From Bacteroidota bacterium (GTDB lineage: Bacteria > Bacteroidota > Bacteroidia > Chitinophagales > Chitinophagaceae): a stretch of 56,862 nucleotides of DNA. Each line of letters opens with the position of its first letter. Within the stretch, counting starts at the first letter, position 1. The notes beneath the pieces were generated by a model, which was given only the letters and a program-made list of their open reading frames with translations, was not told the DNA's origin and did not search any database. The position numbers and the translations under genes are program-made. The stretch spans positions 1-56,862 of the forward strand of contig JAFDXI010000051.1 in assembly GCA_018268035.1 (NCBI GenBank), given 5' to 3'. Positions 1 through 56,862 of the stretch are shown piece after piece.

Positions 1-722
1 TCGTCAACAATAAAGCAATTAAAGCTTTAGGTTTTAAAAATCCATACGATGCTTTAGGAAAAACCATTTTGGTAGATGATAATAATAATGCAACCATTGT
101 TGGTGTAACTGCCGATTTTGACAATGCGTCTCTCCAGGATGAAAGCACTCCTGTAATGATGTTTAATTGTGCAACATGGGTGGCCATTGCCAGTATTGAA
201 ATGAACACAACTGTTAATGCAGCCACTATTGCTTCTATTCAGAAAAGCTGGGAGTCATTGTATCCTGATAACATTTTTAATGCGATGTCACTGAACGATT
301 ACATAAAGCACAAAGCATTTTACCTGATACAGGATATTATGTATAAGGGTTTTAAAATTTTTGTATTTCTTTCTATCGTCATCGGCTGTATGGGATTGTA
401 TGGCCTTGTTGATTTCCTTGCACTGCAGCGAAAAAAGGAAATTGGTGTACGCAAAGTATTGGGTGCTTCAGCAAGAGGTATTGTTTATCTTTTTTCCAAA
501 GAATTTTTGTGGTTGATTGCTATTGCGTTTGTTATAGCTGCTCCGTTGGCCTACCTGGCAATGAATGCATGGCTGCAAACATTTGCAAATAGAATTGAAA
601 TACATGCTGGTTATTTTATAATCGCATTTTTTATAAGCATTGCTATCGCTGTAATTACAGTGGGTTATCAATCTGTAAAAGCAGCAATGGCCAACCCGGT
701 AAAGAGTTTGAGGACAGAGTGA
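1..722 (+). CDS. ABC transporter permease, MacB/FtsX family, C-terminal part (5' end outside window)
   Basis: The open frame runs from base 3 without a stop, so the gene starts before the window; any internal start is an artefact. The visible part is the end of the second periplasmic MacB-type domain (it begins NNKAIKALGFKNPYDALGK) followed by the last FtsX domain with three membrane segments. The paralogue hallmark KKEIGVRKVLGAS follows the first of these segments. It ends NPVKSLRTE, the unmodified C-terminus shared with the next two permeases. The protein is an inner-membrane permease half of a MacB-like system; neither this gene nor its neighbours encode an ATPase or fusion protein. Substrate is unknown. 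Confidence 0.9.
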   Translation, partial: VNNKAIKALGFKNPYDALGKTILVDDNNNATIVGVTADFDNASLQDESTPVMMFNCATWVAIASIEMNTTVNAATIASIQKSWESLYPDNIFNAMSLNDYIKHKAFYLIQDIMYKGFKIFVFLSIVIGCMGLYGLVDFLALQRKKEIGVRKVLGASARGIVYLFSKEFLWLIAIAFVIAAPLAYLAMNAWLQTFANRIEIHAGYFIIAFFISIAIAVITVGYQSVKAAMANPVKSLRTE

Positions 723-812
723 GATACAAATACGAACCTGACTGTGGGCAGTGGATTTCGTAATTCGTAATTGATAATTCGTAATTTTTAATTCGTAATT
801 TTTAATTTTTAA
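723..812. repeat. AT-rich TAATTCG-type intergenic repeat with a degenerate 20-bp palindromic element
   Basis: This gap is built from iterated TAATTCGTAATT / TTTTTAATT words. At 737-756 there is a degenerate copy of the ~20-bp palindromic element (CCTGACTGTGGGCAGTGGAT) flanked by CGAA and TTCG. The same composition recurs after most permease genes in the first 23 kb and was not seen between the housekeeping genes. Confidence 0.7.
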
Positions 813-821
813 TTGATCCAA

Positions 822-3224
822 ATGTTTAGAAATTATTTTAAAACCGCATTCAGGAACCTTGGCAGAAATAAAATATATTCTGCCATCAACATTGTTGGAT
901 TGAGTATTGGTCTTGCTTGTGCCATGCTGATTATTTTGTATGTAAAAGATGAAGTGAGTTATGACCGCTTCCTGAATAATTCAAATAATATTTACCGAAT
1001 CGTTACTCAGAATGTGGATGTAAATGGTAAGGGTGAAAGAAAAGATCCAAACACCGGCTTTTTGCAAGGGCCCCGTTTTGCACAAAATGTTCCGGAGATA
1101 AAAAGTTTTGTGCGCATTCAGCAGGGAACTGAAAATATAAAACTCGGAACAGAAGTGAAAGACCAGGAATTATTATATGTGGACTCTTCATTCTTCAATA
1201 TTTTTTCTTTTCCATTGGTGAGTGGCAACCGTGCCACATGTTTAAAAGAACCACTTTCTGTGGTGCTTTCTGAAGATGCAGCCAAGAGACAGTTTGGAAC
1301 TACTGATGCAATTGGCAAAATCGTGATGCTAAAAGATGACAGTGTTTTTGTTCCGCATAAAGTAACTGCTGTTACAAAAAATTGCCCTCAAAACTCATCG
1401 ATTAAATTTGATATGCTGTTGCCATTTAAAGAATCTCAGGCTGATGCTTCCAACAGTGAAAACTGGTTCAACTTTTTTCTCAACACTTTTGTTGTACTTA
1501 ACCCTCATGCAAATATTCAGGCTGTTGAATCAAAAATGCAAAAATTTTATACTGGTGATTCAAAAGATGCCATTGAATCTTTAAAAAAACAATTTGGTGA
1601 TGAAGTAGATAACTGGAAAGCCATCTATCTCTTGCAGCCAATGCTTGATATGCACATGAGCACTGAACTTCCATCACAGAATGGACTTTCAGGAGCCAGC
1701 AACCCGATGTATTCTTATATACTTTCAGGTATAGCTTTATTTATTTTATTAATAGCATGTATCAATTTTGTAAATCTTACCGTTGCCCGTTCAGTGAAAC
1801 GTGCCAAAGAAATCGGAATAAGAAAAGTAGTTGGCGGTAGCAGGAAACAACTCATCTTTCAATTCCTGGGTGAATCGCTTTTGTTATGCACAATCGCTTT
1901 TGTCTTGGCAATAGTAATTGTACAACTGGTGCTGCCGGTATTTAATGATCTTTCAAACAAATCACTGGCTTTATCTTATTTATTTGATGTAAAACTAATA
2001 GCAGGTTATATTTCATTATTCATACTCACTTCATTGCTTGCCGGTTTTTATCCGGCGCTTGTTTTGTCCGGATATAACCCGGTGAAAACTTTATACAGCC
2101 GTTTCAGTCTTGCAGGGAAAAATTATTTGCAAAAATCATTGGTGGTTTTACAATTTGCATTGGCATCTTTTTTAATCATTGCCACTTTTACTATTTACAA
2201 ACAATTTAATTTTCTAACTACAGAAAATTTAGGCTATGATGATCAGGATATCATTACTGTTGAAAAGAACTTTAAATCGCATAATGAAGCCTGGCTGTTT
2301 AAAAATGAATTATTGAAAAATTCCAACATTATAAGTGTGGCTCCACGAAACGATGGCTCCTGGAGCACAATGGCAAGACTCAGCAACGATTCATCTATCC
2401 AATTTGATTATGAAACTGTGGATGAATCTTTTTTGCCGACATTAAAGATTCCAATTGTTGAAGGAAGAAATTTTTCTACTGCCTTTCCTGCTGATTCTGC
2501 CACTTCTGTTTTAGTGAATGAATCATTTGTAAAAAAAGCAGGATGGAAAAATCCAATTGGTCAAACAGTTAATTTCTGGTACAGGAATAAAATCTATTCT
2601 GTAATCGGAGTTGTAAAAGACTATCATTACCAATCATTGAACAGGGAGATTGGGCCGCAATTATTTACCATGAACCCGGATAATTCTTATGGTACGGTAT
2701 TTATAAAAATTAAACCCAACACTGCATCATCCGCATTAAAAACAATACAAAGCAAGTTCAAACAGTTGTTCCCTTTGAGTCCGTACAGTTATGTATTTAT
2801 GAATGACAAAAACATTAAAGCTTATGATGCGGAGGCAAAATGGAAACAGATAATGTTATTCGGTGCGATACTCACTATATTTATTTCGTGCATTGGGTTG
2901 TTTGGCTTATCTGTTTTATCAGCAGAAAAACGCACCAAAGAAATTGGCATAAGAAAAGTTTTAGGTGCATCAGTAAACAGGGTAGTGGTGATACTTTCAA
3001 AAGATTTTTTAAAACTGGTTGCTATTTCATTAATCATTGCAATACCTGCGGCATGGATAGTATCCAAGAAGTGGCTGGAGAATTATCCATATCGAATAAC
3101 ATTAAGCTGGTGGCTGTTTGCATCAGGTGCAGTATTGGTGGTGTTGATTGCTTTAGTAACAGTAAGTTTCCAGGCAATAAAAGCGGCAATGGCAAATCCG
3201 GTAAAGAGTTTGAGAACAGAGTGA
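822..3224 (+). CDS. ABC transporter permease, MacB/FtsX family (800 aa)
   Basis: Full-length member of the array. Order of parts: a first membrane segment (about 20-42), a periplasmic MacB-type domain (about 45-240), an FtsX domain with membrane segments (about 285-405), a second membrane/periplasmic half (about 430-640), and a final FtsX domain (about 675-795). Each FtsX domain has the family signature after its first helix (RAKEIGIRKVVGG and RTKEIGIRKVLGAS). The ATG at 822 is preferred over a TTG at 813 because it gives the paralogue-conserved start MFRNYFKTAFRN. MacB-type permeases act with an ATPase in mechanotransmission or efflux; no ATPase is nearby, so the partner must be encoded elsewhere. 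It ends with the unmodified RTE tail. Confidence 0.93.
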   Translation: MFRNYFKTAFRNLGRNKIYSAINIVGLSIGLACAMLIILYVKDEVSYDRFLNNSNNIYRIVTQNVDVNGKGERKDPNTGFLQGPRFAQNVPEIKSFVRIQQGTENIKLGTEVKDQELLYVDSSFFNIFSFPLVSGNRATCLKEPLSVVLSEDAAKRQFGTTDAIGKIVMLKDDSVFVPHKVTAVTKNCPQNSSIKFDMLLPFKESQADASNSENWFNFFLNTFVVLNPHANIQAVESKMQKFYTGDSKDAIESLKKQFGDEVDNWKAIYLLQPMLDMHMSTELPSQNGLSGASNPMYSYILSGIALFILLIACINFVNLTVARSVKRAKEIGIRKVVGGSRKQLIFQFLGESLLLCTIAFVLAIVIVQLVLPVFNDLSNKSLALSYLFDVKLIAGYISLFILTSLLAGFYPALVLSGYNPVKTLYSRFSLAGKNYLQKSLVVLQFALASFLIIATFTIYKQFNFLTTENLGYDDQDIITVEKNFKSHNEAWLFKNELLKNSNIISVAPRNDGSWSTMARLSNDSSIQFDYETVDESFLPTLKIPIVEGRNFSTAFPADSATSVLVNESFVKKAGWKNPIGQTVNFWYRNKIYSVIGVVKDYHYQSLNREIGPQLFTMNPDNSYGTVFIKIKPNTASSALKTIQSKFKQLFPLSPYSYVFMNDKNIKAYDAEAKWKQIMLFGAILTIFISCIGLFGLSVLSAEKRTKEIGIRKVLGASVNRVVVILSKDFLKLVAISLIIAIPAAWIVSKKWLENYPYRITLSWWLFASGAVLVVLIALVTVSFQAIKAAMANPVKSLRTE

Positions 3225-3302
3225 GATACAATTACGAATTAAAAATTATGAATTAAAAATTATCAATTAACCATTATCAATTAACCATTAACCATTAATA
3301 TG
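3225..3302. repeat. AT-rich intergenic repeat between permeases
   Basis: Tandem variants of AATTACGAATTAAAAATTATGAATTAAA and ATTATCAATTAACC-type words fill the gap. No palindromic element is present in this copy. The tract runs up to the ATG of the next permease. Confidence 0.6.
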
Positions 3303-5681
3303 ATGTTCAGAAATTATTTAAAGACTGCGTGGCGGAATATCAGGAAGAACAAAGTATTTTCTTTCATTAATATTCTTGGATTGACTATCGGCATTACGGT
3401 GTGCATGATGATCTACCTGTTTATCATGAATGAATTCAGCATGGATAATTTTCATAAAAATGGCAATAACATATATCGTGTCATGCGCAACTTTAAGCAT
3501 GATGGAAAATCTTCTGCTGTTGCCTATTTATCCGGTCAATATGCTCCGGCTTTACTTAATGATTTTAATGGTGAAATAAAAAAAGCAGTTCGTGTAATTC
3601 AAAATGACAATCTCGTAACCGTTGGCGATCGTTCTTTCCACGAAAAAAGAGTATTGGATGTTGACACAGATTTTTTTAACCTCTTTACTTTTCCATTGAT
3701 TGATGGCAACCCAGCTACTGTCTTGAAAGAGCCCGGTAATGTTGTGTTAACTGAAGCGACTGCAAAAAAATATTTCGGAAGCAAAGAAAATGCGATGGGA
3801 AAAATGATCATGTTTGACAAAGAACTTCCATTAAAAGTGGCAGGTATTGCCAAAGATGTTCCTTCCAATTCAAATCTTGTGTTTGATATTGTTGTGCCAA
3901 TTGAAAATTATAAGGACGATGGTATTATGACAACATGGATTAATAATGGGCTTTATACTTATATTGAATTGGATAATCATACAACGCAAGCTCAATTAGA
4001 AAAACAGTTACCTGCATTTATGGAAAAATATATGGGCAGCGATATGCGAAAATTCGGTTTTAATTTTTCACTCACACTTACCCCATTAAAGGATATTTAT
4101 TTTGAAAACACTTCATTCGACAACTTAAAACATGGTGATAAAACTGTTGTATATATTTTTCTTTCCATTGCTGTTCTCATTCTATTGATTGCCTGTATCA
4201 ATTTTATGAATCTTTCTACCATTCGTGCAGCCGATCGTTCAAAAGAAGTAGGATTGAGAAAAGTATTAGGTGCATTTCGCAGCAGCCTAATCTGGCAATT
4301 CATTGGTGAATCGGTTTTATTGGTTACCATTTCATGTTTGGCATCAGTCTGTTTACTCATGCTGGTAATGCCGTGGTATAACCAGTTGCTCGGTTACTCT
4401 TTGACTGTCTCATGGAATGCATTGCCGATATGGTTGTTTTTGATTGGAACCATAGTATTAGTAGGTTTTTTAGCTGGCAGTTATCCTGCATTTGTTTTGT
4501 CGGCGTTTCCACCTGTACAGGCTTTAAAAGGTAAGCTACGTTTGGGCAAAGGCGGCTCTACTTTCAGGCAGGTTTTAGTTGTGATACAATTCAGCATTTC
4601 TGTTTTTCTGATTGTTGGTACTATCGTTATCACCAGGCAAATGAATTATGTAAAAAATAAACAGTTGGGATATAACAAAGAGCAAACTGTTTTGGTACCG
4701 ATTGACAACAATGATATTTTCAATAATAAAAATGTATTTAAAGCAGACTTGCAAAATGAAAGTCAAATACAATCTGTATCATTAATGTCAGGAGCGCCAG
4801 GTGGTTTTTTTGATTCTTATACATTTGATGTGGAAGGGCATCATGAAAGGATGAACGCAAATACTGAATTTGCAGATTTTGAATTTGTAAAGACTTTGGG
4901 ATTAAAGATTATTGCCGGAAGAGATTTTTCTTCTCAGTTCCCCACCGACAGTACGAATGCGGTACTAATAAATAAAACAGCAGCTACAAAATTTGGATGG
5001 TCACCGGAACAGGCCATTGGCAAATGGTTACAAAATGCAGTTCGTGATTCAGCGAAGCGTTATGTAGTAGGTGTTGTTGCTGATTTCAATTTTCAATCAT
5101 TGAAAGAAAATATTAATGCATTGGTGATTTCTCCGACAATGGACAGGCGTGTTGCTTTGATAAAACTCAGGCCGGGAAATATTCAGGAAGGTTTGAACCT
5201 CGTGAAAGATGAATATGCAAAAGCTGCCCCGGGTTATCCGTTGGAATATAAATTTTTGGATCAGCAGTTTGATGAAATGTATAAGAAAGATATCCGGCAG
5301 CAGACCATCTTGTCAGTTTTTGCAGCATTAGCCATCTTCGTTGCATGCCTGGGATTATTTGGCCTTGCTTCTTTTACAGCAACAAAACGTTTTAAGGAAA
5401 TTGGTGTGAGAAAGGTATTGGGATCATCAGTGAGAGAGATCGTTATTTTATTGTCAAAAGATTTATTAAAACCTGTTATCATCGCTACCTGTATTGCAAT
5501 GCCTGTTGGTTATTGGGCGATGAATAAATGGTTGCAAAATTTTGCTTACAAAACTTCAGTGAGTGGATGGGTATTTTTATTAGCAGCACTTATCACATTT
5601 TTAATTGCACTGCTGACTGTTTCCTTAAAGGCAATGAAAGCAGCAAGAGCCAATCCTGTAAAGAGTTTGAGAACAGAATGA
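3303..5681 (+). CDS. ABC transporter permease, MacB/FtsX family (792 aa)
   Basis: Same two-half architecture as the 822-3224 gene. The hallmark sequences are RSKEVGLRKVLGAFRSSL in the first FtsX domain and RFKEIGVRKVLGSSVREI in the second. Two ATGs stand in tandem at 3300 and 3303; the second fits the paralogues' MFRNYLKTAWRNIRKNK start, but the first is possible. It ends NPVKSLRTE without the palindromic insertion seen in later copies. The first three permeases lie head to tail and may be co-transcribed, although the gaps are repeat-filled. Confidence 0.93.
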   Translation: MFRNYLKTAWRNIRKNKVFSFINILGLTIGITVCMMIYLFIMNEFSMDNFHKNGNNIYRVMRNFKHDGKSSAVAYLSGQYAPALLNDFNGEIKKAVRVIQNDNLVTVGDRSFHEKRVLDVDTDFFNLFTFPLIDGNPATVLKEPGNVVLTEATAKKYFGSKENAMGKMIMFDKELPLKVAGIAKDVPSNSNLVFDIVVPIENYKDDGIMTTWINNGLYTYIELDNHTTQAQLEKQLPAFMEKYMGSDMRKFGFNFSLTLTPLKDIYFENTSFDNLKHGDKTVVYIFLSIAVLILLIACINFMNLSTIRAADRSKEVGLRKVLGAFRSSLIWQFIGESVLLVTISCLASVCLLMLVMPWYNQLLGYSLTVSWNALPIWLFLIGTIVLVGFLAGSYPAFVLSAFPPVQALKGKLRLGKGGSTFRQVLVVIQFSISVFLIVGTIVITRQMNYVKNKQLGYNKEQTVLVPIDNNDIFNNKNVFKADLQNESQIQSVSLMSGAPGGFFDSYTFDVEGHHERMNANTEFADFEFVKTLGLKIIAGRDFSSQFPTDSTNAVLINKTAATKFGWSPEQAIGKWLQNAVRDSAKRYVVGVVADFNFQSLKENINALVISPTMDRRVALIKLRPGNIQEGLNLVKDEYAKAAPGYPLEYKFLDQQFDEMYKKDIRQQTILSVFAALAIFVACLGLFGLASFTATKRFKEIGVRKVLGSSVREIVILLSKDLLKPVIIATCIAMPVGYWAMNKWLQNFAYKTSVSGWVFLLAALITFLIALLTVSLKAMKAARANPVKSLRTE

Positions 5682-5775
5682 AATACAATTAAAATTTAAA
5701 AATTACGAATGACGAACCTGCTTTGCAGGCAGATAGGTTATCAATTAACAATTATCCATTAACTATTGCTTTGCT
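5682..5775. repeat. AT-rich intergenic repeat with palindromic element
   Basis: AATTACGAATGACGAA-type words surround a copy of the palindromic element at 5717-5737. Its central part, CCTGCTTTGCAGG, is a clean 5-bp-arm hairpin. The element is followed by TATCAATTAACAATTA-type words, as in the other permease gaps. Confidence 0.65.
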
Positions 5776-5780
5776 AACCT

Positions 5781-5905
5781 GTCTATGTAAAAGAAGAAGT
5801 AATCATTGATCAATTTCAGAAAAATGTAAACAACAATTATCGCATTGTTTTGAAAAAAAAACATTAAAATTCCTGTAACAGGATTTTTGCAAGGGTCAGA
5901 TTTAT
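5781..5905 (+). pseudogene. Decayed N-terminal fragment of a MacB/FtsX permease
   Basis: Read from base 5781, the sequence translates to VYVKEEVIIDQFQKNVNNNYRIV before a stop. This aligns with LYVKDEVSYDRFLNNSNNIYRIV of the intact permease at 822-3224. A little further on, CAGGATTTTTGCAAGGGTC matches the paralogue's codons for TGFLQGP. No start codon or first membrane segment remains, and the homology stops near 5905, before the regulator gene. It is a relic of roughly residues 35-85 of a permease. See the C-terminal relic at 13340-13810. Confidence 0.7.
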
Positions 5906-5926
5906 TTGCAATAAATCAATTGTAAT

Positions 5927-6610
5927 TTATAATTTGAACCACTTATTATTATGAGCAAGCTTTATAATCTGTGCTTTTGACTGAACATGCAATTTTTCAT
6001 AAATATTGGCAATATGCTTTCTTACTGTATGAACGCTTAGCCCTAAAATATCTGCAATTCTTTTTGCATCCATGCCGCTTACAGTAAATTGCAAAATTTC
6101 TTTCTCGCGGTTGCTGATTGTTTGCTGTAATGAAGGTTCATTTTCTTTTTTTTCAGATACAGAATTACTGAGTAAATGCAAAGCTTTCCTGGCTATTGCA
6201 GGGCTCATTGTTGCAGCGCCAAACTCTAATACATTTGTTATCGCATCGTTTAATGAATCGCCGCTTTCATGCTTTAATAAATAGCCTGACGCGCCTGCTT
6301 TAATTGCTTCAAAAATTTTTTCATCATCATCAAAAACGGTTAACACAACAAAATGAATTTGCGGGTATAAAGTTTTTCCCATGGCGATGGTTTGAATGCC
6401 ATTTAAATTTGGCATTTCAATATCAACAAAAATTACCTGCGGCAATTTATTATTGGGCAACCCTTTTAGTTCATCCAAACATTCTTCGCCGTTTGCCGCT
6501 AAAAAAATAATGCTCATGTTACTTTGCTGTAACATTTTCTGCTGAAACGTATTCCTGTTAACCGTATTATCTTCTGCCAATGCGATTCGTATGCTGTTTT
6601 GTGCGGACAT
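5927..6610 (-). CDS. Response regulator, NarL/FixJ (LuxR-type HTH) family
   Basis: 227 residues. The receiver domain (about 6-125) has the acidic pair E13/D14, phosphoacceptor D63 in FVDIEMPNLNG, T91 and K113. A LuxR-type helix-turn-helix lies at about 160-225 (SNREKEILQFTVSG, then LGLSVHTVRKHIANIYEKL). It lies 58 bp downstream of the sensor kinase gene on the same strand, so the two form an operon and a cognate pair. The most obvious target is the divergent promoter in front of the kinase and the secreted protein gene; that is inferred from position only. Confidence 0.93.
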   Translation of the reverse strand: MSAQNSIRIALAEDNTVNRNTFQQKMLQQSNMSIIFLAANGEECLDELKGLPNNKLPQVIFVDIEMPNLNGIQTIAMGKTLYPQIHFVVLTVFDDDEKIFEAIKAGASGYLLKHESGDSLNDAITNVLEFGAATMSPAIARKALHLLSNSVSEKKENEPSLQQTISNREKEILQFTVSGMDAKRIADILGLSVHTVRKHIANIYEKLHVQSKAQIIKLAHNNKWFKL

Positions 6611-6668
6611 AACAAGCGAAGTTTAATCAATCTTATAAATTACTCAATAATTAATTTGTAGTATAAGC

Positions 6669-9600
6669 TTATTGTGAATTGCTTATTGTAATTGTTGTTC
6701 CTTCCGAAACTTTATTCCAGGTTATTTTCCAGCCCGCTTCTTCACCGCGCCATTTTATATTTTTTAATCCGTTACCATTTATCATTTTATCTTTTGAAAA
6801 ACCTTTGCCGTTATCGCTGATAACAACGCTCCACGTTTCATTACTGCTGATCTTAATATTTATAGTTGAACAACCGCTGTGGCGTAAAGCATTGCTTACA
6901 CATTCCTGCATTATCCTGAAAAGATGCAGCACATTTGAAGGTGATAAGGTTTGATCGTTCAAAATTTCTTCCTGAATTAATATTTGTATGTCCGGGTAAT
7001 TTGGTTGAATTTTTTGCAGGAATATCTTAAAGTGATCGCTGATAGAAGTTAATGAAATTTCTTTTTTGTTCAGTGTCCAAATGGTATCATGTAACTGAGT
7101 AATGATAGATTGTGAATTATCTTTTAGCTGGTGCAAAATATTTATATCTGAATATTCTGATTTATTTTGTATGGATGCAACATTAGCCGCTATTGCTGCA
7201 GCATACGCTCCAAGATTATCGTGCAGATCGCGGCTTATTCTTTCGCGTTCATGTTGTAACTCCTGCTGCAACTGCATTGCATTAATTTTCCTGATATACT
7301 TTCGCTTGTTGTATTGCTGCAGAATAATTACAATGATGAAAATAAATAAAGCAGCAACCAGAATTTTAAACCACCACGTTTCCCACCAGGGAGGTAAAAT
7401 AATTATTTCAATTGTTTTTTTAAAGATTGTTTTGGATGAAAAAACAGGCGAGCATGTTATATCAAAAGAATAGCTACCTGGCTGTAATACATATTTTATA
7501 TCTTTTGGTTCATGCGTTGTTTGCCATTTTTTTTCAAAACCGGTGAGCCTGTAAATGTATTCGTATTCATCAGCATTTAAAATACCAAGTGCGGCAAAAC
7601 TTAATAGTATATGATTTTGTTTATAGTTTAATTTGATGATATTATTTTTTTGCGCTGAAAATGTGTTGTTATACACCGAATCGTTTACAATAAATTTCAC
7701 TACATTTAAAGCTGGCGTATCAATTATGCTTGATAGCGCAGAAGGATAAAAAGCAGTTGTGCCGTTAATGCCGCCAAAATATAATTTTCCATTTTTTGTT
7801 TTAACAGAGGCTTCTGTATTAAACTCATTTTCCTGTAAGCCGGATTCTTTTGTGTAGTTTACAATTTTTTCATTTAAGGCAATATATGAAAGACCAAGAT
7901 TGCTGCTTGCAAACACACCAGGCTTATTTTGCAAAGGTAGTAAAGCATATATGCAATCATTAAGTAAACCTGTTTCAACAGTAATTGTTTTAATAAGCCG
8001 GCCGCTGTTATTATAAACATATAATCCTTTATCTGTGCCTGCCCAAATATTATGGTCAACATCTTCGGCTAAACTTCTTAAATGAAAATTACCGGGTATA
8101 GAAATCGAAGTAAGTTTTTTATCGGCACTTAGCCTGTATATAACACCGGTATTTGTGCCTGCCCAAAGATTTTTATTTGCATCATACAAACAGCAATTTA
8201 TTTGTTCTGATGTATTGTTGTGAACCGGCAGCAAAGATTTAACGGTTATCAATTTTCCATCTCTAAAAACACAATTAAAGACATTGTTCTCGCATGCTAT
8301 TAAAACTGTGCTGTCGTTAATACGTTGCAGGTTGTTTAAAAAATTAATTGCATAAATATTAATTTTATTTTTTTCATTATTATCTAATATAACGGGCGTT
8401 AAAGTTTTTGATGAGAAATGAAAAATATACCAGCCACTGCCAATGGTTTCAACAAGATATTCATCGCTGCCAATCTTTTCTATTGCATTTATATCTTTTA
8501 TTTTTTGCATTGCTACTGCCTGCTTCCATAAAGCATTGCCCGCGCTATCAAACAATTGTAACCCGCCGTTGTAACAGCCTGCAATTAAAACATGTTTTTG
8601 TTCATCAAAATAAAGGCTGCGTACAAAATTATTTTTTTCGCCGGCATAAATTAAGTGTTCAAACGGAATATCAAAATCTTCAATGCGCTTAATGTCATCA
8701 TTTGTAAGCAACCAAATTCTTTTGAAATTATCACAATAAATAAATCTTATAAAACCAACTGAAACAACTGCGTTATGATTAAGGTCAGTAAACTCGCCAA
8801 GATAATTGCAGGCTGAATCAAAATAAAATAAACGCCCGTTCAATCCAACATACAACTGATTTTTTGGCGACCAGTATGCGGTAGTGTTATTAATTACTTC
8901 TCCGGTAATTGAAGCAGTTTGCACATCTTTTTCGATGGCACAGGTTTGTAAATTCAGGAGTTTGATATCGGTTGCAGAAACCAGGTATAATGTGTTTCTG
9001 CTGCATGCAAAACTGTTGAAAACGGGTACTGAAAAATATTTTGATTGCTTTGTTTTAAATGAAAATATTTCAATCATATTTTTTCCATTGTACAGAAAAA
9101 TGCTGTTGGAATTGTTTGTAAATTTTATATAATCATTGGCATTTTGTTCATTAAAAACATACTGTACAAATTGGTCTGTTGTTTTGGAAATATTTTTTAG
9201 CAATACTCCACTGGTTGAATACAATACGATGCCCGTTTTATTTTTAAGGCACCAGATTCCATCAACCGTTTCTCTAACAGGTATTAATGAAAAGTTCAAA
9301 CTGTCCTCATTTGCAAGTGCAATTATTTTTCTGAACGAATTCGTAAAAGGATTATACTCCAGCACACCATAGCGATAGCTAATCCACAACATTTTATTTT
9401 GCAACGCAAAAAAATTAACAGGTGCGTTTATATTAATCACCTGCCTGTTTACTACAGGCTTAATTGTTTCAAGTACATAGCCATTATAACGCTGCATCCC
9501 GGTTTGTGTAGAAACCCATGTAAACCCCGAAACATCTGTTATTATATCAGTTGTGCCATTGTATAAAAGTCCCTGTTCGTAATTAATCGTTTTAACAGGG

Positions 9601-9689
9601 CACCTTTTCAGGATCGTTTTTTTCTGCGCCGGTGAAAACAAGAATGCAAAAAGAAAAATAGAAATAAAGAAAAATGGTTTTGGATTCAT
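6669..9689 (-). CDS. Two-component sensor histidine kinase with two-component-regulator beta-propeller domain
   Basis: About 1006 residues. It begins with a signal peptide (FFFISIFLFAFLFSPAQ). A long extracytoplasmic part follows with propeller-type repeats (for example DVSGFTWVSTQTGMQRYNG and LWAGTNTGVIYRLSADKK) to about residue 670. Next come a Y_Y_Y domain ending in the typical LPPWWETWWFK, one membrane helix (about 775-797), a HisKA_3 dimerisation domain with ERISRDLHDNLGAYAA (phosphorylatable His), and a HATPase_c domain (ISDNGKGFSKDK). ATG 9689 is preferred to an upstream TTG at 9698. Kinases of this layout often sense extracellular polymers or their breakdown products in Bacteroidota. 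No polysaccharide genes are adjacent, so the ligand is unknown. Confidence 0.93.
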   Translation of the reverse strand: MNPKPFFFISIFLFAFLFSPAQKKTILKRCPVKTINYEQGLLYNGTTDIITDVSGFTWVSTQTGMQRYNGYVLETIKPVVNRQVININAPVNFFALQNKMLWISYRYGVLEYNPFTNSFRKIIALANEDSLNFSLIPVRETVDGIWCLKNKTGIVLYSTSGVLLKNISKTTDQFVQYVFNEQNANDYIKFTNNSNSIFLYNGKNMIEIFSFKTKQSKYFSVPVFNSFACSRNTLYLVSATDIKLLNLQTCAIEKDVQTASITGEVINNTTAYWSPKNQLYVGLNGRLFYFDSACNYLGEFTDLNHNAVVSVGFIRFIYCDNFKRIWLLTNDDIKRIEDFDIPFEHLIYAGEKNNFVRSLYFDEQKHVLIAGCYNGGLQLFDSAGNALWKQAVAMQKIKDINAIEKIGSDEYLVETIGSGWYIFHFSSKTLTPVILDNNEKNKINIYAINFLNNLQRINDSTVLIACENNVFNCVFRDGKLITVKSLLPVHNNTSEQINCCLYDANKNLWAGTNTGVIYRLSADKKLTSISIPGNFHLRSLAEDVDHNIWAGTDKGLYVYNNSGRLIKTITVETGLLNDCIYALLPLQNKPGVFASSNLGLSYIALNEKIVNYTKESGLQENEFNTEASVKTKNGKLYFGGINGTTAFYPSALSSIIDTPALNVVKFIVNDSVYNNTFSAQKNNIIKLNYKQNHILLSFAALGILNADEYEYIYRLTGFEKKWQTTHEPKDIKYVLQPGSYSFDITCSPVFSSKTIFKKTIEIIILPPWWETWWFKILVAALFIFIIVIILQQYNKRKYIRKINAMQLQQELQHERERISRDLHDNLGAYAAAIAANVASIQNKSEYSDINILHQLKDNSQSIITQLHDTIWTLNKKEISLTSISDHFKIFLQKIQPNYPDIQILIQEEILNDQTLSPSNVLHLFRIMQECVSNALRHSGCSTINIKISSNETWSVVISDNGKGFSKDKMINGNGLKNIKWRGEEAGWKITWNKVSEGTTITISNSQ

Positions 9690-9700
9690 AAATATCAAAA

Positions 9701-9753
9701 ATCACTGATGCAAATTAAGTATTGTTTATGGCACTGTGAATATGAAATTTTAC
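9701..9753. repeat. 53-bp direct repeat, copy 1 (kinase side of divergent promoter)
   Basis: This stretch aligns without gaps to 9859-9911, with about 40 of 53 bases identical. Conserved blocks are CAAATTAA, TATTGTTTA and TGAAATTTTAC. It ends 12 bp from the kinase start. It is a candidate binding region for the adjacent LuxR-type regulator or a duplicated promoter. Confidence 0.6.
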
Positions 9754-9858
9754 GATGGAAGTCCTGAGCTAAAAAAAGATGCAGTTTTATGCGTAAATAA
9801 TGTTTGCAGATATCGAACCGCCCGGGAAACACGCAGCTTGTTTTATTTAAAAATCATC

Positions 9859-9911
9859 ATCACTAATACAAATTAATTATTGTTTAGGAAAAGATGTTAG
9901 TGAAATTTTAC
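9859..9911. repeat. 53-bp direct repeat, copy 2 (adhesin side of divergent promoter)
   Basis: Second copy of the repeat at 9701-9753, same orientation, 158 bp away and 31 bp before the ATG of the secreted protein gene. The middle third is diverged, whereas the outer blocks are kept. Confidence 0.6.
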
Positions 9912-9942
9912 AGGCAATACTTTAATATCTAAACTACACTTT

Positions 9943-12900
9943 ATGTTGCTTAAATCTTTACCCAAATTTTTATTTGCTGCTTTTTCTATTTTTATCTTTC
10001 AAAACATAAAAGCACAAAACGAAACAGAACCTAATAACACAACTGCCACCGCAAATACAGTTGTTTTAAACGGCTCAGGAAACGGGCAGATAAACCCTGT
10101 CGGTGATGTTGACTGGTGGAAAATTACAACAACGAATGATGGCAAACTTGATATTACACTTACAGATAACAGCGATGATTATACAAAATTTTATTTGTAT
10201 GATAACAACGGTACCACTTTGCTAAACAGTGGTACTACGACCAGTCATACTTCCAATACTTTTTCAACTGATGGTTTGGCTGCAGGAACTTATTATATTG
10301 AGTTTACAGGATATAATACTTCTGTTGACACTTCTACTTATTCATTCACCAATACACTAACGCCTGCGCCGGTAGCGAATGATAAAGAACCAGACAGCAC
10401 AAGAGCGCAAGCATTAACATTGCCTCTTAACGGAAGTACAACAGGGCATGTTGGTTATTATTACAACAATCATCGAGACAGCAGCGATTGGTATAAAGTA
10501 ACTACTACTGCAGATGGTTTATTGAAATTTACTATTACAACGGAACCAAGTACTTTAAATGCTTATATCAATTATACATTGTATGATAATGATGGAACAA
10601 CTGTTTTAACTCAAAATTACATCGGTTCTAATACAACCAATTCTTTTTCCATTGATGGATTGGCAGCAGGCACCTATTATATAAAAATGTTTCAGCACAA
10701 TCCAAATGTTGATTATGTATCTTATATACTTGCAGATAGTTTGTTTGCAGCGCCGGTAGCGAATGATAAGGAACCAGACAGCACAAGAGCGCAAGCATTA
10801 ACATTGCCTCTTAACGGAAGTACAACAGGGCATGTAGGTTATTATTACAACAATCATCGAGACAGCAGTGACTGGTATAAAGTAACTACTACTGCGGATG
10901 GTTTGTTGAGATTAACTATTACAACAGAACCAAGTACTTTAAATGCTTATGTCAATTATATTTTGTATGATAATAATGGAACAACTGTTATAAATCAAAA
11001 TTACATCGGTTCTAATACAACCAATTCTTTTTCTATTGATGGATTGGCAGCAGGCACCTATTATATAAAAATGTTTCAGCACAATCCAAATGTTGATTAT
11101 GTATCTTATATACTTGCCGATAGTTTATTAGAGTATCAATATGCTGAAGACAGTTCTTATGAGCCGAATAAATATGCATCGCAGGCAAAAACAATTTTAT
11201 CAGACCGTAGTACAACCGGGCATTTTGGTTTTTATTATAACAATCTCAGGGATACTACTGATTGGTTTAAGATAAATTATACAGGCACAGGTAATCTTTC
11301 ATTTGTACTGAATCATTTGCCTCATATAATTGATGGCTTTACTGATTATTTAAATTTCTATGTTTATAAAGACACGACTGCTTCATCAATTTATCAGGCA
11401 ACATTTCACAGTGAAACTTCAGATATTGTAAATCTCTCAGGCTTATCAGAAGGATATTACTATATAAAAATTACGCAGTATAATCCAAACGATTTTGAAG
11501 CATACTCTTTGCTTGATTCATTTGTTCAGGTTGATAAAGCGCTTATCAGTATCAACAATTCAAGAACAACATTAAACAGCTCAAGTTGCGGAATGGATAG
11601 TATTACTTATAATGTAAGCGCGAGTCATTCACCTTATACAGTTAGATTATACAAGAATGATGTTTTGTATGATAGTGTTATAACAGATGCATCAACAGTT
11701 ACATTTAATGGCCTGGATGCAGGCGACTATTATGCTACAGTTTATGGCGATGGTGCAACAGACAGCGCTTACAGTAAGAGCGCAACGTTCACAGTGCTTC
11801 CACCTGTACCAACAAGCTTAACCACATCGGATATTGGTGTTCATACCGCGACATTGAACTGGACAAAATTAGATTGTGCGAATTATTACAAAATACAATA
11901 CCGCGCTGTTGGCAGTACAACATGGACGGTTATAAATACAATCGGCGATACAACTAAATTTGAATTAACCGGCTTATCTCCTTACACTTTATACACATGG
12001 CAGGTTGCATCAGTTGAAATGACAAAAGGCTTAACGTTTACCAGCGCATTTGCTGATAGTGTTACATTCATAACTTTATCTGATACGGCACATATTGCGC
12101 TTACCCATAAAGGTCTTGGAGGAGATTGCAATAGCGATACATTAACATACACATCTTCTAACAGCGCAGCGCCTTACACTGTAACATTATACCGCAATGG
12201 AGTGATGTATGGTTCTCCATTATCAGTAACAGATAAAGCTTCTTTCTATAATGTTCCGCCGGGCAATTATTATGCAACATCAACTGGTACTGGTTCCGGT
12301 GGCAGTTATGGTAAAAGTGATACCACGCAAATACTTCCAATAGCACCAACAGGTCTTGATACTTCAATGGTTGCAACAACAACTGCCATGTTAAGCTGGG
12401 ATGCCATTAGTTGCGCCAACTATTTCACTGTTCAATATAAAGTATCAGGTACATCAACATGGACAACGGTTTCAGTTTCCGCAAACAACACCACACTTAC
12501 CAATCTTATGCCGGATACAAAATATTCATGGCTGGTATCAGCATCTGATTCATTCAATAACCAAACGGTAACAAGTGCAAATTCTGTTACGTCCACATTT
12601 ACAACCATGAGCGTTCTGCCCGTAACATTCATCAGCTTTGATGGAAGAATAAATGGTGATGAAGCTTTGCTTACATGGAGTACAGTCAATGAAATAAATA
12701 ATAAAGGTTATGAAGTACAGAGAAGTTATGATGGCGAAAACTTTAATCCAATAGGTTTTGTAAATGGTGACGGCAATTCGTCTGCTGTAAATAATTATAG
12801 TTACACTGATGTAAAAGTGATCAGCGGCTCTAATTATTATCGTTTAAAACAAATAGATAATGATGGAAGATTCAATTATTCATCTGTTATTAAACTTGAC

Positions 12901-13158
12901 TATTCAAAGTTTAGCTGGCTGATATTAGGGAATATTGGAGAAAATAACAGTTGGGTGCAATTGCAATTAGACAGAACAGCGAATGTTTCTTTACAAATTA
13001 TTTCTATCGGAGGAATCATTATTCAAACAATAAATAAAGGAAATCTTACAGCGGGCACTTATTCCATTCCGCTTAATTTAAGCAATGCAGGTGCAGGAAT
13101 GTATATAGTAAAGTTGCTTGTAAACAATCAACAGTATTCAAAAAAATTAATAAAATAA
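9943..13158 (+). CDS. Secreted repeat protein with PPC-like domains, fibronectin type III domains and T9SS sorting signal
   Basis: 1071 residues. A signal peptide ends near residue 24 (NIKAQ). Four bacterial pre-peptidase C-terminal (PPC)-like domains follow at about 25-130, 142-268, 270-396 and 397-520, each with the DSSDWYKV / DWWKI strand and AAGTYYIK motif. The second and third are nearly identical. Then come two alternating Ig-like/fibronectin III pairs (about 525-885; TLNWTKLDCANYYKIQYR, MLSWDAISCANYFTVQYK). A cell-surface segment beginning LPVTFISFDGRINGDEALLTW and a type A type IX secretion signal (AGMYIVKLLVNNQQYSKKLIK) close the protein. No catalytic domain is visible, so an adhesive or surface-binding role is inferred. 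It is divergent from a two-component system that may control it. Confidence 0.9.
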   Translation: MLLKSLPKFLFAAFSIFIFQNIKAQNETEPNNTTATANTVVLNGSGNGQINPVGDVDWWKITTTNDGKLDITLTDNSDDYTKFYLYDNNGTTLLNSGTTTSHTSNTFSTDGLAAGTYYIEFTGYNTSVDTSTYSFTNTLTPAPVANDKEPDSTRAQALTLPLNGSTTGHVGYYYNNHRDSSDWYKVTTTADGLLKFTITTEPSTLNAYINYTLYDNDGTTVLTQNYIGSNTTNSFSIDGLAAGTYYIKMFQHNPNVDYVSYILADSLFAAPVANDKEPDSTRAQALTLPLNGSTTGHVGYYYNNHRDSSDWYKVTTTADGLLRLTITTEPSTLNAYVNYILYDNNGTTVINQNYIGSNTTNSFSIDGLAAGTYYIKMFQHNPNVDYVSYILADSLLEYQYAEDSSYEPNKYASQAKTILSDRSTTGHFGFYYNNLRDTTDWFKINYTGTGNLSFVLNHLPHIIDGFTDYLNFYVYKDTTASSIYQATFHSETSDIVNLSGLSEGYYYIKITQYNPNDFEAYSLLDSFVQVDKALISINNSRTTLNSSSCGMDSITYNVSASHSPYTVRLYKNDVLYDSVITDASTVTFNGLDAGDYYATVYGDGATDSAYSKSATFTVLPPVPTSLTTSDIGVHTATLNWTKLDCANYYKIQYRAVGSTTWTVINTIGDTTKFELTGLSPYTLYTWQVASVEMTKGLTFTSAFADSVTFITLSDTAHIALTHKGLGGDCNSDTLTYTSSNSAAPYTVTLYRNGVMYGSPLSVTDKASFYNVPPGNYYATSTGTGSGGSYGKSDTTQILPIAPTGLDTSMVATTTAMLSWDAISCANYFTVQYKVSGTSTWTTVSVSANNTTLTNLMPDTKYSWLVSASDSFNNQTVTSANSVTSTFTTMSVLPVTFISFDGRINGDEALLTWSTVNEINNKGYEVQRSYDGENFNPIGFVNGDGNSSAVNNYSYTDVKVISGSNYYRLKQIDNDGRFNYSSVIKLDYSKFSWLILGNIGENNSWVQLQLDRTANVSLQIISIGGIIIQTINKGNLTAGTYSIPLNLSNAGAGMYIVKLLVNNQQYSKKLIK
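10366..10749 (+). repeat. 384-bp tandem repeat within adhesin gene, copy 1
   Basis: Begins GCGCCGGTAGCGAATGATAA and encodes a 128-residue PPC-like module. It is nearly identical at DNA level to the next 384 bp; only scattered substitutions are seen, which points to recent duplication. Confidence 0.9.
10750..11133 (+). repeat. 384-bp tandem repeat within adhesin gene, copy 2
   Basis: Second copy, directly abutting the first with exactly a 384-bp (128-codon) offset and kept in frame. A third, much older copy follows at about 11134-11525. The arrangement predicts copy-number variation by slippage or recombination. Confidence 0.9.
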
Positions 13159-13179
13159 TATCTGTTGCTTCAACCTGTG

Positions 13180-13210
13180 AAAAGGTCTCCTGTTTGGGAG
13201 GCCTTTTTTA
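13180..13210 (+). terminator. Rho-independent terminator of adhesin gene
   Basis: Stem AAAAGGTCTCC (13180-13190) pairs with GGAGGCCTTTT (13197-13207) through one G-T wobble. The loop is short and a T run follows. It lies about 20 bp after the adhesin stop codon. Confidence 0.85.
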
Positions 13211-13339
13211 ATATGTTCACGCCTATCTCAAAGCAAAGTGCATTAATGTTTCGGCGTATAATTTTCAAAGCCAACTGATTTTGCCATTGAGCCAAAGGGA
13301 AAATTCCTTGTTGTTGGCGACGTTGGTAATGCAGGCGCT

Positions 13340-13810
13340 CAACCAGGATATTGAATATTATTTCTTTGATGAAAAATTAGCAAGCGGATATGAGCAGGAA
13401 TAAAAAAGCGCAACAATTGTAAAAATCTGCATCCGGGTTATCTATCTTCTTCGCTTGTATGGGTTTATTTGGTTTGACAATATTAACTGTTACAAGCCGT
13501 ACAAAAGAAATCAGTATCAGGAAAGTAATGGGTGCTACTGTAACACAATTCTCAACTCAACTTTCAAAAGATTTTTTAAAGCTTATTTCTATTTCATTAA
13601 TTATAGCAATACCTTCAGCCTGGCTTGTTTCCAACAAGTGGTTGGAGAATTAACCATATAGAATTTCACTCAGTTGGTGGTTGTTTGCATCATGTGCGGT
13701 ATTGGTTGTATTGATTGAATTGATCACAGTGAGTTTCCGGGAAATAAAGCAGCGGTGGCGAATCCGGTGAAGAGCATGTCTATTAACAGGTAGATTTGAG
13801 AACAGAGTGA
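13340..13810 (+). pseudogene. Decayed C-terminal fragment of a MacB/FtsX permease
   Basis: In shifting frames the sequence reads FFDEKLASGYEQE, stop, KSATIVKI; then GLFGLTILTVTSRTKEISIRK with VMGATVTQF; then LSKDFLKLISISLIIAIPSAW and SNKWLEN, stop; then PYRISLSWWLFAS and TVSFREIK. This is the last ~110 residues of an array permease with at least two frame changes and two stops. The 3' end carries the 20-bp palindromic insertion (13775-13794) and the vestigial GAGAACAGAGTGA. It probably belonged to the same gene as the N-terminal relic at 5781-5905. Confidence 0.8.
13775..13794. repeat. 20-bp palindromic element inserted in permease 3' end (relic copy)
   Basis: CATGTCTATTAACAGGTAGA stands between AAGAG and TTTGAG, which are adjacent in the uninterrupted permeases (at about 703-714, 3207-3218, 5664-5675). 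It is the same site and the same 20-bp length as in the copies at 17552, 20744 and 23302. Confidence 0.8.
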
Positions 13811-13837
13811 AAACAATTAAAAATTAAAAATTACGAA

Positions 13838-14254
13838 TTACGAGGTATAAAAATTATTCACAAAATCAGCTGCATTTAGAATGGGAATATTTTGAAATGG
13901 GTGTAAGATGAGTAAGTCTCTATCACCAGTGATAATGCAGGATGCATTTGCTGCTACTGCCAGTTCAAGGAATTTATTGTTATTGGGGTCACGGCATGCA
14001 GTAACTGCTGTTTTTATTGGCAGCATTAAAGTTTCTTCTTCAAATTCTCTAAGGGTATCCAGCCTGGCATGCAAAGAAATGTATTTGTCAAATTTAGTCC
14101 TGATAAAAGTTGTTTTAAATTCGAGAAAAGTTTCGGCAGAACTAACAATTATACCTAAGGTACGTGCTCTATCAAATGCCAGCCTGCTTATAGAGTGTTG
14201 TAATAAATGTGCACTGATAAGGGCATTGGTATCAAAAACAAATTTATCAATCAT
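13838..14254 (-). CDS. PIN-domain toxin of a type II toxin-antitoxin pair
   Basis: 138 residues covering one PIN domain, a predicted Mg-dependent ribonuclease fold. Candidate metal-binding acids are D8 (FVFDTN), E41 or E45, D89 (CRDPNNNKFLELA) and D111/D113 (ITGDRDLLIL). It overlaps the upstream antitoxin gene by 8 bp, the usual translational coupling of such modules. It lies antisense to, and about 30 bp beyond, a decayed permease 3' end. A close paralogue at 17643-18065 has the same relation to a permease 3' end. The RNA target is unknown. Confidence 0.9.
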   Translation of the reverse strand: MIDKFVFDTNALISAHLLQHSISRLAFDRARTLGIIVSSAETFLEFKTTFIRTKFDKYISLHARLDTLREFEEETLMLPIKTAVTACRDPNNNKFLELAVAANASCIITGDRDLLILHPFQNIPILNAADFVNNFYTS

Positions 14255-14477
14255 CTTCTTTCAGTAGTTCTTCGAGCAACTCTTGGGTGAGGCCATTTTT
14301 AGCAGCTTCTTCAGACAAAGCATCCAGCATTTGTGAATACTTTTCATAAGATAGGTCATTCGTAGTTTTCTTCAACCACAGATTGATTATATCGTTAATT
14401 ATTTTCTGTTTCGATTTATCAACATTACGAAAGGCCCTTGCAACATTATCATCTACTTCAATCACTATACGATCCAT
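14247..14477 (-). CDS. Antitoxin-like partner of the PIN toxin
   Basis: 76 residues from the ATG at 14477, or 83 from an upstream ATG at 14498. The start MDRIVIEVDDNVARAF matches the layout of the paralogue at 18058-18288 (MEKIIIELDDATSKKW). The middle is a charged helical region, and it ends LTQELLEELLKEDD, like the paralogue's LTEEALNDILKEND. The first part looks like a short beta strand/helix DNA-binding module, and the acidic tail probably masks the toxin. Function is inferred from the 8-bp overlap with the toxin gene and the family pattern. Confidence 0.8.
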   Translation of the reverse strand: MDRIVIEVDDNVARAFRNVDKSKQKIINDIINLWLKKTTNDLSYEKYSQMLDALSEEAAKNGLTQELLEELLKEDD

Positions 14478-14554
14478 TTTTATAAAATTTATATTCATCA
14501 AATTTACAAAAATTATTCTGTGAAGTTGTTAATAACAAATCCAAAAAATGGATG

Positions 14555-14680
14555 TCATTTATAAAAATTATTCACAAAAGCAACTGCATATAAAATGAAA
14601 ATATTTTGAAATGGATGCCAGTTCGGAAGACAAGGTTGCAGGATGAATAATTCTTTATTTCTGGTGATGATGAATGACGT
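14555..14680 (-). pseudogene. Decayed 3' fragment of a third PIN toxin gene
   Basis: The minus strand encodes SFIITRNKELFILQP, then HPFQNIFILYAVAFVNNFYK. This matches SCIITGDRDLLILHPFQNIP and the following ILNAADFVNNFY of the intact toxin at 13838-14254. The DNA also aligns directly (TATAAAAATTATTCACAAAA shared). An insertion separates the two blocks, and the N-terminal half is missing. It is a dead copy next to a live one. Confidence 0.75.
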
Positions 14681-15179
14681 TCTTGATGATGAATATTTCT
14701 GATCCAATAATATTTTTGTTGAACATATCATGCGATAATAATTCCTGTTTTTCAGTCTTACCAGCAACCTTTTTTTGTCTTATTTAATCTTACATTTTTT
14801 GATTGCATAAGTTTTGTTTCTATGATAATGTTTTCAATCTTTATTAGAATTTTATTTCCTGTATTTAAAATTGATTGGATTTTTCAGCACTAATAGGTTC
14901 ACAATTTCAAGAAGAATAATTAGAAAATATTAAATATGGTGTAAAGATTTGCCTGCCTCAAAGCCGCACAAACACTGTTCGTTATCGTACACTAAATAGG
15001 AAAAATAAAAAACAAGCTCTTTAAAAACAATTACTTATAAACTGGCATTTACATTGACGGAAACAGGGAGTTAGCAATTACGAACCTGCCTGCCGCAGAT
15101 AGGTTACGAATTAAAAATTACGAACGTGCCTGAGTTAGAAAGGTTAACAACTAAAAATTAATATTTCAATAATAATAGC
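14681..15179. other. Intergenic region with candidate dyad and two degenerate palindromic elements
   Basis: No coding sequence was recognised. At 14976-14991 there is a near-palindrome TGTTCG-N4-CGTACA. Palindromic element copies stand at 15086-15104 (CCTGCCTGCCGCAGATAGG) and 15126-15144 (more decayed), embedded in AATTACGAA / AATTAAAAATTACGAA words that run up to the next permease. The dyad is the only visible candidate control site for the permease at 15180. Confidence 0.5.
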
Positions 15180-17570
15180 ATGATTAAAATATTTCTCAAA
15201 TCAACCTGGCGTAATTTAAAACGCAATAAAATATTCGGCATCCTGAATATTGCCGGGTTAACAGTAGGTATTGTTTGTGCTGCGCTGATATTTTTATGGG
15301 TGGAATATTCTTTTGAATATAACACGGCGCTTAAAGATTCTGACAAAGTTTATATCGTAAAAAATAACCAGAAGTATGGCGATGATATTTATACAATGGA
15401 TGCTACCTGCGGGCCTTTAGCACACAATATGCAACGTGAAATACCTGGGTTTGAAAATGCAGTGAGAACATTGAACGACCAACCTGTTTTTACAGTAAAT
15501 GATAAGTCTTTAGCACAAAATGGAATGTATGCTGATTCTGATTTCTTCAGTGTATTTCAATTTCCAATCATTGAAAAAACTTCAAATGATTTTCTTTCGA
15601 ATCCATATAATATTGCTATCTCTCAAAAAATGGCTAAGGCTTTTTTCGGTAATGAAAATGCGCTTGGAAAATCTATTCGTTACAACAGGAAACAGGATTT
15701 TATAGTAGCTGCTGTTTATGATGTCCCTTCTATAAATATGTCAATGCAACCGGATTGGGTAATACCAATTGCTTATAATTTTTCTGATTCTTCATTCAGG
15801 AAACAATGGAGCGACTGGGGTAACTGTGGAATAAGAACTTATGTTACTTTACAGGATAATGCTTCAGTGAATAAAATAAACAATCAACTGGAAGGATATA
15901 TTTATTCCAAATCTGACAGTACAGTAAACCAATCTGTTTTTTTATATCCTTATTCAAAGTTAGGATTGTACAACAGTTTTAAAAACGGTAAAGAAACTTC
16001 CTCTGATGGCAACATTAAATACATAAAAATGTTTTCACTGATTGCGGCCATCATCCTGTTGATTGCCTGTATTAATTTTATGAACCTGTCAACTGCAAGA
16101 AGTGAAAAACGTGCAAAAGAAATCGGTTTGAAAAAAACTGTTGGTGTCACCCGTCACCAACTGATTTTCCAGTTTATTACTGAAAGTATTCTGATAGCGA
16201 TGTTTGCTGTTGTTCTTTCAGTAATCCTGTTGGCATTATGTGTACCTGCATTTGGTAACCTCATCAATACACCTTTGCACCTGGATATTCTTAAACCTGT
16301 TCATTTTATTTCATTATTGCTCTTAGGTTTAATATGTGGCATTGTTGCCGGAAGTTATCCTGCATTTTATCTTTCTTCATTCAACCCGGTTCGTGCATTA
16401 AAAAATCAAACATCAAAGAAGGCAGGCAGGGCTTATATTTCCCGTAAGGTTCTGGTAGTGGTTCAATTCTCTGCATCCATCATCCTGATCATTGCAAGCA
16501 TCGTAATTTTTCATCAAATCAATTATACCAAAGACCGCGACCTTGGTTTTAATAAAGATAATATCATGGTAGTGCACAGCACTGAAGCGCTCAATAAAAA
16601 ATTTAATGTGCTTCGCCAGAATGTATTGGCGACAGGAATGGTAAATGATGTATCCATGTCATGGTCATCTATGTTTCAGATGTATAGCAATGGCGGAGGT
16701 TTTAAATGGAGTGGTCATGACACTAAAAAAGATGACGCATTGATAACAGTCGAAGGCATTGCGCCTAATTATTTACAATTGATGGGAGTGAAGTTAAAAG
16801 CAGGCAGGTATTTTTATGAAAATTCAAAAGCTGACAGCAACAATGTAATCATCAATCCTTCATTGGCAAAACTAATGGGAAAAGAAGGCCGTATTGGTGG
16901 AAGGATTTACAGGAGTGATGATGGCAGTGATGCAGTTACAATTGTTGGTATCACTGATAATATTGTTTATAATAATATTTTCAGCAATCCTCAACCTGCT
17001 ATATTTTTTCCGATTTCTGATGTGTCTTTTGCTTCACTGTTTATTAAACTAAAACCGGGCAAAGATGTATCACAACAAATTACTTCTATAAAAACAGCAT
17101 TTAAAAATACAGATAGCCAGTTTCCGTTTGATTACAGTTTTTTGGATGATGATTTTAATCACCAGTTCAGTAATGTTTTATTTATCGGGAAACTTGCTTT
17201 GCTTTTTGGTGGGTTAGCTATTTTTATTTCTTGTCTTGGTTTGTTTGGTTTATCAGCATTTATGGCTGAACAAAGAACAAAAGAAATAGGTGTGAGAAAA
17301 GTGTTGGGCGCATCAGTATTTTCCATCACACAATTATTAAACAGGGATTTCTTAATACTCGTTGGATTTTCATACTTAGTAGCTTTTCCATTAGCATGGT
17401 GGTTTATGAAAGACTGGCTGAATAATTATGAATACAGGATACAAATCAGTTGGTGGATTTTTGTATTGGCAGCATTCATATCAGTAATGATAGCATTGAT
17501 AACTGTGAGTTTCCAGGCGATCAAAGCAGCGATAGCAAATCCGGTGAAGAGCCTGTCTACCGACAGGTAG
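15180..17570 (+). CDS. ABC transporter permease, MacB/FtsX family (796 aa, modified C-terminus)
   Basis: Same two-half architecture as the 822-3224 gene. It starts MIKIFLKSTWRNLKRNKIFG. Hallmarks are RAKEIGLKKTVGVTRHQL and RTKEIGVRKVLGASVFSI. The last residues are NPVKSLSTDR instead of NPVKSLRTE, because a 20-bp palindromic element (17552-17571) interrupts the ancestral end and supplies a new TAG stop; the old GAGAACAGAGTGA survives just downstream as non-coding sequence. The gene is flanked on both sides by PIN toxin-antitoxin modules on the opposite strand, and its 3' end converges on one of them. Confidence 0.93.
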   Translation: MIKIFLKSTWRNLKRNKIFGILNIAGLTVGIVCAALIFLWVEYSFEYNTALKDSDKVYIVKNNQKYGDDIYTMDATCGPLAHNMQREIPGFENAVRTLNDQPVFTVNDKSLAQNGMYADSDFFSVFQFPIIEKTSNDFLSNPYNIAISQKMAKAFFGNENALGKSIRYNRKQDFIVAAVYDVPSINMSMQPDWVIPIAYNFSDSSFRKQWSDWGNCGIRTYVTLQDNASVNKINNQLEGYIYSKSDSTVNQSVFLYPYSKLGLYNSFKNGKETSSDGNIKYIKMFSLIAAIILLIACINFMNLSTARSEKRAKEIGLKKTVGVTRHQLIFQFITESILIAMFAVVLSVILLALCVPAFGNLINTPLHLDILKPVHFISLLLLGLICGIVAGSYPAFYLSSFNPVRALKNQTSKKAGRAYISRKVLVVVQFSASIILIIASIVIFHQINYTKDRDLGFNKDNIMVVHSTEALNKKFNVLRQNVLATGMVNDVSMSWSSMFQMYSNGGGFKWSGHDTKKDDALITVEGIAPNYLQLMGVKLKAGRYFYENSKADSNNVIINPSLAKLMGKEGRIGGRIYRSDDGSDAVTIVGITDNIVYNNIFSNPQPAIFFPISDVSFASLFIKLKPGKDVSQQITSIKTAFKNTDSQFPFDYSFLDDDFNHQFSNVLFIGKLALLFGGLAIFISCLGLFGLSAFMAEQRTKEIGVRKVLGASVFSITQLLNRDFLILVGFSYLVAFPLAWWFMKDWLNNYEYRIQISWWIFVLAAFISVMIALITVSFQAIKAAIANPVKSLSTDR

Positions 17571-17571
17571 A
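17552..17571. repeat. 20-bp palindromic element inserted in permease 3' end
   Basis: CCTGTCTACCGACAGGTAGA lies between AAGAG and TTTGAGAACAGAGTGA, which are contiguous in the first three permeases. The arms CCTGTC and GACAGG are perfect inverted repeats. It differs from the intergenic element CCTGCCTGCCGGCAGGCAGG at only five positions, all transitions. Confidence 0.85.
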
Positions 17572-17599
17572 TTTGAGAACAGAGTGATGTTCAATTACG

Positions 17600-17623
17600 A
17601 ACCTGCCTGCCGGCAGGCAGGTT
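17600..17623. repeat. Perfect 24-bp intergenic palindrome
   Basis: The core CCTGCCTGCCGGCAGGCAGG (17602-17621), with AA before and TT after, is a fully self-complementary 24-mer. It stands in AATTACG / AAAAATTACGAATTA words between the permease 3' end and the PIN toxin. It is the best-preserved member of the element family in the window. Confidence 0.9.
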
Positions 17624-17642
17624 AAAAATTACGAATTACAAA

Positions 17643-18065
17643 TTATGGAGTGGTTTGATAATTATTTAAAAAATCAAAGGCATTTAAAATGGGGATATTT
17701 CGAAATGGATTTAGTATGAGTAGGTCTTTATCACCTGTGATAATGCAGGAAGCACTTGCAGCAATTGCTAATTCAAGAAATTTATTGTCTTTAGGATCGC
17801 GGCAGGCATTGATAGCTTCTGAAGGGAAAAACTGCGTAATACTATTTTCAATTTCATTAAATAATTCCAGTCTTTCTTCATCTGAAATAAAATACCGATC
17901 AAATTTTTTTCGAAATATCACCTCCTTAAATTCATTAATGCTTTCAGACGAAAAGGATATTTCTCCTAATAATATTGCTTTTCTTATGGCTTTTCTATTT
18001 ACAGAATCAATCAATAAGGAAGCGCTTATTAAAGTGTTGGTATCAAAAACAAAGTATTTAATCAT
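17643..18065 (-). CDS. PIN-domain toxin of a type II toxin-antitoxin pair (second copy)
   Basis: 140 residues. It is a close paralogue of the toxin at 13838-14254: FVFDTNTLISASLL near the start, ACRDPKDNKFLELAIAASAS and CIITGDKDLLILNPFRNIP near the end. Candidate catalytic acids are D8, E41/E45, D90 and D112/D114. It overlaps its antitoxin gene by 8 bp. Gene order, strand and distance to the permease 3' end match the first module, which indicates duplication of a permease-end plus module unit. Confidence 0.9.
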   Translation of the reverse strand: MIKYFVFDTNTLISASLLIDSVNRKAIRKAILLGEISFSSESINEFKEVIFRKKFDRYFISDEERLELFNEIENSITQFFPSEAINACRDPKDNKFLELAIAASASCIITGDKDLLILNPFRNIPILNAFDFLNNYQTTP

Positions 18066-18288
18066 TCTCTTTCAGAATATCATTAAGGGCTTCTTCTGTG
18101 AGACCGCGCTGCTTCATTTTTTCACCAACTTCATCGAGGTAGGCAAGAAAATTTTCTTTTCTGGCATCATCCAATATCTTGCGTATGCTTTCAGAAATCC
18201 TTTCGGAAATTTCTTTCCTGAATTTGTCAGGAGCAAGAGACCATTTTTTGCTGGTGGCATCATCCAATTCAATTATTATTTTTTCCAT
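18058..18288 (-). CDS. Antitoxin-like partner of the second PIN toxin
   Basis: 76 residues, starting MEKIIIELDD and ending LTEEALNDILKEND, which parallels the partner at 14247-14477. The middle is strongly charged and predicted helical (DKFRKEISERISESIRKIL). The ATG at 18288 has no alternative nearby. It is divergent from the permease that starts at 18348, so the 59 bp between them must hold both promoters or the permease is read through from upstream. Confidence 0.8.
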   Translation of the reverse strand: MEKIIIELDDATSKKWSLAPDKFRKEISERISESIRKILDDARKENFLAYLDEVGEKMKQRGLTEEALNDILKEND

Positions 18289-18347
18289 AATAATAAATTT
18301 TATTGCTTTTCAAATTTACAAAAACTAAATCTTTAGCACACACTACC

Positions 18348-20762
18348 ATGGTCAAAAATTATTTCAAAACTGCCTGGCGCAACATCAGAAAGAATAAACT
18401 TTTTTCTTTCATCAATATTATTGGTCTATCGCTTGGTATTGCAACGTGCTTTATTATCATGCTGTATGTTCAGGATGAATTGAGCTATGACCGCTTTAAT
18501 AAAAATGCAGATAATATTGTGCGAATTGCTTTTAAAGCAAATATCAGCGGAGGCGCTATCAACGAATCTTCTGTGATGCCGCCGGTAGCCCAAACAATGA
18601 AAAATGATTTTCCGGAAGTAAGGGATGCTACACGGTTGATGGATTATGGAACAATAAAGATTTCATACAAAGACAAAACTTTTGACAACGACAGGCTTGC
18701 TTTTGTTGACCCAAATTTCTTCAGCATTTTTACCTTACCCCTGGTAACAGGCAATCCAAACACAGCTTTGATGCAACCCAACAGCGTCGTTTTATCTGAA
18801 GCTGCTGCAAAAAAATATTTTGGTAACGAAAATGCTATTGGCAAAACGTTTCGGCTCGTTGATGATTCAGCAAACTATATTGTGACGGCTGTAATGAAAA
18901 ACATCCCCTCCGGGTCGCATTTTCATTTTGATCTTTTTGCTTCTATGAAAAGCACGAAAGATGCAACATCTGACTCCTGGTTAAAGAGTGCCTATTATAC
19001 ATACCTGCTCCTGAATCCCGGTACAGATTTGAAAAAAATGGAAGCAAAGTTTCCAGCGATGGTTTCCAAATATATGGGCCCTCAGATACAACAACAAATG
19101 GGCCTGAACCTGAATGAATTTACAACAAGAGGAAACACTTTAGGATTTGTTCTCCAACCATTAACTGCAATTCATTTATACTCACACACCACCAATGAAC
19201 TTGAACCCGGTGGCAACGCTACTTATGTGTATATTTTTGGAGGCGTGGCTATTTTTATGCTGATCGTTGCCTGTATCAATTTCATCAATTTGTCAACTGC
19301 GAGCGCTTCAAAAAGAGCAAAGGAAGTGGGCATAAGAAAAGTGGCTGGTTCCGGAAGATTTCAACTCATCAGCCAATTCATATCGGAGTCAATATTGATA
19401 ACCTTGCTTGCTTTGATAGTTGCTTTTATATTAGTGAAAATACTATTGCCGGAATTCAATTCTATTGCAGGAAAACAATTGATCTTTGATCAAAATCCTG
19501 TTCTTGCATTTGTTGGATTAGGATTGTTCGTGGGTATCATCGCAGGCATTTACCCTGCATTCTATTTATCGTCTTTTAAACCTATCGCTGTATTAAAAGG
19601 AAAACTTACCGGCAATCATAAAAGTTTTGGTTTGCGCAGTAGTCTTGTTGTATTTCAGTTCTTCATTTCAGTTGTTTTAATTATTGGAACAATTGTAGTG
19701 TATCAGCAAATGAAATTCATGCAAAATAAAGACCTTGGTTATAACAAAGAACAACTGATTACGATTCCTAATTCGAATGTATTGGGAAAAAATGAAACTG
19801 TATTCAAACAACAAATGCTGCAAGACTCCAGAATAGTAAATGCGACTGCATCGTGGTACAAACCCGTAGGGCCAAGTGATATAAACAACGCATTGGCTTA
19901 TCCAATGGGAAATGACAAACTGGTAGTGAATGGCATGGACTATCATGTAGATGAACATTACATACCAACGATGGAAATGAAAATAGTAAGCGGCCGAAAT
20001 TTTTTAAAAGATTTTCCAACAGATTCTTTTGCAATCATACTTAATGAAGCTGCAGCGCATGCTCTTGGATGGAATGATATAAGCGCTATTGGCAAAACGG
20101 TAATCAGGCAAAATAGTGATAGGGGAAAAAATGTCCCTTTTCATGTAATCGGCGTAGTAAAAAATTTCAATTTTAAATCACTACATGAAGCCATCAGCCC
20201 TTTATATATGACGCTTATGCCGGAAGGCGGATTGATATTCAGGATAAAAACAACCGATGTGGCCGGACTGCTCAAAACCATGAAAAAAAATTGGGATGCA
20301 TACAACACAGGCGAACCATTTACTTACAGTTTCATGGATGATCTTTTTAATAAAACCTATTCAGCAGAACAAAAAACAGGAACGATTCTCAATATTTTTT
20401 CAATACTGATTATTCTTGTTGCCTGTCTTGGATTATTTGGATTGGTAACTTATACTGCAGAACAACGTACCAAAGAAATCGGCATCAGGAAAGTATTGGG
20501 AGCCAGTGTAAGTCAGGTAACACAAATGCTTTCAAAAGAATTTTTAAAATTGGTATTGATAGCATCGCTCATTGCATTTCCCGTTGCATGGTGGGCAATG
20601 AAACTATGGTTGCAAAGTTTTGCTTACAGGATAAATATAAGTTGGTGGGTTTTTGTTGTTGCAGGATTAATTGCAATGCTGATTGCATTGATAACTGTGA
20701 GTTTCCAGACTATCAAAGCTGCAATGGCGAATCCGGTGAAGAGCCTGTCTACCGACAGGTAG
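18348..20762 (+). CDS. ABC transporter permease, MacB/FtsX family (804 aa, modified C-terminus)
   Basis: Same architecture as the 822-3224 gene. ATG 18348 gives the conserved start MVKNYFKTAWRNIRKNKLFS; the open frame upstream to 18303 has no paralogue support. Hallmarks are RAKEVGIRKVAGSGRFQL and RTKEIGIRKVLGASVSQV. The C-terminus is NPVKSLSTDR, created by the palindromic insertion at 20744-20763 exactly as in the preceding permease, which suggests one descends from the other or gene conversion has occurred. Confidence 0.93.
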   Translation: MVKNYFKTAWRNIRKNKLFSFINIIGLSLGIATCFIIMLYVQDELSYDRFNKNADNIVRIAFKANISGGAINESSVMPPVAQTMKNDFPEVRDATRLMDYGTIKISYKDKTFDNDRLAFVDPNFFSIFTLPLVTGNPNTALMQPNSVVLSEAAAKKYFGNENAIGKTFRLVDDSANYIVTAVMKNIPSGSHFHFDLFASMKSTKDATSDSWLKSAYYTYLLLNPGTDLKKMEAKFPAMVSKYMGPQIQQQMGLNLNEFTTRGNTLGFVLQPLTAIHLYSHTTNELEPGGNATYVYIFGGVAIFMLIVACINFINLSTASASKRAKEVGIRKVAGSGRFQLISQFISESILITLLALIVAFILVKILLPEFNSIAGKQLIFDQNPVLAFVGLGLFVGIIAGIYPAFYLSSFKPIAVLKGKLTGNHKSFGLRSSLVVFQFFISVVLIIGTIVVYQQMKFMQNKDLGYNKEQLITIPNSNVLGKNETVFKQQMLQDSRIVNATASWYKPVGPSDINNALAYPMGNDKLVVNGMDYHVDEHYIPTMEMKIVSGRNFLKDFPTDSFAIILNEAAAHALGWNDISAIGKTVIRQNSDRGKNVPFHVIGVVKNFNFKSLHEAISPLYMTLMPEGGLIFRIKTTDVAGLLKTMKKNWDAYNTGEPFTYSFMDDLFNKTYSAEQKTGTILNIFSILIILVACLGLFGLVTYTAEQRTKEIGIRKVLGASVSQVTQMLSKEFLKLVLIASLIAFPVAWWAMKLWLQSFAYRINISWWVFVVAGLIAMLIALITVSFQTIKAAMANPVKSLSTDR

Positions 20763-20763
20763 A
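20744..20763. repeat. 20-bp palindromic element inserted in permease 3' end
   Basis: CCTGTCTACCGACAGGTAGA, identical to the copy at 17552-17571 and at the same codon position. It supplies the TAG stop. Downstream TTTGAGGGCAGACTGA is the decayed remainder of the ancestral end. Confidence 0.85.
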
Positions 20764-20779
20764 TTTGAGGGCAGACTGA

Positions 20780-20869
20780 GATAATTGATAACTTGCCTGC
20801 CGGCATACAGATTCGTAATTTTTAACTTGCCAGCCGGTAGGCAGGTTCGTAATTCGTAATTAATTAAAC
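20780..20869. repeat. Intergenic repeat tract with two palindromic element copies
   Basis: Copies CTTGCCTGCCGGCATACAGA (20792-20811) and CTTGCCAGCCGGTAGGCAGG (20826-20845) are both followed by TTCGTAATT words. The tract runs directly into the ATG of the next permease. Confidence 0.75.
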
Positions 20870-23310
20870 ATGTTTAAGAATTATTTTTTAGTTGCTCTTC
20901 GTAGTTATAAAAAAGATAAGATAAATACTTTAATCAGTCTTTCAGGATTGATAACAGGATTAACATGTGTAATGCTGATTGTAGCATACATACGTTATGA
21001 AACTTCATTTGATACAAGCTATAGTAATGCCAACAGGATTTACAGGATTGTAAGCAACTGGAAATTTTCATTTGATGGCCGCAAAAGTGGTGAAGCGCCT
21101 GGAACACTTGCACCTGCATTGGTCCGGGAAATACCCGAAGTGGAATCTGAAACACAGATTTCAAACAGACTATTATACGTTCAGCATGGCAATGAAATAA
21201 TGAGCCTTAATAATTCAGGAGTTAATGATAACTTTTTTTCAATTTTTAATTTTAAGCTGTTGCATGGTAACGCCGGTAATGTATTGAATGATAAAAATAA
21301 AATTGTACTTACTGCCTCAGCAGCATTAATGCTTTTTAATACCACAAACATTGTTGGTAAAATATTGGTTGAAAATGATACAACAAGATACATTGTAAGT
21401 GGTGTAGCTGAAGATATACCTCAGAATATTTTTTCAGCACGGAATCATTTACGATGTCGAAAAGACCAGTCAAGGAATTGGATGATTTAAACGCTTTTTC
21501 TTCCTTCCCTTCATTTATTATGTTATCAAAAAATGCTTCCCCAAATATCGTGGAAGATAAAATGAAACAATTATGCAACCGTTATAAAATTACCAATTTT
21601 AAATTTCAATTACAGCCCGTGCAGGACATCCACCTGAATTCTGCATCAATTAATAATGGTTCTACCGGGTTTAATATTTATGATATCAAATATGTTTACA
21701 TCAATGGTTGTATTGCATTGCTTATTTTAATTATTGGCTGTATAAATTTTATCAATTTAACGATAGCAAGGAGCCTGGAAAGAACTAAAGAAGTTGGTGT
21801 TCGCAAAGTGATGGGTGCTCAAAAAAACCAACTCGTGTTTCAGTTTATTGGTGAAACTGCATTGTATTTTATCATTGCAATACCTATAGCATTAATGCTT
21901 GCCATTCTATGTTGGAACGGCTTTATCCATTTGCTGAATATAAATGCAGGCATAAGTTTTTTGTTAAACATCAATGCAATTTTAAACCTCATTGGTGTTT
22001 GCTTTTTGTCAATTATTATTTCAAGTTTGTATCCTGCATTTTTTCTTTCAAGGTTGCAACCGGCAGAAACTTTAAAGGGAGGGTTCATAAGCGGCATGCA
22101 TTTAAACATGGGTCTCAGGAAAATATTGGTAGTGGTGCAGTTCACAATATCAATTGCATTAATTGCAGCAACAATTATTATTCATGCACAACTGAAATAT
22201 CTGAATAACGGACCTTTAGGATTTAATAAAAGCAACCTTGTTAATTTGTACACCCCGTGGAGTACAAATCAAGGTAAGGCATTTAAGAATGAATTACTGG
22301 CAAACCCCAATATTCAGTTTTTTACATATTCAACTGTACATTTTGCAGGGCAATATAGCTCCACCGGTTCTAATGATGACCCTAATGATTCAACGAAACA
22401 AATGTATTTTGCTTTTATTGATGGTGATTTTGATTTTCTGAAAACATTTCAAATACCATTAAGCAGTGGCAGGGATTTTTCTCCTGCTTATCCGTCTGAT
22501 TTACTGGATTACGATTCATTGTTTCAGAAACAAATTCAAAAAAATAAATCCGGCAAGACAACAAATGATGTGACAGATAATCCTTTTTTAATCCTTGCAA
22601 AGCAACCGATAATTATTACTGATGATATGGTAAAAGCGCTTGGACTGAAAAATCCTATCGGCCATACTATCAACATGGGCGCATGCCGGGGAACTATCAT
22701 CGGAACTATAAAAGAATTTAATGGCATCTCTTTAAAAGAAAAGACTCCATTCATTGTAATCAGATGCAGTCAAAACCGCAATGCAGGACAGGCTTATGCA
22801 AGAATAAAAGCAACCAATACCCAGGCAACAATAAGTTACATATCCGGTAAATACAAACAATTCTTTCCAAATGAACAATTCGGTTTTTTTGTAGAAGATG
22901 ATATTGCACACTTATATGACCTTGAATTAAGGCTCACTAAACTGTTTAATATTTTTACCTTGTTTGTTATTGCATTATCGGGCATGGGTTTGTTTAGCCT
23001 TGTTGCATTAATGGTGCATAAGCGTGCAAAAGAGATAGGCATACGAAAGGTGTTGGACGCATCAGTAAATGATGTAATGGTATTAATCAGCAAAGATTTT
23101 TTACGGCTGATAATTATTTCATTTGTTATTGCCACACCTATTACTTACCTGGTGATGTATAAATGGTTGCAGGGATATGCAAACAGAACTGAGATGTCAT
23201 GGTGGATATTTTTAGTTGCCGGCGCTACTGCAATTTTAGTTGCGGTTGTTTGCATTATTTATAAAACAATTGTTGCAGCAAAAGCTAACCCCAGTGAAGA
23301 GCCTGTCTAA
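20870..23310 (+). pseudogene. Frameshifted MacB/FtsX permease
   Basis: The first 190 or so residues (MFKNYFLVALRSYKKDKINT to VSGVAEDIPQN) are in one frame. From 21454 the protein continues in another (MSKRPVKELDDLNAF onward, 618 residues), and the bridging FQHGIIYD is in the third frame, so two small indels lie between about 21430 and 21455. Both FtsX hallmarks remain (RTKEVGVRKVMGAQKNQL; RAKEIGIRKVLDASVNDV, with Asp in place of the usual Gly). A further extra C near 23290 turns NPVKSL into NPSEEPV at the 3' end. It is probably a young pseudogene; sequencing error at the first site is possible. Confidence 0.8.
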
Positions 23311-23321
23311 CGAATGATAGA
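23302..23321. repeat. 20-bp palindromic element inserted in permease 3' end (degenerate)
   Basis: CCTGTCTAACGAATGATAGA stands between AAGAG and TTTGAGGACGG, the same insertion point as the three copies upstream. The second arm has decayed. Confidence 0.7.
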
Positions 23322-23400
23322 TTTGAGGACGGAATTTAATTACGAATTATCAATTAAACATTAGCAATTATCAATTACGAATCAGGAAATAATTATAATC
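23322..23400. repeat. AT-rich TAATTCG-type repeat at end of permease block
   Basis: AATTACGAATTATCAATTAAACATTAGC-type words mark the last such tract in the window. No similar tract was seen after this point, so it marks the right edge of the accessory block. Confidence 0.55.
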
Positions 23401-23442
23401 CTTACAGGAGAAAGAGATTGAATTTATTTTTATTTCAATTCA

Positions 23443-24639
23443 TCAAACATAACTCAACCACCATTTTTCTTTATGCTTTTGTTTGTAATTTTTATAAGCC
23501 GCACATAATGGATACATGAAAATGACTACTGCAATCCAAACAATGTAAACACCTGTCAGTGAGATACCATATTTATCAGGATGAAAATAAAAAGTGCCTG
23601 ATGCTATTTCTGAAGATTTAAATCCCATTGCATAAAAAATAATCACACTGATTACCCTGATAGTGAAAAAATGAATTACATAATAAAAAAACGGTACGTT
23701 ACCATAAACAATAAAAGTTTTTGATACCCATCCATGCGCATTTTCAACAAGATCCAGTAACAGTAATATCGGGCCAAGCGTCATACATACAAATAATAAT
23801 GAAGGTGGATATTTATTGGTATTGATAAATGATAACACATCATATAAAAATGTTTTTTGTGATGACCAGGGTATCAAATCACCATAAATGTTGATGAGCC
23901 TGAGAATGATAAATATAATTATTGTTGCCACACCTGCAGTGTATAAAGTTTTTATTCTTTGTTTTTTTGAATAGGATGGGGCGAACAACCGACCAGTTAC
24001 AAAGCCGATGAGCATTATACCTGTCCATGGTAAAAATGAATAGGCAACCAATAGTACATGTGTTTTTGAAAGCGGTAATACTGTGGGAACAGTATAAAGA
24101 AAACCTTTTATTGCACCCCATGTTGTGATAGGGTTATTGACAACAGGGTTAAGCAAATCGTGTAAAAAAATAATAGCAAAGCCAATAGCAGCAATAATCT
24201 TCCATGATAAACCACATAAGAAACCAAGTAGTATCATACTCATACCAATTGCCCACAACACAGAAAGGATTATCATGTTGTAATGCGGGTTAAAGGAGAG
24301 TAACAATGTCATCAGGATAATATCAATCAGTATCAACCAGGCACCCCTTGATATTAAAAATTTCCTGAGTTGCACCTTGTCTTTTTTCATTCCATATAAG
24401 AATGCAGAAACACCTGCCAGGAATACAAAACCAGGTGCACAAAAATGTGTAATCCATCTTGAGAAAAACAAAACAGGAGTAGTGGTGGTCAGATCAAGTG
24501 GGTTATTAGTTGTTGCATCAAGATGCAAAAGATCCCTTGTATGATCCAAAGCCATAATGACCATGATGATACCTCTTATCAGATCAATGGATGTAATCCT
24601 TGATGATGATATATTTTTTATAGCAGTGCTGTCGGTCAT
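23443..24639 (-). CDS. DUF1624 / heparan-alpha-glucosaminide N-acetyltransferase-like membrane protein
   Basis: 398 residues with about ten hydrophobic segments. The N-terminal signature SIDLIRGIIMVIMALDHTRD is typical of DUF1624 / HGSNAT-catalytic family proteins, which are polytopic inner-membrane acyltransferase homologues. WITHFCAPGFVFLAGVSAFL and a C-terminal ending in a lysine-rich cytoplasmic tail fit the family. A substrate cannot be named. It stands alone, converging on the end of the permease block and divergent from the lipoprotein gene at 24952. Confidence 0.8.
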   Translation of the reverse strand: MTDSTAIKNISSSRITSIDLIRGIIMVIMALDHTRDLLHLDATTNNPLDLTTTTPVLFFSRWITHFCAPGFVFLAGVSAFLYGMKKDKVQLRKFLISRGAWLILIDIILMTLLLSFNPHYNMIILSVLWAIGMSMILLGFLCGLSWKIIAAIGFAIIFLHDLLNPVVNNPITTWGAIKGFLYTVPTVLPLSKTHVLLVAYSFLPWTGIMLIGFVTGRLFAPSYSKKQRIKTLYTAGVATIIIFIILRLINIYGDLIPWSSQKTFLYDVLSFINTNKYPPSLLFVCMTLGPILLLLDLVENAHGWVSKTFIVYGNVPFFYYVIHFFTIRVISVIIFYAMGFKSSEIASGTFYFHPDKYGISLTGVYIVWIAVVIFMYPLCAAYKNYKQKHKEKWWLSYV

Positions 24640-24951
24640 GGTTTAGTTTTTTTAAATAAAATATAAAAGCTACTTTCTTAAAATGGTAAACATGAATTTT
24701 AGAGAATGAATGGTAATATTATTTTTTCAGCGGTAATAACTATCCAATCGTTGAATAGCAGGGTTCTTATTAAAAAAATGAAATGCTAATAAAATTATTG
24801 CCAATTTAATCTTTTAATGTTTAATGCTTCAAATCATTTCACATGATTCACCGGGTTAAATATTTATTTATTAGAAGTGAAATTAATTTGATAAAAATCA
24901 CTTCATTACCCTGCAAATAAAATCAACTATTTTAGCGCTGATAAATTAATT
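24640..24951. other. Intergenic region, divergent promoters
   Basis: 312 bp without a recognisable gene. There is a weak inverted repeat GAAGTGA-N17-TCACTTC around 24875-24905, and TATTTTAG about 15 bp before the ATG at 24952 may be a -7 box. Nothing else was seen. Confidence 0.4.
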
Positions 24952-25920
24952 ATGAATAAGAATTTAGTTTTTTGTTTTGGTCTGATATTATTTATTGCCT
25001 GCAATAACAATACAAATCAATCAACTCAAAATAATTTTTCCGGGTTATCTACTGCTGAAAAAAAAATAAATACAAAGAAATTTCTGTTTGATGCTACAAA
25101 GGCTGAAACTGCAGGTAATGCAGATTGGGTTATTGATGAAGACAATGGATTGGCAAAACGTTTGCCTACACCATCACAGGAAAATATACAACCCAACACA
25201 AATGAAACATACTGGACTGGCGCATTATCATCATGGGGAATTTCATTAGTGAAGCTACATCAGCATGTAGAGACCTTGCAGGAAAACGGGCACATCACTT
25301 TTGGTGATGCAGGAAATGCACAAGACCTTTCTCATTATAATGTGTTTGTTGTTGATGAACCTAATATCCGATTCACTGATGCAGAAAAAACTGCTATCAT
25401 CAGTTTTGTAAAAAATGGGGGAGGGCTCTTCATGATTTCTGATCATGATCATTCAGACAGGAATAATGATGGATGGGATTCTCCTGCTATCTGGAATGAT
25501 TTGATGAATAATAATTCCATTCAGAAAAACCCTTTTGGTTTTTCAATATTTTTAACCAACATCAGCCAGGTATCATCAAATATTACAAATGCTGTCAACC
25601 CAATCATGCAAGGCCCGATTGGAAAAGTAAATGCTTTACAATTCAATAATGGTGCGACTATCACACTCACTGCTCCATCAGCAAAAGGTTTATGCTGGAT
25701 GAAAGATTTTCCTCAAAACACAATTCGTGTCATGGCTGCTTATAGCACATTCGGAAGTGGGCGCATTGTTGTGATTGGTGACAGTTCACCTGCTGATGAT
25801 GGCACAGGAAACAAAAACGATAAACTGCACAAAGGCTGGACAAGCCAGGGTGACAGCCATTCAGCATTTTTTATCAACGCATCATTGTGGCTGGCAAAGC
25901 TGAATGAAAGTAAAAGCTGA
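24952..25920 (+). CDS. Putative lipoprotein with a class-I glutamine-amidotransferase-like fold
   Basis: 322 residues. A lipoprotein signal peptide ends in LFIAC with lipidated C17. The mature part contains YNVFVVDEPNIRFTDAEKTA, then a glycine-rich loop FVKNGGGLFMISDHDHSDRN, and near the end a segment reading RIVVIGDSSPADDG. This pattern (a strand, a glycine turn, then an acidic/His cluster) resembles DUF4350/ThuA-like or GATase1-like domains, but no nucleophilic Cys of an amidotransferase is seen. The HDHSDRNNDG segment could bind a metal. It stands alone; function unknown. Confidence 0.65.
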   Translation: MNKNLVFCFGLILFIACNNNTNQSTQNNFSGLSTAEKKINTKKFLFDATKAETAGNADWVIDEDNGLAKRLPTPSQENIQPNTNETYWTGALSSWGISLVKLHQHVETLQENGHITFGDAGNAQDLSHYNVFVVDEPNIRFTDAEKTAIISFVKNGGGLFMISDHDHSDRNNDGWDSPAIWNDLMNNNSIQKNPFGFSIFLTNISQVSSNITNAVNPIMQGPIGKVNALQFNNGATITLTAPSAKGLCWMKDFPQNTIRVMAAYSTFGSGRIVVIGDSSPADDGTGNKNDKLHKGWTSQGDSHSAFFINASLWLAKLNESKS

Positions 25921-25940
25921 TTGCATCCAATCCAAAACCT

Positions 25941-25959
25941 GATTAAAAATATTTTAATC
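25941..25959. terminator. Weak AT-rich hairpin between convergent genes
   Basis: GATTAAAA-ATA-TTTTAATC forms an 8-bp AT-only stem overlapping the stop codon of the minus-strand gene. It could aid termination of both convergent transcripts, but it lacks a GC-rich stem. Confidence 0.3.
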
Positions 25960-27132
25960 CAATGCCTGGCTTAAGTCTGCGATGATATCATCAATAAATT
26001 CAAGGCCTACAGAAATTCTTATCAATCCAGGTGTAATACCCACATTCAATCTTTCCTGTTCAGTAAGTTTAGAATGTGTAGTACTTGCAGGATGTGATGC
26101 GATGGTTCTTGTATCACCTAAGTTGGCAGTCATAGAAATCATATTTAGTTTATTTAAAAACTGCCTGCCTTTTTCAATGCCACCTTTTACTTCCACACAT
26201 ACTATACCACCACCTGCTTTCATTTGTTTTTTAGCTATTTCAAATTGTGGGTGATCTTCGAGGAAAGGATATTTTACCCACTCAACATTTTTATGTTTTT
26301 TCAATGCCAGCGCTACTTTCATTGCATTTTCACAATGGCGTTGAAGACGTACATCAAGTGTCTCGAGGCTCTTGCTTAATATCCATGCATTAAATGGTGA
26401 CAATGATGGACCTGTGTTCCTGCTGAATAAATAAATATCATGTATCAACTCTTTTTGTCCTACTACTACACCACCTAAAACACGGCCCTGTCCATCTATC
26501 CATTTGGTAGCAGAATGAACAACAATGTGCGCACCAAAATCAATCGGACGCTGCAATAAAGGTGTAGCAAAACAATTATCAACATTTAAAATAAGGTTGT
26601 GTTTTTTGGCAAAACTTCCAGCCCATTCCAAATCAATTAATTCCAATTGCGGATTGGTGGGTGTTTCGAGGTAAACCATTTTTGTATTGGGTTTGACAGC
26701 ATTTTCCCATGCCTGCCTGTCGGCTGCATCCACCAGGGTTGCTTCGATACCATATCGCGGTAAAAATTTTGTAACCATTGTATGTGTGCTTCCAAAAACT
26801 GACCTGCTGCATATTAAATGGTCGCCCTGCTTCAACAGCGCAAATACGGATACGAAAACTGCTGCCATACCTGTTGCTGTGGCGTAACCTGCTTCAGCAC
26901 CTTCCAATACGCACATCTTTTTGATAAACTCATCAACATTCGGATTGGTAAACCTGCTGTAAATATTTTCATGTATTTCATCTGCGAAAGCAGCCCGCAT
27001 GGTTTCTGCTTCATCAAAACAAAAACTACTGGTTAAATACAATGGCGCTGAATGTTCACCTTCATCTGTTCTTGGTATCTGTATCCTGATTGCTTCGGTT
27101 GTAGGGTTCAATTTGTTACTTGCTTTGCTCAT
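25954..27132 (-). CDS. metZ: Trans-sulfuration PLP enzyme, probable O-succinylhomoserine sulfhydrylase
   Basis: 392 residues, the usual length of the Cys/Met-metabolism PLP family. It has YSRFTNPNVDEFIKKMCVLEG near residue 60, the phosphate-binding ATGMAA (86-91), YLETPTNP, DNCFATPLLQRP, and the PLP-binding Lys K210 in HSATKWIDGQGR. The C-terminal SHPASTTHSKLTEQERLNVG loop and GITPGLIRISVGLE are typical. HSATKWIDGQGR and the overall pattern fit O-succinylhomoserine sulfhydrylase (sulfide to homocysteine) better than cystathionine gamma-lyase, but the exact reaction cannot be fixed by eye. An OsmC gene lies 106 bp upstream on the same strand. No SAM riboswitch is visible in the AT-rich leader. 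Confidence 0.88.
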   Translation of the reverse strand: MSKASNKLNPTTEAIRIQIPRTDEGEHSAPLYLTSSFCFDEAETMRAAFADEIHENIYSRFTNPNVDEFIKKMCVLEGAEAGYATATGMAAVFVSVFALLKQGDHLICSRSVFGSTHTMVTKFLPRYGIEATLVDAADRQAWENAVKPNTKMVYLETPTNPQLELIDLEWAGSFAKKHNLILNVDNCFATPLLQRPIDFGAHIVVHSATKWIDGQGRVLGGVVVGQKELIHDIYLFSRNTGPSLSPFNAWILSKSLETLDVRLQRHCENAMKVALALKKHKNVEWVKYPFLEDHPQFEIAKKQMKAGGGIVCVEVKGGIEKGRQFLNKLNMISMTANLGDTRTIASHPASTTHSKLTEQERLNVGITPGLIRISVGLEFIDDIIADLSQALD

Positions 27133-27238
27133 TTTATAATTATAATTTCTTTTTTATTAAATATTTTGGCAGAATAATTAGTTTCATTTTCCAATGTACA
27201 ATTTAATAATCAACGATTATTCTTGTACTTTCAGTGTG

Positions 27239-27664
27239 TTATTCTTTCAGCACTTTCACACTCCATGTTAATGTGGCGCCAGCTCTTCTCAGTGTTTCTG
27301 CAACAGAACAATATTTTGTCATTGATAAATCTACAGCTCTTTGTGCTTTGGCAATATCCACTTCACCTGTAATAATAAATTCAACTTCCACCTGTTTCCA
27401 GACAGATGGCTCTACGCCAGGTTCCCTTTCACCCTTCACTATAGTTTTATAACCTGTTACCTGTTGTCTTTGTTTTTTAAGAATAGATATTACATCCATA
27501 CCACTACAACCCGCCAATGCCATTAATAACATTTGCATTGGCCTTACACCAAAACCTTCACCACCGTGTGCAGGGCTGTTATCAATATTCACAGTTTTGC
27601 CACTATCATCCTTTACTTCAAAACCAAAATCACCATGGATCCTTGTTAATTCAATCTTTTGCAT
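27239..27664 (-). CDS. OsmC family peroxiredoxin-like protein
   Basis: 141 residues from ATG 27664 (MQKIELTRIHGDFGFEVKDD); an open frame upstream to 27682 precedes it but overlaps the -7 box. GGEGFGVRPMQMLLMALAGCSGMDVISILKK holds the first conserved Cys of the family. The second region reads RAVDLSMTKYCSVAETLRR with the second Cys. OsmC/Ohr proteins reduce organic hydroperoxides. Being upstream of the MetZ-like gene on the same strand, the pair may form a small thiol-related operon; that is inference. Confidence 0.9.
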   Translation of the reverse strand: MQKIELTRIHGDFGFEVKDDSGKTVNIDNSPAHGGEGFGVRPMQMLLMALAGCSGMDVISILKKQRQQVTGYKTIVKGEREPGVEPSVWKQVEVEFIITGEVDIAKAQRAVDLSMTKYCSVAETLRRAGATLTWSVKVLKE

Positions 27665-27679
27665 CTTAAAAATTTTCAG

Positions 27680-27687
27680 CAAAGGTA
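27680..27687 (-). promoter_or_regulatory. Bacteroidota -7 box for the OsmC gene
   Basis: The minus strand reads TACCTTTG, a match to TAnnTTTG, 15 bp before the ATG at 27664. No clear -33 TTTG was found. Confidence 0.5.
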
Positions 27688-27915
27688 TTAATTCGAAACG
27701 GAGAAATTATTCATCGTTTTTATGAGTAGTGTATATTGGATTTTTTGTTTAAATATTCCTGTTAAAATAATAAGTGTTGATGAATTGAATACGGCACATT
27801 TCATTGTTACTATACTTCATTTTTCTTGTAATTATCTGTAGTAACAGTATGTAGAAAAATATTTCGAATTTGTTGAAAATAGTAAAGTATCATTGCTTTC
27901 TCTTTATTAACTGTT

Positions 27916-28671
27916 GTGAAAATTTTGATTCGTATAATACAATTCATCTATTCTATTTATGCATTACTTGTATTTATTGCTTTAATGTTGATTGTATTTG
28001 TGTTGTTGCTTTTCTTTTTATTGTTTGGAAAAATCAGGGCTGGTAACCTTGTTTACAAAGCTTGTAATGCCTGGGGCAATGCCTGGTATTTTTTGATTGG
28101 CATCAGGCATAAGGAAATTTATGAAACACCACATGACAAAAATAAACAATACATTTTTGTTGCCAACCATTCTTCATATATGGATATCCCCTGTATAGTG
28201 ATGTGTATGCACCAGCCTGTTCGTGTTTTAGGAAAATATGAAATGGTGCATTATCCCATCTTTGGTTTTATTTACAGGGCAGCAGTTATCCTGGTTGACA
28301 GGAGAGATGCTGCACACAGGGCTCAAAGTTTGCGTGCGCTAAAAGCAGCCATACAAAAAGGTATTTCGATATTTATTTTTCCAGAAGGAACTTTTAACAC
28401 AACTCAGGAACCATTAAAAGATTTTTATGATGGCGCATTCAGGACAGCAGTGGAAACACAAACACCCATCAAACCAATATTGTTTTTAGATAATGATAAA
28501 AGGCTCAACCAGAGAAGTATTTTTTCAATGACACCTGGTTTATGCCGGTGTGTTTATTTAGATGAAATAAATGTGGAGCAATACAAAACAAAACAGGATA
28601 TTCAATTGCTGAAACAACATGTGCATGAGATAATGGATGAAGGCTTGAGGAGATATATGACTTTCCCATAA
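27916..28671 (+). CDS. 1-acyl-sn-glycerol-3-phosphate acyltransferase (PlsC family)
   Basis: 251 residues from a GTG start. One or two N-terminal membrane segments (about 5-40) precede the acyltransferase domain. The catalytic NHSSYMD (H85, D90; NHx4D) and the glycerol-phosphate-binding FPEGT (155-159) are intact, and VILVDRRD fits block II. It transfers an acyl chain to lysophosphatidate at the inner membrane in phospholipid synthesis; some family members act on ornithine lipids instead. priA follows 87 bp downstream on the same strand but has its own -7 box. Confidence 0.9.
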   Translation: MKILIRIIQFIYSIYALLVFIALMLIVFVLLLFFLLFGKIRAGNLVYKACNAWGNAWYFLIGIRHKEIYETPHDKNKQYIFVANHSSYMDIPCIVMCMHQPVRVLGKYEMVHYPIFGFIYRAAVILVDRRDAAHRAQSLRALKAAIQKGISIFIFPEGTFNTTQEPLKDFYDGAFRTAVETQTPIKPILFLDNDKRLNQRSIFSMTPGLCRCVYLDEINVEQYKTKQDIQLLKQHVHEIMDEGLRRYMTFP

Positions 28672-28743
28672 AAATATTCAGGTATCTTAAAAAAGAAATA
28701 TCAACAGCATTCTCTTTCTCAAAAAATAACATTAAACGATAAT

Positions 28744-28751
28744 TATATTTG
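28744..28751 (+). promoter_or_regulatory. Bacteroidota -7 box in front of priA
   Basis: TATATTTG matches TAnnTTTG and lies only 7 bp before the ATG at 28759, so the transcript would be leaderless or nearly so. The -33 element is weak. Confidence 0.5.
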
Positions 28752-28758
28752 TCTGCAG

Positions 28759-31275
28759 ATGACAGAAAAAGAGATTGAAAATACTGATGCATCAAATAAC
28801 ATTCATCCACCTGTAATGGGAGACGGGCGTGAATCAGATAATGTTTATGCTGAAATAATTATTCCGTTTGCATTGCCAAAAAATTATACCTGGAGTGTTC
28901 CTGATTCATTCAGGAATGCAATAAAACCTGGTGCCCGTGTTGAAGTAATGCTGAAAAATAAAAGGTATGCAGGCATAATCAAAAAGATCATTACACAAAA
29001 GCCAGAAGGGTTTGAGCCAAAACCAATACTAAATATTTTGGATGATGAGCCACAATTACATGCACAACAACTACAGTTATGGCAATGGATTGCTGATTAT
29101 TATATGTGCAGTGAAGGTGAAGTAATGCAGGCCGCTATGCCTGCCAATCTTAAACTTTCGAGTGAAACAATTTTGGTTTGGAATGAGGTGCATAATGAAG
29201 ACTTTTCAGATTTAAATGATAGGGAATATATCATTGCAGAAGCATTAAATATCAGGAAAGAATTAAAGATAGGAGAAGTGCAGCAATTACTGGATGCATC
29301 ACATGTGTATCCTGTAATAAAAAGCCTGATTGAAAAAAATGTTTGTCATGTCTGGGAAGAACTGAAAGAAAAATATAAAGAGAAAACAGAAACCTATATC
29401 GTATTACATCCTCAATATCATGATGAAGATAAGCTGGCTGACTTATTAAATTCTTCAACACGTGCACCAAAACAAATGGAGCTTTTGCTTTCATATTTGC
29501 ACCTCATAAAAGAAGAAGGTGAAGTAACTCAACCTTCACTATTAAAAAAATCAAATGCAAGTGCAGCACAATTAAAAGGGTTGATGGATAAAAATATTTT
29601 GTTTGCAGAAAAAAGATCTGTCAACCGCATCCGCAGCCTTCCTAAAAATGTTTTTATTGACTTCACCCTTTCTTCAGCACAGCAAAATGCTTTTGAGTCT
29701 GTACAAAAATCTTTTGAAGAAAAAAATGTTTGCCTGTTACATGGTATAACTGCAAGCGGTAAAACACAGATATATATTAAGCTGATGGAGCAATTCATCA
29801 GACAGGATAAACAGGTTTTGTATATGTTGCCTGAGATTGCATTGACTGCACAGGTTGTGCGAAGGTTGCAAAAACATTTTGGTGGTTACATAGCAGTGTA
29901 TCATTCAAAATTCAATGCAAATGAAAGGGTGGAAATATGGAACCGTATCAAGAGTGGTGAGTTGAAAGTGTTGCTGGGTGCACGTTCTGCACTATTTCTT
30001 CCCTTTAATAATCTTGGATTAATTATAGCAGATGAAGAGCACGATGCATCCTATAAACAACAGGATCCGGCACCACGATATCATGCAAGGGATGCCGCTG
30101 TGTATTATGTTGGTTTGTTTCATGCAAAAATTTTATTAGGCAGCGCTACACCTTCTATTGAATCTTATTACAATACGCAAATCAATAAATATGCTTTAGT
30201 TGAATTGAAAGAAAGATTTGGAGATGCAACACATCCATCCATTGACATCATAGATATTTCAAAAATTTCTTCTAAAGAAAAAGTATTGATATCGGAGCCG
30301 TTGAAAGAAGCTATTGCTGCAACACTTGCACAACGCAAGCAAATCATACTTTTTCAAAACAGACGTGGTTATACACCCTATTTAATTTGCAATGTGTGTG
30401 GATGGATACCTCAGTGCAGGAACTGCGATGTAACGCTAACATATCACAAAGCAAAAAATAAAATGCTTTGTCATTATTGTGGTACTGAGTACCCTGTATT
30501 GTACTCATGCCCACAATGTGGCAGTCATGATTTTAAACAGAGAAATTTCGGAACAGAAAAAATTGAAGAACTGGTTGCGGAAACATTTGAAGATGTAAGG
30601 ATAGCACGTATGGATTATGATACAATGCGAGGCAAGAACAATCATGACACACTCATCAAGTTGTTTGAGCAGCAAAAAATAGATTTATTGGTTGGTACAC
30701 AAATGATTGTAAAGGGACTCGATTTTGAACACGTCAACCTTGTTGGCATTTTAGATGCAGACAGTCTTTTATATTTTGCAGATTTCAGGGTAAATGAAAG
30801 GGCGTTTCAATTGATGGAACAAGTGAGTGGCAGGGCTGGCAGAAAAGATAATAATGGTAAAGTCATGATTCAGGTGAGTAATATTTATCATCCTGTTTTA
30901 AAGTTTGTGATGAGTCATGATTATAAGGGTTTATATGATTTCGATATTCAAAGCAGGAAACAATATTTTTATCCTCCATTCACAAGGTTGATCCACATTC
31001 GCTTCAGGCATAAAGAAAACCATATTGCTGAAGAAGCTGCCAACATTTTTGTCAATGCAATAAAAAAAGATTTTGAAAATTATATCACAGGCCCTGCGCA
31101 ACCGGTTGTAAACCGCCTGCGCAATAAATATCTGTGGGATATATTATTAAAATTGCCCAAGCACACATCTCTTGTAGCTCGTTGCAAAAAAGAAATAGAA
31201 CAGCAAACTGCCTTTCTAAAATTCAATAAGAGATATAGGAGTGTAGATGTAATCATTGATATTGATCCGGTCTAA
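28759..31275 (+). CDS. priA: Primosomal protein N' (replication restart helicase PriA)
   Basis: 838 residues. After a short non-conserved N-terminus come the 3'-DNA-binding domain (about 28-130; YAEIIIPFALPKNYTWSVP) and a winged-helix region. The superfamily 2 helicase core has Walker A GITASGKT (about 328), DEEHD (about 424) and GSATPSIES. The inserted zinc-binding module has eight Cys (CNVC, CRNC, CHYC, CPQC; about 544-594). Helicase motifs V/VI follow (VGTQMIVKGLDFEHV, QVSGRAGR). It reloads the replisome at stalled forks. All key motifs are intact. Confidence 0.97.
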   Translation: MTEKEIENTDASNNIHPPVMGDGRESDNVYAEIIIPFALPKNYTWSVPDSFRNAIKPGARVEVMLKNKRYAGIIKKIITQKPEGFEPKPILNILDDEPQLHAQQLQLWQWIADYYMCSEGEVMQAAMPANLKLSSETILVWNEVHNEDFSDLNDREYIIAEALNIRKELKIGEVQQLLDASHVYPVIKSLIEKNVCHVWEELKEKYKEKTETYIVLHPQYHDEDKLADLLNSSTRAPKQMELLLSYLHLIKEEGEVTQPSLLKKSNASAAQLKGLMDKNILFAEKRSVNRIRSLPKNVFIDFTLSSAQQNAFESVQKSFEEKNVCLLHGITASGKTQIYIKLMEQFIRQDKQVLYMLPEIALTAQVVRRLQKHFGGYIAVYHSKFNANERVEIWNRIKSGELKVLLGARSALFLPFNNLGLIIADEEHDASYKQQDPAPRYHARDAAVYYVGLFHAKILLGSATPSIESYYNTQINKYALVELKERFGDATHPSIDIIDISKISSKEKVLISEPLKEAIAATLAQRKQIILFQNRRGYTPYLICNVCGWIPQCRNCDVTLTYHKAKNKMLCHYCGTEYPVLYSCPQCGSHDFKQRNFGTEKIEELVAETFEDVRIARMDYDTMRGKNNHDTLIKLFEQQKIDLLVGTQMIVKGLDFEHVNLVGILDADSLLYFADFRVNERAFQLMEQVSGRAGRKDNNGKVMIQVSNIYHPVLKFVMSHDYKGLYDFDIQSRKQYFYPPFTRLIHIRFRHKENHIAEEAANIFVNAIKKDFENYITGPAQPVVNRLRNKYLWDILLKLPKHTSLVARCKKEIEQQTAFLKFNKRYRSVDVIIDIDPV

Positions 31276-31410
31276 AACGAATGCACCATCCACCAGTATT
31301 GAACTCAATACTATTTTGATTCAGAATTTTTTTTTAATCAATTTTGAGCTGACTATTTTCATTTATTCTTATCCTGATCTTTCGTAAAAAAGGGAGAGGG
31401 TTGAATTGTT

Positions 31411-31869
31411 TTAATACCTGTTGAAAGTATATCGCTGTATGGATTTGCCATCATAATAAGTAGCAATAAACCTGTTGTTGCCTGCAAAACTGATATCATC
31501 AAAAACCAGATCAATATAACTACCATTGCCTGATACAGTCACAGAAAAATCATTGTGACAGTCTGTGCTATAGTTGCCATATTTATCGTAGTAACCTGTT
31601 GCGATGTAATTACTATACCATGCACCCTGCATCGTTCCGTTATAATCTGAATATTGTGCAGTGCCATCATTATAAAATGTGAAGATGCCCGGTAAACCTG
31701 TGTTATAACTGTTCCACCCATAGTTATCAAAATATGCGACATCACTAATATACCATGAACCACTTAACGAATAGTTTAAGGGTGGTGTCACAACATCAAC
31801 TCTTTTGGTGCAGGCTGTAAAACTGAATGCAAACAATAAGACTGATAAGAGAGATAGATTTGTCCTCAT
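31411..31869 (-). CDS. Hypothetical lipoprotein (lipocalin-like layout)
   Basis: 152 residues. A signal peptide ends SFTAC, giving lipidated C20. The mature part has alternating aromatic strands with LSGSWYISDVAYFDN at its start and a repeated NDGTAQYSDYNGTMQGAWY pattern, then SVTVSGNGSYIDLVFDD. Small Bacteroidota lipoproteins with this GxW start often have a lipocalin-like beta barrel; I see no motif that fixes a ligand. It is isolated, converging on priA. Confidence 0.65.
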   Translation of the reverse strand: MRTNLSLLSVLLFAFSFTACTKRVDVVTPPLNYSLSGSWYISDVAYFDNYGWNSYNTGLPGIFTFYNDGTAQYSDYNGTMQGAWYSNYIATGYYDKYGNYSTDCHNDFSVTVSGNGSYIDLVFDDISFAGNNRFIATYYDGKSIQRYTFNRY

Positions 31870-32183
31870 ATAATTTGATTTTTGTTGAAAATGTATTCGT
31901 TTCTTTTGATGACAATAGTTGGTTGTAGTTCAATACATGGTCGTTAAAAAAAACAGAATGATTTATTTGTTGAAGCAAAAAAAATGATCTCAGTTTTTAC
32001 TTTTAAAAATTATAGAATTTCGATGAAAAAAGAAATCTGGTCTATTGATTAACGGTATAGCATTTATCTTATAACAAAAATTAATTTCAGTAATCTGGAA
32101 TCCTTAAAAAAACCACAGGTTTATAAAATAATCATATCATATTGCAGGCTTCTTTATCTTCGCTGCATTGCAAAATTTGTCTT
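31870..32183. other. Intergenic region with probable promoter of the M20 gene
   Basis: 314 bp without a gene. TATCTTCG at 32155-32162 equals the -7 box used by the tRNA at 33907-33914 and lies 21 bp before ATG 32184. No clear -33 box at the usual distance. Nothing else was seen. Confidence 0.45.
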
Positions 32184-33551
32184 ATGAATAAAGATTGGAA
32201 CGATTACCAACAAAAAAACAAACAACGTTTCCTTGACGAATTGATTGAATTGTTGCGCATTCCCAGCGTAAGTGCCCGCAGTGAACATAAAGCGGATATG
32301 CTGAATTGTGCGGAAGCAGTAAAGCAAAGGTTGTTGGATGCCGGCGTTGATACAGCTACTGTTTATGCAACAGAAGGCCATCCTATTGTGTATGGTGAAA
32401 AAATTATTGATGCTTCAAAGCCAACAGTATTAGTCTATGGCCATTATGATGTGCAACCTCCTGATCCTTTGGAACTCTGGCACAGTGGGCCTTTTGAACC
32501 CGTTGTAAAAGATGGAAAATTATATGCAAGAGGTTCTGCTGACGATAAAGGGCAGGTATATATGCATGTGAAAGCTTTTGAAACAATGGCAGCTACCAAC
32601 ACAATTGCCACCAACATTAAATTCATCATTGAAGGTGAAGAAGAAATCGGAAGCCCATCTCTTGCATCATTTGTAAAGACACATAAAGATTTATTGAAAG
32701 CAGATGTGATCTTAATCAGCGACACTTCCATGCTATCTTTAGATACTCCAAGTATGGATGTGGGTGTACGTGGATTGAGTTATATTGAAATAGAAGTGAC
32801 CGGACCGAACAGGGACCTGCATAGTGGTGTTTATGGTGGAGCAGTTGCAAACCCAATTACTATTCTTGCGCAGATGATTGCAAGCCTGCATGATGAAAAT
32901 AATCACATAACCATTCCTGGTTTTTATGATGATGTAGTGGAAAGCTCTGTTGCAGAAAGAAAACTCATGGCAGAAGCGCCTTTTGATGAAGCTGAATACA
33001 AAAAAGATTTGGGCATTAAAGAGCTTTGGGGAGAAAAAGGTTATTCTACCAATGAAAGAACTGGTATTCGGCCCACACTTGAGTTGAATGGTATTTGGGG
33101 TGGTTATATGGGTGAAGGTTCAAAAACTGTTTTGCCATCCAGGGCACATGCAAAAATCAGTTGCCGTTTGGTGCCCAATCAAAAAACAGATGTGATTACT
33201 GATTTACTGATTAATCATCTTAAAAAGATTGCACCACCTTGTGTTGAAATTAAAACAATGATTCATCATGGTGGCGAACCTTATATGACGCCTATTGATT
33301 GCAAGGGTTATAAAGCTGCTGCAAAAGCTATTGAAACAACTTTTGGCAAACAACCCATTCCTGTTCGGGGTGGCGGCAGCATTCCAATCTGTGCATTGTT
33401 TGAACAGGAGCTTGGTATCAAAATCATATTTATGGGATTTGGTTTAGACAGTGATAACCTGCATAGCCCGAATGAGAAATATGATCTTGCCAATTATTAC
33501 AAAGGCATTGAAACCATCCCATATTTTCATAAATATTTTGCTGAAGAATGA
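32184..33551 (+). CDS. M20 family dipeptidase / peptidase
   Basis: 455 residues from ATG 32184 (MNKDWNDYQQKNKQRF); the upstream open frame to 32142 would overlap the -7 box. Metal-site motifs of the M20 family are present: VLVYGHYDVQPPDPLELW (first His/Asp pair), LYARGSADDKGQVYMH (bridging Asp), EGEEEIGSPSL (catalytic Glu pair), and HSPNEKYDL near the end. A dimerisation domain lies at about 190-350. It is close to cytosolic dipeptidases that act on di- and small peptides with two zinc ions. The true substrate is not evident. Confidence 0.93.
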   Translation: MNKDWNDYQQKNKQRFLDELIELLRIPSVSARSEHKADMLNCAEAVKQRLLDAGVDTATVYATEGHPIVYGEKIIDASKPTVLVYGHYDVQPPDPLELWHSGPFEPVVKDGKLYARGSADDKGQVYMHVKAFETMAATNTIATNIKFIIEGEEEIGSPSLASFVKTHKDLLKADVILISDTSMLSLDTPSMDVGVRGLSYIEIEVTGPNRDLHSGVYGGAVANPITILAQMIASLHDENNHITIPGFYDDVVESSVAERKLMAEAPFDEAEYKKDLGIKELWGEKGYSTNERTGIRPTLELNGIWGGYMGEGSKTVLPSRAHAKISCRLVPNQKTDVITDLLINHLKKIAPPCVEIKTMIHHGGEPYMTPIDCKGYKAAAKAIETTFGKQPIPVRGGGSIPICALFEQELGIKIIFMGFGLDSDNLHSPNEKYDLANYYKGIETIPYFHKYFAEE

Positions 33552-33669
33552 TGAATTGGAAATGAATTGACATCTCATATTTTCATGAAAACTTTTTTGA
33601 TATTCTATTTCATCTGTTGATTGAAAAAATATTAATTGGGATAATTCAAACTTTACAAAAAAAAATATT

Positions 33670-33690
33670 AAAGCCCCATGATGGGGCTTT
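33670..33690. terminator. Bidirectional hairpin terminator
   Basis: AAAGCCCCAT-G-ATGGGGCTTT is a 10-bp perfect stem followed by AATATTTTT on the plus strand and a long T run on the minus strand. It lies 119 bp after the M20 peptidase stop. Confidence 0.75.
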
Positions 33691-33753
33691 AATATTTTTA
33701 GAAAGGAGGAATGGATATTGTCAGTCAAAAAAAATAAATACCCTTAAAATAAA

Positions 33754-33774
33754 AAAGCCTCACTATGAGGCTTT
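33754..33774 (-). terminator. Terminator of the tRNA-Met gene
   Basis: AAAGCCTCA-CTA-TGAGGCTTT, read on the minus strand, ends in TTTTTTATT just 6 bp beyond the 3' end of the tRNA. It resembles the hairpin at 33670-33690 with A-T for G-C changes. Confidence 0.8.
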
Positions 33775-33779
33775 ACAAG

Positions 33780-33851
<72 letters not shown>

Positions 33852-33906
33852 ATATAAAAAAGTTTAAATTTCAGAACTTGCATCACATTAATAATGTAAT
33901 GGGCGG

Positions 33907-33938
33907 CGAAGATAAGCCAATGTGTTTCTATTACAAAA
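33907..33938 (-). promoter_or_regulatory. Bacteroidota promoter of the tRNA-Met gene
   Basis: On the minus strand TTTTG (33938-33934), exactly 19 bp, then TATCTTCG (33914-33907). This fits the -33 TTTG / N19 / -7 TAnnTTTG layout with one change in the -7 box. It lies 55 bp before the mature tRNA. Confidence 0.65.
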
Positions 33939-33953
33939 CTTAATTATGATTAT

Positions 33954-34784
33954 TTAGCTTTTCTTTTTTACAGTTGAGCCACTACTCACATCAACATTGG
34001 ATAAAGTAGCGCTACCACTATACCTTATATTGCTTGCGCCGCTTGCTGTTGCCTGGATATCTTTACTCACATTTATGTTGGCTGATGATGCACCGGTTGC
34101 TTCCACTTTGCAGTTTTCTGAAGTAAGATCATCACCTCTGAAATTGCTGGCGCCACTGGCATCAACAGATAATTTTGAAACAGTTCCATTAACATCTGTT
34201 ACGCTGGCGCCACTGATATCAAAATCAGCGCTGGGTGTGGTCAGATCACCTTTATAATTACTGGCCCCACTTTGTGATAGAGTAAAACTATTAGCATTTA
34301 TAGAAAGTTTTGCAGTGGATGCACCTGTTAATTCAACATCCATATCATCTGCTTTAATCTGGCCTTTTATTGAGCTGGCACCAGAAAGCTCCATCTTGAA
34401 ATTATTAACGTGAATCGGATCTGTTAACTCAACAGCACAAGCGCCAGATACGTCCAATGATTCAAGCGTAGTAAATGTTACATAGGCTTTTAAATGTATG
34501 TTTTTCCAGTTCCATCCATTCCAGGCGCCATTTTCTACATAAATCTTTAATGTACCATTACTCACTTGTGTGATAATACGGTTTGTTATATTAGGGTTTT
34601 CTGAACTTACAGCAACGCCTTGCTCATTGCCTTGTGACAAGTATAAACTAATTGCATTTGAAACCCTGATTTTATTGAATTCACTAACATTTCTTACCTG
34701 AGCATTGGCATCATGAACAACATTTTGAGCATTAAGTGTTAATACTCCAAAACTTATTATCAGAGAAAAAATTATTTTTTGCAT
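33954..34784 (-). CDS. GIN-domain (DUF2807) secreted auto-adhesin-like protein
   Basis: 276 residues from ATG 34784 (MQKIIFSLIISFGVL), preceded by an in-frame TTG. A signal peptide ends LNAQ. The body is the head-GIN / DUF2807 domain: FNKIRVSNAISLYLSQG and then ladder-like repeats with a recurring S/T-G-A-S pattern (VSGACAVEL, LSGASSIKG, LTGASTAKL, ISGASVTDV), which suggest a right-handed beta-solenoid. These proteins are common and functionally undefined in Bacteroidota; a surface or periplasmic binding role is inferred. Confidence 0.9.
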   Translation of the reverse strand: MQKIIFSLIISFGVLTLNAQNVVHDANAQVRNVSEFNKIRVSNAISLYLSQGNEQGVAVSSENPNITNRIITQVSNGTLKIYVENGAWNGWNWKNIHLKAYVTFTTLESLDVSGACAVELTDPIHVNNFKMELSGASSIKGQIKADDMDVELTGASTAKLSINANSFTLSQSGASNYKGDLTTPSADFDISGASVTDVNGTVSKLSVDASGASNFRGDDLTSENCKVEATGASSANINVSKDIQATASGASNIRYSGSATLSNVDVSSGSTVKKKS

Positions 34785-34850
34785 TATCAAATTTTAGAGT
34801 GAAACGATAAATTAATTAAAAGGTTACAGCCGATTTAAAATTCTTCTGAT

Positions 34851-34858
34851 TATTTTTG
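34851..34858 (+). promoter_or_regulatory. -7 box upstream of the TPP riboswitch
   Basis: TATTTTTG matches TAnnTTTG and would start transcription near 34865, just before the hairpin and riboswitch. No good -33 TTTG was found. Confidence 0.45.
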
Positions 34859-34872
34859 TGGCTCAAATAGTT

Positions 34873-34896
34873 CTGATAGTATCCGGAAACTATCAG
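34873..34896 (+). promoter_or_regulatory. Hairpin immediately 5' of the TPP riboswitch
   Basis: CTGATAGT-N8-ACTATCAG, a perfect 8-bp stem, ends 3-6 bp before the riboswitch begins. It may insulate or help fold the aptamer, or stabilise the 5' end of the transcript. Confidence 0.5.
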
Positions 34897-34898
34897 AA

Positions 34899-34980
34899 AA
34901 ATCCCGGGGTGCTTTCTTTCTGAAGGCTGAGATTATACCCGTCGAACCTGAACAGGGTAATACCTGCGAAGGGAAGGTGA
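34899..34980 (+). promoter_or_regulatory. TPP (THI-box) riboswitch
   Basis: The conserved core is unmistakable: GGGGTGC, then GGCTGAGATTATACCC, GAACCTGAACAGGG, and TAATACCTGCGAAGGGAA. ATCCC at the start can pair with GGGA at the end as P1. It lies 70 bp upstream of the TonB receptor start. No terminator stem was seen between aptamer and gene, so translational control is the likelier mode. Thiamin pyrophosphate binding should shut the receptor off. Confidence 0.96.
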
Positions 34981-35050
34981 GCTTTAATATAGCCGCACAT
35001 TCTCCAGCATTATTCCTTGTTCCCATTTGTGAAATATTAAAAATGCGAAA

Positions 35051-37420
35051 ATGAAAAGATTTTTGGGAACAGCTATTTTATTTTGGATTACATTTTTTGC
35101 CACTGCACAAAACATGAGTGGTGTCGTCATCAACAAAAATGATTTGCCTTTAAAAGGTGCAACAATTACTATTAGTACAAAAGGGTATAAAGAAAAGCAA
35201 CTGACAGGGGAGAAGGGGGAATTTAATTTTCATGGTTTGAAAATAAATTCTACCTACAAAATTCTCGTTGAATATATTGGCATGAACAACTTTGATACCG
35301 CCATTCAATTGCAAGATAGGGTAGCATTGAATATAGTGATGAAAGAATCCGATACTTATCTTGAACCATTGGAGGTTAGTTCAGTTCGTGCCGGAGATAA
35401 GGCGCCATTTACAAAAACCAACATCACCAAGAAAGCAATTGCACAGGTTAATCTTGGCCAGGACCTGCCATTTGTTCTCAATCAAACTCCTTCTGTAATT
35501 ACAACAACTGATGCAGGCAATGGCGTGGGTTATACAGGCATCCGCATCCGTGGCACAGATGCTACACGTATAAATGTAACATTGAATGGAATACCGTTTA
35601 ATGATGCTGAAAGCATGGGAACATATTTTGTGGATATGCCTGATTTTATTTCATCAGCTAATTCAATTCAAATACAAAGAGGTGTAGGCACATCTACTAA
35701 TGGCTCAGGCGCTTTTGGCGCTACCATTAATATCAGTACAAATGAAGTGAATAAGAAAGCTTATGCTGAAAGTGATAACAGCTTTGGTTCATTTAATACA
35801 TGGAGAAATACTATCAAATTTGGTACAGGTTTTTTGGCCAATCATTTCACTTTTGATGCAAGATTAAGCCGCATCAGCAGTGATGGTTATATTGATCGGG
35901 CCACCAGTAATTTGAAATCTTTTTATGCATCATTGGCATATCTCAATAATAAAAATTCTTTGAGACTGAATATTTTTTCAGGCAAAGAAAAAACTTATCA
36001 GGCCTGGTATGGTATCCCTTATGACAGCCTTATTTCAAACAGAACTTATAATCCAGCAGGCACTGAAAAACCAGGCACTCCTTACAACAATCAAACAGAT
36101 AATTATACTCAAACACATTACCAGTTGTTTTTTGATCACACATTCAATAGTAAATGGAAATTAAATACTGCATTTTTTTTAATAAGGGGCAAAGGCTATT
36201 ATGAAGAATATAAAGCCGAAGAAAACTTAGGTGATTATGGACTGAGTGACACCGTAAATGCGGACATTGTAAGAAGGCGATGGCTTGATAATTATTTTTA
36301 TGGACAAATTGCTTCACTGCAATACAAATCATTGAATGATGAAGTTACACTTGGTGGCAGTTGGAGCAGTTATGATGGAAAACATTATGGTACTTTGATC
36401 TGGAGTGCTGCAAAAATTCCATCAGATTATCAATACTATAATTTTCCTGCAACAAAAAATGACGAGAATTTTTATATAAAATGGATGCATGGTTTTAATA
36501 CAAACTGGAACAGTTTTGTTGACATTCAGTACAGGCATGTCATGCATGATATGAATGGATTTGAAGATCACCCCGAACTCTTTATTAAAAGAAAGTTTGA
36601 TTTCTTCAATCCTAAAGTCGGCATCAGTTACAATAAAGATGGAGGGAATATTTATTTCAGTTATGCATTAGCACATAAAGAACCCAACAGGGATGATTTT
36701 GAAGCAGGTTTGCAACAACAACCCAAGGCAGAAACATTACATGATTTTGAAGCAGGTTTTGAAAGAAAAAGAAAGAACAACCATATATCTGCCACTTTAT
36801 ATTATATGTTGTATAAAGATCAGTTGGTGTTAAACGGGCAGATCAATGATGTGGGAAGTTATACCAGAATTAATGTGCCAAATAGTTACCGTGCCGGTTT
36901 AGAATTACAGGCTGGCGCTTTAGTGAATAATTGGTTTTTAATGAGTGGTAATGTAAGTGTCAGCAGCAATAAAATAAATACTTTTACTGAATACCTGGAT
37001 GAGTATGATGCTGATTTTAATTATGTTGGCCAAAAAGCAGTACAACATCATCATACTGATATTTCATTTTCGCCAAACTTTATAGCGGCAGGCACTTTTA
37101 CTTTTATTCCAGTGAAAAACCTACAGTTGAATTTGGTGAGCAAATATGTGGGCCGGCAATACCTGGATAATGCAGAAAATAGAGACAGGATGTTGAATGG
37201 ATATTTTACAGAAGATGTAAGATTAAACTATTCATTGTATGATAAATTGATTTTTAAACAGGTTGATTTTATTGTTGGAGTCAATAATATTTTTAATAAA
37301 CTGTATTGTCCAAATGCTTACACCTATCCATATATTTATGATGGCATTGTTACTGTAGAAAATGGATATTATCCTGCTGCAGTCATCAACTTTATGGTTG
37401 GTTTAAATATCAGTTTTTGA
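35051..37420 (+). CDS. TonB-dependent outer-membrane receptor, probably for thiamin
   Basis: 789 residues. A signal peptide ends FFATAQ. A carboxypeptidase-regulatory-like domain (about 22-95; NMSGVVINKNDLPLKGATIT) is followed by the plug (about 115-235; VGYTGIRIRGTDATRINVTL) and a 22-strand barrel ending in an aromatic Phe (NISF). The only specific evidence for substrate is the TPP riboswitch in its leader; riboswitch-controlled TonB receptors of this kind are known from comparative genomics to import thiamin or its precursors. No other thiamin gene is in the window. Confidence 0.93.
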   Translation: MKRFLGTAILFWITFFATAQNMSGVVINKNDLPLKGATITISTKGYKEKQLTGEKGEFNFHGLKINSTYKILVEYIGMNNFDTAIQLQDRVALNIVMKESDTYLEPLEVSSVRAGDKAPFTKTNITKKAIAQVNLGQDLPFVLNQTPSVITTTDAGNGVGYTGIRIRGTDATRINVTLNGIPFNDAESMGTYFVDMPDFISSANSIQIQRGVGTSTNGSGAFGATINISTNEVNKKAYAESDNSFGSFNTWRNTIKFGTGFLANHFTFDARLSRISSDGYIDRATSNLKSFYASLAYLNNKNSLRLNIFSGKEKTYQAWYGIPYDSLISNRTYNPAGTEKPGTPYNNQTDNYTQTHYQLFFDHTFNSKWKLNTAFFLIRGKGYYEEYKAEENLGDYGLSDTVNADIVRRRWLDNYFYGQIASLQYKSLNDEVTLGGSWSSYDGKHYGTLIWSAAKIPSDYQYYNFPATKNDENFYIKWMHGFNTNWNSFVDIQYRHVMHDMNGFEDHPELFIKRKFDFFNPKVGISYNKDGGNIYFSYALAHKEPNRDDFEAGLQQQPKAETLHDFEAGFERKRKNNHISATLYYMLYKDQLVLNGQINDVGSYTRINVPNSYRAGLELQAGALVNNWFLMSGNVSVSSNKINTFTEYLDEYDADFNYVGQKAVQHHHTDISFSPNFIAAGTFTFIPVKNLQLNLVSKYVGRQYLDNAENRDRMLNGYFTEDVRLNYSLYDKLIFKQVDFIVGVNNIFNKLYCPNAYTYPYIYDGIVTVENGYYPAAVINFMVGLNISF

Positions 37421-37787
37421 TAAAAAATCATCAGTTTTTGTTAAGAAAAATAATTGCTGCATATCCATTGCAGACAGGAAAATCAGTCTGCTATGAGCAT
37501 ATCAAAAGCTTTTTCTTATACATGATATATGCGATAAGATTGATATTTGTGTTGCGCTTTTAAATAAAGTGCGTTACCAATATCCTAATATAATCCGTAT
37601 CTGAATTTTCCAATTTTAGACGAAACATAATGCGGCAGAATTTATGTTCTGCCGCTTTTGTTTTTAATGTTTTCCTTTTAATTTATTGATGTTCGAAAAC
37701 AGGATAGCGATAGATTCTTTTCAAATGTTTTATGTAGATGAACCACATTTCAACTCTTAAGAAAAATGATAAAACAAATTACAATAT
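37421..37787. other. Intergenic region between convergent genes
   Basis: 367 bp without a recognised gene. A strong terminator lies far inside it at 37632-37666. The 210 bp between the receptor stop and the terminator is AT-rich with a few short direct words; it is either a long 3' UTR or a small RNA gene. Confidence 0.4.
37632..37666 (+). terminator. Rho-independent terminator
   Basis: GCGGCAGAA-N6-TTCTGCCGC, a perfect 9-bp stem, is followed by TTTTGTTTTT. It ends transcripts from the TonB receptor side, unless it belongs to an unrecognised small RNA just upstream. Confidence 0.85.
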
Positions 37788-38171
37788 TCATTTTGTATCA
37801 AACCATACTTTGGTTTTACTGTCAGGAGCTGCATTGTAATTTACAAACAACTCTTCGCCATTCTTAATATTTCTCACTGTCGTTATTGTCATTTGTTTTT
37901 TGGTATAATCCATTTCATATTCACAGTTGGCATCATAACTATGATTATACATAGAAACATAGCCAAGGGCTACACAAGCTTTCTTTTTATTTTTTCCCCA
38001 CTCAAAAATATAATGAAACAGGAGGGTCTTTTCAACTATTTTTCTCTCTGTTTCATTTAAAACAATCACAGGTGAAATTTCTATTATGGTGCCTTTTCTG
38101 ATATTTTTTTTTGTAAAAACCCCACGGCCGCGATTGGGTGAAAATGCAATTACTAAATAAGGTGCAATCAT
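37788..38171 (-). CDS. SET-domain protein (putative protein lysine methyltransferase)
   Basis: 127 residues, essentially a lone SET core. It has GRGVFTKKNIRKGTIIEISP (SAM-side GxG motif), YNHSYDANCEYEMDY (the NHS motif of the knot), and NIKNGEELFVNYN (the catalytic-Tyr motif GEELxxxY). No pre-SET or post-SET cysteine cluster is present. Such short SET proteins occur across bacteria and are thought to methylate lysines with S-adenosylmethionine; the target is unknown. It is isolated, between a TonB receptor and mgtE. Confidence 0.88.
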   Translation of the reverse strand: MIAPYLVIAFSPNRGRGVFTKKNIRKGTIIEISPVIVLNETERKIVEKTLLFHYIFEWGKNKKKACVALGYVSMYNHSYDANCEYEMDYTKKQMTITTVRNIKNGEELFVNYNAAPDSKTKVWFDTK

Positions 38172-38277
38172 TTTAACCGGGTGTAAATTAATTCCACAAT
38201 ATAAAGCGGAATACTTAATTCAAAATTTTTTGTTTAATTAATATTTAGCTCTAAAGTTTGTTTTCTAATTTGCACAC

Positions 38278-39684
38278 ATGAACCAGGAACTTGAAAAGCA
38301 GAGTTTACAGGCGCAGTTTGAGCATCTGTTACAGGAAAATAACCTGCATGTCATGCGTACGTTCCTTGATGACCAAAACATCAGTGAAATAGCTGATCTG
38401 ATTTATGAAAATCCGGATCATGAGGCAAAGATTGTAGCCAACATGAGTATCAACAGGGCTGCAGCAGTCTTTAAAATTTTAGATGTCAGCAGGCAAAAAG
38501 ATATAATTAATGAATTGCCATCTTATAAAACAGCCGAGTTATTAAATGAATTGCCTCCTGATGACAGAACAGATTTCTTAGAAGAACTCCCCAAAAATGT
38601 TATTCGTGATTTAATCAAACTGCTCAACACCGAAGAAAGAAAAATCACGTTGGCAATGTTGGGATATCCTGAAGATAGTGTGGGCAGGTTAATGACACCT
38701 GATTATGTGTATGTGTATCCTTTTAATACAATAGAACAGGTGTTAAATACCATCAGGAAAGTGGGGAAGAACAGGGAAACGATTGATGTGGTTTATGTTG
38801 TGAACAGGGAAGGAGAGTTGTTGGATGATTTAAGGATACGTGACATCATACTTGCATCACCCGATAAGAAGATTGAAGAGTTGATGGACGAACGCATAGT
38901 AGCCCTCAATGTTCATGATGACCAGGAACATGCCAGCGAAGTATTTAAAATGAACAACAGGGTGGCATTACCTGTAACCGATGACAACAATATTTTGCTG
39001 GGCATTGTAACCATTGATGATATGTTTTGGGTGGCCAATGAAGAATTCAGCGAAGACATACAAAAGATAGGTGGTACCGAAGCACTTGATGAACCATATC
39101 TTGATACGCCTTTATTCAAGTTGGTTCGAAAAAGAGCAGGATGGTTAATCGTGTTGTTTTTAAGTGAACTATTGACTGCAACAGCAATGGCTTATTTCAA
39201 TGATGAAATCACTAAAGCAACTGTTCTGGCAATGTTTATACCATTGATCATGAGTAGTGGAGGCAACAGTGGTTCTCAGGCATCAACGTTGGTGATTCAG
39301 GCAATGGCAGTTGGTGATATAACTTTAGCAGATTGGTGGCGTGTGATGCGCAGGGAAATAATGAGCGGAATTTTACTGGGAAGTATTTTGGGGATTATTG
39401 GGTTTGCAAGAATTTGTATCTGGCATTTTTTAATGCATTACGGCATCATTGAAGATTTGTATAAGGAACACTGGTTTTTAATTGCAGTGAGTGTAGGGAT
39501 ATCTTTAATTGGAGTTGTATTATGGGGAACGCTCACCGGTTCTATGTTGCCCATCGTACTAAAAAAACTCGGCGCTGACCCTGCAGTTTCATCTGCACCT
39601 TTTGTAGCTACTTTAGTGGATGTAACGGGTATTGTGATTTATTTTTCTATTGCGTATTTCTTTCTCGAAGGAATACTATTATAA
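38278..39684 (+). CDS. mgtE: Magnesium transporter MgtE
   Basis: 468 residues with the full family layout: N-terminal superhelical domain (about 1-130; LLNELPPDDRTDFLEELPK), two CBS domains (about 135-260; SVGRLMTPDYVYVYPFNT, DEHASEV-like segment near 220), a plug helix, and five membrane helices (about 285-468) with the pore motif SSGGNSGSQAS. It is a Mg-gated channel of the inner membrane in which the cytosolic domains sense Mg2+. It converges with a histidine kinase gene, with only 6 bp between the stops. Confidence 0.96.
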   Translation: MNQELEKQSLQAQFEHLLQENNLHVMRTFLDDQNISEIADLIYENPDHEAKIVANMSINRAAAVFKILDVSRQKDIINELPSYKTAELLNELPPDDRTDFLEELPKNVIRDLIKLLNTEERKITLAMLGYPEDSVGRLMTPDYVYVYPFNTIEQVLNTIRKVGKNRETIDVVYVVNREGELLDDLRIRDIILASPDKKIEELMDERIVALNVHDDQEHASEVFKMNNRVALPVTDDNNILLGIVTIDDMFWVANEEFSEDIQKIGGTEALDEPYLDTPLFKLVRKRAGWLIVLFLSELLTATAMAYFNDEITKATVLAMFIPLIMSSGGNSGSQASTLVIQAMAVGDITLADWWRVMRREIMSGILLGSILGIIGFARICIWHFLMHYGIIEDLYKEHWFLIAVSVGISLIGVVLWGTLTGSMLPIVLKKLGADPAVSSAPFVATLVDVTGIVIYFSIAYFFLEGILL

Positions 39685-39690
39685 AAATTT

Positions 39691-41547
39691 TCAGGCAAAG
39701 CCAACATTAAATGAAAAAACAGAGCCTGATTTTTCGTCGCTGTTAATAAACATTTCACCATTATTTTTTTCAATATAATCTTTAGCTATAACCAATCCAA
39801 GACCTGCTCCTTTTTCTCCTTTGGTGCCATAAGTAGATTCGTTATTTTGTTTTTTTAAAATTTTCTCTACAAGTGCTTTTTTAATACCAATTCCAAAATC
39901 ACGAACGTGGATGAATAACTTGTTATCCGTTTTTTCCGATGCAATAATAATCTTATTGCCAGGCTCTGAAAATTTCAATGCATTGGTTATAAAATTTCTT
40001 AAAGCAATATCAAACATATCCCTGTCTGCATAAATTTTTTCAGCATCACAAAGATCTATTTCTATTTCAATTTTTTTCTCCTGGGCCAGTTGCATCACAC
40101 TGTCTATAATCCTTAAGATTTCAGCATTTGTATCTATAGCAACAGGTTTAAACTTCACGCTTTCCATCTGGCTTTTTGCCCATAACAATAATTCTTCAGT
40201 GAGGTTATAACATTTCACAATTCCGTTTTTCAGCATCTTTAAATGCTTTAATATATTCAGCTTTTCTGATGATTCATATTCATCTATGATGGCATCTATG
40301 AAGTTAGCATTAATTCCTAAAGGGCCACGTACGTCATGTGCAATTACTGACATGATTTTATTCTTGTTTTCATTCAACTGGAAGAGGCTTTCCTGCAATG
40401 CAACCTGGTCAGAAATATCAACGCACCATCCTGCTATCATTTTTTCATCTTTGAATATTATAGGAAATTTGATGATTTTTATTGTAGAACAATTATTGTC
40501 ACAATTCACCTTTTCTATTCTTTCCATGATGCTCTCAGTTTCAAGGACTTTTTTATTAACTTCAAGATATTCGCTTGACAATTCTTCCGGGTATAACTCT
40601 TCAATTGATTTACCAATATCAACTTTGGAAAAACCAAATGAAGATAAATATGCCTGGTTCATGTAATGCATAGTGCCATTTCTGTCTGTAACCCAAGCAG
40701 GCATAGGGCTGTTTTCCATAAACTCTTCAAAAAATTTCCTGCTTTTGAAATAACTTTCTTCTATTGCTTTTTTAGTCTGCTGCAAGACCTCTATTTCTTT
40801 TTTAATGGTAAGGTCTTTTATAATAATGCAGATACACTTAACTGAATTAAAGTCGTCTTTTATCGGCTTATAAGTCAAGTCAAGATAAAATTTTGGACCG
40901 GCATTTATTTCAATGCTGTAATTTACCGTTTCACCGCGTAATGCACGGAAGCAATAGTTTTTTAATTCCCTGTGATAACTTTCAGGAACATATTTGAAAG
41001 CACTATCGCCAACCTGGTAATCTGAATCAAGCGCTTTATATAATGAACCATTCAGGTTTAAGAATATTACTTTGAAATTGCTGTCAATTATTAAAAAACT
41101 TTCATCAAGCAATTGAAGTATAGAAGCAAAACTTTCTACAGCTTTCTTACTTTTTGCTTCTGTTGTAACATCCCTTCCAACGCCGGTATAACCTATATGT
41201 TTTCCTGTTTTATCTTTAATAGCTGAATAGACCATCTGGAGTATCACCACTTTACCACTGAGTGTAATTGCTTTTACTATACCCCGCCAATAGCCTTCGC
41301 TCAACAATATTTGAATGACTTCTTCCCTTTCATTTCCTACATATTGCTGAAACAATAATTCTGTTGTCTTTCTTCCAATTGCATAAGCAGCATTTATTTC
41401 ATATACTTTTTCAGCAGCTTTGTTCCAGGTTTTAATAATAAGATTTTCATCAGTAGATATAATCACATCTTGAATTTGTGATACGATGTTCTGGTAGTAT
41501 TCATTATCTTCAAATGCTTGAATATTGGTTTCTGTCAGCGTTGTCAT
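39691..41547 (-). CDS. PAS-domain sensor histidine kinase (cytoplasmic, three PAS domains)
   Basis: 618 residues with no membrane helix. PAS 1 at about 17-125 (QDVIISTDENLIIKTWNKAAE), a PAC-like GYTGVGRDVTTEAK, PAS 2 at about 135-250, and PAS 3 at about 270-385 (AWVTDRNGTMHYMNQAYLSSFG). The HisKA domain has MSVIAHDVRGPLG, with the phospho-accepting His near 404. HATPase_c has NALKFSEPGNKI, DFGIGIKK and GAGLGLVIAKDYIE. It is an orphan kinase: no response regulator is adjacent. The signal is probably a cytosolic ligand or redox state; not determinable here. Confidence 0.93.
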   Translation of the reverse strand: MTTLTETNIQAFEDNEYYQNIVSQIQDVIISTDENLIIKTWNKAAEKVYEINAAYAIGRKTTELLFQQYVGNEREEVIQILLSEGYWRGIVKAITLSGKVVILQMVYSAIKDKTGKHIGYTGVGRDVTTEAKSKKAVESFASILQLLDESFLIIDSNFKVIFLNLNGSLYKALDSDYQVGDSAFKYVPESYHRELKNYCFRALRGETVNYSIEINAGPKFYLDLTYKPIKDDFNSVKCICIIIKDLTIKKEIEVLQQTKKAIEESYFKSRKFFEEFMENSPMPAWVTDRNGTMHYMNQAYLSSFGFSKVDIGKSIEELYPEELSSEYLEVNKKVLETESIMERIEKVNCDNNCSTIKIIKFPIIFKDEKMIAGWCVDISDQVALQESLFQLNENKNKIMSVIAHDVRGPLGINANFIDAIIDEYESSEKLNILKHLKMLKNGIVKCYNLTEELLLWAKSQMESVKFKPVAIDTNAEILRIIDSVMQLAQEKKIEIEIDLCDAEKIYADRDMFDIALRNFITNALKFSEPGNKIIIASEKTDNKLFIHVRDFGIGIKKALVEKILKKQNNESTYGTKGEKGAGLGLVIAKDYIEKNNGEMFINSDEKSGSVFSFNVGFA

Positions 41548-41705
41548 TGGTTCATTCTATGGATACTAAAATAGAATGCAAGTCATTGCTCAATGAACGC
41601 AAAAAGATATTTTATTGTCCATAACAGTTCACTTTACTCACAATCAGTTATTAAAAAAATCATCATTAATGTGTATGTTCGTTTGCGAATCAACACAATT
41701 ATTAT

Positions 41706-43607
41706 ATGAAAAAAATAATTCTCTACATTTTAGTTGTTATCCCAGCCTTATCATTTTGTCAGCAGAGACTCACACCCGAATTACTGTGGCAGATAAAAAG
41801 AGTGAATGCGATTGGTATTTCAAAGGATAAACAATTTTTAATTTATTCTATCGCTACTCCTGATGTAGCGCTTAATAAAATTTCATCCGTCTCATACAAA
41901 GTTCCGCTATCAGGTGGTGAAGCTCAGGAAATTAATGATGCCGAAGAATTGGTAAACGATAATCATATTGCACCTGATGGAAAGTGGAAGCTGAGCGATA
42001 GTGATGTAAAAGTGATGAAAGTGTATGGAAGTGATTTCTTCCCTGAATTGCCTAAAAGTAATGTGCAGATTTATAACTCGCTCATGTACCGTCATTGGGA
42101 TACCTGGGAAGATGGAGAGTTCAACCATGTGATTTTAAAGTCTTCAGATGGTTCAGTGGTCAAAGACCTGATGTCAGGTCAGCCTTATGATTGTCCGCAA
42201 AAACCTTTTGGTGGTGATGAAGATTATTTGTGGAACCCGGACGGAAAACATGTTGTGTATGTAACCAAGCAAAAACAAGGGACTGATTATGCCATCAGCA
42301 CCAACACTGATTTGTTTGAATATAATATTGAAACCGGAGAGACCAAAAATCTAACTGAAGGAATGATGGGCTATGATGTTAATCCATCATATAATCAAAG
42401 TGGTGATTTAGCCTGGTTAAGTATGAAAAGAGATGGTTATGAATCTGATAAAAATGATATTGTTGTTTCAAATGGGATTACAAAAATGAACCTTACTGCC
42501 AGCAGGGATGATATTCATGTTGAAAGTTTTAAATGGAGTGATGATGGAAGAAATATATATTTCGTAGCGCCACTTGATGGCACTGTTCAATTGTTTGAAG
42601 TGAATTACCCAGGTAAAACAAAAATGGCGCCGGTTGTTCATCAAATCACAAAAGGTGATTTTGATGTAACTGGTATTGTTGGCCAGGTTGGAAATACTTT
42701 ATATGTAACTCGTACAGATTTTAATCATGCTACTGAAATTTATACCGTTGATCTTTCATCCGGTGAAATGAAACAGTTTACACATGTGAATGATACATTT
42801 TATCAAAATATAGCAATGTGTTCCTGGCAAAAAAAATATATTACTACTTCAGACAATCATAAAATGTTAGTGTGGGTGATCTTCCCGCCGCAGTTTGATG
42901 CAAGCAAAAAATATCCTACACTTTTATATTGCCAGGGTGGACCACAAAGTCCTTTGACACAGTTTTATTCATTCCGTTGGAATTTTCAGTTGATGGCTTC
43001 AAATGATTATATCATTGTTGCACCAGATCGTAGAGGCATGCCGGGTTTTGGTACAAAATGGAATGAAGCTGTAAGTAAAGATTGGGGAGGACAAGTATTG
43101 CAGGATTACCTGAATGCAATTGATGCAATGTCGAAAGAGCCTTATGTTGACACTTCAAGGCGAGGTTGCATCGGCGCAAGCTTTGGAGGCTTTAGTGTGT
43201 ATGCATTAGCGGGGATACATCATCATCGTTTTAAAACATTTATTGCACATGATGGTGTATTTGACTTCAGGAGTATGTATGGCACTACCGATGAATTATG
43301 GTTTGAAAATTGGGAAAAGGGCGGGTCTTACTGGGATAAAAATAATGCAGTTGCCCAACGTTCATTTAGTCAAAGCCCCAGCAATTTTGTTCAATATTGG
43401 GATACTCCAATAATGATAATTCAAGGAGGCAGGGATTATAGAGTGCCAATAGAGCAGGGTTTGGGAGCTTTCCAGGCAGCTCAATTAAGAGGGATTAAAA
43501 GCAGATTAATTTATTTGCCGGATGAAAATCATTGGGTATTAAAAGCGCAGGATGCATTAGTATGGCAACATGAATTTTTTGAATGGCTAAGTGAGACATT
43601 GAAATAA
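41706..43607 (+). CDS. S9 family prolyl oligopeptidase-like serine peptidase
   Basis: 633 residues. A signal peptide ends LSFCQQR. The N-terminal beta-propeller (about 30-380) has WD40-like/TolB-type repeats (LWNPDGKHVVYVTKQ, FKWSDDGRNIYFVAP). The C-terminal alpha/beta hydrolase domain carries the nucleophile in GASFGGFS (Ser near 492), the acid in IQGGRDYRVP and the His in DENHWVL. It resembles secreted acylaminoacyl/dipeptidyl aminopeptidases that trim short peptides in the periplasm. It has its own promoter region, divergent from the PAS kinase. Confidence 0.93.
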   Translation: MKKIILYILVVIPALSFCQQRLTPELLWQIKRVNAIGISKDKQFLIYSIATPDVALNKISSVSYKVPLSGGEAQEINDAEELVNDNHIAPDGKWKLSDSDVKVMKVYGSDFFPELPKSNVQIYNSLMYRHWDTWEDGEFNHVILKSSDGSVVKDLMSGQPYDCPQKPFGGDEDYLWNPDGKHVVYVTKQKQGTDYAISTNTDLFEYNIETGETKNLTEGMMGYDVNPSYNQSGDLAWLSMKRDGYESDKNDIVVSNGITKMNLTASRDDIHVESFKWSDDGRNIYFVAPLDGTVQLFEVNYPGKTKMAPVVHQITKGDFDVTGIVGQVGNTLYVTRTDFNHATEIYTVDLSSGEMKQFTHVNDTFYQNIAMCSWQKKYITTSDNHKMLVWVIFPPQFDASKKYPTLLYCQGGPQSPLTQFYSFRWNFQLMASNDYIIVAPDRRGMPGFGTKWNEAVSKDWGGQVLQDYLNAIDAMSKEPYVDTSRRGCIGASFGGFSVYALAGIHHHRFKTFIAHDGVFDFRSMYGTTDELWFENWEKGGSYWDKNNAVAQRSFSQSPSNFVQYWDTPIMIIQGGRDYRVPIEQGLGAFQAAQLRGIKSRLIYLPDENHWVLKAQDALVWQHEFFEWLSETLK

Positions 43608-43630
43608 AAACATCGGAGATAATTCAAAGA

Positions 43631-43662
43631 AAAAGGCTTTTACATTTTTGTAAAAGCCTTTT
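43631..43662. terminator. Bidirectional rho-independent terminator
   Basis: AAAAGGCTTTTACA-TTTT-TGTAAAAGCCTTTT, a perfect 14-bp stem with T runs on both strands, separates the convergent S9 peptidase and TonB receptor genes. Confidence 0.92.
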
Positions 43663-43681
43663 TAATTATCATATTAATTAA

Positions 43682-46600
43682 TTAAAAAATTAATCTTAAT
43701 CCTAACTGCATAGCCCATGTAGTTGATAAAGATACATTGTTTATGAATGTTTGAGAAACTGGCATGCCATTATAAGTATTTATATAAAAACTGGCATCAC
43801 CATTTGCTGTTGTACTGGCAACGACTAAAGGATTTTTAATTGTGTAAAGTTGCCTGATTCCCCACCGGTTATTAAGCAGGTTAAGTACATTGTAGATATC
43901 TGCTGTGAATTGGAGAGTCGGTTTTCTGGTACCAATGTTTGCGAAAATGTCTTGCACAAATTTCATATCCACCCTGTTATACCAAGGATATGCAGCGCCA
44001 TTCCTCGTAGCCACTTCACCTTTATGTTTGCTCAAATATGGATCCTGGTTGATGTATGTATTAAACATAGCTGCTTGTTGTGCTGCTGTATAAACTACAG
44101 GCTGACCATTGATCATATAGGTATGATCAACAAATGTTATTTCATTGGGATCAGTTGCATCTTTTGGTATGTACATCAGGTTGGCATTGTTATTACCCTG
44201 TCCATTTACACTACCACTATAAACATAGCTGTAACGACCCTGGCTTGATCCATCATATACAAATGAAACAGTTGTACCGAGGTGTTTCAGATATTCGAAA
44301 TGATAAGAAACATTTCCGATAATACGATGTGGTACTGCAAAAGCTGAATTGGCAAGCTCCAGATCATTCAAAGTATTTTGTGTGACATTAGCTGCATAAA
44401 CAGAACTTGCTTGTGAACCCGGGTTTTCAGTCAGGTTTTTAGCACTCGTATAAGTGTATGCAAGGAACATGGATAATCCATTGGTATATGATTTTTCAAC
44501 CTGTGCAGTGAAGACAAATGAATGGCCTTTATTTGTACTGGACAATACCATTGCACTACCATAAATAGAGCTATTAAGTTTTCTGGCAGATGATGAAGTA
44601 TAAAATCCTCTTGTATAACTTCCCGTAGTGATAGAAGCATCTGTATTTGCCTGGTTAGCATCAAACATATAAGTAGCATTGATATCTTTAGTATATAATG
44701 CTTCAACCGTAACTTTCCAGTTATTTCCAAATTTCTTATCTATACCAAGGTCTGTTCTCCATACCTGAGGAAATTTATAATTTGGATCAGCAACAACAAA
44801 ATCACCCGAAGGAGTAGAACCTGCTGTTGTAGGGAACCTGTCAGCAGGCAGATTTTTATTGTAAAAAGGATTATATGCATGTGGATCCGGATTGAATTTA
44901 TAATTGTTCATATCAATACCACTCATAGTATTATCAACAGAAGCTGTATATTGATACATACCACTGTTGGTAGGAATATTCGTTAAATAAACATAGGGTA
45001 TGCGACCGGTGAACATGCCAGTTCCACCTCGTAATATCAATGATTTATCACTTAAGATATCATAACGGAAACTCACCCTGGGTGAAAATAGTGCTGTTGC
45101 TTTTGGCCATTTACCGGTGCTGTAATGGACATCATTACCATTTTGATTATGGAAAGTTAAGGCTGTGTTGGAAGGGTTTTCCAATGGCTCTTCAGGGAAG
45201 ATTGGTTTATCAACCCTTATGCCATAAGTTAATGTGAACTTAGGATTTATTTTAAATTCATCCTGGGCATAAATAGATAGCTGGCCAATTTTTAATTGAG
45301 CAGAATAAATTGCATCTTCTCCTGAAATCAATGAATATGTTTGAGCATATTTTAACGGTGCAGCATCGTTGATGAAGTCATTAACACTTGCATAAACATA
45401 ATATCCTTGTGATCCTCTCATAAACATGTTTCCTACTTTCTGATATTCATAAGAAACACCACCTGTTAAATTATGTCTTCCGGCAATGTATGATACATTG
45501 TCTGTAATAGTTAATATATCATTATGTATTTTATTATTGTTTCCATTGAAAGGTTCATTTCCAACACTGATATAATTATTTTTATCAATAGGGGCATTAG
45601 TCAGGATATCAATAAATGGAAATGTTTGCCCGCTATGAGTTTTATCACTTTGAATTTTAGTAAAAGTTGCGAGGAACTGGTTGGATAACCGGTTAGAAAA
45701 ATTACTGTTTAATTCGATTGATCCTGATCGAACTATATCCAGTTGTTGATATAAAACACTGCTAAATGACATTGCTGTCTGTGAAAATTTTGGTCCGTAA
45801 GTAGCGCCTGAAAATACACCACCTATATTACCACTTTGAGAAGGCTGGAAATCCTGGGTACCTTTGAAATCACTGTATTTTACACTTAGTTTATTTTTAG
45901 TATTGATATTCCAGTCAATCTTAGCTAATATTTTGTGGTTCGTATTTGTAAATGCAGGGAAATTGTCATAAACGCCTGGGTTATAGGAATATTTTTCTTT
46001 CAAATAATCACTCACGGTCTGCAAATCAGCAGTGGTAACATTTGAAATATTACCTGAATTGGAACCTCCTGTAGGCGTCCAGGTTATACCGGCTGCAGGT
46101 GGTTTCTGTTCATATTCTCCATTTATAAAAAAGTATAGTTTGTTGCGAATAATTGGCCCTCCAATACTACCACCATAAATATTGGATTTTGCTTCAGGGT
46201 GTGATGCTTCCACACCAGCAATTTTCCATCCTTGCAAGCCCTGGTTTTGCCAATAAGTATAAGCTGTACCGTGAAAAGTATTGGTGCCGCTTTTTGTAAT
46301 GGCAGCAATGTTACCCCCGGTAAAGTTGCCCTGACGCACATCATAAGGTGCAAGGCTTACTGACACCTGTTCAATAGCATCAAGCGAAATTGGGTTATTG
46401 CCACCACCAGGTAAAGGATCTGAACTCAACCCAAAATTATTATTGAGATTGGCGCCATCAACAGTGATATTATTATAACGGGCGTCTCTTCCGCCAAAAT
46501 TATTTCCATTTGCCTGTGGTGAAAGACGGGTAAAATCAGTGATACTTCTCGATATTGTAGGTAAGGTATTAAGCTCCCTCGATGTGGCAATACTATTCAT

Positions 46601-47002
46601 GCCTCCACTATTTGTTCCTGCTCTGCGGGTAGTACCTGAAACAATAATTTCATCCAGGGTATTAGTGGCAGATGTAAGCATTGCATTTATGGAATAAGGT
46701 TCACCCAAAGTAATATTGACATTGTCATAAATCTGGGTCTGCATTCCGATTGATTCTATCTTAATGTTGTATGGCCCCCCAACGCGCATACCTTGAATAT
46801 TGAAGACTCCATCCTTGTTAACTATCGTTTTATACACTGTTCCTGATGGGGTATGTGTTGCAGTAATTGTAGCACCATCCAATGATTTGCCGGATGCATC
46901 TGCTACATGGCCAGTAAGTGAACCAGTTGTTACTTGTGATTTTGCTAAAAATGGCAGAATCAAAAGGACTAAGAAAATTTTTAAAAAACTTTTTAAGTGC
47001 AT
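43682..47002 (-). CDS. TonB-dependent receptor with carboxypeptidase-regulatory-like domain (OmpA-related family)
   Basis: 1106 residues. A signal peptide ends FLAKSQ. A CarboxypepD_reg-like domain (about 25-110; GSLTGHVADASGKSLDGATI) is followed by a plug with YNNITVDGANLNNNFG and SGTNTFHGTAYTYW, and a barrel ending LGLRLIF. The plug features (RDARYNNITVDG, NIAAITKSGTNTFHG) fit the large Oar-like receptors rather than SusC; no SusD gene is adjacent. Oar-like receptors have been linked to protein or peptide translocation in other bacteria; substrate here is unknown. Confidence 0.92.
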   Translation of the reverse strand: MHLKSFLKIFLVLLILPFLAKSQVTTGSLTGHVADASGKSLDGATITATHTPSGTVYKTIVNKDGVFNIQGMRVGGPYNIKIESIGMQTQIYDNVNITLGEPYSINAMLTSATNTLDEIIVSGTTRRAGTNSGGMNSIATSRELNTLPTISRSITDFTRLSPQANGNNFGGRDARYNNITVDGANLNNNFGLSSDPLPGGGNNPISLDAIEQVSVSLAPYDVRQGNFTGGNIAAITKSGTNTFHGTAYTYWQNQGLQGWKIAGVEASHPEAKSNIYGGSIGGPIIRNKLYFFINGEYEQKPPAAGITWTPTGGSNSGNISNVTTADLQTVSDYLKEKYSYNPGVYDNFPAFTNTNHKILAKIDWNINTKNKLSVKYSDFKGTQDFQPSQSGNIGGVFSGATYGPKFSQTAMSFSSVLYQQLDIVRSGSIELNSNFSNRLSNQFLATFTKIQSDKTHSGQTFPFIDILTNAPIDKNNYISVGNEPFNGNNNKIHNDILTITDNVSYIAGRHNLTGGVSYEYQKVGNMFMRGSQGYYVYASVNDFINDAAPLKYAQTYSLISGEDAIYSAQLKIGQLSIYAQDEFKINPKFTLTYGIRVDKPIFPEEPLENPSNTALTFHNQNGNDVHYSTGKWPKATALFSPRVSFRYDILSDKSLILRGGTGMFTGRIPYVYLTNIPTNSGMYQYTASVDNTMSGIDMNNYKFNPDPHAYNPFYNKNLPADRFPTTAGSTPSGDFVVADPNYKFPQVWRTDLGIDKKFGNNWKVTVEALYTKDINATYMFDANQANTDASITTGSYTRGFYTSSSARKLNSSIYGSAMVLSSTNKGHSFVFTAQVEKSYTNGLSMFLAYTYTSAKNLTENPGSQASSVYAANVTQNTLNDLELANSAFAVPHRIIGNVSYHFEYLKHLGTTVSFVYDGSSQGRYSYVYSGSVNGQGNNNANLMYIPKDATDPNEITFVDHTYMINGQPVVYTAAQQAAMFNTYINQDPYLSKHKGEVATRNGAAYPWYNRVDMKFVQDIFANIGTRKPTLQFTADIYNVLNLLNNRWGIRQLYTIKNPLVVASTTANGDASFYINTYNGMPVSQTFINNVSLSTTWAMQLGLRLIF

Positions 47003-47305
47003 GGTTTTGATTTTGGCACAAAAATATAAGTAGAATCAGGATTAAATTCTATTCTCATAATCGTAACAATTAAATAATATATTCAATAATTAAAATGTCT
47101 TTTAATAAACAAATAGTTACATATTTACATTAATGCAAATGTTTATAAAACTATAAAACCTTGTTTAAAAAATGGTAATAACTTGTTAAGCATCAGCCTG
47201 AAGAGGATGTGTAATCAATGAAGTATGAATAATTGCCTTATCAAATCAGAATAGAGGAAATAAATTTTTCAAATCAATACACAGAAGGATTGAGTTAAGC
47301 ATAAA
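47003..47305. other. Intergenic region upstream of the Oar-like receptor
   Basis: 303 bp, AT-rich, without a gene or strong hairpin. It must hold the promoter of the minus-strand receptor, but I cannot point to one -7 box with confidence. Confidence 0.4.
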
Positions 47306-47632
47306 TTATTTTGAAACCAACTTTAAACCAATTACTGATCCAATCAATGTAACCAGGAAAAACATTCTCCAGAAATTGGAAGGCTCTTTGAAAACGAATA
47401 TTCCCAATATAACAGTGCCTACAGCACCAATACCTGTCCAAACTGCATAAGCTGTACCGATGGGTAAAGTTTGTGTAGCTTTAATCAACAATACCATACT
47501 TATAATTAAAGCAATCAGAAAGCCTGCATACCAGCAATACATTTCAACACCTGATGTTTGCCTGGCCTTGCCTAAACAAAATGCAAATGTTGTTTCAAAC
47601 AATCCGGCAATAATTAAAATAATCCAGTTCAT
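47306..47632 (-). CDS. Small multidrug resistance (SMR) family exporter, Gdx/SugE-like
   Basis: 108 residues, four membrane helices. The essential Glu is E13 (IAGLFE). PIGTAYAVWTGIGAVGTVILG is the SMR signature, and the ending IGLKLVSK is typical of the SugE/Gdx branch, which exports guanidinium; the EmrE-type drug exporters differ in these places. Works as an antiparallel dimer driven by protons. No guanidine riboswitch is visible. It lies 26 bp after tatC on the same strand and may be read through from it. Confidence 0.9.
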   Translation of the reverse strand: MNWIILIIAGLFETTFAFCLGKARQTSGVEMYCWYAGFLIALIISMVLLIKATQTLPIGTAYAVWTGIGAVGTVILGIFVFKEPSNFWRMFFLVTLIGSVIGLKLVSK

Positions 47633-47658
47633 AGTTGGCTTTTAATTGAATTGCTTAA

Positions 47659-48516
47659 TCAACTCCATTCTTCAGCTTCTTTTTTCAATTCTTCTTTATA
47701 CACTTTTGAAGAAAGATATACTCCTAATTCATACAAGCCATACAGGGGAAGGAATACAATTGTCTGACTATACCAGTCAGGGCTTGGTGTAATAACTGCT
47801 GCGATAACCAATAAAATTACAAGAGCATATTTACGGGAACGTTTTAGGAATTGTGGTGTTATAATTCCAATTTTTGTTAGTGCATAAGTAAGTACCGGCA
47901 TTTCAAAAGCAATACCACAACCAATAATAACATTGGTGAGGTTGTCGATATAATCGTTGATGGTAGGTCTTGTCTGCACCATGTTTAATGCACTCACCTG
48001 GAAAGTAGCAAGAAAGTTAAAAGTGAAAGGGCCTAAAATAAAATATCCAAATGCTGAACCAAGAAAAAAGAAAAATGAAATCCAGAAAATAACAAATCGG
48101 GTACCTTTTAATTCTTTTGGCTTAAGGGCTGGTTTTACAAAACGCCAGAATTCCCAAAATATATAAGGGAAAGCAATAATGAGCCCTCCAATAAATGCAA
48201 TAGAAAAACTACTGAAAAACTGTCCGCCAAATGTAGTGGTTTGCATGTTGATTGTAACTGGCGGTAAACAAAGCTGGTCTCCTAAATTAAGTTTATGACT
48301 CAGCGAACAAATAGCTCTATAACTAATAAAATCCGGATTAATAGGCCCAGCAATAATATTATCAAATACCCATTGAACTTTGATAAAAATAATAATTGCA
48401 AATACAATTACGGCCAATAAAGAACGTATGATATGCCATCTTAATTCTTCGAGATGATCAACAAAAGCCATTTCACCTTTGCCCTGACTCCTGCGACCAA
48501 AAAATCCATCTGCCAT
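47659..48516 (-). CDS. tatC: Twin-arginine translocase subunit TatC
   Basis: 285 residues with six membrane helices. Conserved features: the N-terminal MAFVDHLEELRWHIIRSLLA (cytoplasmic FxEH/LxELR motif that binds the twin-arginine signal), FPYIFWEFWRFVKPALKPKE, and the C-terminal VITPSPDWYSQTIVFLPLYGLYELG. It carries folded proteins across the inner membrane with TatA, which is not in the window. A -7 box lies 27 bp upstream. Confidence 0.96.
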   Translation of the reverse strand: MADGFFGRRSQGKGEMAFVDHLEELRWHIIRSLLAVIVFAIIIFIKVQWVFDNIIAGPINPDFISYRAICSLSHKLNLGDQLCLPPVTINMQTTTFGGQFFSSFSIAFIGGLIIAFPYIFWEFWRFVKPALKPKELKGTRFVIFWISFFFFLGSAFGYFILGPFTFNFLATFQVSALNMVQTRPTINDYIDNLTNVIIGCGIAFEMPVLTYALTKIGIITPQFLKRSRKYALVILLVIAAVITPSPDWYSQTIVFLPLYGLYELGVYLSSKVYKEELKKEAEEWS

Positions 48517-48542
48517 TTAGTTGCTTCTTTGTTAAAGGGGTA

Positions 48543-48550
48543 CAAATGTA
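48543..48550 (-). promoter_or_regulatory. -7 box in front of tatC
   Basis: The minus strand reads TACATTTG (TAnnTTTG) between the CNNM gene and tatC, 26 bp before the tatC ATG. The run of G/C beside it is unusual for this AT-rich gap. Confidence 0.45.
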
Positions 48551-48596
48551 AGGGGGGAAGCAGCAAACAGTGTTATAAATATTTTTTAAATGCAAC

Positions 48597-49856
48597 TTAA
48601 CGAAGGATTTTTAGTTTTACCATTTCAATCCTGGTATCGCTGACATTTAAAATATCAAATTCATATTTACCAATGATGATACGCTCTTTGGCGTGAGGAA
48701 TGGTTTCATGTTGATCAATGATATATCCTGATAAAGTCTCAGCTTCAGTATTGGAGAATTCAAGATCATATTTTTCTTTGATATAATCCATCTCTAATCT
48801 ACCGGAAAAAATAAATTCATTTTCCGAAATCTGTTTTTCAACAAACTCTTCAGTGTCATATTCATCTTTTATTTCACCAAAAATTTCTTCCAGAATATCT
48901 TCCATTGTAATAATGCCTGCAGTACCACCAAATTCATCCACCACCCATGCAATGCTTTTTCTTTCTTTGTTGAACTTATTCATCAGGTCTGTTGCACTCA
49001 TGGTTTCTGGTACTACCGGGATTGGCAACAAAATAGATTTCAGTTCTTTTGGTTTTTTGAAAAAATCAAGTTGGTGAATATATCCCTGTATATTGTCTAT
49101 ATTTCCTTCATAGACTACTATCTTACTGAGTTTGGTATCTATAAAATGTTTCAACGCCTGCTCTACAGAGATATTTATTTCAACAGCTTCTATTTCTGTT
49201 CTTGGCACAAGGCATTGACGAACTTTCACTGTAGGGAGTGACAATGCGTTTTCAAAAAGCTCGGTATTCAATTCCTGAGTTTCAATGTCCTGTTCTTTGG
49301 TTTGTTGGTAAAACCTTTCAAGATCCACTTTAGAAAATATTTCACCCTTATCTTTTATCCTCACATTAAATAAATATTTCAACATATTTTCTGAAATACT
49401 TACAAGAAAAGAAGCAACTGGATGAAGGATATTATAAAACAACCTGGTAACAGGAGCAAAGAAATTTAATAACCCGTCATTTTTTGCTCTGAAAACAGCT
49501 CTTGGAATTAACCAGCCTATCATTAAAACTACAAATGATGCAAGAATAGTATCAAATAAAAGTTTAAAGTATTCATTCGTCAGGTGTAAAGGATTCCATA
49601 AAGAGGTGCGCATTAACTCACTAAAGAGCAAGCCATAAAATACCAAACAAATGTTGCTACTGGTTAATGTCATTCCCAAAAATCGGGATGGTGTTTCCAT
49701 AAAAGCAGAAAGAATAGTTCCGCTTCTTAATCCTTGCTTTTTCTTGAGCTCAACAGATAGCCTGTTTACGCTTACAAAAGCAGTTTCTATGCCAGTAAAA
49801 AATGCTAAGAATAATAATGTAATTCCTATTGGGAGTAAAAGATTCAATGAGTCCAT
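48597..49856 (-). CDS. CNNM/CorC (HlyC) family protein with DUF21, CBS and transporter-associated domains
   Basis: 419 residues. The DUF21 membrane domain (about 1-190) starts with FFTGIETAFVSVNRLSVELKK. A pair of CBS domains (about 205-325) reads RQCLVPRTEIEAVEINIS, then WVVDEFGGTAGIITMEDILEEIFGEI. The CorC_HlyC domain lies at about 340-415 (FIFSGRLEMDYIKEKY). Homologues export Mg2+ or Co2+, or in gliding Bacteroidota include GldE; the usual gldD neighbour is absent here, so I do not assign GldE. It lies 15 bp downstream of lptB in the same direction. Confidence 0.9.
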   Translation of the reverse strand: MDSLNLLLPIGITLLFLAFFTGIETAFVSVNRLSVELKKKQGLRSGTILSAFMETPSRFLGMTLTSSNICLVFYGLLFSELMRTSLWNPLHLTNEYFKLLFDTILASFVVLMIGWLIPRAVFRAKNDGLLNFFAPVTRLFYNILHPVASFLVSISENMLKYLFNVRIKDKGEIFSKVDLERFYQQTKEQDIETQELNTELFENALSLPTVKVRQCLVPRTEIEAVEINISVEQALKHFIDTKLSKIVVYEGNIDNIQGYIHQLDFFKKPKELKSILLPIPVVPETMSATDLMNKFNKERKSIAWVVDEFGGTAGIITMEDILEEIFGEIKDEYDTEEFVEKQISENEFIFSGRLEMDYIKEKYDLEFSNTEAETLSGYIIDQHETIPHAKERIIIGKYEFDILNVSDTRIEMVKLKILR

Positions 49857-49871
49857 AGTCGAAAATAAGGA

Positions 49872-50666
49872 TTATTTATTTGCATCTGCCTGTTCTGGCA
49901 AATGATGATTCCTTCCCATCTCCAAAATCCAATCTTTTCGCTTTAATTCAAAGTTGGTTCCAAGGTATAACCGTTTTACCTGTTCGTCTGCGGCCAGCTC
50001 TTCTGCAGTGCCATGTTTGAAAATTTTGCCTTCAATCAACAGGTAGGCGCGGTCGCATATTGACAATGTTTCATTCACATTATGATCGGTTATTAAGATG
50101 CCGATATTTTTATATTTCAATCTTGCTACAACACCTTGTATATCTTCTACAGCTATAGGGTCAACTCCTGCAAAAGGTTCGTCCAGTAAAATAAATTTTG
50201 GGTCAACTGCCAATGCCCTGGCTATTTCTGTTCTGCGTCTTTCACCTCCGCTTAAGCTGTCACCATTATTTTTTCTTACATGGGAAAGATTGAATTCCTG
50301 TATCAGATCTTCCATTTTGTCGTACCGTTCCTGTTTGGATAAATCAGTCATTTCAAGTACAGCCAGGATGTTGTCTTCTACGCTTAGTTTCCTGAATACA
50401 GATGCCTCCTGAGGTAAATAACCTATACCCATTTGCGCACGTTTATACATCGGCATTTTGGTGATGTTTTCATCATCTAAAAACACCTCGCCTTCATCTG
50501 CTTTGATCAGGCCAACCACCATATAAAAGGTGGTGGTTTTGCCTGCCCCGTTAGGACCCAGTAAGCCAACTATTTCGCCTTGCTCCACATTGATGGAAAC
50601 ATTATTTACAACAGTACGGCTGCTATAAGTTTTGACAAGATTTTTGGTAGAAATGACTTTATTCAA
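49872..50666 (-). CDS. lptB: LPS export ABC transporter ATPase LptB
   Basis: 264 residues. Walker [12 protein letters not shown] (about 36), Q-loop [21 protein letters not shown], signature [15 protein letters not shown], Walker [14 protein letters not shown] and switch His TDHN. The [15 protein letters not shown] stretch is diagnostic of LptB among ABC ATPases. It powers lipopolysaccharide extraction by LptFG. A C-terminal extension of about 25 residues ([18 protein letters not shown]) exceeds the E. coli length. Confidence 0.95.
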
Positions 50667-50682
50667 TTTAATTACTTTGCAA

Positions 50683-50690
50683 CAAAAATA
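50683..50690 (-). promoter_or_regulatory. -7 box in front of lptB
   Basis: The minus strand reads TATTTTTG (TAnnTTTG), 16 bp before the lptB ATG. It would drive lptB and the CNNM gene 15 bp behind it. Confidence 0.45.
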
Positions 50691-50757
50691 GAGGAAGCAG
50701 GATAAATGAAAACAGAAAGGTTTTTAATTAACAAGTTTTATTAAATATCAGGCTTTG

Positions 50758-51504
50758 TCAAGTGCATGGAGTGTTTATGGTGATATTTGTTCCATGGTCC
50801 GGTTTACTTTTTATAATAACTTTTCCCCCAATCATCTCTGCTCTTTTAATCATATTATTTAATCCAAGTCCATCTTTTCCCGGAAGTCCTTTCTTCTCAA
50901 ATCCTGACCCGTTATCAGAAACAAGGATAATTAAATTTGAATCTATATAATGAAATATGACATCTGCTTTTGTAGCTCCTGAATGTTTGAGAATATTATT
51001 TAAAGCTTCCTGGATAATACGGAAGATGATCAATTTTTTTTCATCCCGGATATCTTTTTCATTACCAAAAACACGCATTGAAGTTTGTATAACGCCTGAA
51101 CGGTTGATGCGGTCAAGTTCAAGCTGAGTTGTCTCAACAAGGCTTGAAAATCTTATCCTGTCTGTATTCAGGCTTTTAGCTATATCTCGTAAATCCCTGA
51201 TGGCTTTACTAACGCTTTCCCTTACTTCTTCAATAGATACATCATTAAAATTTTTATTTCTGTCAATGATAGAAAGCTGCAAATTCACAACACTTAATAT
51301 CTGGCCTACATTATCGTGAATTTCCTGACTGATTTCATTGAGCGTCTGTTCCTGTATTTCAAGTTGAGATTGCAACAATTGATTTTTGTGCTGATAAATA
51401 TTCTGCCTGTGGCGAACAGTAAATATAATCACCAGTATGGCAAGAGATAATAAAATTATCGTACCTGAAACAATAATGCTTATGACTTCGATTTCTTTAT
51501 GCAT
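50758..51504 (-). CDS. Sensor histidine kinase, HisKA_3 (NarX/DegS-like) type
   Basis: 248 residues. One N-terminal membrane helix (about 7-30), a coiled coil (about 36-58), HisKA_3 with phosphorylatable H63 (EISQEIHDNVGQILS), and HATPase_c (about 155-245; FRIIQEALNNILKHSG, VSDNGSGFEKKG). It has no sensing domain of its own. Its start overlaps the end of the membrane-protein gene 51480-52109 by 25 bp, so that protein may be its sensor subunit. The partner regulator, probably of the LuxR type, is not nearby. Confidence 0.92.
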   Translation of the reverse strand: MHKEIEVISIIVSGTIILLSLAILVIIFTVRHRQNIYQHKNQLLQSQLEIQEQTLNEISQEIHDNVGQILSVVNLQLSIIDRNKNFNDVSIEEVRESVSKAIRDLRDIAKSLNTDRIRFSSLVETTQLELDRINRSGVIQTSMRVFGNEKDIRDEKKLIIFRIIQEALNNILKHSGATKADVIFHYIDSNLIILVSDNGSGFEKKGLPGKDGLGLNNMIKRAEMIGGKVIIKSKPDHGTNITINTPCT

Positions 51505-52109
51505 AAAAATCCAATTGTGTAGGTAGCGTACAGGAAATAATTTAGAATATGGTTGATAATTTTTAAATCATCATTTAATTGTGGATCAATCCTGTTCAAA
51601 TAGCTCTGTAAGCCCATCTGAAAAAATGTACCACATGCATATATCAGGTTGCCGCAATTTACCCAGAAAAATGTATAACCAAGAATATCCGATTGTATTC
51701 CATTAGTATAAAGATCGTAAAAGAAAATAAGGCTAAATGCTATGTACAAACAGCTATTAATAGAAAAACTCAAAACACTTTCATTCCATATTTTTTCATA
51801 TTGAACTGAAATAAAAAAAAATAATGGTGTTAAAACAATGAGAAGAACTGCTATTACTTTCTTTAAAACATCTTTCGAAAAGAAATGATAATACAATAAA
51901 CACATTAGCCATAATTCTATCAATTGGTATAAGTGCTCAATTGGATTAACATCAATCTTCTTAATCTTTAAAAAAAATTTTAGCATTTCAATGAGCAAAA
52001 CAATACCAATTAAGCAACCCAGGTAAATATAATATGAAGGCAGTCGCTTCCTGTTCAACAGGTATGATGTAAAACAAACTATGATTAGAATAATATAGCC
52101 TTCAAACAT
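51480..52109 (-). CDS. Polytopic membrane protein of unknown function, probable sensor partner
   Basis: 209 residues with six or seven hydrophobic helices and a periodic layout (GYIILIIVCFTSYLLN, LCLLYYHFF region, IAFSLIFFYDLYT, FFWVNCGNLIYACGTFFQ). It lacks an enzyme motif. The 25-bp overlap with the downstream kinase gene indicates translational coupling. It resembles the 7TM receptor-like proteins paired with histidine kinases in Bacteroidota; the ligand is unknown. Confidence 0.75.
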   Translation of the reverse strand: MFEGYIILIIVCFTSYLLNRKRLPSYYIYLGCLIGIVLLIEMLKFFLKIKKIDVNPIEHLYQLIELWLMCLLYYHFFSKDVLKKVIAVLLIVLTPLFFFISVQYEKIWNESVLSFSINSCLYIAFSLIFFYDLYTNGIQSDILGYTFFWVNCGNLIYACGTFFQMGLQSYLNRIDPQLNDDLKIINHILNYFLYATYTIGFLCIKKSKS

Positions 52110-52147
52110 TTATTGGATACCGTTTTCATTAGGTAGTTAGCATAAAT

Positions 52148-52498
52148 TTAAGGGAAAACAATTGTATTCAAATCATCAGGATTATTGACAATGGTTTGAA
52201 CACTTAAAGAATAAGAAGGCCATCTTTCAATACCCAGATAATTTCCATTTGTTTTTATTAGGTTTCCTGAATTATCCAAACCCATCAAAATTACTGTTGT
52301 AGTATTGGTAACTTCATCCACCCCGAAAAAAGCAACCAGGTCTTGTGCACCAGCATTTGCAAGTGAGGTAATATCTGCTTTTGTAAGTTTTACAGCTAAG
52401 TGCTCGTTGGATAAATTAACTCCGGTTGCTGTTTGTAACCTCGCAATGTTGTTCCTGATCATTGATTTGATCTGTGAAATAGTTTCAATTTCTGCCAT
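52148..52498 (-). CDS. Hypothetical small protein
   Basis: 116 residues, no signal peptide and no membrane segment. It starts MAEIETISQIKSMIRNNIAR, then VNLSNEHLAVKLTKADITSL, a Gly-rich segment FFGVDEVTNTTTVILMGLDN, and ends in a hydrophobic NPDDLNTIVFP. I do not recognise the family. It lies 38 bp upstream of the membrane protein gene on the same strand and is the first gene of the apparent three-gene operon that ends with the kinase. Confidence 0.75.
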   Translation of the reverse strand: MAEIETISQIKSMIRNNIARLQTATGVNLSNEHLAVKLTKADITSLANAGAQDLVAFFGVDEVTNTTTVILMGLDNSGNLIKTNGNYLGIERWPSYSLSVQTIVNNPDDLNTIVFP

Positions 52499-52672
52499 AA
52501 ATAAATGAGTTTAATAATGAATGAATGAATTGAAAAAACGCCTTAAATTTCTATTATTTATTTTTTATTGATTACCGTATTTATCACATTTCTTAAGGGA
52601 ATATTCTTATCTGTAACAATGATATTTATTTTTATATTTGATTCATTTTGCCAAAAAATATAGTGGTTGTTT

Positions 52673-52680
52673 TAGGTTTG
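52673..52680 (+). promoter_or_regulatory. -7 box in front of the PdeM-like gene
   Basis: TAGGTTTG (TAnnTTTG) is 9 bp before the ATG at 52690. A second match, TATATTTG, stands at 52633-52640. The TTTTG ending at 52650 is 22 bp upstream of the nearer box, a little far for a -33 element. Confidence 0.5.
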
Positions 52681-52689
52681 CAATCTTAA

Positions 52690-53352
52690 ATGAAACAACA
52701 GTTTTTTAATTGCACCAATCAGCATTTGTGGCTTTCGTCAGATCGGGCTATCTATTGGGAAGAGCAAAACACTTTGATTTTATCAGACAGTCATTTTGGA
52801 AAGACAGGACATTTCAGAAAATCAGGTATCCCGTTGCCACAAAGTATTTTTTTAGAAGACCTGCAACGCCTCTTTGGCCTGGTTCAGTTATATCAACCTG
52901 CCCAATTAATTGTTGTAGGTGATATGTTTCATAGCCACGCCAATAAAGAACATTTATTGTTTGAAAAATGGAGAAATGATTTCCATCAACTCCATTTCAT
53001 TTTGGTCAAAGGCAACCATGATATTTTAGATATGAAATGGTATGAACAAATAAATATTAAAGTTTGTTCGGATGCGCCGTTACTTGTTCCGCCATTTGCT
53101 TTTATTCATGATTTTTCACATATTGATAATTTCCATGAGTGCCGGGATAGTTATTTCTTTACAGGTCATTTACATCCCGGCATTTTAATAAAGGGGAGGA
53201 GCAGGCAGCAATTAAACTTTCCCTGCTTTTATTTCGGTGAAAGGTATGCAGTATTGCCAGCCTTCTCAAAATTCAGTGGCTTGTCCATTATGAAAAAAAA
53301 GAAAACGGATACAGTATTTGCGATTGTAGGAAATGAATTAATAGAGGTATAA
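52690..53352 (+). CDS. pdeM: Metallophosphoesterase, ligase-associated PdeM type
   Basis: 220 residues. Metal-site motifs of calcineurin-type phosphoesterases are present: LILSDSHFGK, VVGDMFHS, VKGNHD and FTGHLHPG. The short length, the N-terminal LWLSSDRAIYWEEQNTLI and the SDSHFGKTGHFRKSGIPLP stretch match the ligase-associated DNA-damage-response endonuclease PdeM. In many bacteria it sits beside an ATP-dependent ligase and helicase; neither is here. It is probably made from a leaderless or very short leader. Confidence 0.85.
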   Translation: MKQQFFNCTNQHLWLSSDRAIYWEEQNTLILSDSHFGKTGHFRKSGIPLPQSIFLEDLQRLFGLVQLYQPAQLIVVGDMFHSHANKEHLLFEKWRNDFHQLHFILVKGNHDILDMKWYEQINIKVCSDAPLLVPPFAFIHDFSHIDNFHECRDSYFFTGHLHPGILIKGRSRQQLNFPCFYFGERYAVLPAFSKFSGLSIMKKKKTDTVFAIVGNELIEV

Positions 53353-53402
53353 AAAGTTGTTATGTTAACGATTAAAACCCTATCAATAAAATATAATTAT
53401 TC

Positions 53403-55163
53403 CTACCAGAATTTATACTGAAAGGGCAGCCTTGTTTGTGGCTCATTTACAATTGTTGAAACTTTTTTTACCTGCTGCAATACATCGTATTGTTCCTGGC
53501 CTAATTCTTTTATCAAAACTTTCTGCTGGTTTTCCACTGAGTAAGATTGTTCTGTTAATTGCTCCAGCCAGCTTTTTTGTTCAGGATACTCTCTTGTCCT
53601 GTAGTTGGTAATTTTTGCCATGCGTGCTGCGCAATCCACTGCATCCTGCAACGTTCCAATTCTGTCCACAAGGCCTATACCTGTAGCCCGGTTGCCAATC
53701 CATACACGGCCCTGTGCAATACTGTCAATATAAGTTGTGTCTTTTTTTCTTCCGTTGGCTACCCGTGATGTAAATAAACCATAAATGGTATCAACAGAAG
53801 CCTGCATTAAATTTCTTTCAGGTGTGCTTAATGGCCTGCTGATAGAACCGAGATCAGCATAGTTTGCTGTTTTTACTCCATCAAAAGTTATCCCTAATTT
53901 GTTGTTGAAAAAGTCTTTCATATTTGCCAATACACTAAATACACCTATTGATCCGGTAATAGTAGTTTCATCTGCAAATATTGAATCTGCATCACAGGAA
54001 ATATAGTAACCGCCGGAAGCAGCATAATCGCCCATACTTACAACGAAAGGTTTTTGTTTTTTTGCCAATGAAATTTCTCTCCAGATTGCTTCACTGGCCA
54101 ATGCGCTTCCGCCGGGAGAATTAACGCGAAAAACAATTGCTTTTACATCATTATCCATTCTTGCTTTGCGAATCATTTTTACAAATTCGTCGCTTCCTAT
54201 TTCATCATTGCTGCCTTTTCCATCAACAATATCTCCCTGTGCATATATGATGCTTATTTTTCCTCCATCTCCATTCGCTTTAAAATCTGCTGCTTTTGCA
54301 TATTTACCAAGCGAAATAAAATTGATATCATCCTTTACATCCTGTTTTAGTTTTTTTGAAATTTCTGACTTTACTTCATCATCATATTTCAAGCCATCAA
54401 CAAGCTTATATTTTAAAGCATCCTGTGCAGTTTGGATAGCTGCTGTATTGGCGAGCATGTGTAGTGTGGCTGTATCAGTTTGTCTTGCGTCAGCAGTTTT
54501 TATTAATAGATTATTATAAATGTCGTTTAACCAAACAGTTGTTTGCAGGCGATTGGCATCAGTCATTTGTGTTGCACGTAAGGGTTCAGTAGCGCTTTTA
54601 AATTTTCCAGCATAAAAAATTTCAGGTTTGATTTCAAGTTTATCTAATAAACCTTTTAAAAATGTGAGATTAACTGCAAAACCATTCCACTCCACACCAC
54701 CTGCTGGATTACAATATACTTTATCAGCAACATTGGCTACATAATAAGCGCCTTCAGGTATTACTGCGCCATAAGCAATAATAAATTTGCCACTCTTTCT
54801 GAAGTCAACTAATGCATTTCTGATTTCTTCATTGGTAGCAAACCCATTGCCATTACCATCGGCTTTTATATAAATACCTTTTATAGTTGAGTCTGATTTT
54901 GCAAAATGAATCATGCGCACCACATCATAAAGCCCGGGAACGTCAGCAGTAGAATTGTTTAAAAAAAAATTTACAGGGTTCTTTTTGGCCTGTTCAGGAA
55001 ATGCCTGGTTTAAGTCAAGTACTAAAACCCCTTTTGTACCAATATCTGGTTTTGATGATGAAGTGGCGCTACCAATTATTCCTGTGATGGCAAAAAAAAT
55101 ACCGATGCCAAAAACAATCAAAGCCAGCAAAGTGGCTATAAAGATTTTTAAAAAACTTTTCAT
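53403..55163 (-). CDS. sppA: Signal peptide peptidase SppA, 67K type
   Basis: 586 residues with one N-terminal membrane anchor (about 5-30). Two tandem peptidase S49 domains as in E. coli SppA: the first (about 70-230) supplies the catalytic Lys K189 in AGKFKSATEP, the second (about 300-500) the nucleophile S383 in MGDYAASGGYYIS. RVNSPGGSALASEAIW is the conserved substrate-groove loop. It degrades cleaved signal peptides in the inner membrane. Confidence 0.95.
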   Translation of the reverse strand: MKSFLKIFIATLLALIVFGIGIFFAITGIIGSATSSSKPDIGTKGVLVLDLNQAFPEQAKKNPVNFFLNNSTADVPGLYDVVRMIHFAKSDSTIKGIYIKADGNGNGFATNEEIRNALVDFRKSGKFIIAYGAVIPEGAYYVANVADKVYCNPAGGVEWNGFAVNLTFLKGLLDKLEIKPEIFYAGKFKSATEPLRATQMTDANRLQTTVWLNDIYNNLLIKTADARQTDTATLHMLANTAAIQTAQDALKYKLVDGLKYDDEVKSEISKKLKQDVKDDINFISLGKYAKAADFKANGDGGKISIIYAQGDIVDGKGSNDEIGSDEFVKMIRKARMDNDVKAIVFRVNSPGGSALASEAIWREISLAKKQKPFVVSMGDYAASGGYYISCDADSIFADETTITGSIGVFSVLANMKDFFNNKLGITFDGVKTANYADLGSISRPLSTPERNLMQASVDTIYGLFTSRVANGRKKDTTYIDSIAQGRVWIGNRATGIGLVDRIGTLQDAVDCAARMAKITNYRTREYPEQKSWLEQLTEQSYSVENQQKVLIKELGQEQYDVLQQVKKVSTIVNEPQTRLPFQYKFW

Positions 55164-55307
55164 TACTTAATTAAGGTTACTCAAAATGGATAGATAATTT
55201 GATTGGGAAAAATGTTTGCCTGCTTTTATTTGAAAAATAATAAAATCAATTCTCATATTGCCTGTTGCAAAAATAAAGATATTTGAGGCCAATCAATAAA
55301 GGAAATT

Positions 55308-55799
55308 ATGGACATAGCATTTTTAATTACCGGAGGTAATTTGGGAAACCGTTGGGAAAACCTCTCAAAAGCTGCTGCATTGATTGAGGCTCATGCTGGT
55401 GAAATAATCATGCTGTCGTCAGTATATGAAACTGCTGCATGGGGCATAACAGAACAACCGGATTTTTATAACCAGGTAGTGTCCATTGAAACATTACTTA
55501 ACCCTGATGAATTAATGCAAACCTTATTGGAGATTGAACAAATGATGGGCAGGCAAAGGGGGTTAAGAATGGGACCGAGGATAATTGATATTGATATTTT
55601 ATTAATGGGAAGCTTAATATATAGTTCACCTGTTGTTACTATACCACATCAAAGATTAGCAGAGCGGAGATTTGTATTAACCCCTTTAGCAGAAATTGCA
55701 GGCGATATAATACACCCTGTTTATCAAAAAACAATAAAAGATTTATTGATGGATTGTAATGATGAATTATCTGTGCATAAAATTTCATCCAACAACTAA
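55308..55799 (+). CDS. folK: 6-hydroxymethyl-7,8-dihydropterin pyrophosphokinase
   Basis: 163 residues, the family's usual size. ITGGNLGNRWENLSKAA at the start, VYETAAWGITEQPDFYNQVV, EQMMGRQRGLRMGPRIIDIDILLMG (the GPRxxDxDxLL signature with the two metal-binding Asp) and PHQRLAERRFVLTPLAEIA are all present. It makes the pterin diphosphate used by dihydropteroate synthase in folate synthesis. A deoxynucleoside kinase follows 24 bp downstream of the stop. Confidence 0.96.
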   Translation: MDIAFLITGGNLGNRWENLSKAAALIEAHAGEIIMLSSVYETAAWGITEQPDFYNQVVSIETLLNPDELMQTLLEIEQMMGRQRGLRMGPRIIDIDILLMGSLIYSSPVVTIPHQRLAERRFVLTPLAEIAGDIIHPVYQKTIKDLLMDCNDELSVHKISSNN

Positions 55800-55823
55800 A
55801 TTGCCCGGTTAATTTTGAAGCCG

Positions 55824-56453
55824 ATGCAACACCACTTTATTGCTATTGAGGGAAATATAGGAGCTGGCAAAACCACGCTTGCCCATTTATTGGCAAAACA
55901 ACTGAATGCACGGTTAATTTTGGAACAGTTTGCTGATAATCCTTTTCTCCCCAAGTTTTATGAAAATCCTAAGCAAAATGCATTTCCTTTAGAATTGTTT
56001 TTTATGGCGGAACGCTATAAGCAATTAAAAGATATGGTGCATACCAAAGACCTTTTTCAAAATGTAACCGTAGCAGATTATTTTTTTACCAAATGCCTTT
56101 TGTTTGCCAAAGTCAATTTGAATGAAGAAGAATTCAGGTTGTATCAACGTCTGTTTGATATCATGCAACAACAACTTATTTATCCTGACATTCTTATTTA
56201 CCTGCATGCACCTGTGCAAAAGCTACAAAAAAATATTAAGAAACGTAACCGTAGTTATGAACAGCATATTGCTGATGAATATTTATTCAACATCCAGGAA
56301 ACTTATACCAGTTTTATAAAACAACACAATGTAAAAACCATATTTATTGATGTTTCCAATGCCGATTTCTTAAGTAACGAATCGCATTTACAGACTGTCA
56401 TGGATGCGCTGGATAGTGAAATTGATGAAGGACAGCGGTATTTCTCGTTATAG
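55824..56453 (+). CDS. Deoxynucleoside kinase
   Basis: 209 residues from ATG 55824; an in-frame TTG at 55815 is less likely. Walker A GNIGAGKTT (10-18, K16), the substrate motif EQFADNPFLPKFYENP, FFMAERYKQ, and the LID KKRNRSYEQHI fit the dCK/dGK/dNK family, which phosphorylates deoxynucleosides for salvage. Exact specificity is not evident. It follows folK by 24 bp and is probably co-transcribed with it. Confidence 0.92.
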   Translation: MQHHFIAIEGNIGAGKTTLAHLLAKQLNARLILEQFADNPFLPKFYENPKQNAFPLELFFMAERYKQLKDMVHTKDLFQNVTVADYFFTKCLLFAKVNLNEEEFRLYQRLFDIMQQQLIYPDILIYLHAPVQKLQKNIKKRNRSYEQHIADEYLFNIQETYTSFIKQHNVKTIFIDVSNADFLSNESHLQTVMDALDSEIDEGQRYFSL

Positions 56454-56571
56454 ATTTTGTTCCAACTATTTTTAAAATTTTCTGCACCCAAAAAAATTTA
56501 AAATACTTCCTGAAGATATTTTCATTTTGGTTTTAGAAAGCCAAATCATTTATGCAAAAGCATTTATTGGA

Positions 56572-56592
56572 ATACCTAAGTAATTTAGGTAT
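56572..56592. promoter_or_regulatory. Perfect 8-bp inverted repeat, candidate PadR operator
   Basis: ATACCTAA-N5-TTAGGTAT spans 21 bp and ends 10 bp before the ATG at 56603. A PadR dimer binding here would repress its own gene; this also argues that translation starts at 56603 rather than at the earlier in-frame ATG 56552. Confidence 0.55.
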
Positions 56593-56602
56593 GTTTGCTG
56601 CA

Positions 56603-56862
56603 ATGAATGATGATAAGCGGTTATTGAAGGGTACTCTTACTACAGTTATATTAAAGCTGTTGCACGACCACAAAAAAATGTATGGTTATGAAATTACAAA
56701 AAAAGTGATGGATTTAACCAATGGGAATTTTAAAATAAAAGAAGGTGCATTGTATCCATCACTACATAAAATGGAGGCTGATGGTTTAATTGAATCAACT
56801 ATTGAGCAACATGGAAATCGTCCTAGGAAATATTACCGATTAACCCAGCAGGGAAGGAAAGA
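56603..56862 (+). CDS. PadR family transcriptional regulator (3' end outside window)
   Basis: The visible part starts MNDDKRLLKGTLTTVILKLL and continues MYGYEITKKVMDLTNG, then KIKEGALYPSLHKMEADGLI and RPRKYYRLTQQG, a complete PadR winged helix. The frame runs off the window. Two earlier in-frame ATGs exist (56552, 56591); 56603 is chosen because PadR proteins usually begin about here and because the inverted repeat at 56572-56592 then lies in the leader. PadR genes in Bacteroidota often precede small membrane-protein genes; the next gene is not visible. Confidence 0.85.
   Translation, partial: MNDDKRLLKGTLTTVILKLLHDHKKMYGYEITKKVMDLTNGNFKIKEGALYPSLHKMEADGLIESTIEQHGNRPRKYYRLTQQGRK

Follow-up and report, generated by a model that had tools for sequence, protein, structure and literature searches.

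A 20-bp hairpin sequence inserted at permease gene ends in a Chitinophagaceae array: a probable ultrashort mobile element

A permease array with filled and empty ends

The window (the whole stretch of 56,862 nucleotides that was analysed) contains an array of MacB/FtsX-type permease genes and relics (Table 1). Direct reading bears out the original prediction that four permease paralogues carry exactly 20 extra bp between AAGAG and TTTGAG and that three others, ending at 722, 3224 and 5681, lack the insert; these uninserted ends read AAAGAGTTTGAG. The insert, CCTGTCTACCGACAGGTAGA, occurs exactly twice in the window (0 expected in 100 shuffles), and the degenerate copies at 13775 and 23302 have the same insertion point as the intact ones, GAAGAG / TTTGAG. 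As was also predicted, both intact inserted ORFs end SLSTDR: their stop is the TAG of the insert, and the former end, TTTGAG...TGA, persists as a non-coding relic. Because the insert brings its own in-frame TAG, the protein changes only from ...SLRTE to ...SLSTDR, and this small change is probably the reason the insert is tolerated. The permease relic upstream of the 13775 copy contains stops, while a frameshift lies just 5' of the 23302 copy, where the ORF ends NPSEEPV.

A perfect palindrome lies in the intergenic DNA at 17602, and its five differences from the insert are all transitions, as first noted. When the region is aligned with the duplicated segment at 13775, this palindrome falls opposite a gap, whose placement is uncertain because the flanks are repetitive.

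Table 1. Permease genes, relics and 20-bp family members in the window.
Feature	Coordinates	Strand	Remarks
Permease, empty site, ends SLRTE	3..722	+	junction 706/707; cut by window start
Permease, empty site, ends SLRTE	813..3224	+	junction 3208/3209
Permease, empty site, ends SLRTE	3300..5681	+	junction 5665/5666
Permease relic, two internal TAA	13399..13752	+	upstream of 13775 copy
Degenerate element copy CATGTCTATTAACAGGTAGA	13775..13794	+	at permease relic
MacB/FtsX-type permease, inserted, ends SLSTDR	15180..17570	+	PF12704, PF02687
20-bp hairpin element, intact	17552..17571	+	permease gene 3' end; encodes S-T-D-R and TAG stop
Ancestral permease 3' end relic TTTGAGAACAGAGTGA	17572..17587	+	now non-coding
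Perfect 20-bp palindromic family member	17602..17621	.	intergenic
MacB/FtsX-type permease, inserted, ends SLSTDR	18303..20762	+	PF12704, PF02687
20-bp hairpin element, intact, identical	20744..20763	+	second permease gene 3' end; sister-species orthologue empty
Ancestral permease 3' end relic TTTGAGGGCAGACTGA	20764..20779	+	now non-coding
Decayed family member CTTGCCTGCCGGCATACAGA	20792..20811	.	intergenic; 3 mismatches to degenerate pattern
Decayed family member CTTGCCAGCCGGTAGGCAGG	20826..20845	.	intergenic
Frame-shifted permease, C-terminal part with 23302 copy	21454..23310	+	N-terminal part 20870-21490
Degenerate element copy CCTGTCTAACGAATGATAGA	23302..23321	+	at frame-shifted permease end

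The insert is derived and precise

Among the 30 genus permease loci listed from 203 matches, 29 ends were readable; the insert is absent in 28 of them, and the remaining one is the window's own gene. In the sister species, the orthologue of the 20744 gene (L258; 88% at the amino acid level over 198 matched residues, 76% at the DNA level over 2,044 bp) has a clean empty site, AAAAG/TTTGAGAACG; a 35-row tree joins these two genes (100/99) and places the 17552 gene elsewhere. In genome G007 the comparison ends with the contig, 4 bases past TTTGAG. These ends establish that the insert is a derived state of this lineage, a precise gain of 20 bp at permease 3' ends with no target duplication, and they uphold the proposal of a small element entering a coding end whose short form is ancestral. 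The opposite reading, in which the 20 bp are ancestral and the short ends are deletions, gained no support and is extremely improbable given the short genus and orthologue ends and the presence of the same 20-bp unit as an insert at unrelated sites.

The insert as a probable member of a structure-keeping hairpin family

The insert had been described as palindromic. It is not a perfect palindrome, forming only 5 of 10 cruciform pairs, but it can adopt two alternative 6-bp hairpins, both of which the five transitions leave fully paired (6/6 each); only 16 of the 15,504 possible five-transition sets keep both stems. Across the family, covariation supports pair 5-12 (50/70 against a shuffle mean of 29.9, reached by 0/20,000 shuffles) and is weak for pair 8-17 (42/70 against 35.7, reached by 580/20,000 shuffles). 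The family consensus is CCTGNC-TRCC-GNCAGG-YAGR, with CCTGCCTGCCGGCAGGCAGG as its perfect form. The five transitions fit a family variant that preserves the structure, and that other genera have too, better than they fit drift away from the intergenic copy. That the palindrome recurs in its own genome holds for five places at up to 3 mismatches, a rare occurrence, and the insert itself is found there, at the same tolerance, only at the two permease ends.

Overall, the 20 bp quite likely form a full unit of a mobile hairpin family, ultrashort and non-autonomous, and this unit probably spread among the permeases as proposed. At 20 bp, a precisely inserting sequence comes near the smallest size that a mobile element can have. 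For annotation, the family explains tails such as LPAGRQ, PACRQAG and SLSTDR as element-derived, and it exposes a class of tRNA fragments that carry hairpins.

Occurrence and insertion sites beyond the window

The sequence is identical to the letter from phylum to phylum, and it is found at permease ends, in tRNA loops and in intergenic DNA. Three further families of this phylum have the identical 20-mer, with the same ends: it is intergenic in one genome (L414 in G244), lies 29 bp before tRNA-Leu in a second (L415 in G208), and in a third occupies the D-loop of a fragmentary tRNA-Leu, between GGCAGA and CACGC and beside other hairpins (L405/L417 in G332). The perfect form occurs in 16 of 99 genomes (the present one among them), in at least 116 stretches of wider genome contigs from many phyla, and in 33 viral stretches. 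Exact copies reach 15 in one relative, and the highest family count is 31 strand matches among 296 genomes. Searches of the literature with sequence and peptide strings gave no match, and no description of the 20-mer family, or of bacterial units combining a tRNA, a GIY-YIG gene and hairpins, was found in the open-licence literature as judged by title and abstract start.

Perfect-form sites mostly lack flanking direct repeats. Repeats of at least 5 bp flank 10 of 170 sites (about 6%, versus 0.4% in controls), so that target duplication is rejected as a rule; the duplication expected of a DNA-transposon MITE was found neither at the permease site nor at 14 clean tRNA insertions. Hairpin-loop targeting was likewise rejected as a general rule, the junction falling in a loop of the minimum-energy fold in 28% of 170 empty sites versus 32% of controls. 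Perfect stems of at least 5 bp surround the junction in 14.7% of empty sites versus 7.7% of controls (p=0.001). Outside tRNA fragments, loops are therefore at most mildly preferred.

Different tRNAs carry the element at equivalent positions, so a site preference exists; the base preceding the insert tends to be A and the one following it T. This preference would suit four independent insertions at one permease-end hot spot, without conversion. Such a history is nevertheless unlikely: both intact copies represent a single variant, of which the genome has no further example even when 3 mismatches are allowed, all four copies are consecutive within one array, and a longer duplicated segment is common to the 13775 and 17552 copies.

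Candidates for movement

No transposition of the element was observed, and no encoded mobiliser was found in the window. The original prediction suggested a REP-type transposase as a possible mobiliser. REP elements, which comprise GTAG and CGTC families and include RAYT-associated REPtrons, are described as palindromes of 20-40 bp that can lie in coding sequence, giving ORFs a TAG stop (PMC3733652, PMC2817692), with an abundance usually above 100 copies per genome (PMC2817692); CGTC families have no dedicated transposase and are reported from Bacteroidetes (PMC3733652, PMC2817692). The 20-mer resembles them in being palindromic, 20 bp long and repeated in its own genome, and in giving coding sequences a TAG stop. 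It differs in its low copy number, in an exact form that different phyla share, in its insertion into tRNA loops, and in its ends: the consensus runs CCTG...CAGG without GTAG or CGTC, and the T at position 17 that would make GTAG occurs in 14 of the 130 places listed.

Movement in trans by a RAYT/Y1 (IS200/IS605-like) transposase would fit the size of the palindrome and an insertion mostly free of target duplication, both compatible with single-stranded DNA transposition. Three Y1_Tnp matches are present in the own genome (G000), another genome (G191) combines 20 family strand matches with 10 Y1 matches and no GIY-YIG match, and RAYT-like ORFs lie 0.3 kb (L019) and 1.6 kb (L036) from exact copies. 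However, these are the only 2 of 164 exact-copy loci (1.19 Mb, scanned with profiles from Y1 loci) with such a neighbour, an earlier, less sensitive scan around exact copies having found none. Among element-bearing genomes 13 of 16 have Y1_Tnp, versus 56 of 83 others (p=0.38), three genomes (G048, G059, G087) carry the exact element without a Y1 match, and a constant GTAG/CGTC end is missing. With neither a genome correlation nor a regular neighbour, the suggested transposase is not supported as the mobiliser, and movement by RAYT/Y1 appears improbable.

Small GIY-YIG nuclease genes show a different association. These genes have an intact tRNA on one side and a tRNA fragment on the other, and hairpins sit in the loops of the fragments. 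Such a gene is present in 45 of 53 element-bearing genomes versus 65 of 243 others; one ORF was scanned and matched PF01541 (E 4.1e-16). The link between the element family and these genes is correlational: a GIY-YIG ORF lies within 250 bp of only 4 of 162 exact copies, the two nuclease units of the own genome carry hairpins other than the 20-mer, and the window has no GIY-YIG gene. The ORFs fall in the same superfamily as described homing endonucleases (PF01541; PMC1564403) and likewise have an intact target and a broken copy as neighbours, the layout observed being intact tRNA, ORF and fragment. They depart from that description in being short, single-domain neighbours of bacterial tRNA genes, and in the hairpins that the tRNA fragment carries.

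The genome-level link makes these nucleases a concrete, testable candidate for movement, and at present the best one for making breaks, into which, or into exposed loops, a folded single strand might be joined. A tentative possibility is a two-part mobile system: small tRNA-homing GIY-YIG nucleases would open loops of tRNA-like or hairpin type, and the break would be joined to an ultrashort hairpin of single-stranded DNA, in many cases the 20-mer; hairpins would also land at other breaks, such as permease gene ends, and travel between phyla. If true, such a system would leave behind, next to the nuclease gene and an intact tRNA, a tRNA fragment that the nuclease can no longer cut.

Two other palindromic classes invite comparison. 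Rickettsia palindromic elements, reported at about 100-150 bp, lie in protein-coding genes, where they are tolerated as added residues, and in RNA genes, with two cases reported (PMC2229807, PMC3767692). The 20-mer also lies within protein-coding genes (the permease ends and, as a family member, an ORF in L003), but it has only 20 bp, occurs across phyla and, in the window, supplies the stop. Yeast mitochondrial GC clusters are described as short GC-rich palindromes of conserved structure that merge and shuffle, with endonuclease helpers proposed, and the GC42 cluster has 42 nt and a putative AG target duplication (PMC4478555); they are mitochondrial, whereas the 20-mer is bacterial and has no regular duplication.

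Spread among the paralogues

The proposal that the element entered once and spread by paralogue duplication or gene conversion fares well as to the manner of spread, segmental duplication and short-tract conversion being likely. Single entry is likely for the 13775 and 17552 copies, which share a 397-bp segment (72%) reaching into a PIN gene, while 20744 and 23302 may be independent insertions at the same point. The element would have entered one permease end; a duplication would then have carried it along with the PIN-domain gene that follows, and short-tract gene conversion inside the tandem array would have brought it to 20744 and 23302, two of the four copies having apparently decayed since.

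The shared segment would also suit segmental duplication alone. This reading is very unlikely overall, as no PIN gene follows 20744 or 23302 and the nearest tree relative of 20744 is an empty orthologue from another species; it fails for 20744 unless the orthologue lost the insert, and can hold for 13775/17552. For the combination of duplication and conversion, the identity between 17552 and 20744 is 0.87-0.90 in the last 60 bp and 0.60-0.83 further up. Independent insertion keeps its place because conversion tracts would be short and the last 30 bp generally show an identity of 0.73-0.90, in all 15 pairs without 23302. The GTG codon that all four inserted copies have in common has no diagnostic value, since it also occurs at uninserted ends in the genus. 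In the 35-row tree, 23302 forms a long branch.

A derived insertion at permease 3' ends

In four permease copies of the window (named here by insert start: 13775, 17552, 20744 and 23302) a 20-bp insert separates GAAGAG from TTTGAG, and the array permeases ending at 722, 3224 and 5681 are free of the insert, as first read from the window sequence. The two intact inserted permeases, both MacB_PCD/FtsX proteins by domain identity, terminate in SLSTDR instead of the SLRTE of uninserted copies because the insert brings an in-frame TAG. The exact insert occurs twice and its perfect palindromic form once in the window, against a shuffle expectation of 0 for either. AT-rich intergenic runs with AATTACG/AATTCGT-like units lie around the intergenic palindromes (window ~15050-15170, 17590-17650, 20780-20870 and 23330-23380), and similar runs occur on another contig of the same genome (G000:C177:76563).

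The permease insertion is real and derived. A protein search of the genus (8 genomes) returned 203 matches, and 30 loci among those listed were taken for end reading; C-terminal ends were readable in 29, of which 28 are SLRTE-like without insert, the sole insert-bearing end being the window's own 20744 gene. The 20744 gene has its orthologue in the thirtieth locus, L258 of the sister species G007 (88% identity over 198 matched C-terminal residues; 76% over 2,044 bp of DNA), which presents a clean empty site, ...GTGAAAAG|TTTGAGAACG, where the G007 contig ends. In a tree built from 35 C-terminal sequences, L258 and the 20744 gene form a pair (100/99) and 17552, 3224 and 5681 fall elsewhere, several window rows being long branches. 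The 20744 insertion therefore postdates that species split, barring precise loss in G007, and this 3'-end comparison, which the original prediction had called for, identifies the short ends as ancestral.

Spread among paralogues

The original prediction held that a small palindromic element had entered a coding end and spread by paralogue duplication or gene conversion; the derived insertion stands, and conversion is suggested by one putative short tract. The 13775 and 17552 copies lie within one duplicated segment (397 bp, 72% identity) that spans the insert and extends into a PIN-domain gene. When the two segments are aligned, the 13775 side has a gap opposite the perfect palindrome at 17602; the flanks are repetitive, but this is probably a second occupied/empty pair. 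The insert may have spread by conversion: identity between 17552 and 20744 is 0.87-0.90 across the last 60 bp and 0.60-0.83 further up, a drop that would fit a short conversion tract but is suggestive rather than proof, because all 15 pairs without 23302 already reach 0.73-0.90 in the last 30 bp.

A short double-hairpin element family

The insert belongs to an element family with precise ends. As predicted, the palindrome is repeated in its own genome, the perfect form being found at 5 places at ≤3 mismatches. Exact perfect-form copies occur in 16 of 99 genomes (own included), the highest count in one genome being 15, and the backward-read control is empty. Within the phylum, a pattern with four open positions matches 53 of the 296 genomes. 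The perfect form is also present in 33 stretches of viral contigs and at least 116 stretches of genome_contigs, where record titles among the listed matches name Bacteroidetes, many Patescibacteria groups, Omnitrophota, Nitrospirae, Elusimicrobia, Verrucomicrobia, Planctomycetales, Chloroflexi and Ignavibacteria.

Five positions separate the window insert from the perfect form, but its two alternative 6-bp hairpins both remain fully paired, as in only 16 of the 15,504 possible five-transition sets. Across 130 places among the matches listed (70 genome-by-type rows, second-strand readings of perfect palindromes omitted), positions 5/12 covary strongly (complementary in 50/70 rows; shuffle mean 29.9; 0/20,000 shuffles as high) and positions 8/17 weakly (42/70; mean 35.7; 580/20,000). 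The window 20-mer recurs letter for letter in three other families of the phylum: G244 has it in intergenic DNA (L414), G208 at 29 bp before a tRNA-Leu (L415) and G332 within a tRNA-Leu fragment (L405/L417). The window insert is therefore a variant of this family, and its ends are defined. It is of a known kind, the small mobile palindromes that include REP and RPE (Rickettsia palindromic elements), in an unusually short, phylum-crossing, double-hairpin form, which departs from REP, RPE and MITE in at least one tested defining feature of each.

The G332 fragment (G332:C10) holds three hairpins, one palindrome being opened at its centre by another (nested insertion). In the window's own genome, a variant element lies within an ORF (L003; G000:C21:248-267) and encodes NLPAGRQV, in a sequence that presumably resembles a secretion-system C-terminal domain.

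Candidate helper enzymes

The element may have a helper enzyme, for which small GIY-YIG nucleases are candidates. Several tRNA-located copies sit in a tRNA fragment, next to which come a short GIY-YIG ORF and, beyond it, an intact tRNA. In a GIY-YIG protein search of 99 genomes, a family member lies within 110 bp in 7 of the best 9 of 30 loci among the matches listed and anywhere in the locus (≤2 mismatches) in 0 of the remaining 21 (p=2e-5), a contrast to which shared descent contributes because the query ORF came from an element-bearing unit, itself one of the 7. A further 29 loci, from 296 genomes, include 7 where a family member lies no more than 300 bp away. GIY-YIG matches (E ≤1e-6) occur in 45/53 element-bearing and 65/243 other genomes (Fisher 3e-15), an association partly built in because some copies lie inside the units; stratification by family gives an odds ratio of 4.9 (p=0.002), with kinship inside families still in the figure. 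Among the 99 genomes the counts are 13/16 and 30/83 (p=0.002).

The tRNA fragments may instead be merely neutral landing sites. Only 4/162 exact copies have a GIY-YIG ORF within 250 bp, against 26/5,813 control positions (p=0.008); GIY-YIG is absent from 8/53 element-bearing genomes, including G191 (20 strand matches, 10 Y1 matches), and three genomes (G163, G169, G184) have strong GIY-YIG matches, yet no family match by pattern. Searches of the window found no GIY-YIG match and no Y1 match, and the own-genome units carry hairpins of other sequence.

The REP-type transposase raised in the original prediction is not supported, with Y1_Tnp in 13/16 element-bearing and 56/83 other genomes of the same 99 (p=0.38) and RAYT-like ORFs near exact copies in 2/164 loci (L019 at 0.3 kb, L036 at 1.6 kb). 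The L019 ORF (G051; 64 aa; 1797-1988, minus strand; copy at 1501) forms the only such close pair among those 164 loci.

In relatives and phylum genomes (L315-L344, L385-L413 and others), small GIY-YIG ORFs often have an intact tRNA gene on one side and a tRNA fragment on the other, sometimes in tandem arrays (G328, ~450-bp spacing), the fragments bearing short hairpins in tRNA loops.

Coordinates of PIN-domain genes in the window and of GIY-YIG/tRNA units in its genome (G000)
Feature	Location	Strand	Remarks
PIN_3-domain gene	13838-14254	-	Directly after first inserted permease end, opposite strand; in duplicated segment; related to next
PIN_3-domain gene	17643-18065	-	Directly after second inserted permease end, opposite strand; in duplicated segment
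GIY-YIG/tRNA unit, tRNA-Asp	G000:C169:4567-4767		Fragment with short hairpins of other sequence
GIY-YIG/tRNA unit, tRNA-Phe	G000:C135:8049-8246		Stop in ORF; fragment with other-sequence hairpins

Insertion sites

Single-strand insertion would be a plausible route for the element. At 170 deduplicated sites the preceding base is A in ~47% and T in 8% (symmetrised). Regular target duplication is absent, since direct repeats ≥5 bp flank only 10/170 sites (0.4% of controls) and by eye fall mostly in simple or tandem repeats. In a 33-kb region of G020, 9 of the 10 copies or variants shown share one insertion point in an amplified intergenic repeat and are therefore not independent events; that point reads GAGG|AATC (L348, L349; G020:C2:1.20-1.23 Mb).

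The general preference for hairpin loops is weak: folding gives none (28% vs 32% in controls), perfect stems about two-fold (p=0.001). Among 20 split tRNA fragments, hand-picked after the pattern was noticed, 14 are interrupted cleanly between adjacent tRNA positions, all 14 by eye within the D-, anticodon- or T-loop or at its border (p=4e-6, given our estimate that ~41% of tRNA junctions lie in loops, for cases so selected); length variants and nested hairpins are present. Sites within tRNA-like sequence number 7/162, against 16/5,813 control positions, with at least five more by eye (L074, L132, L139, L169, L176). In L169, an IMG/VR viral contig, a complete tRNA-Met is called at 2239-2330 with an exact palindrome inside, by eye in the variable-loop region.
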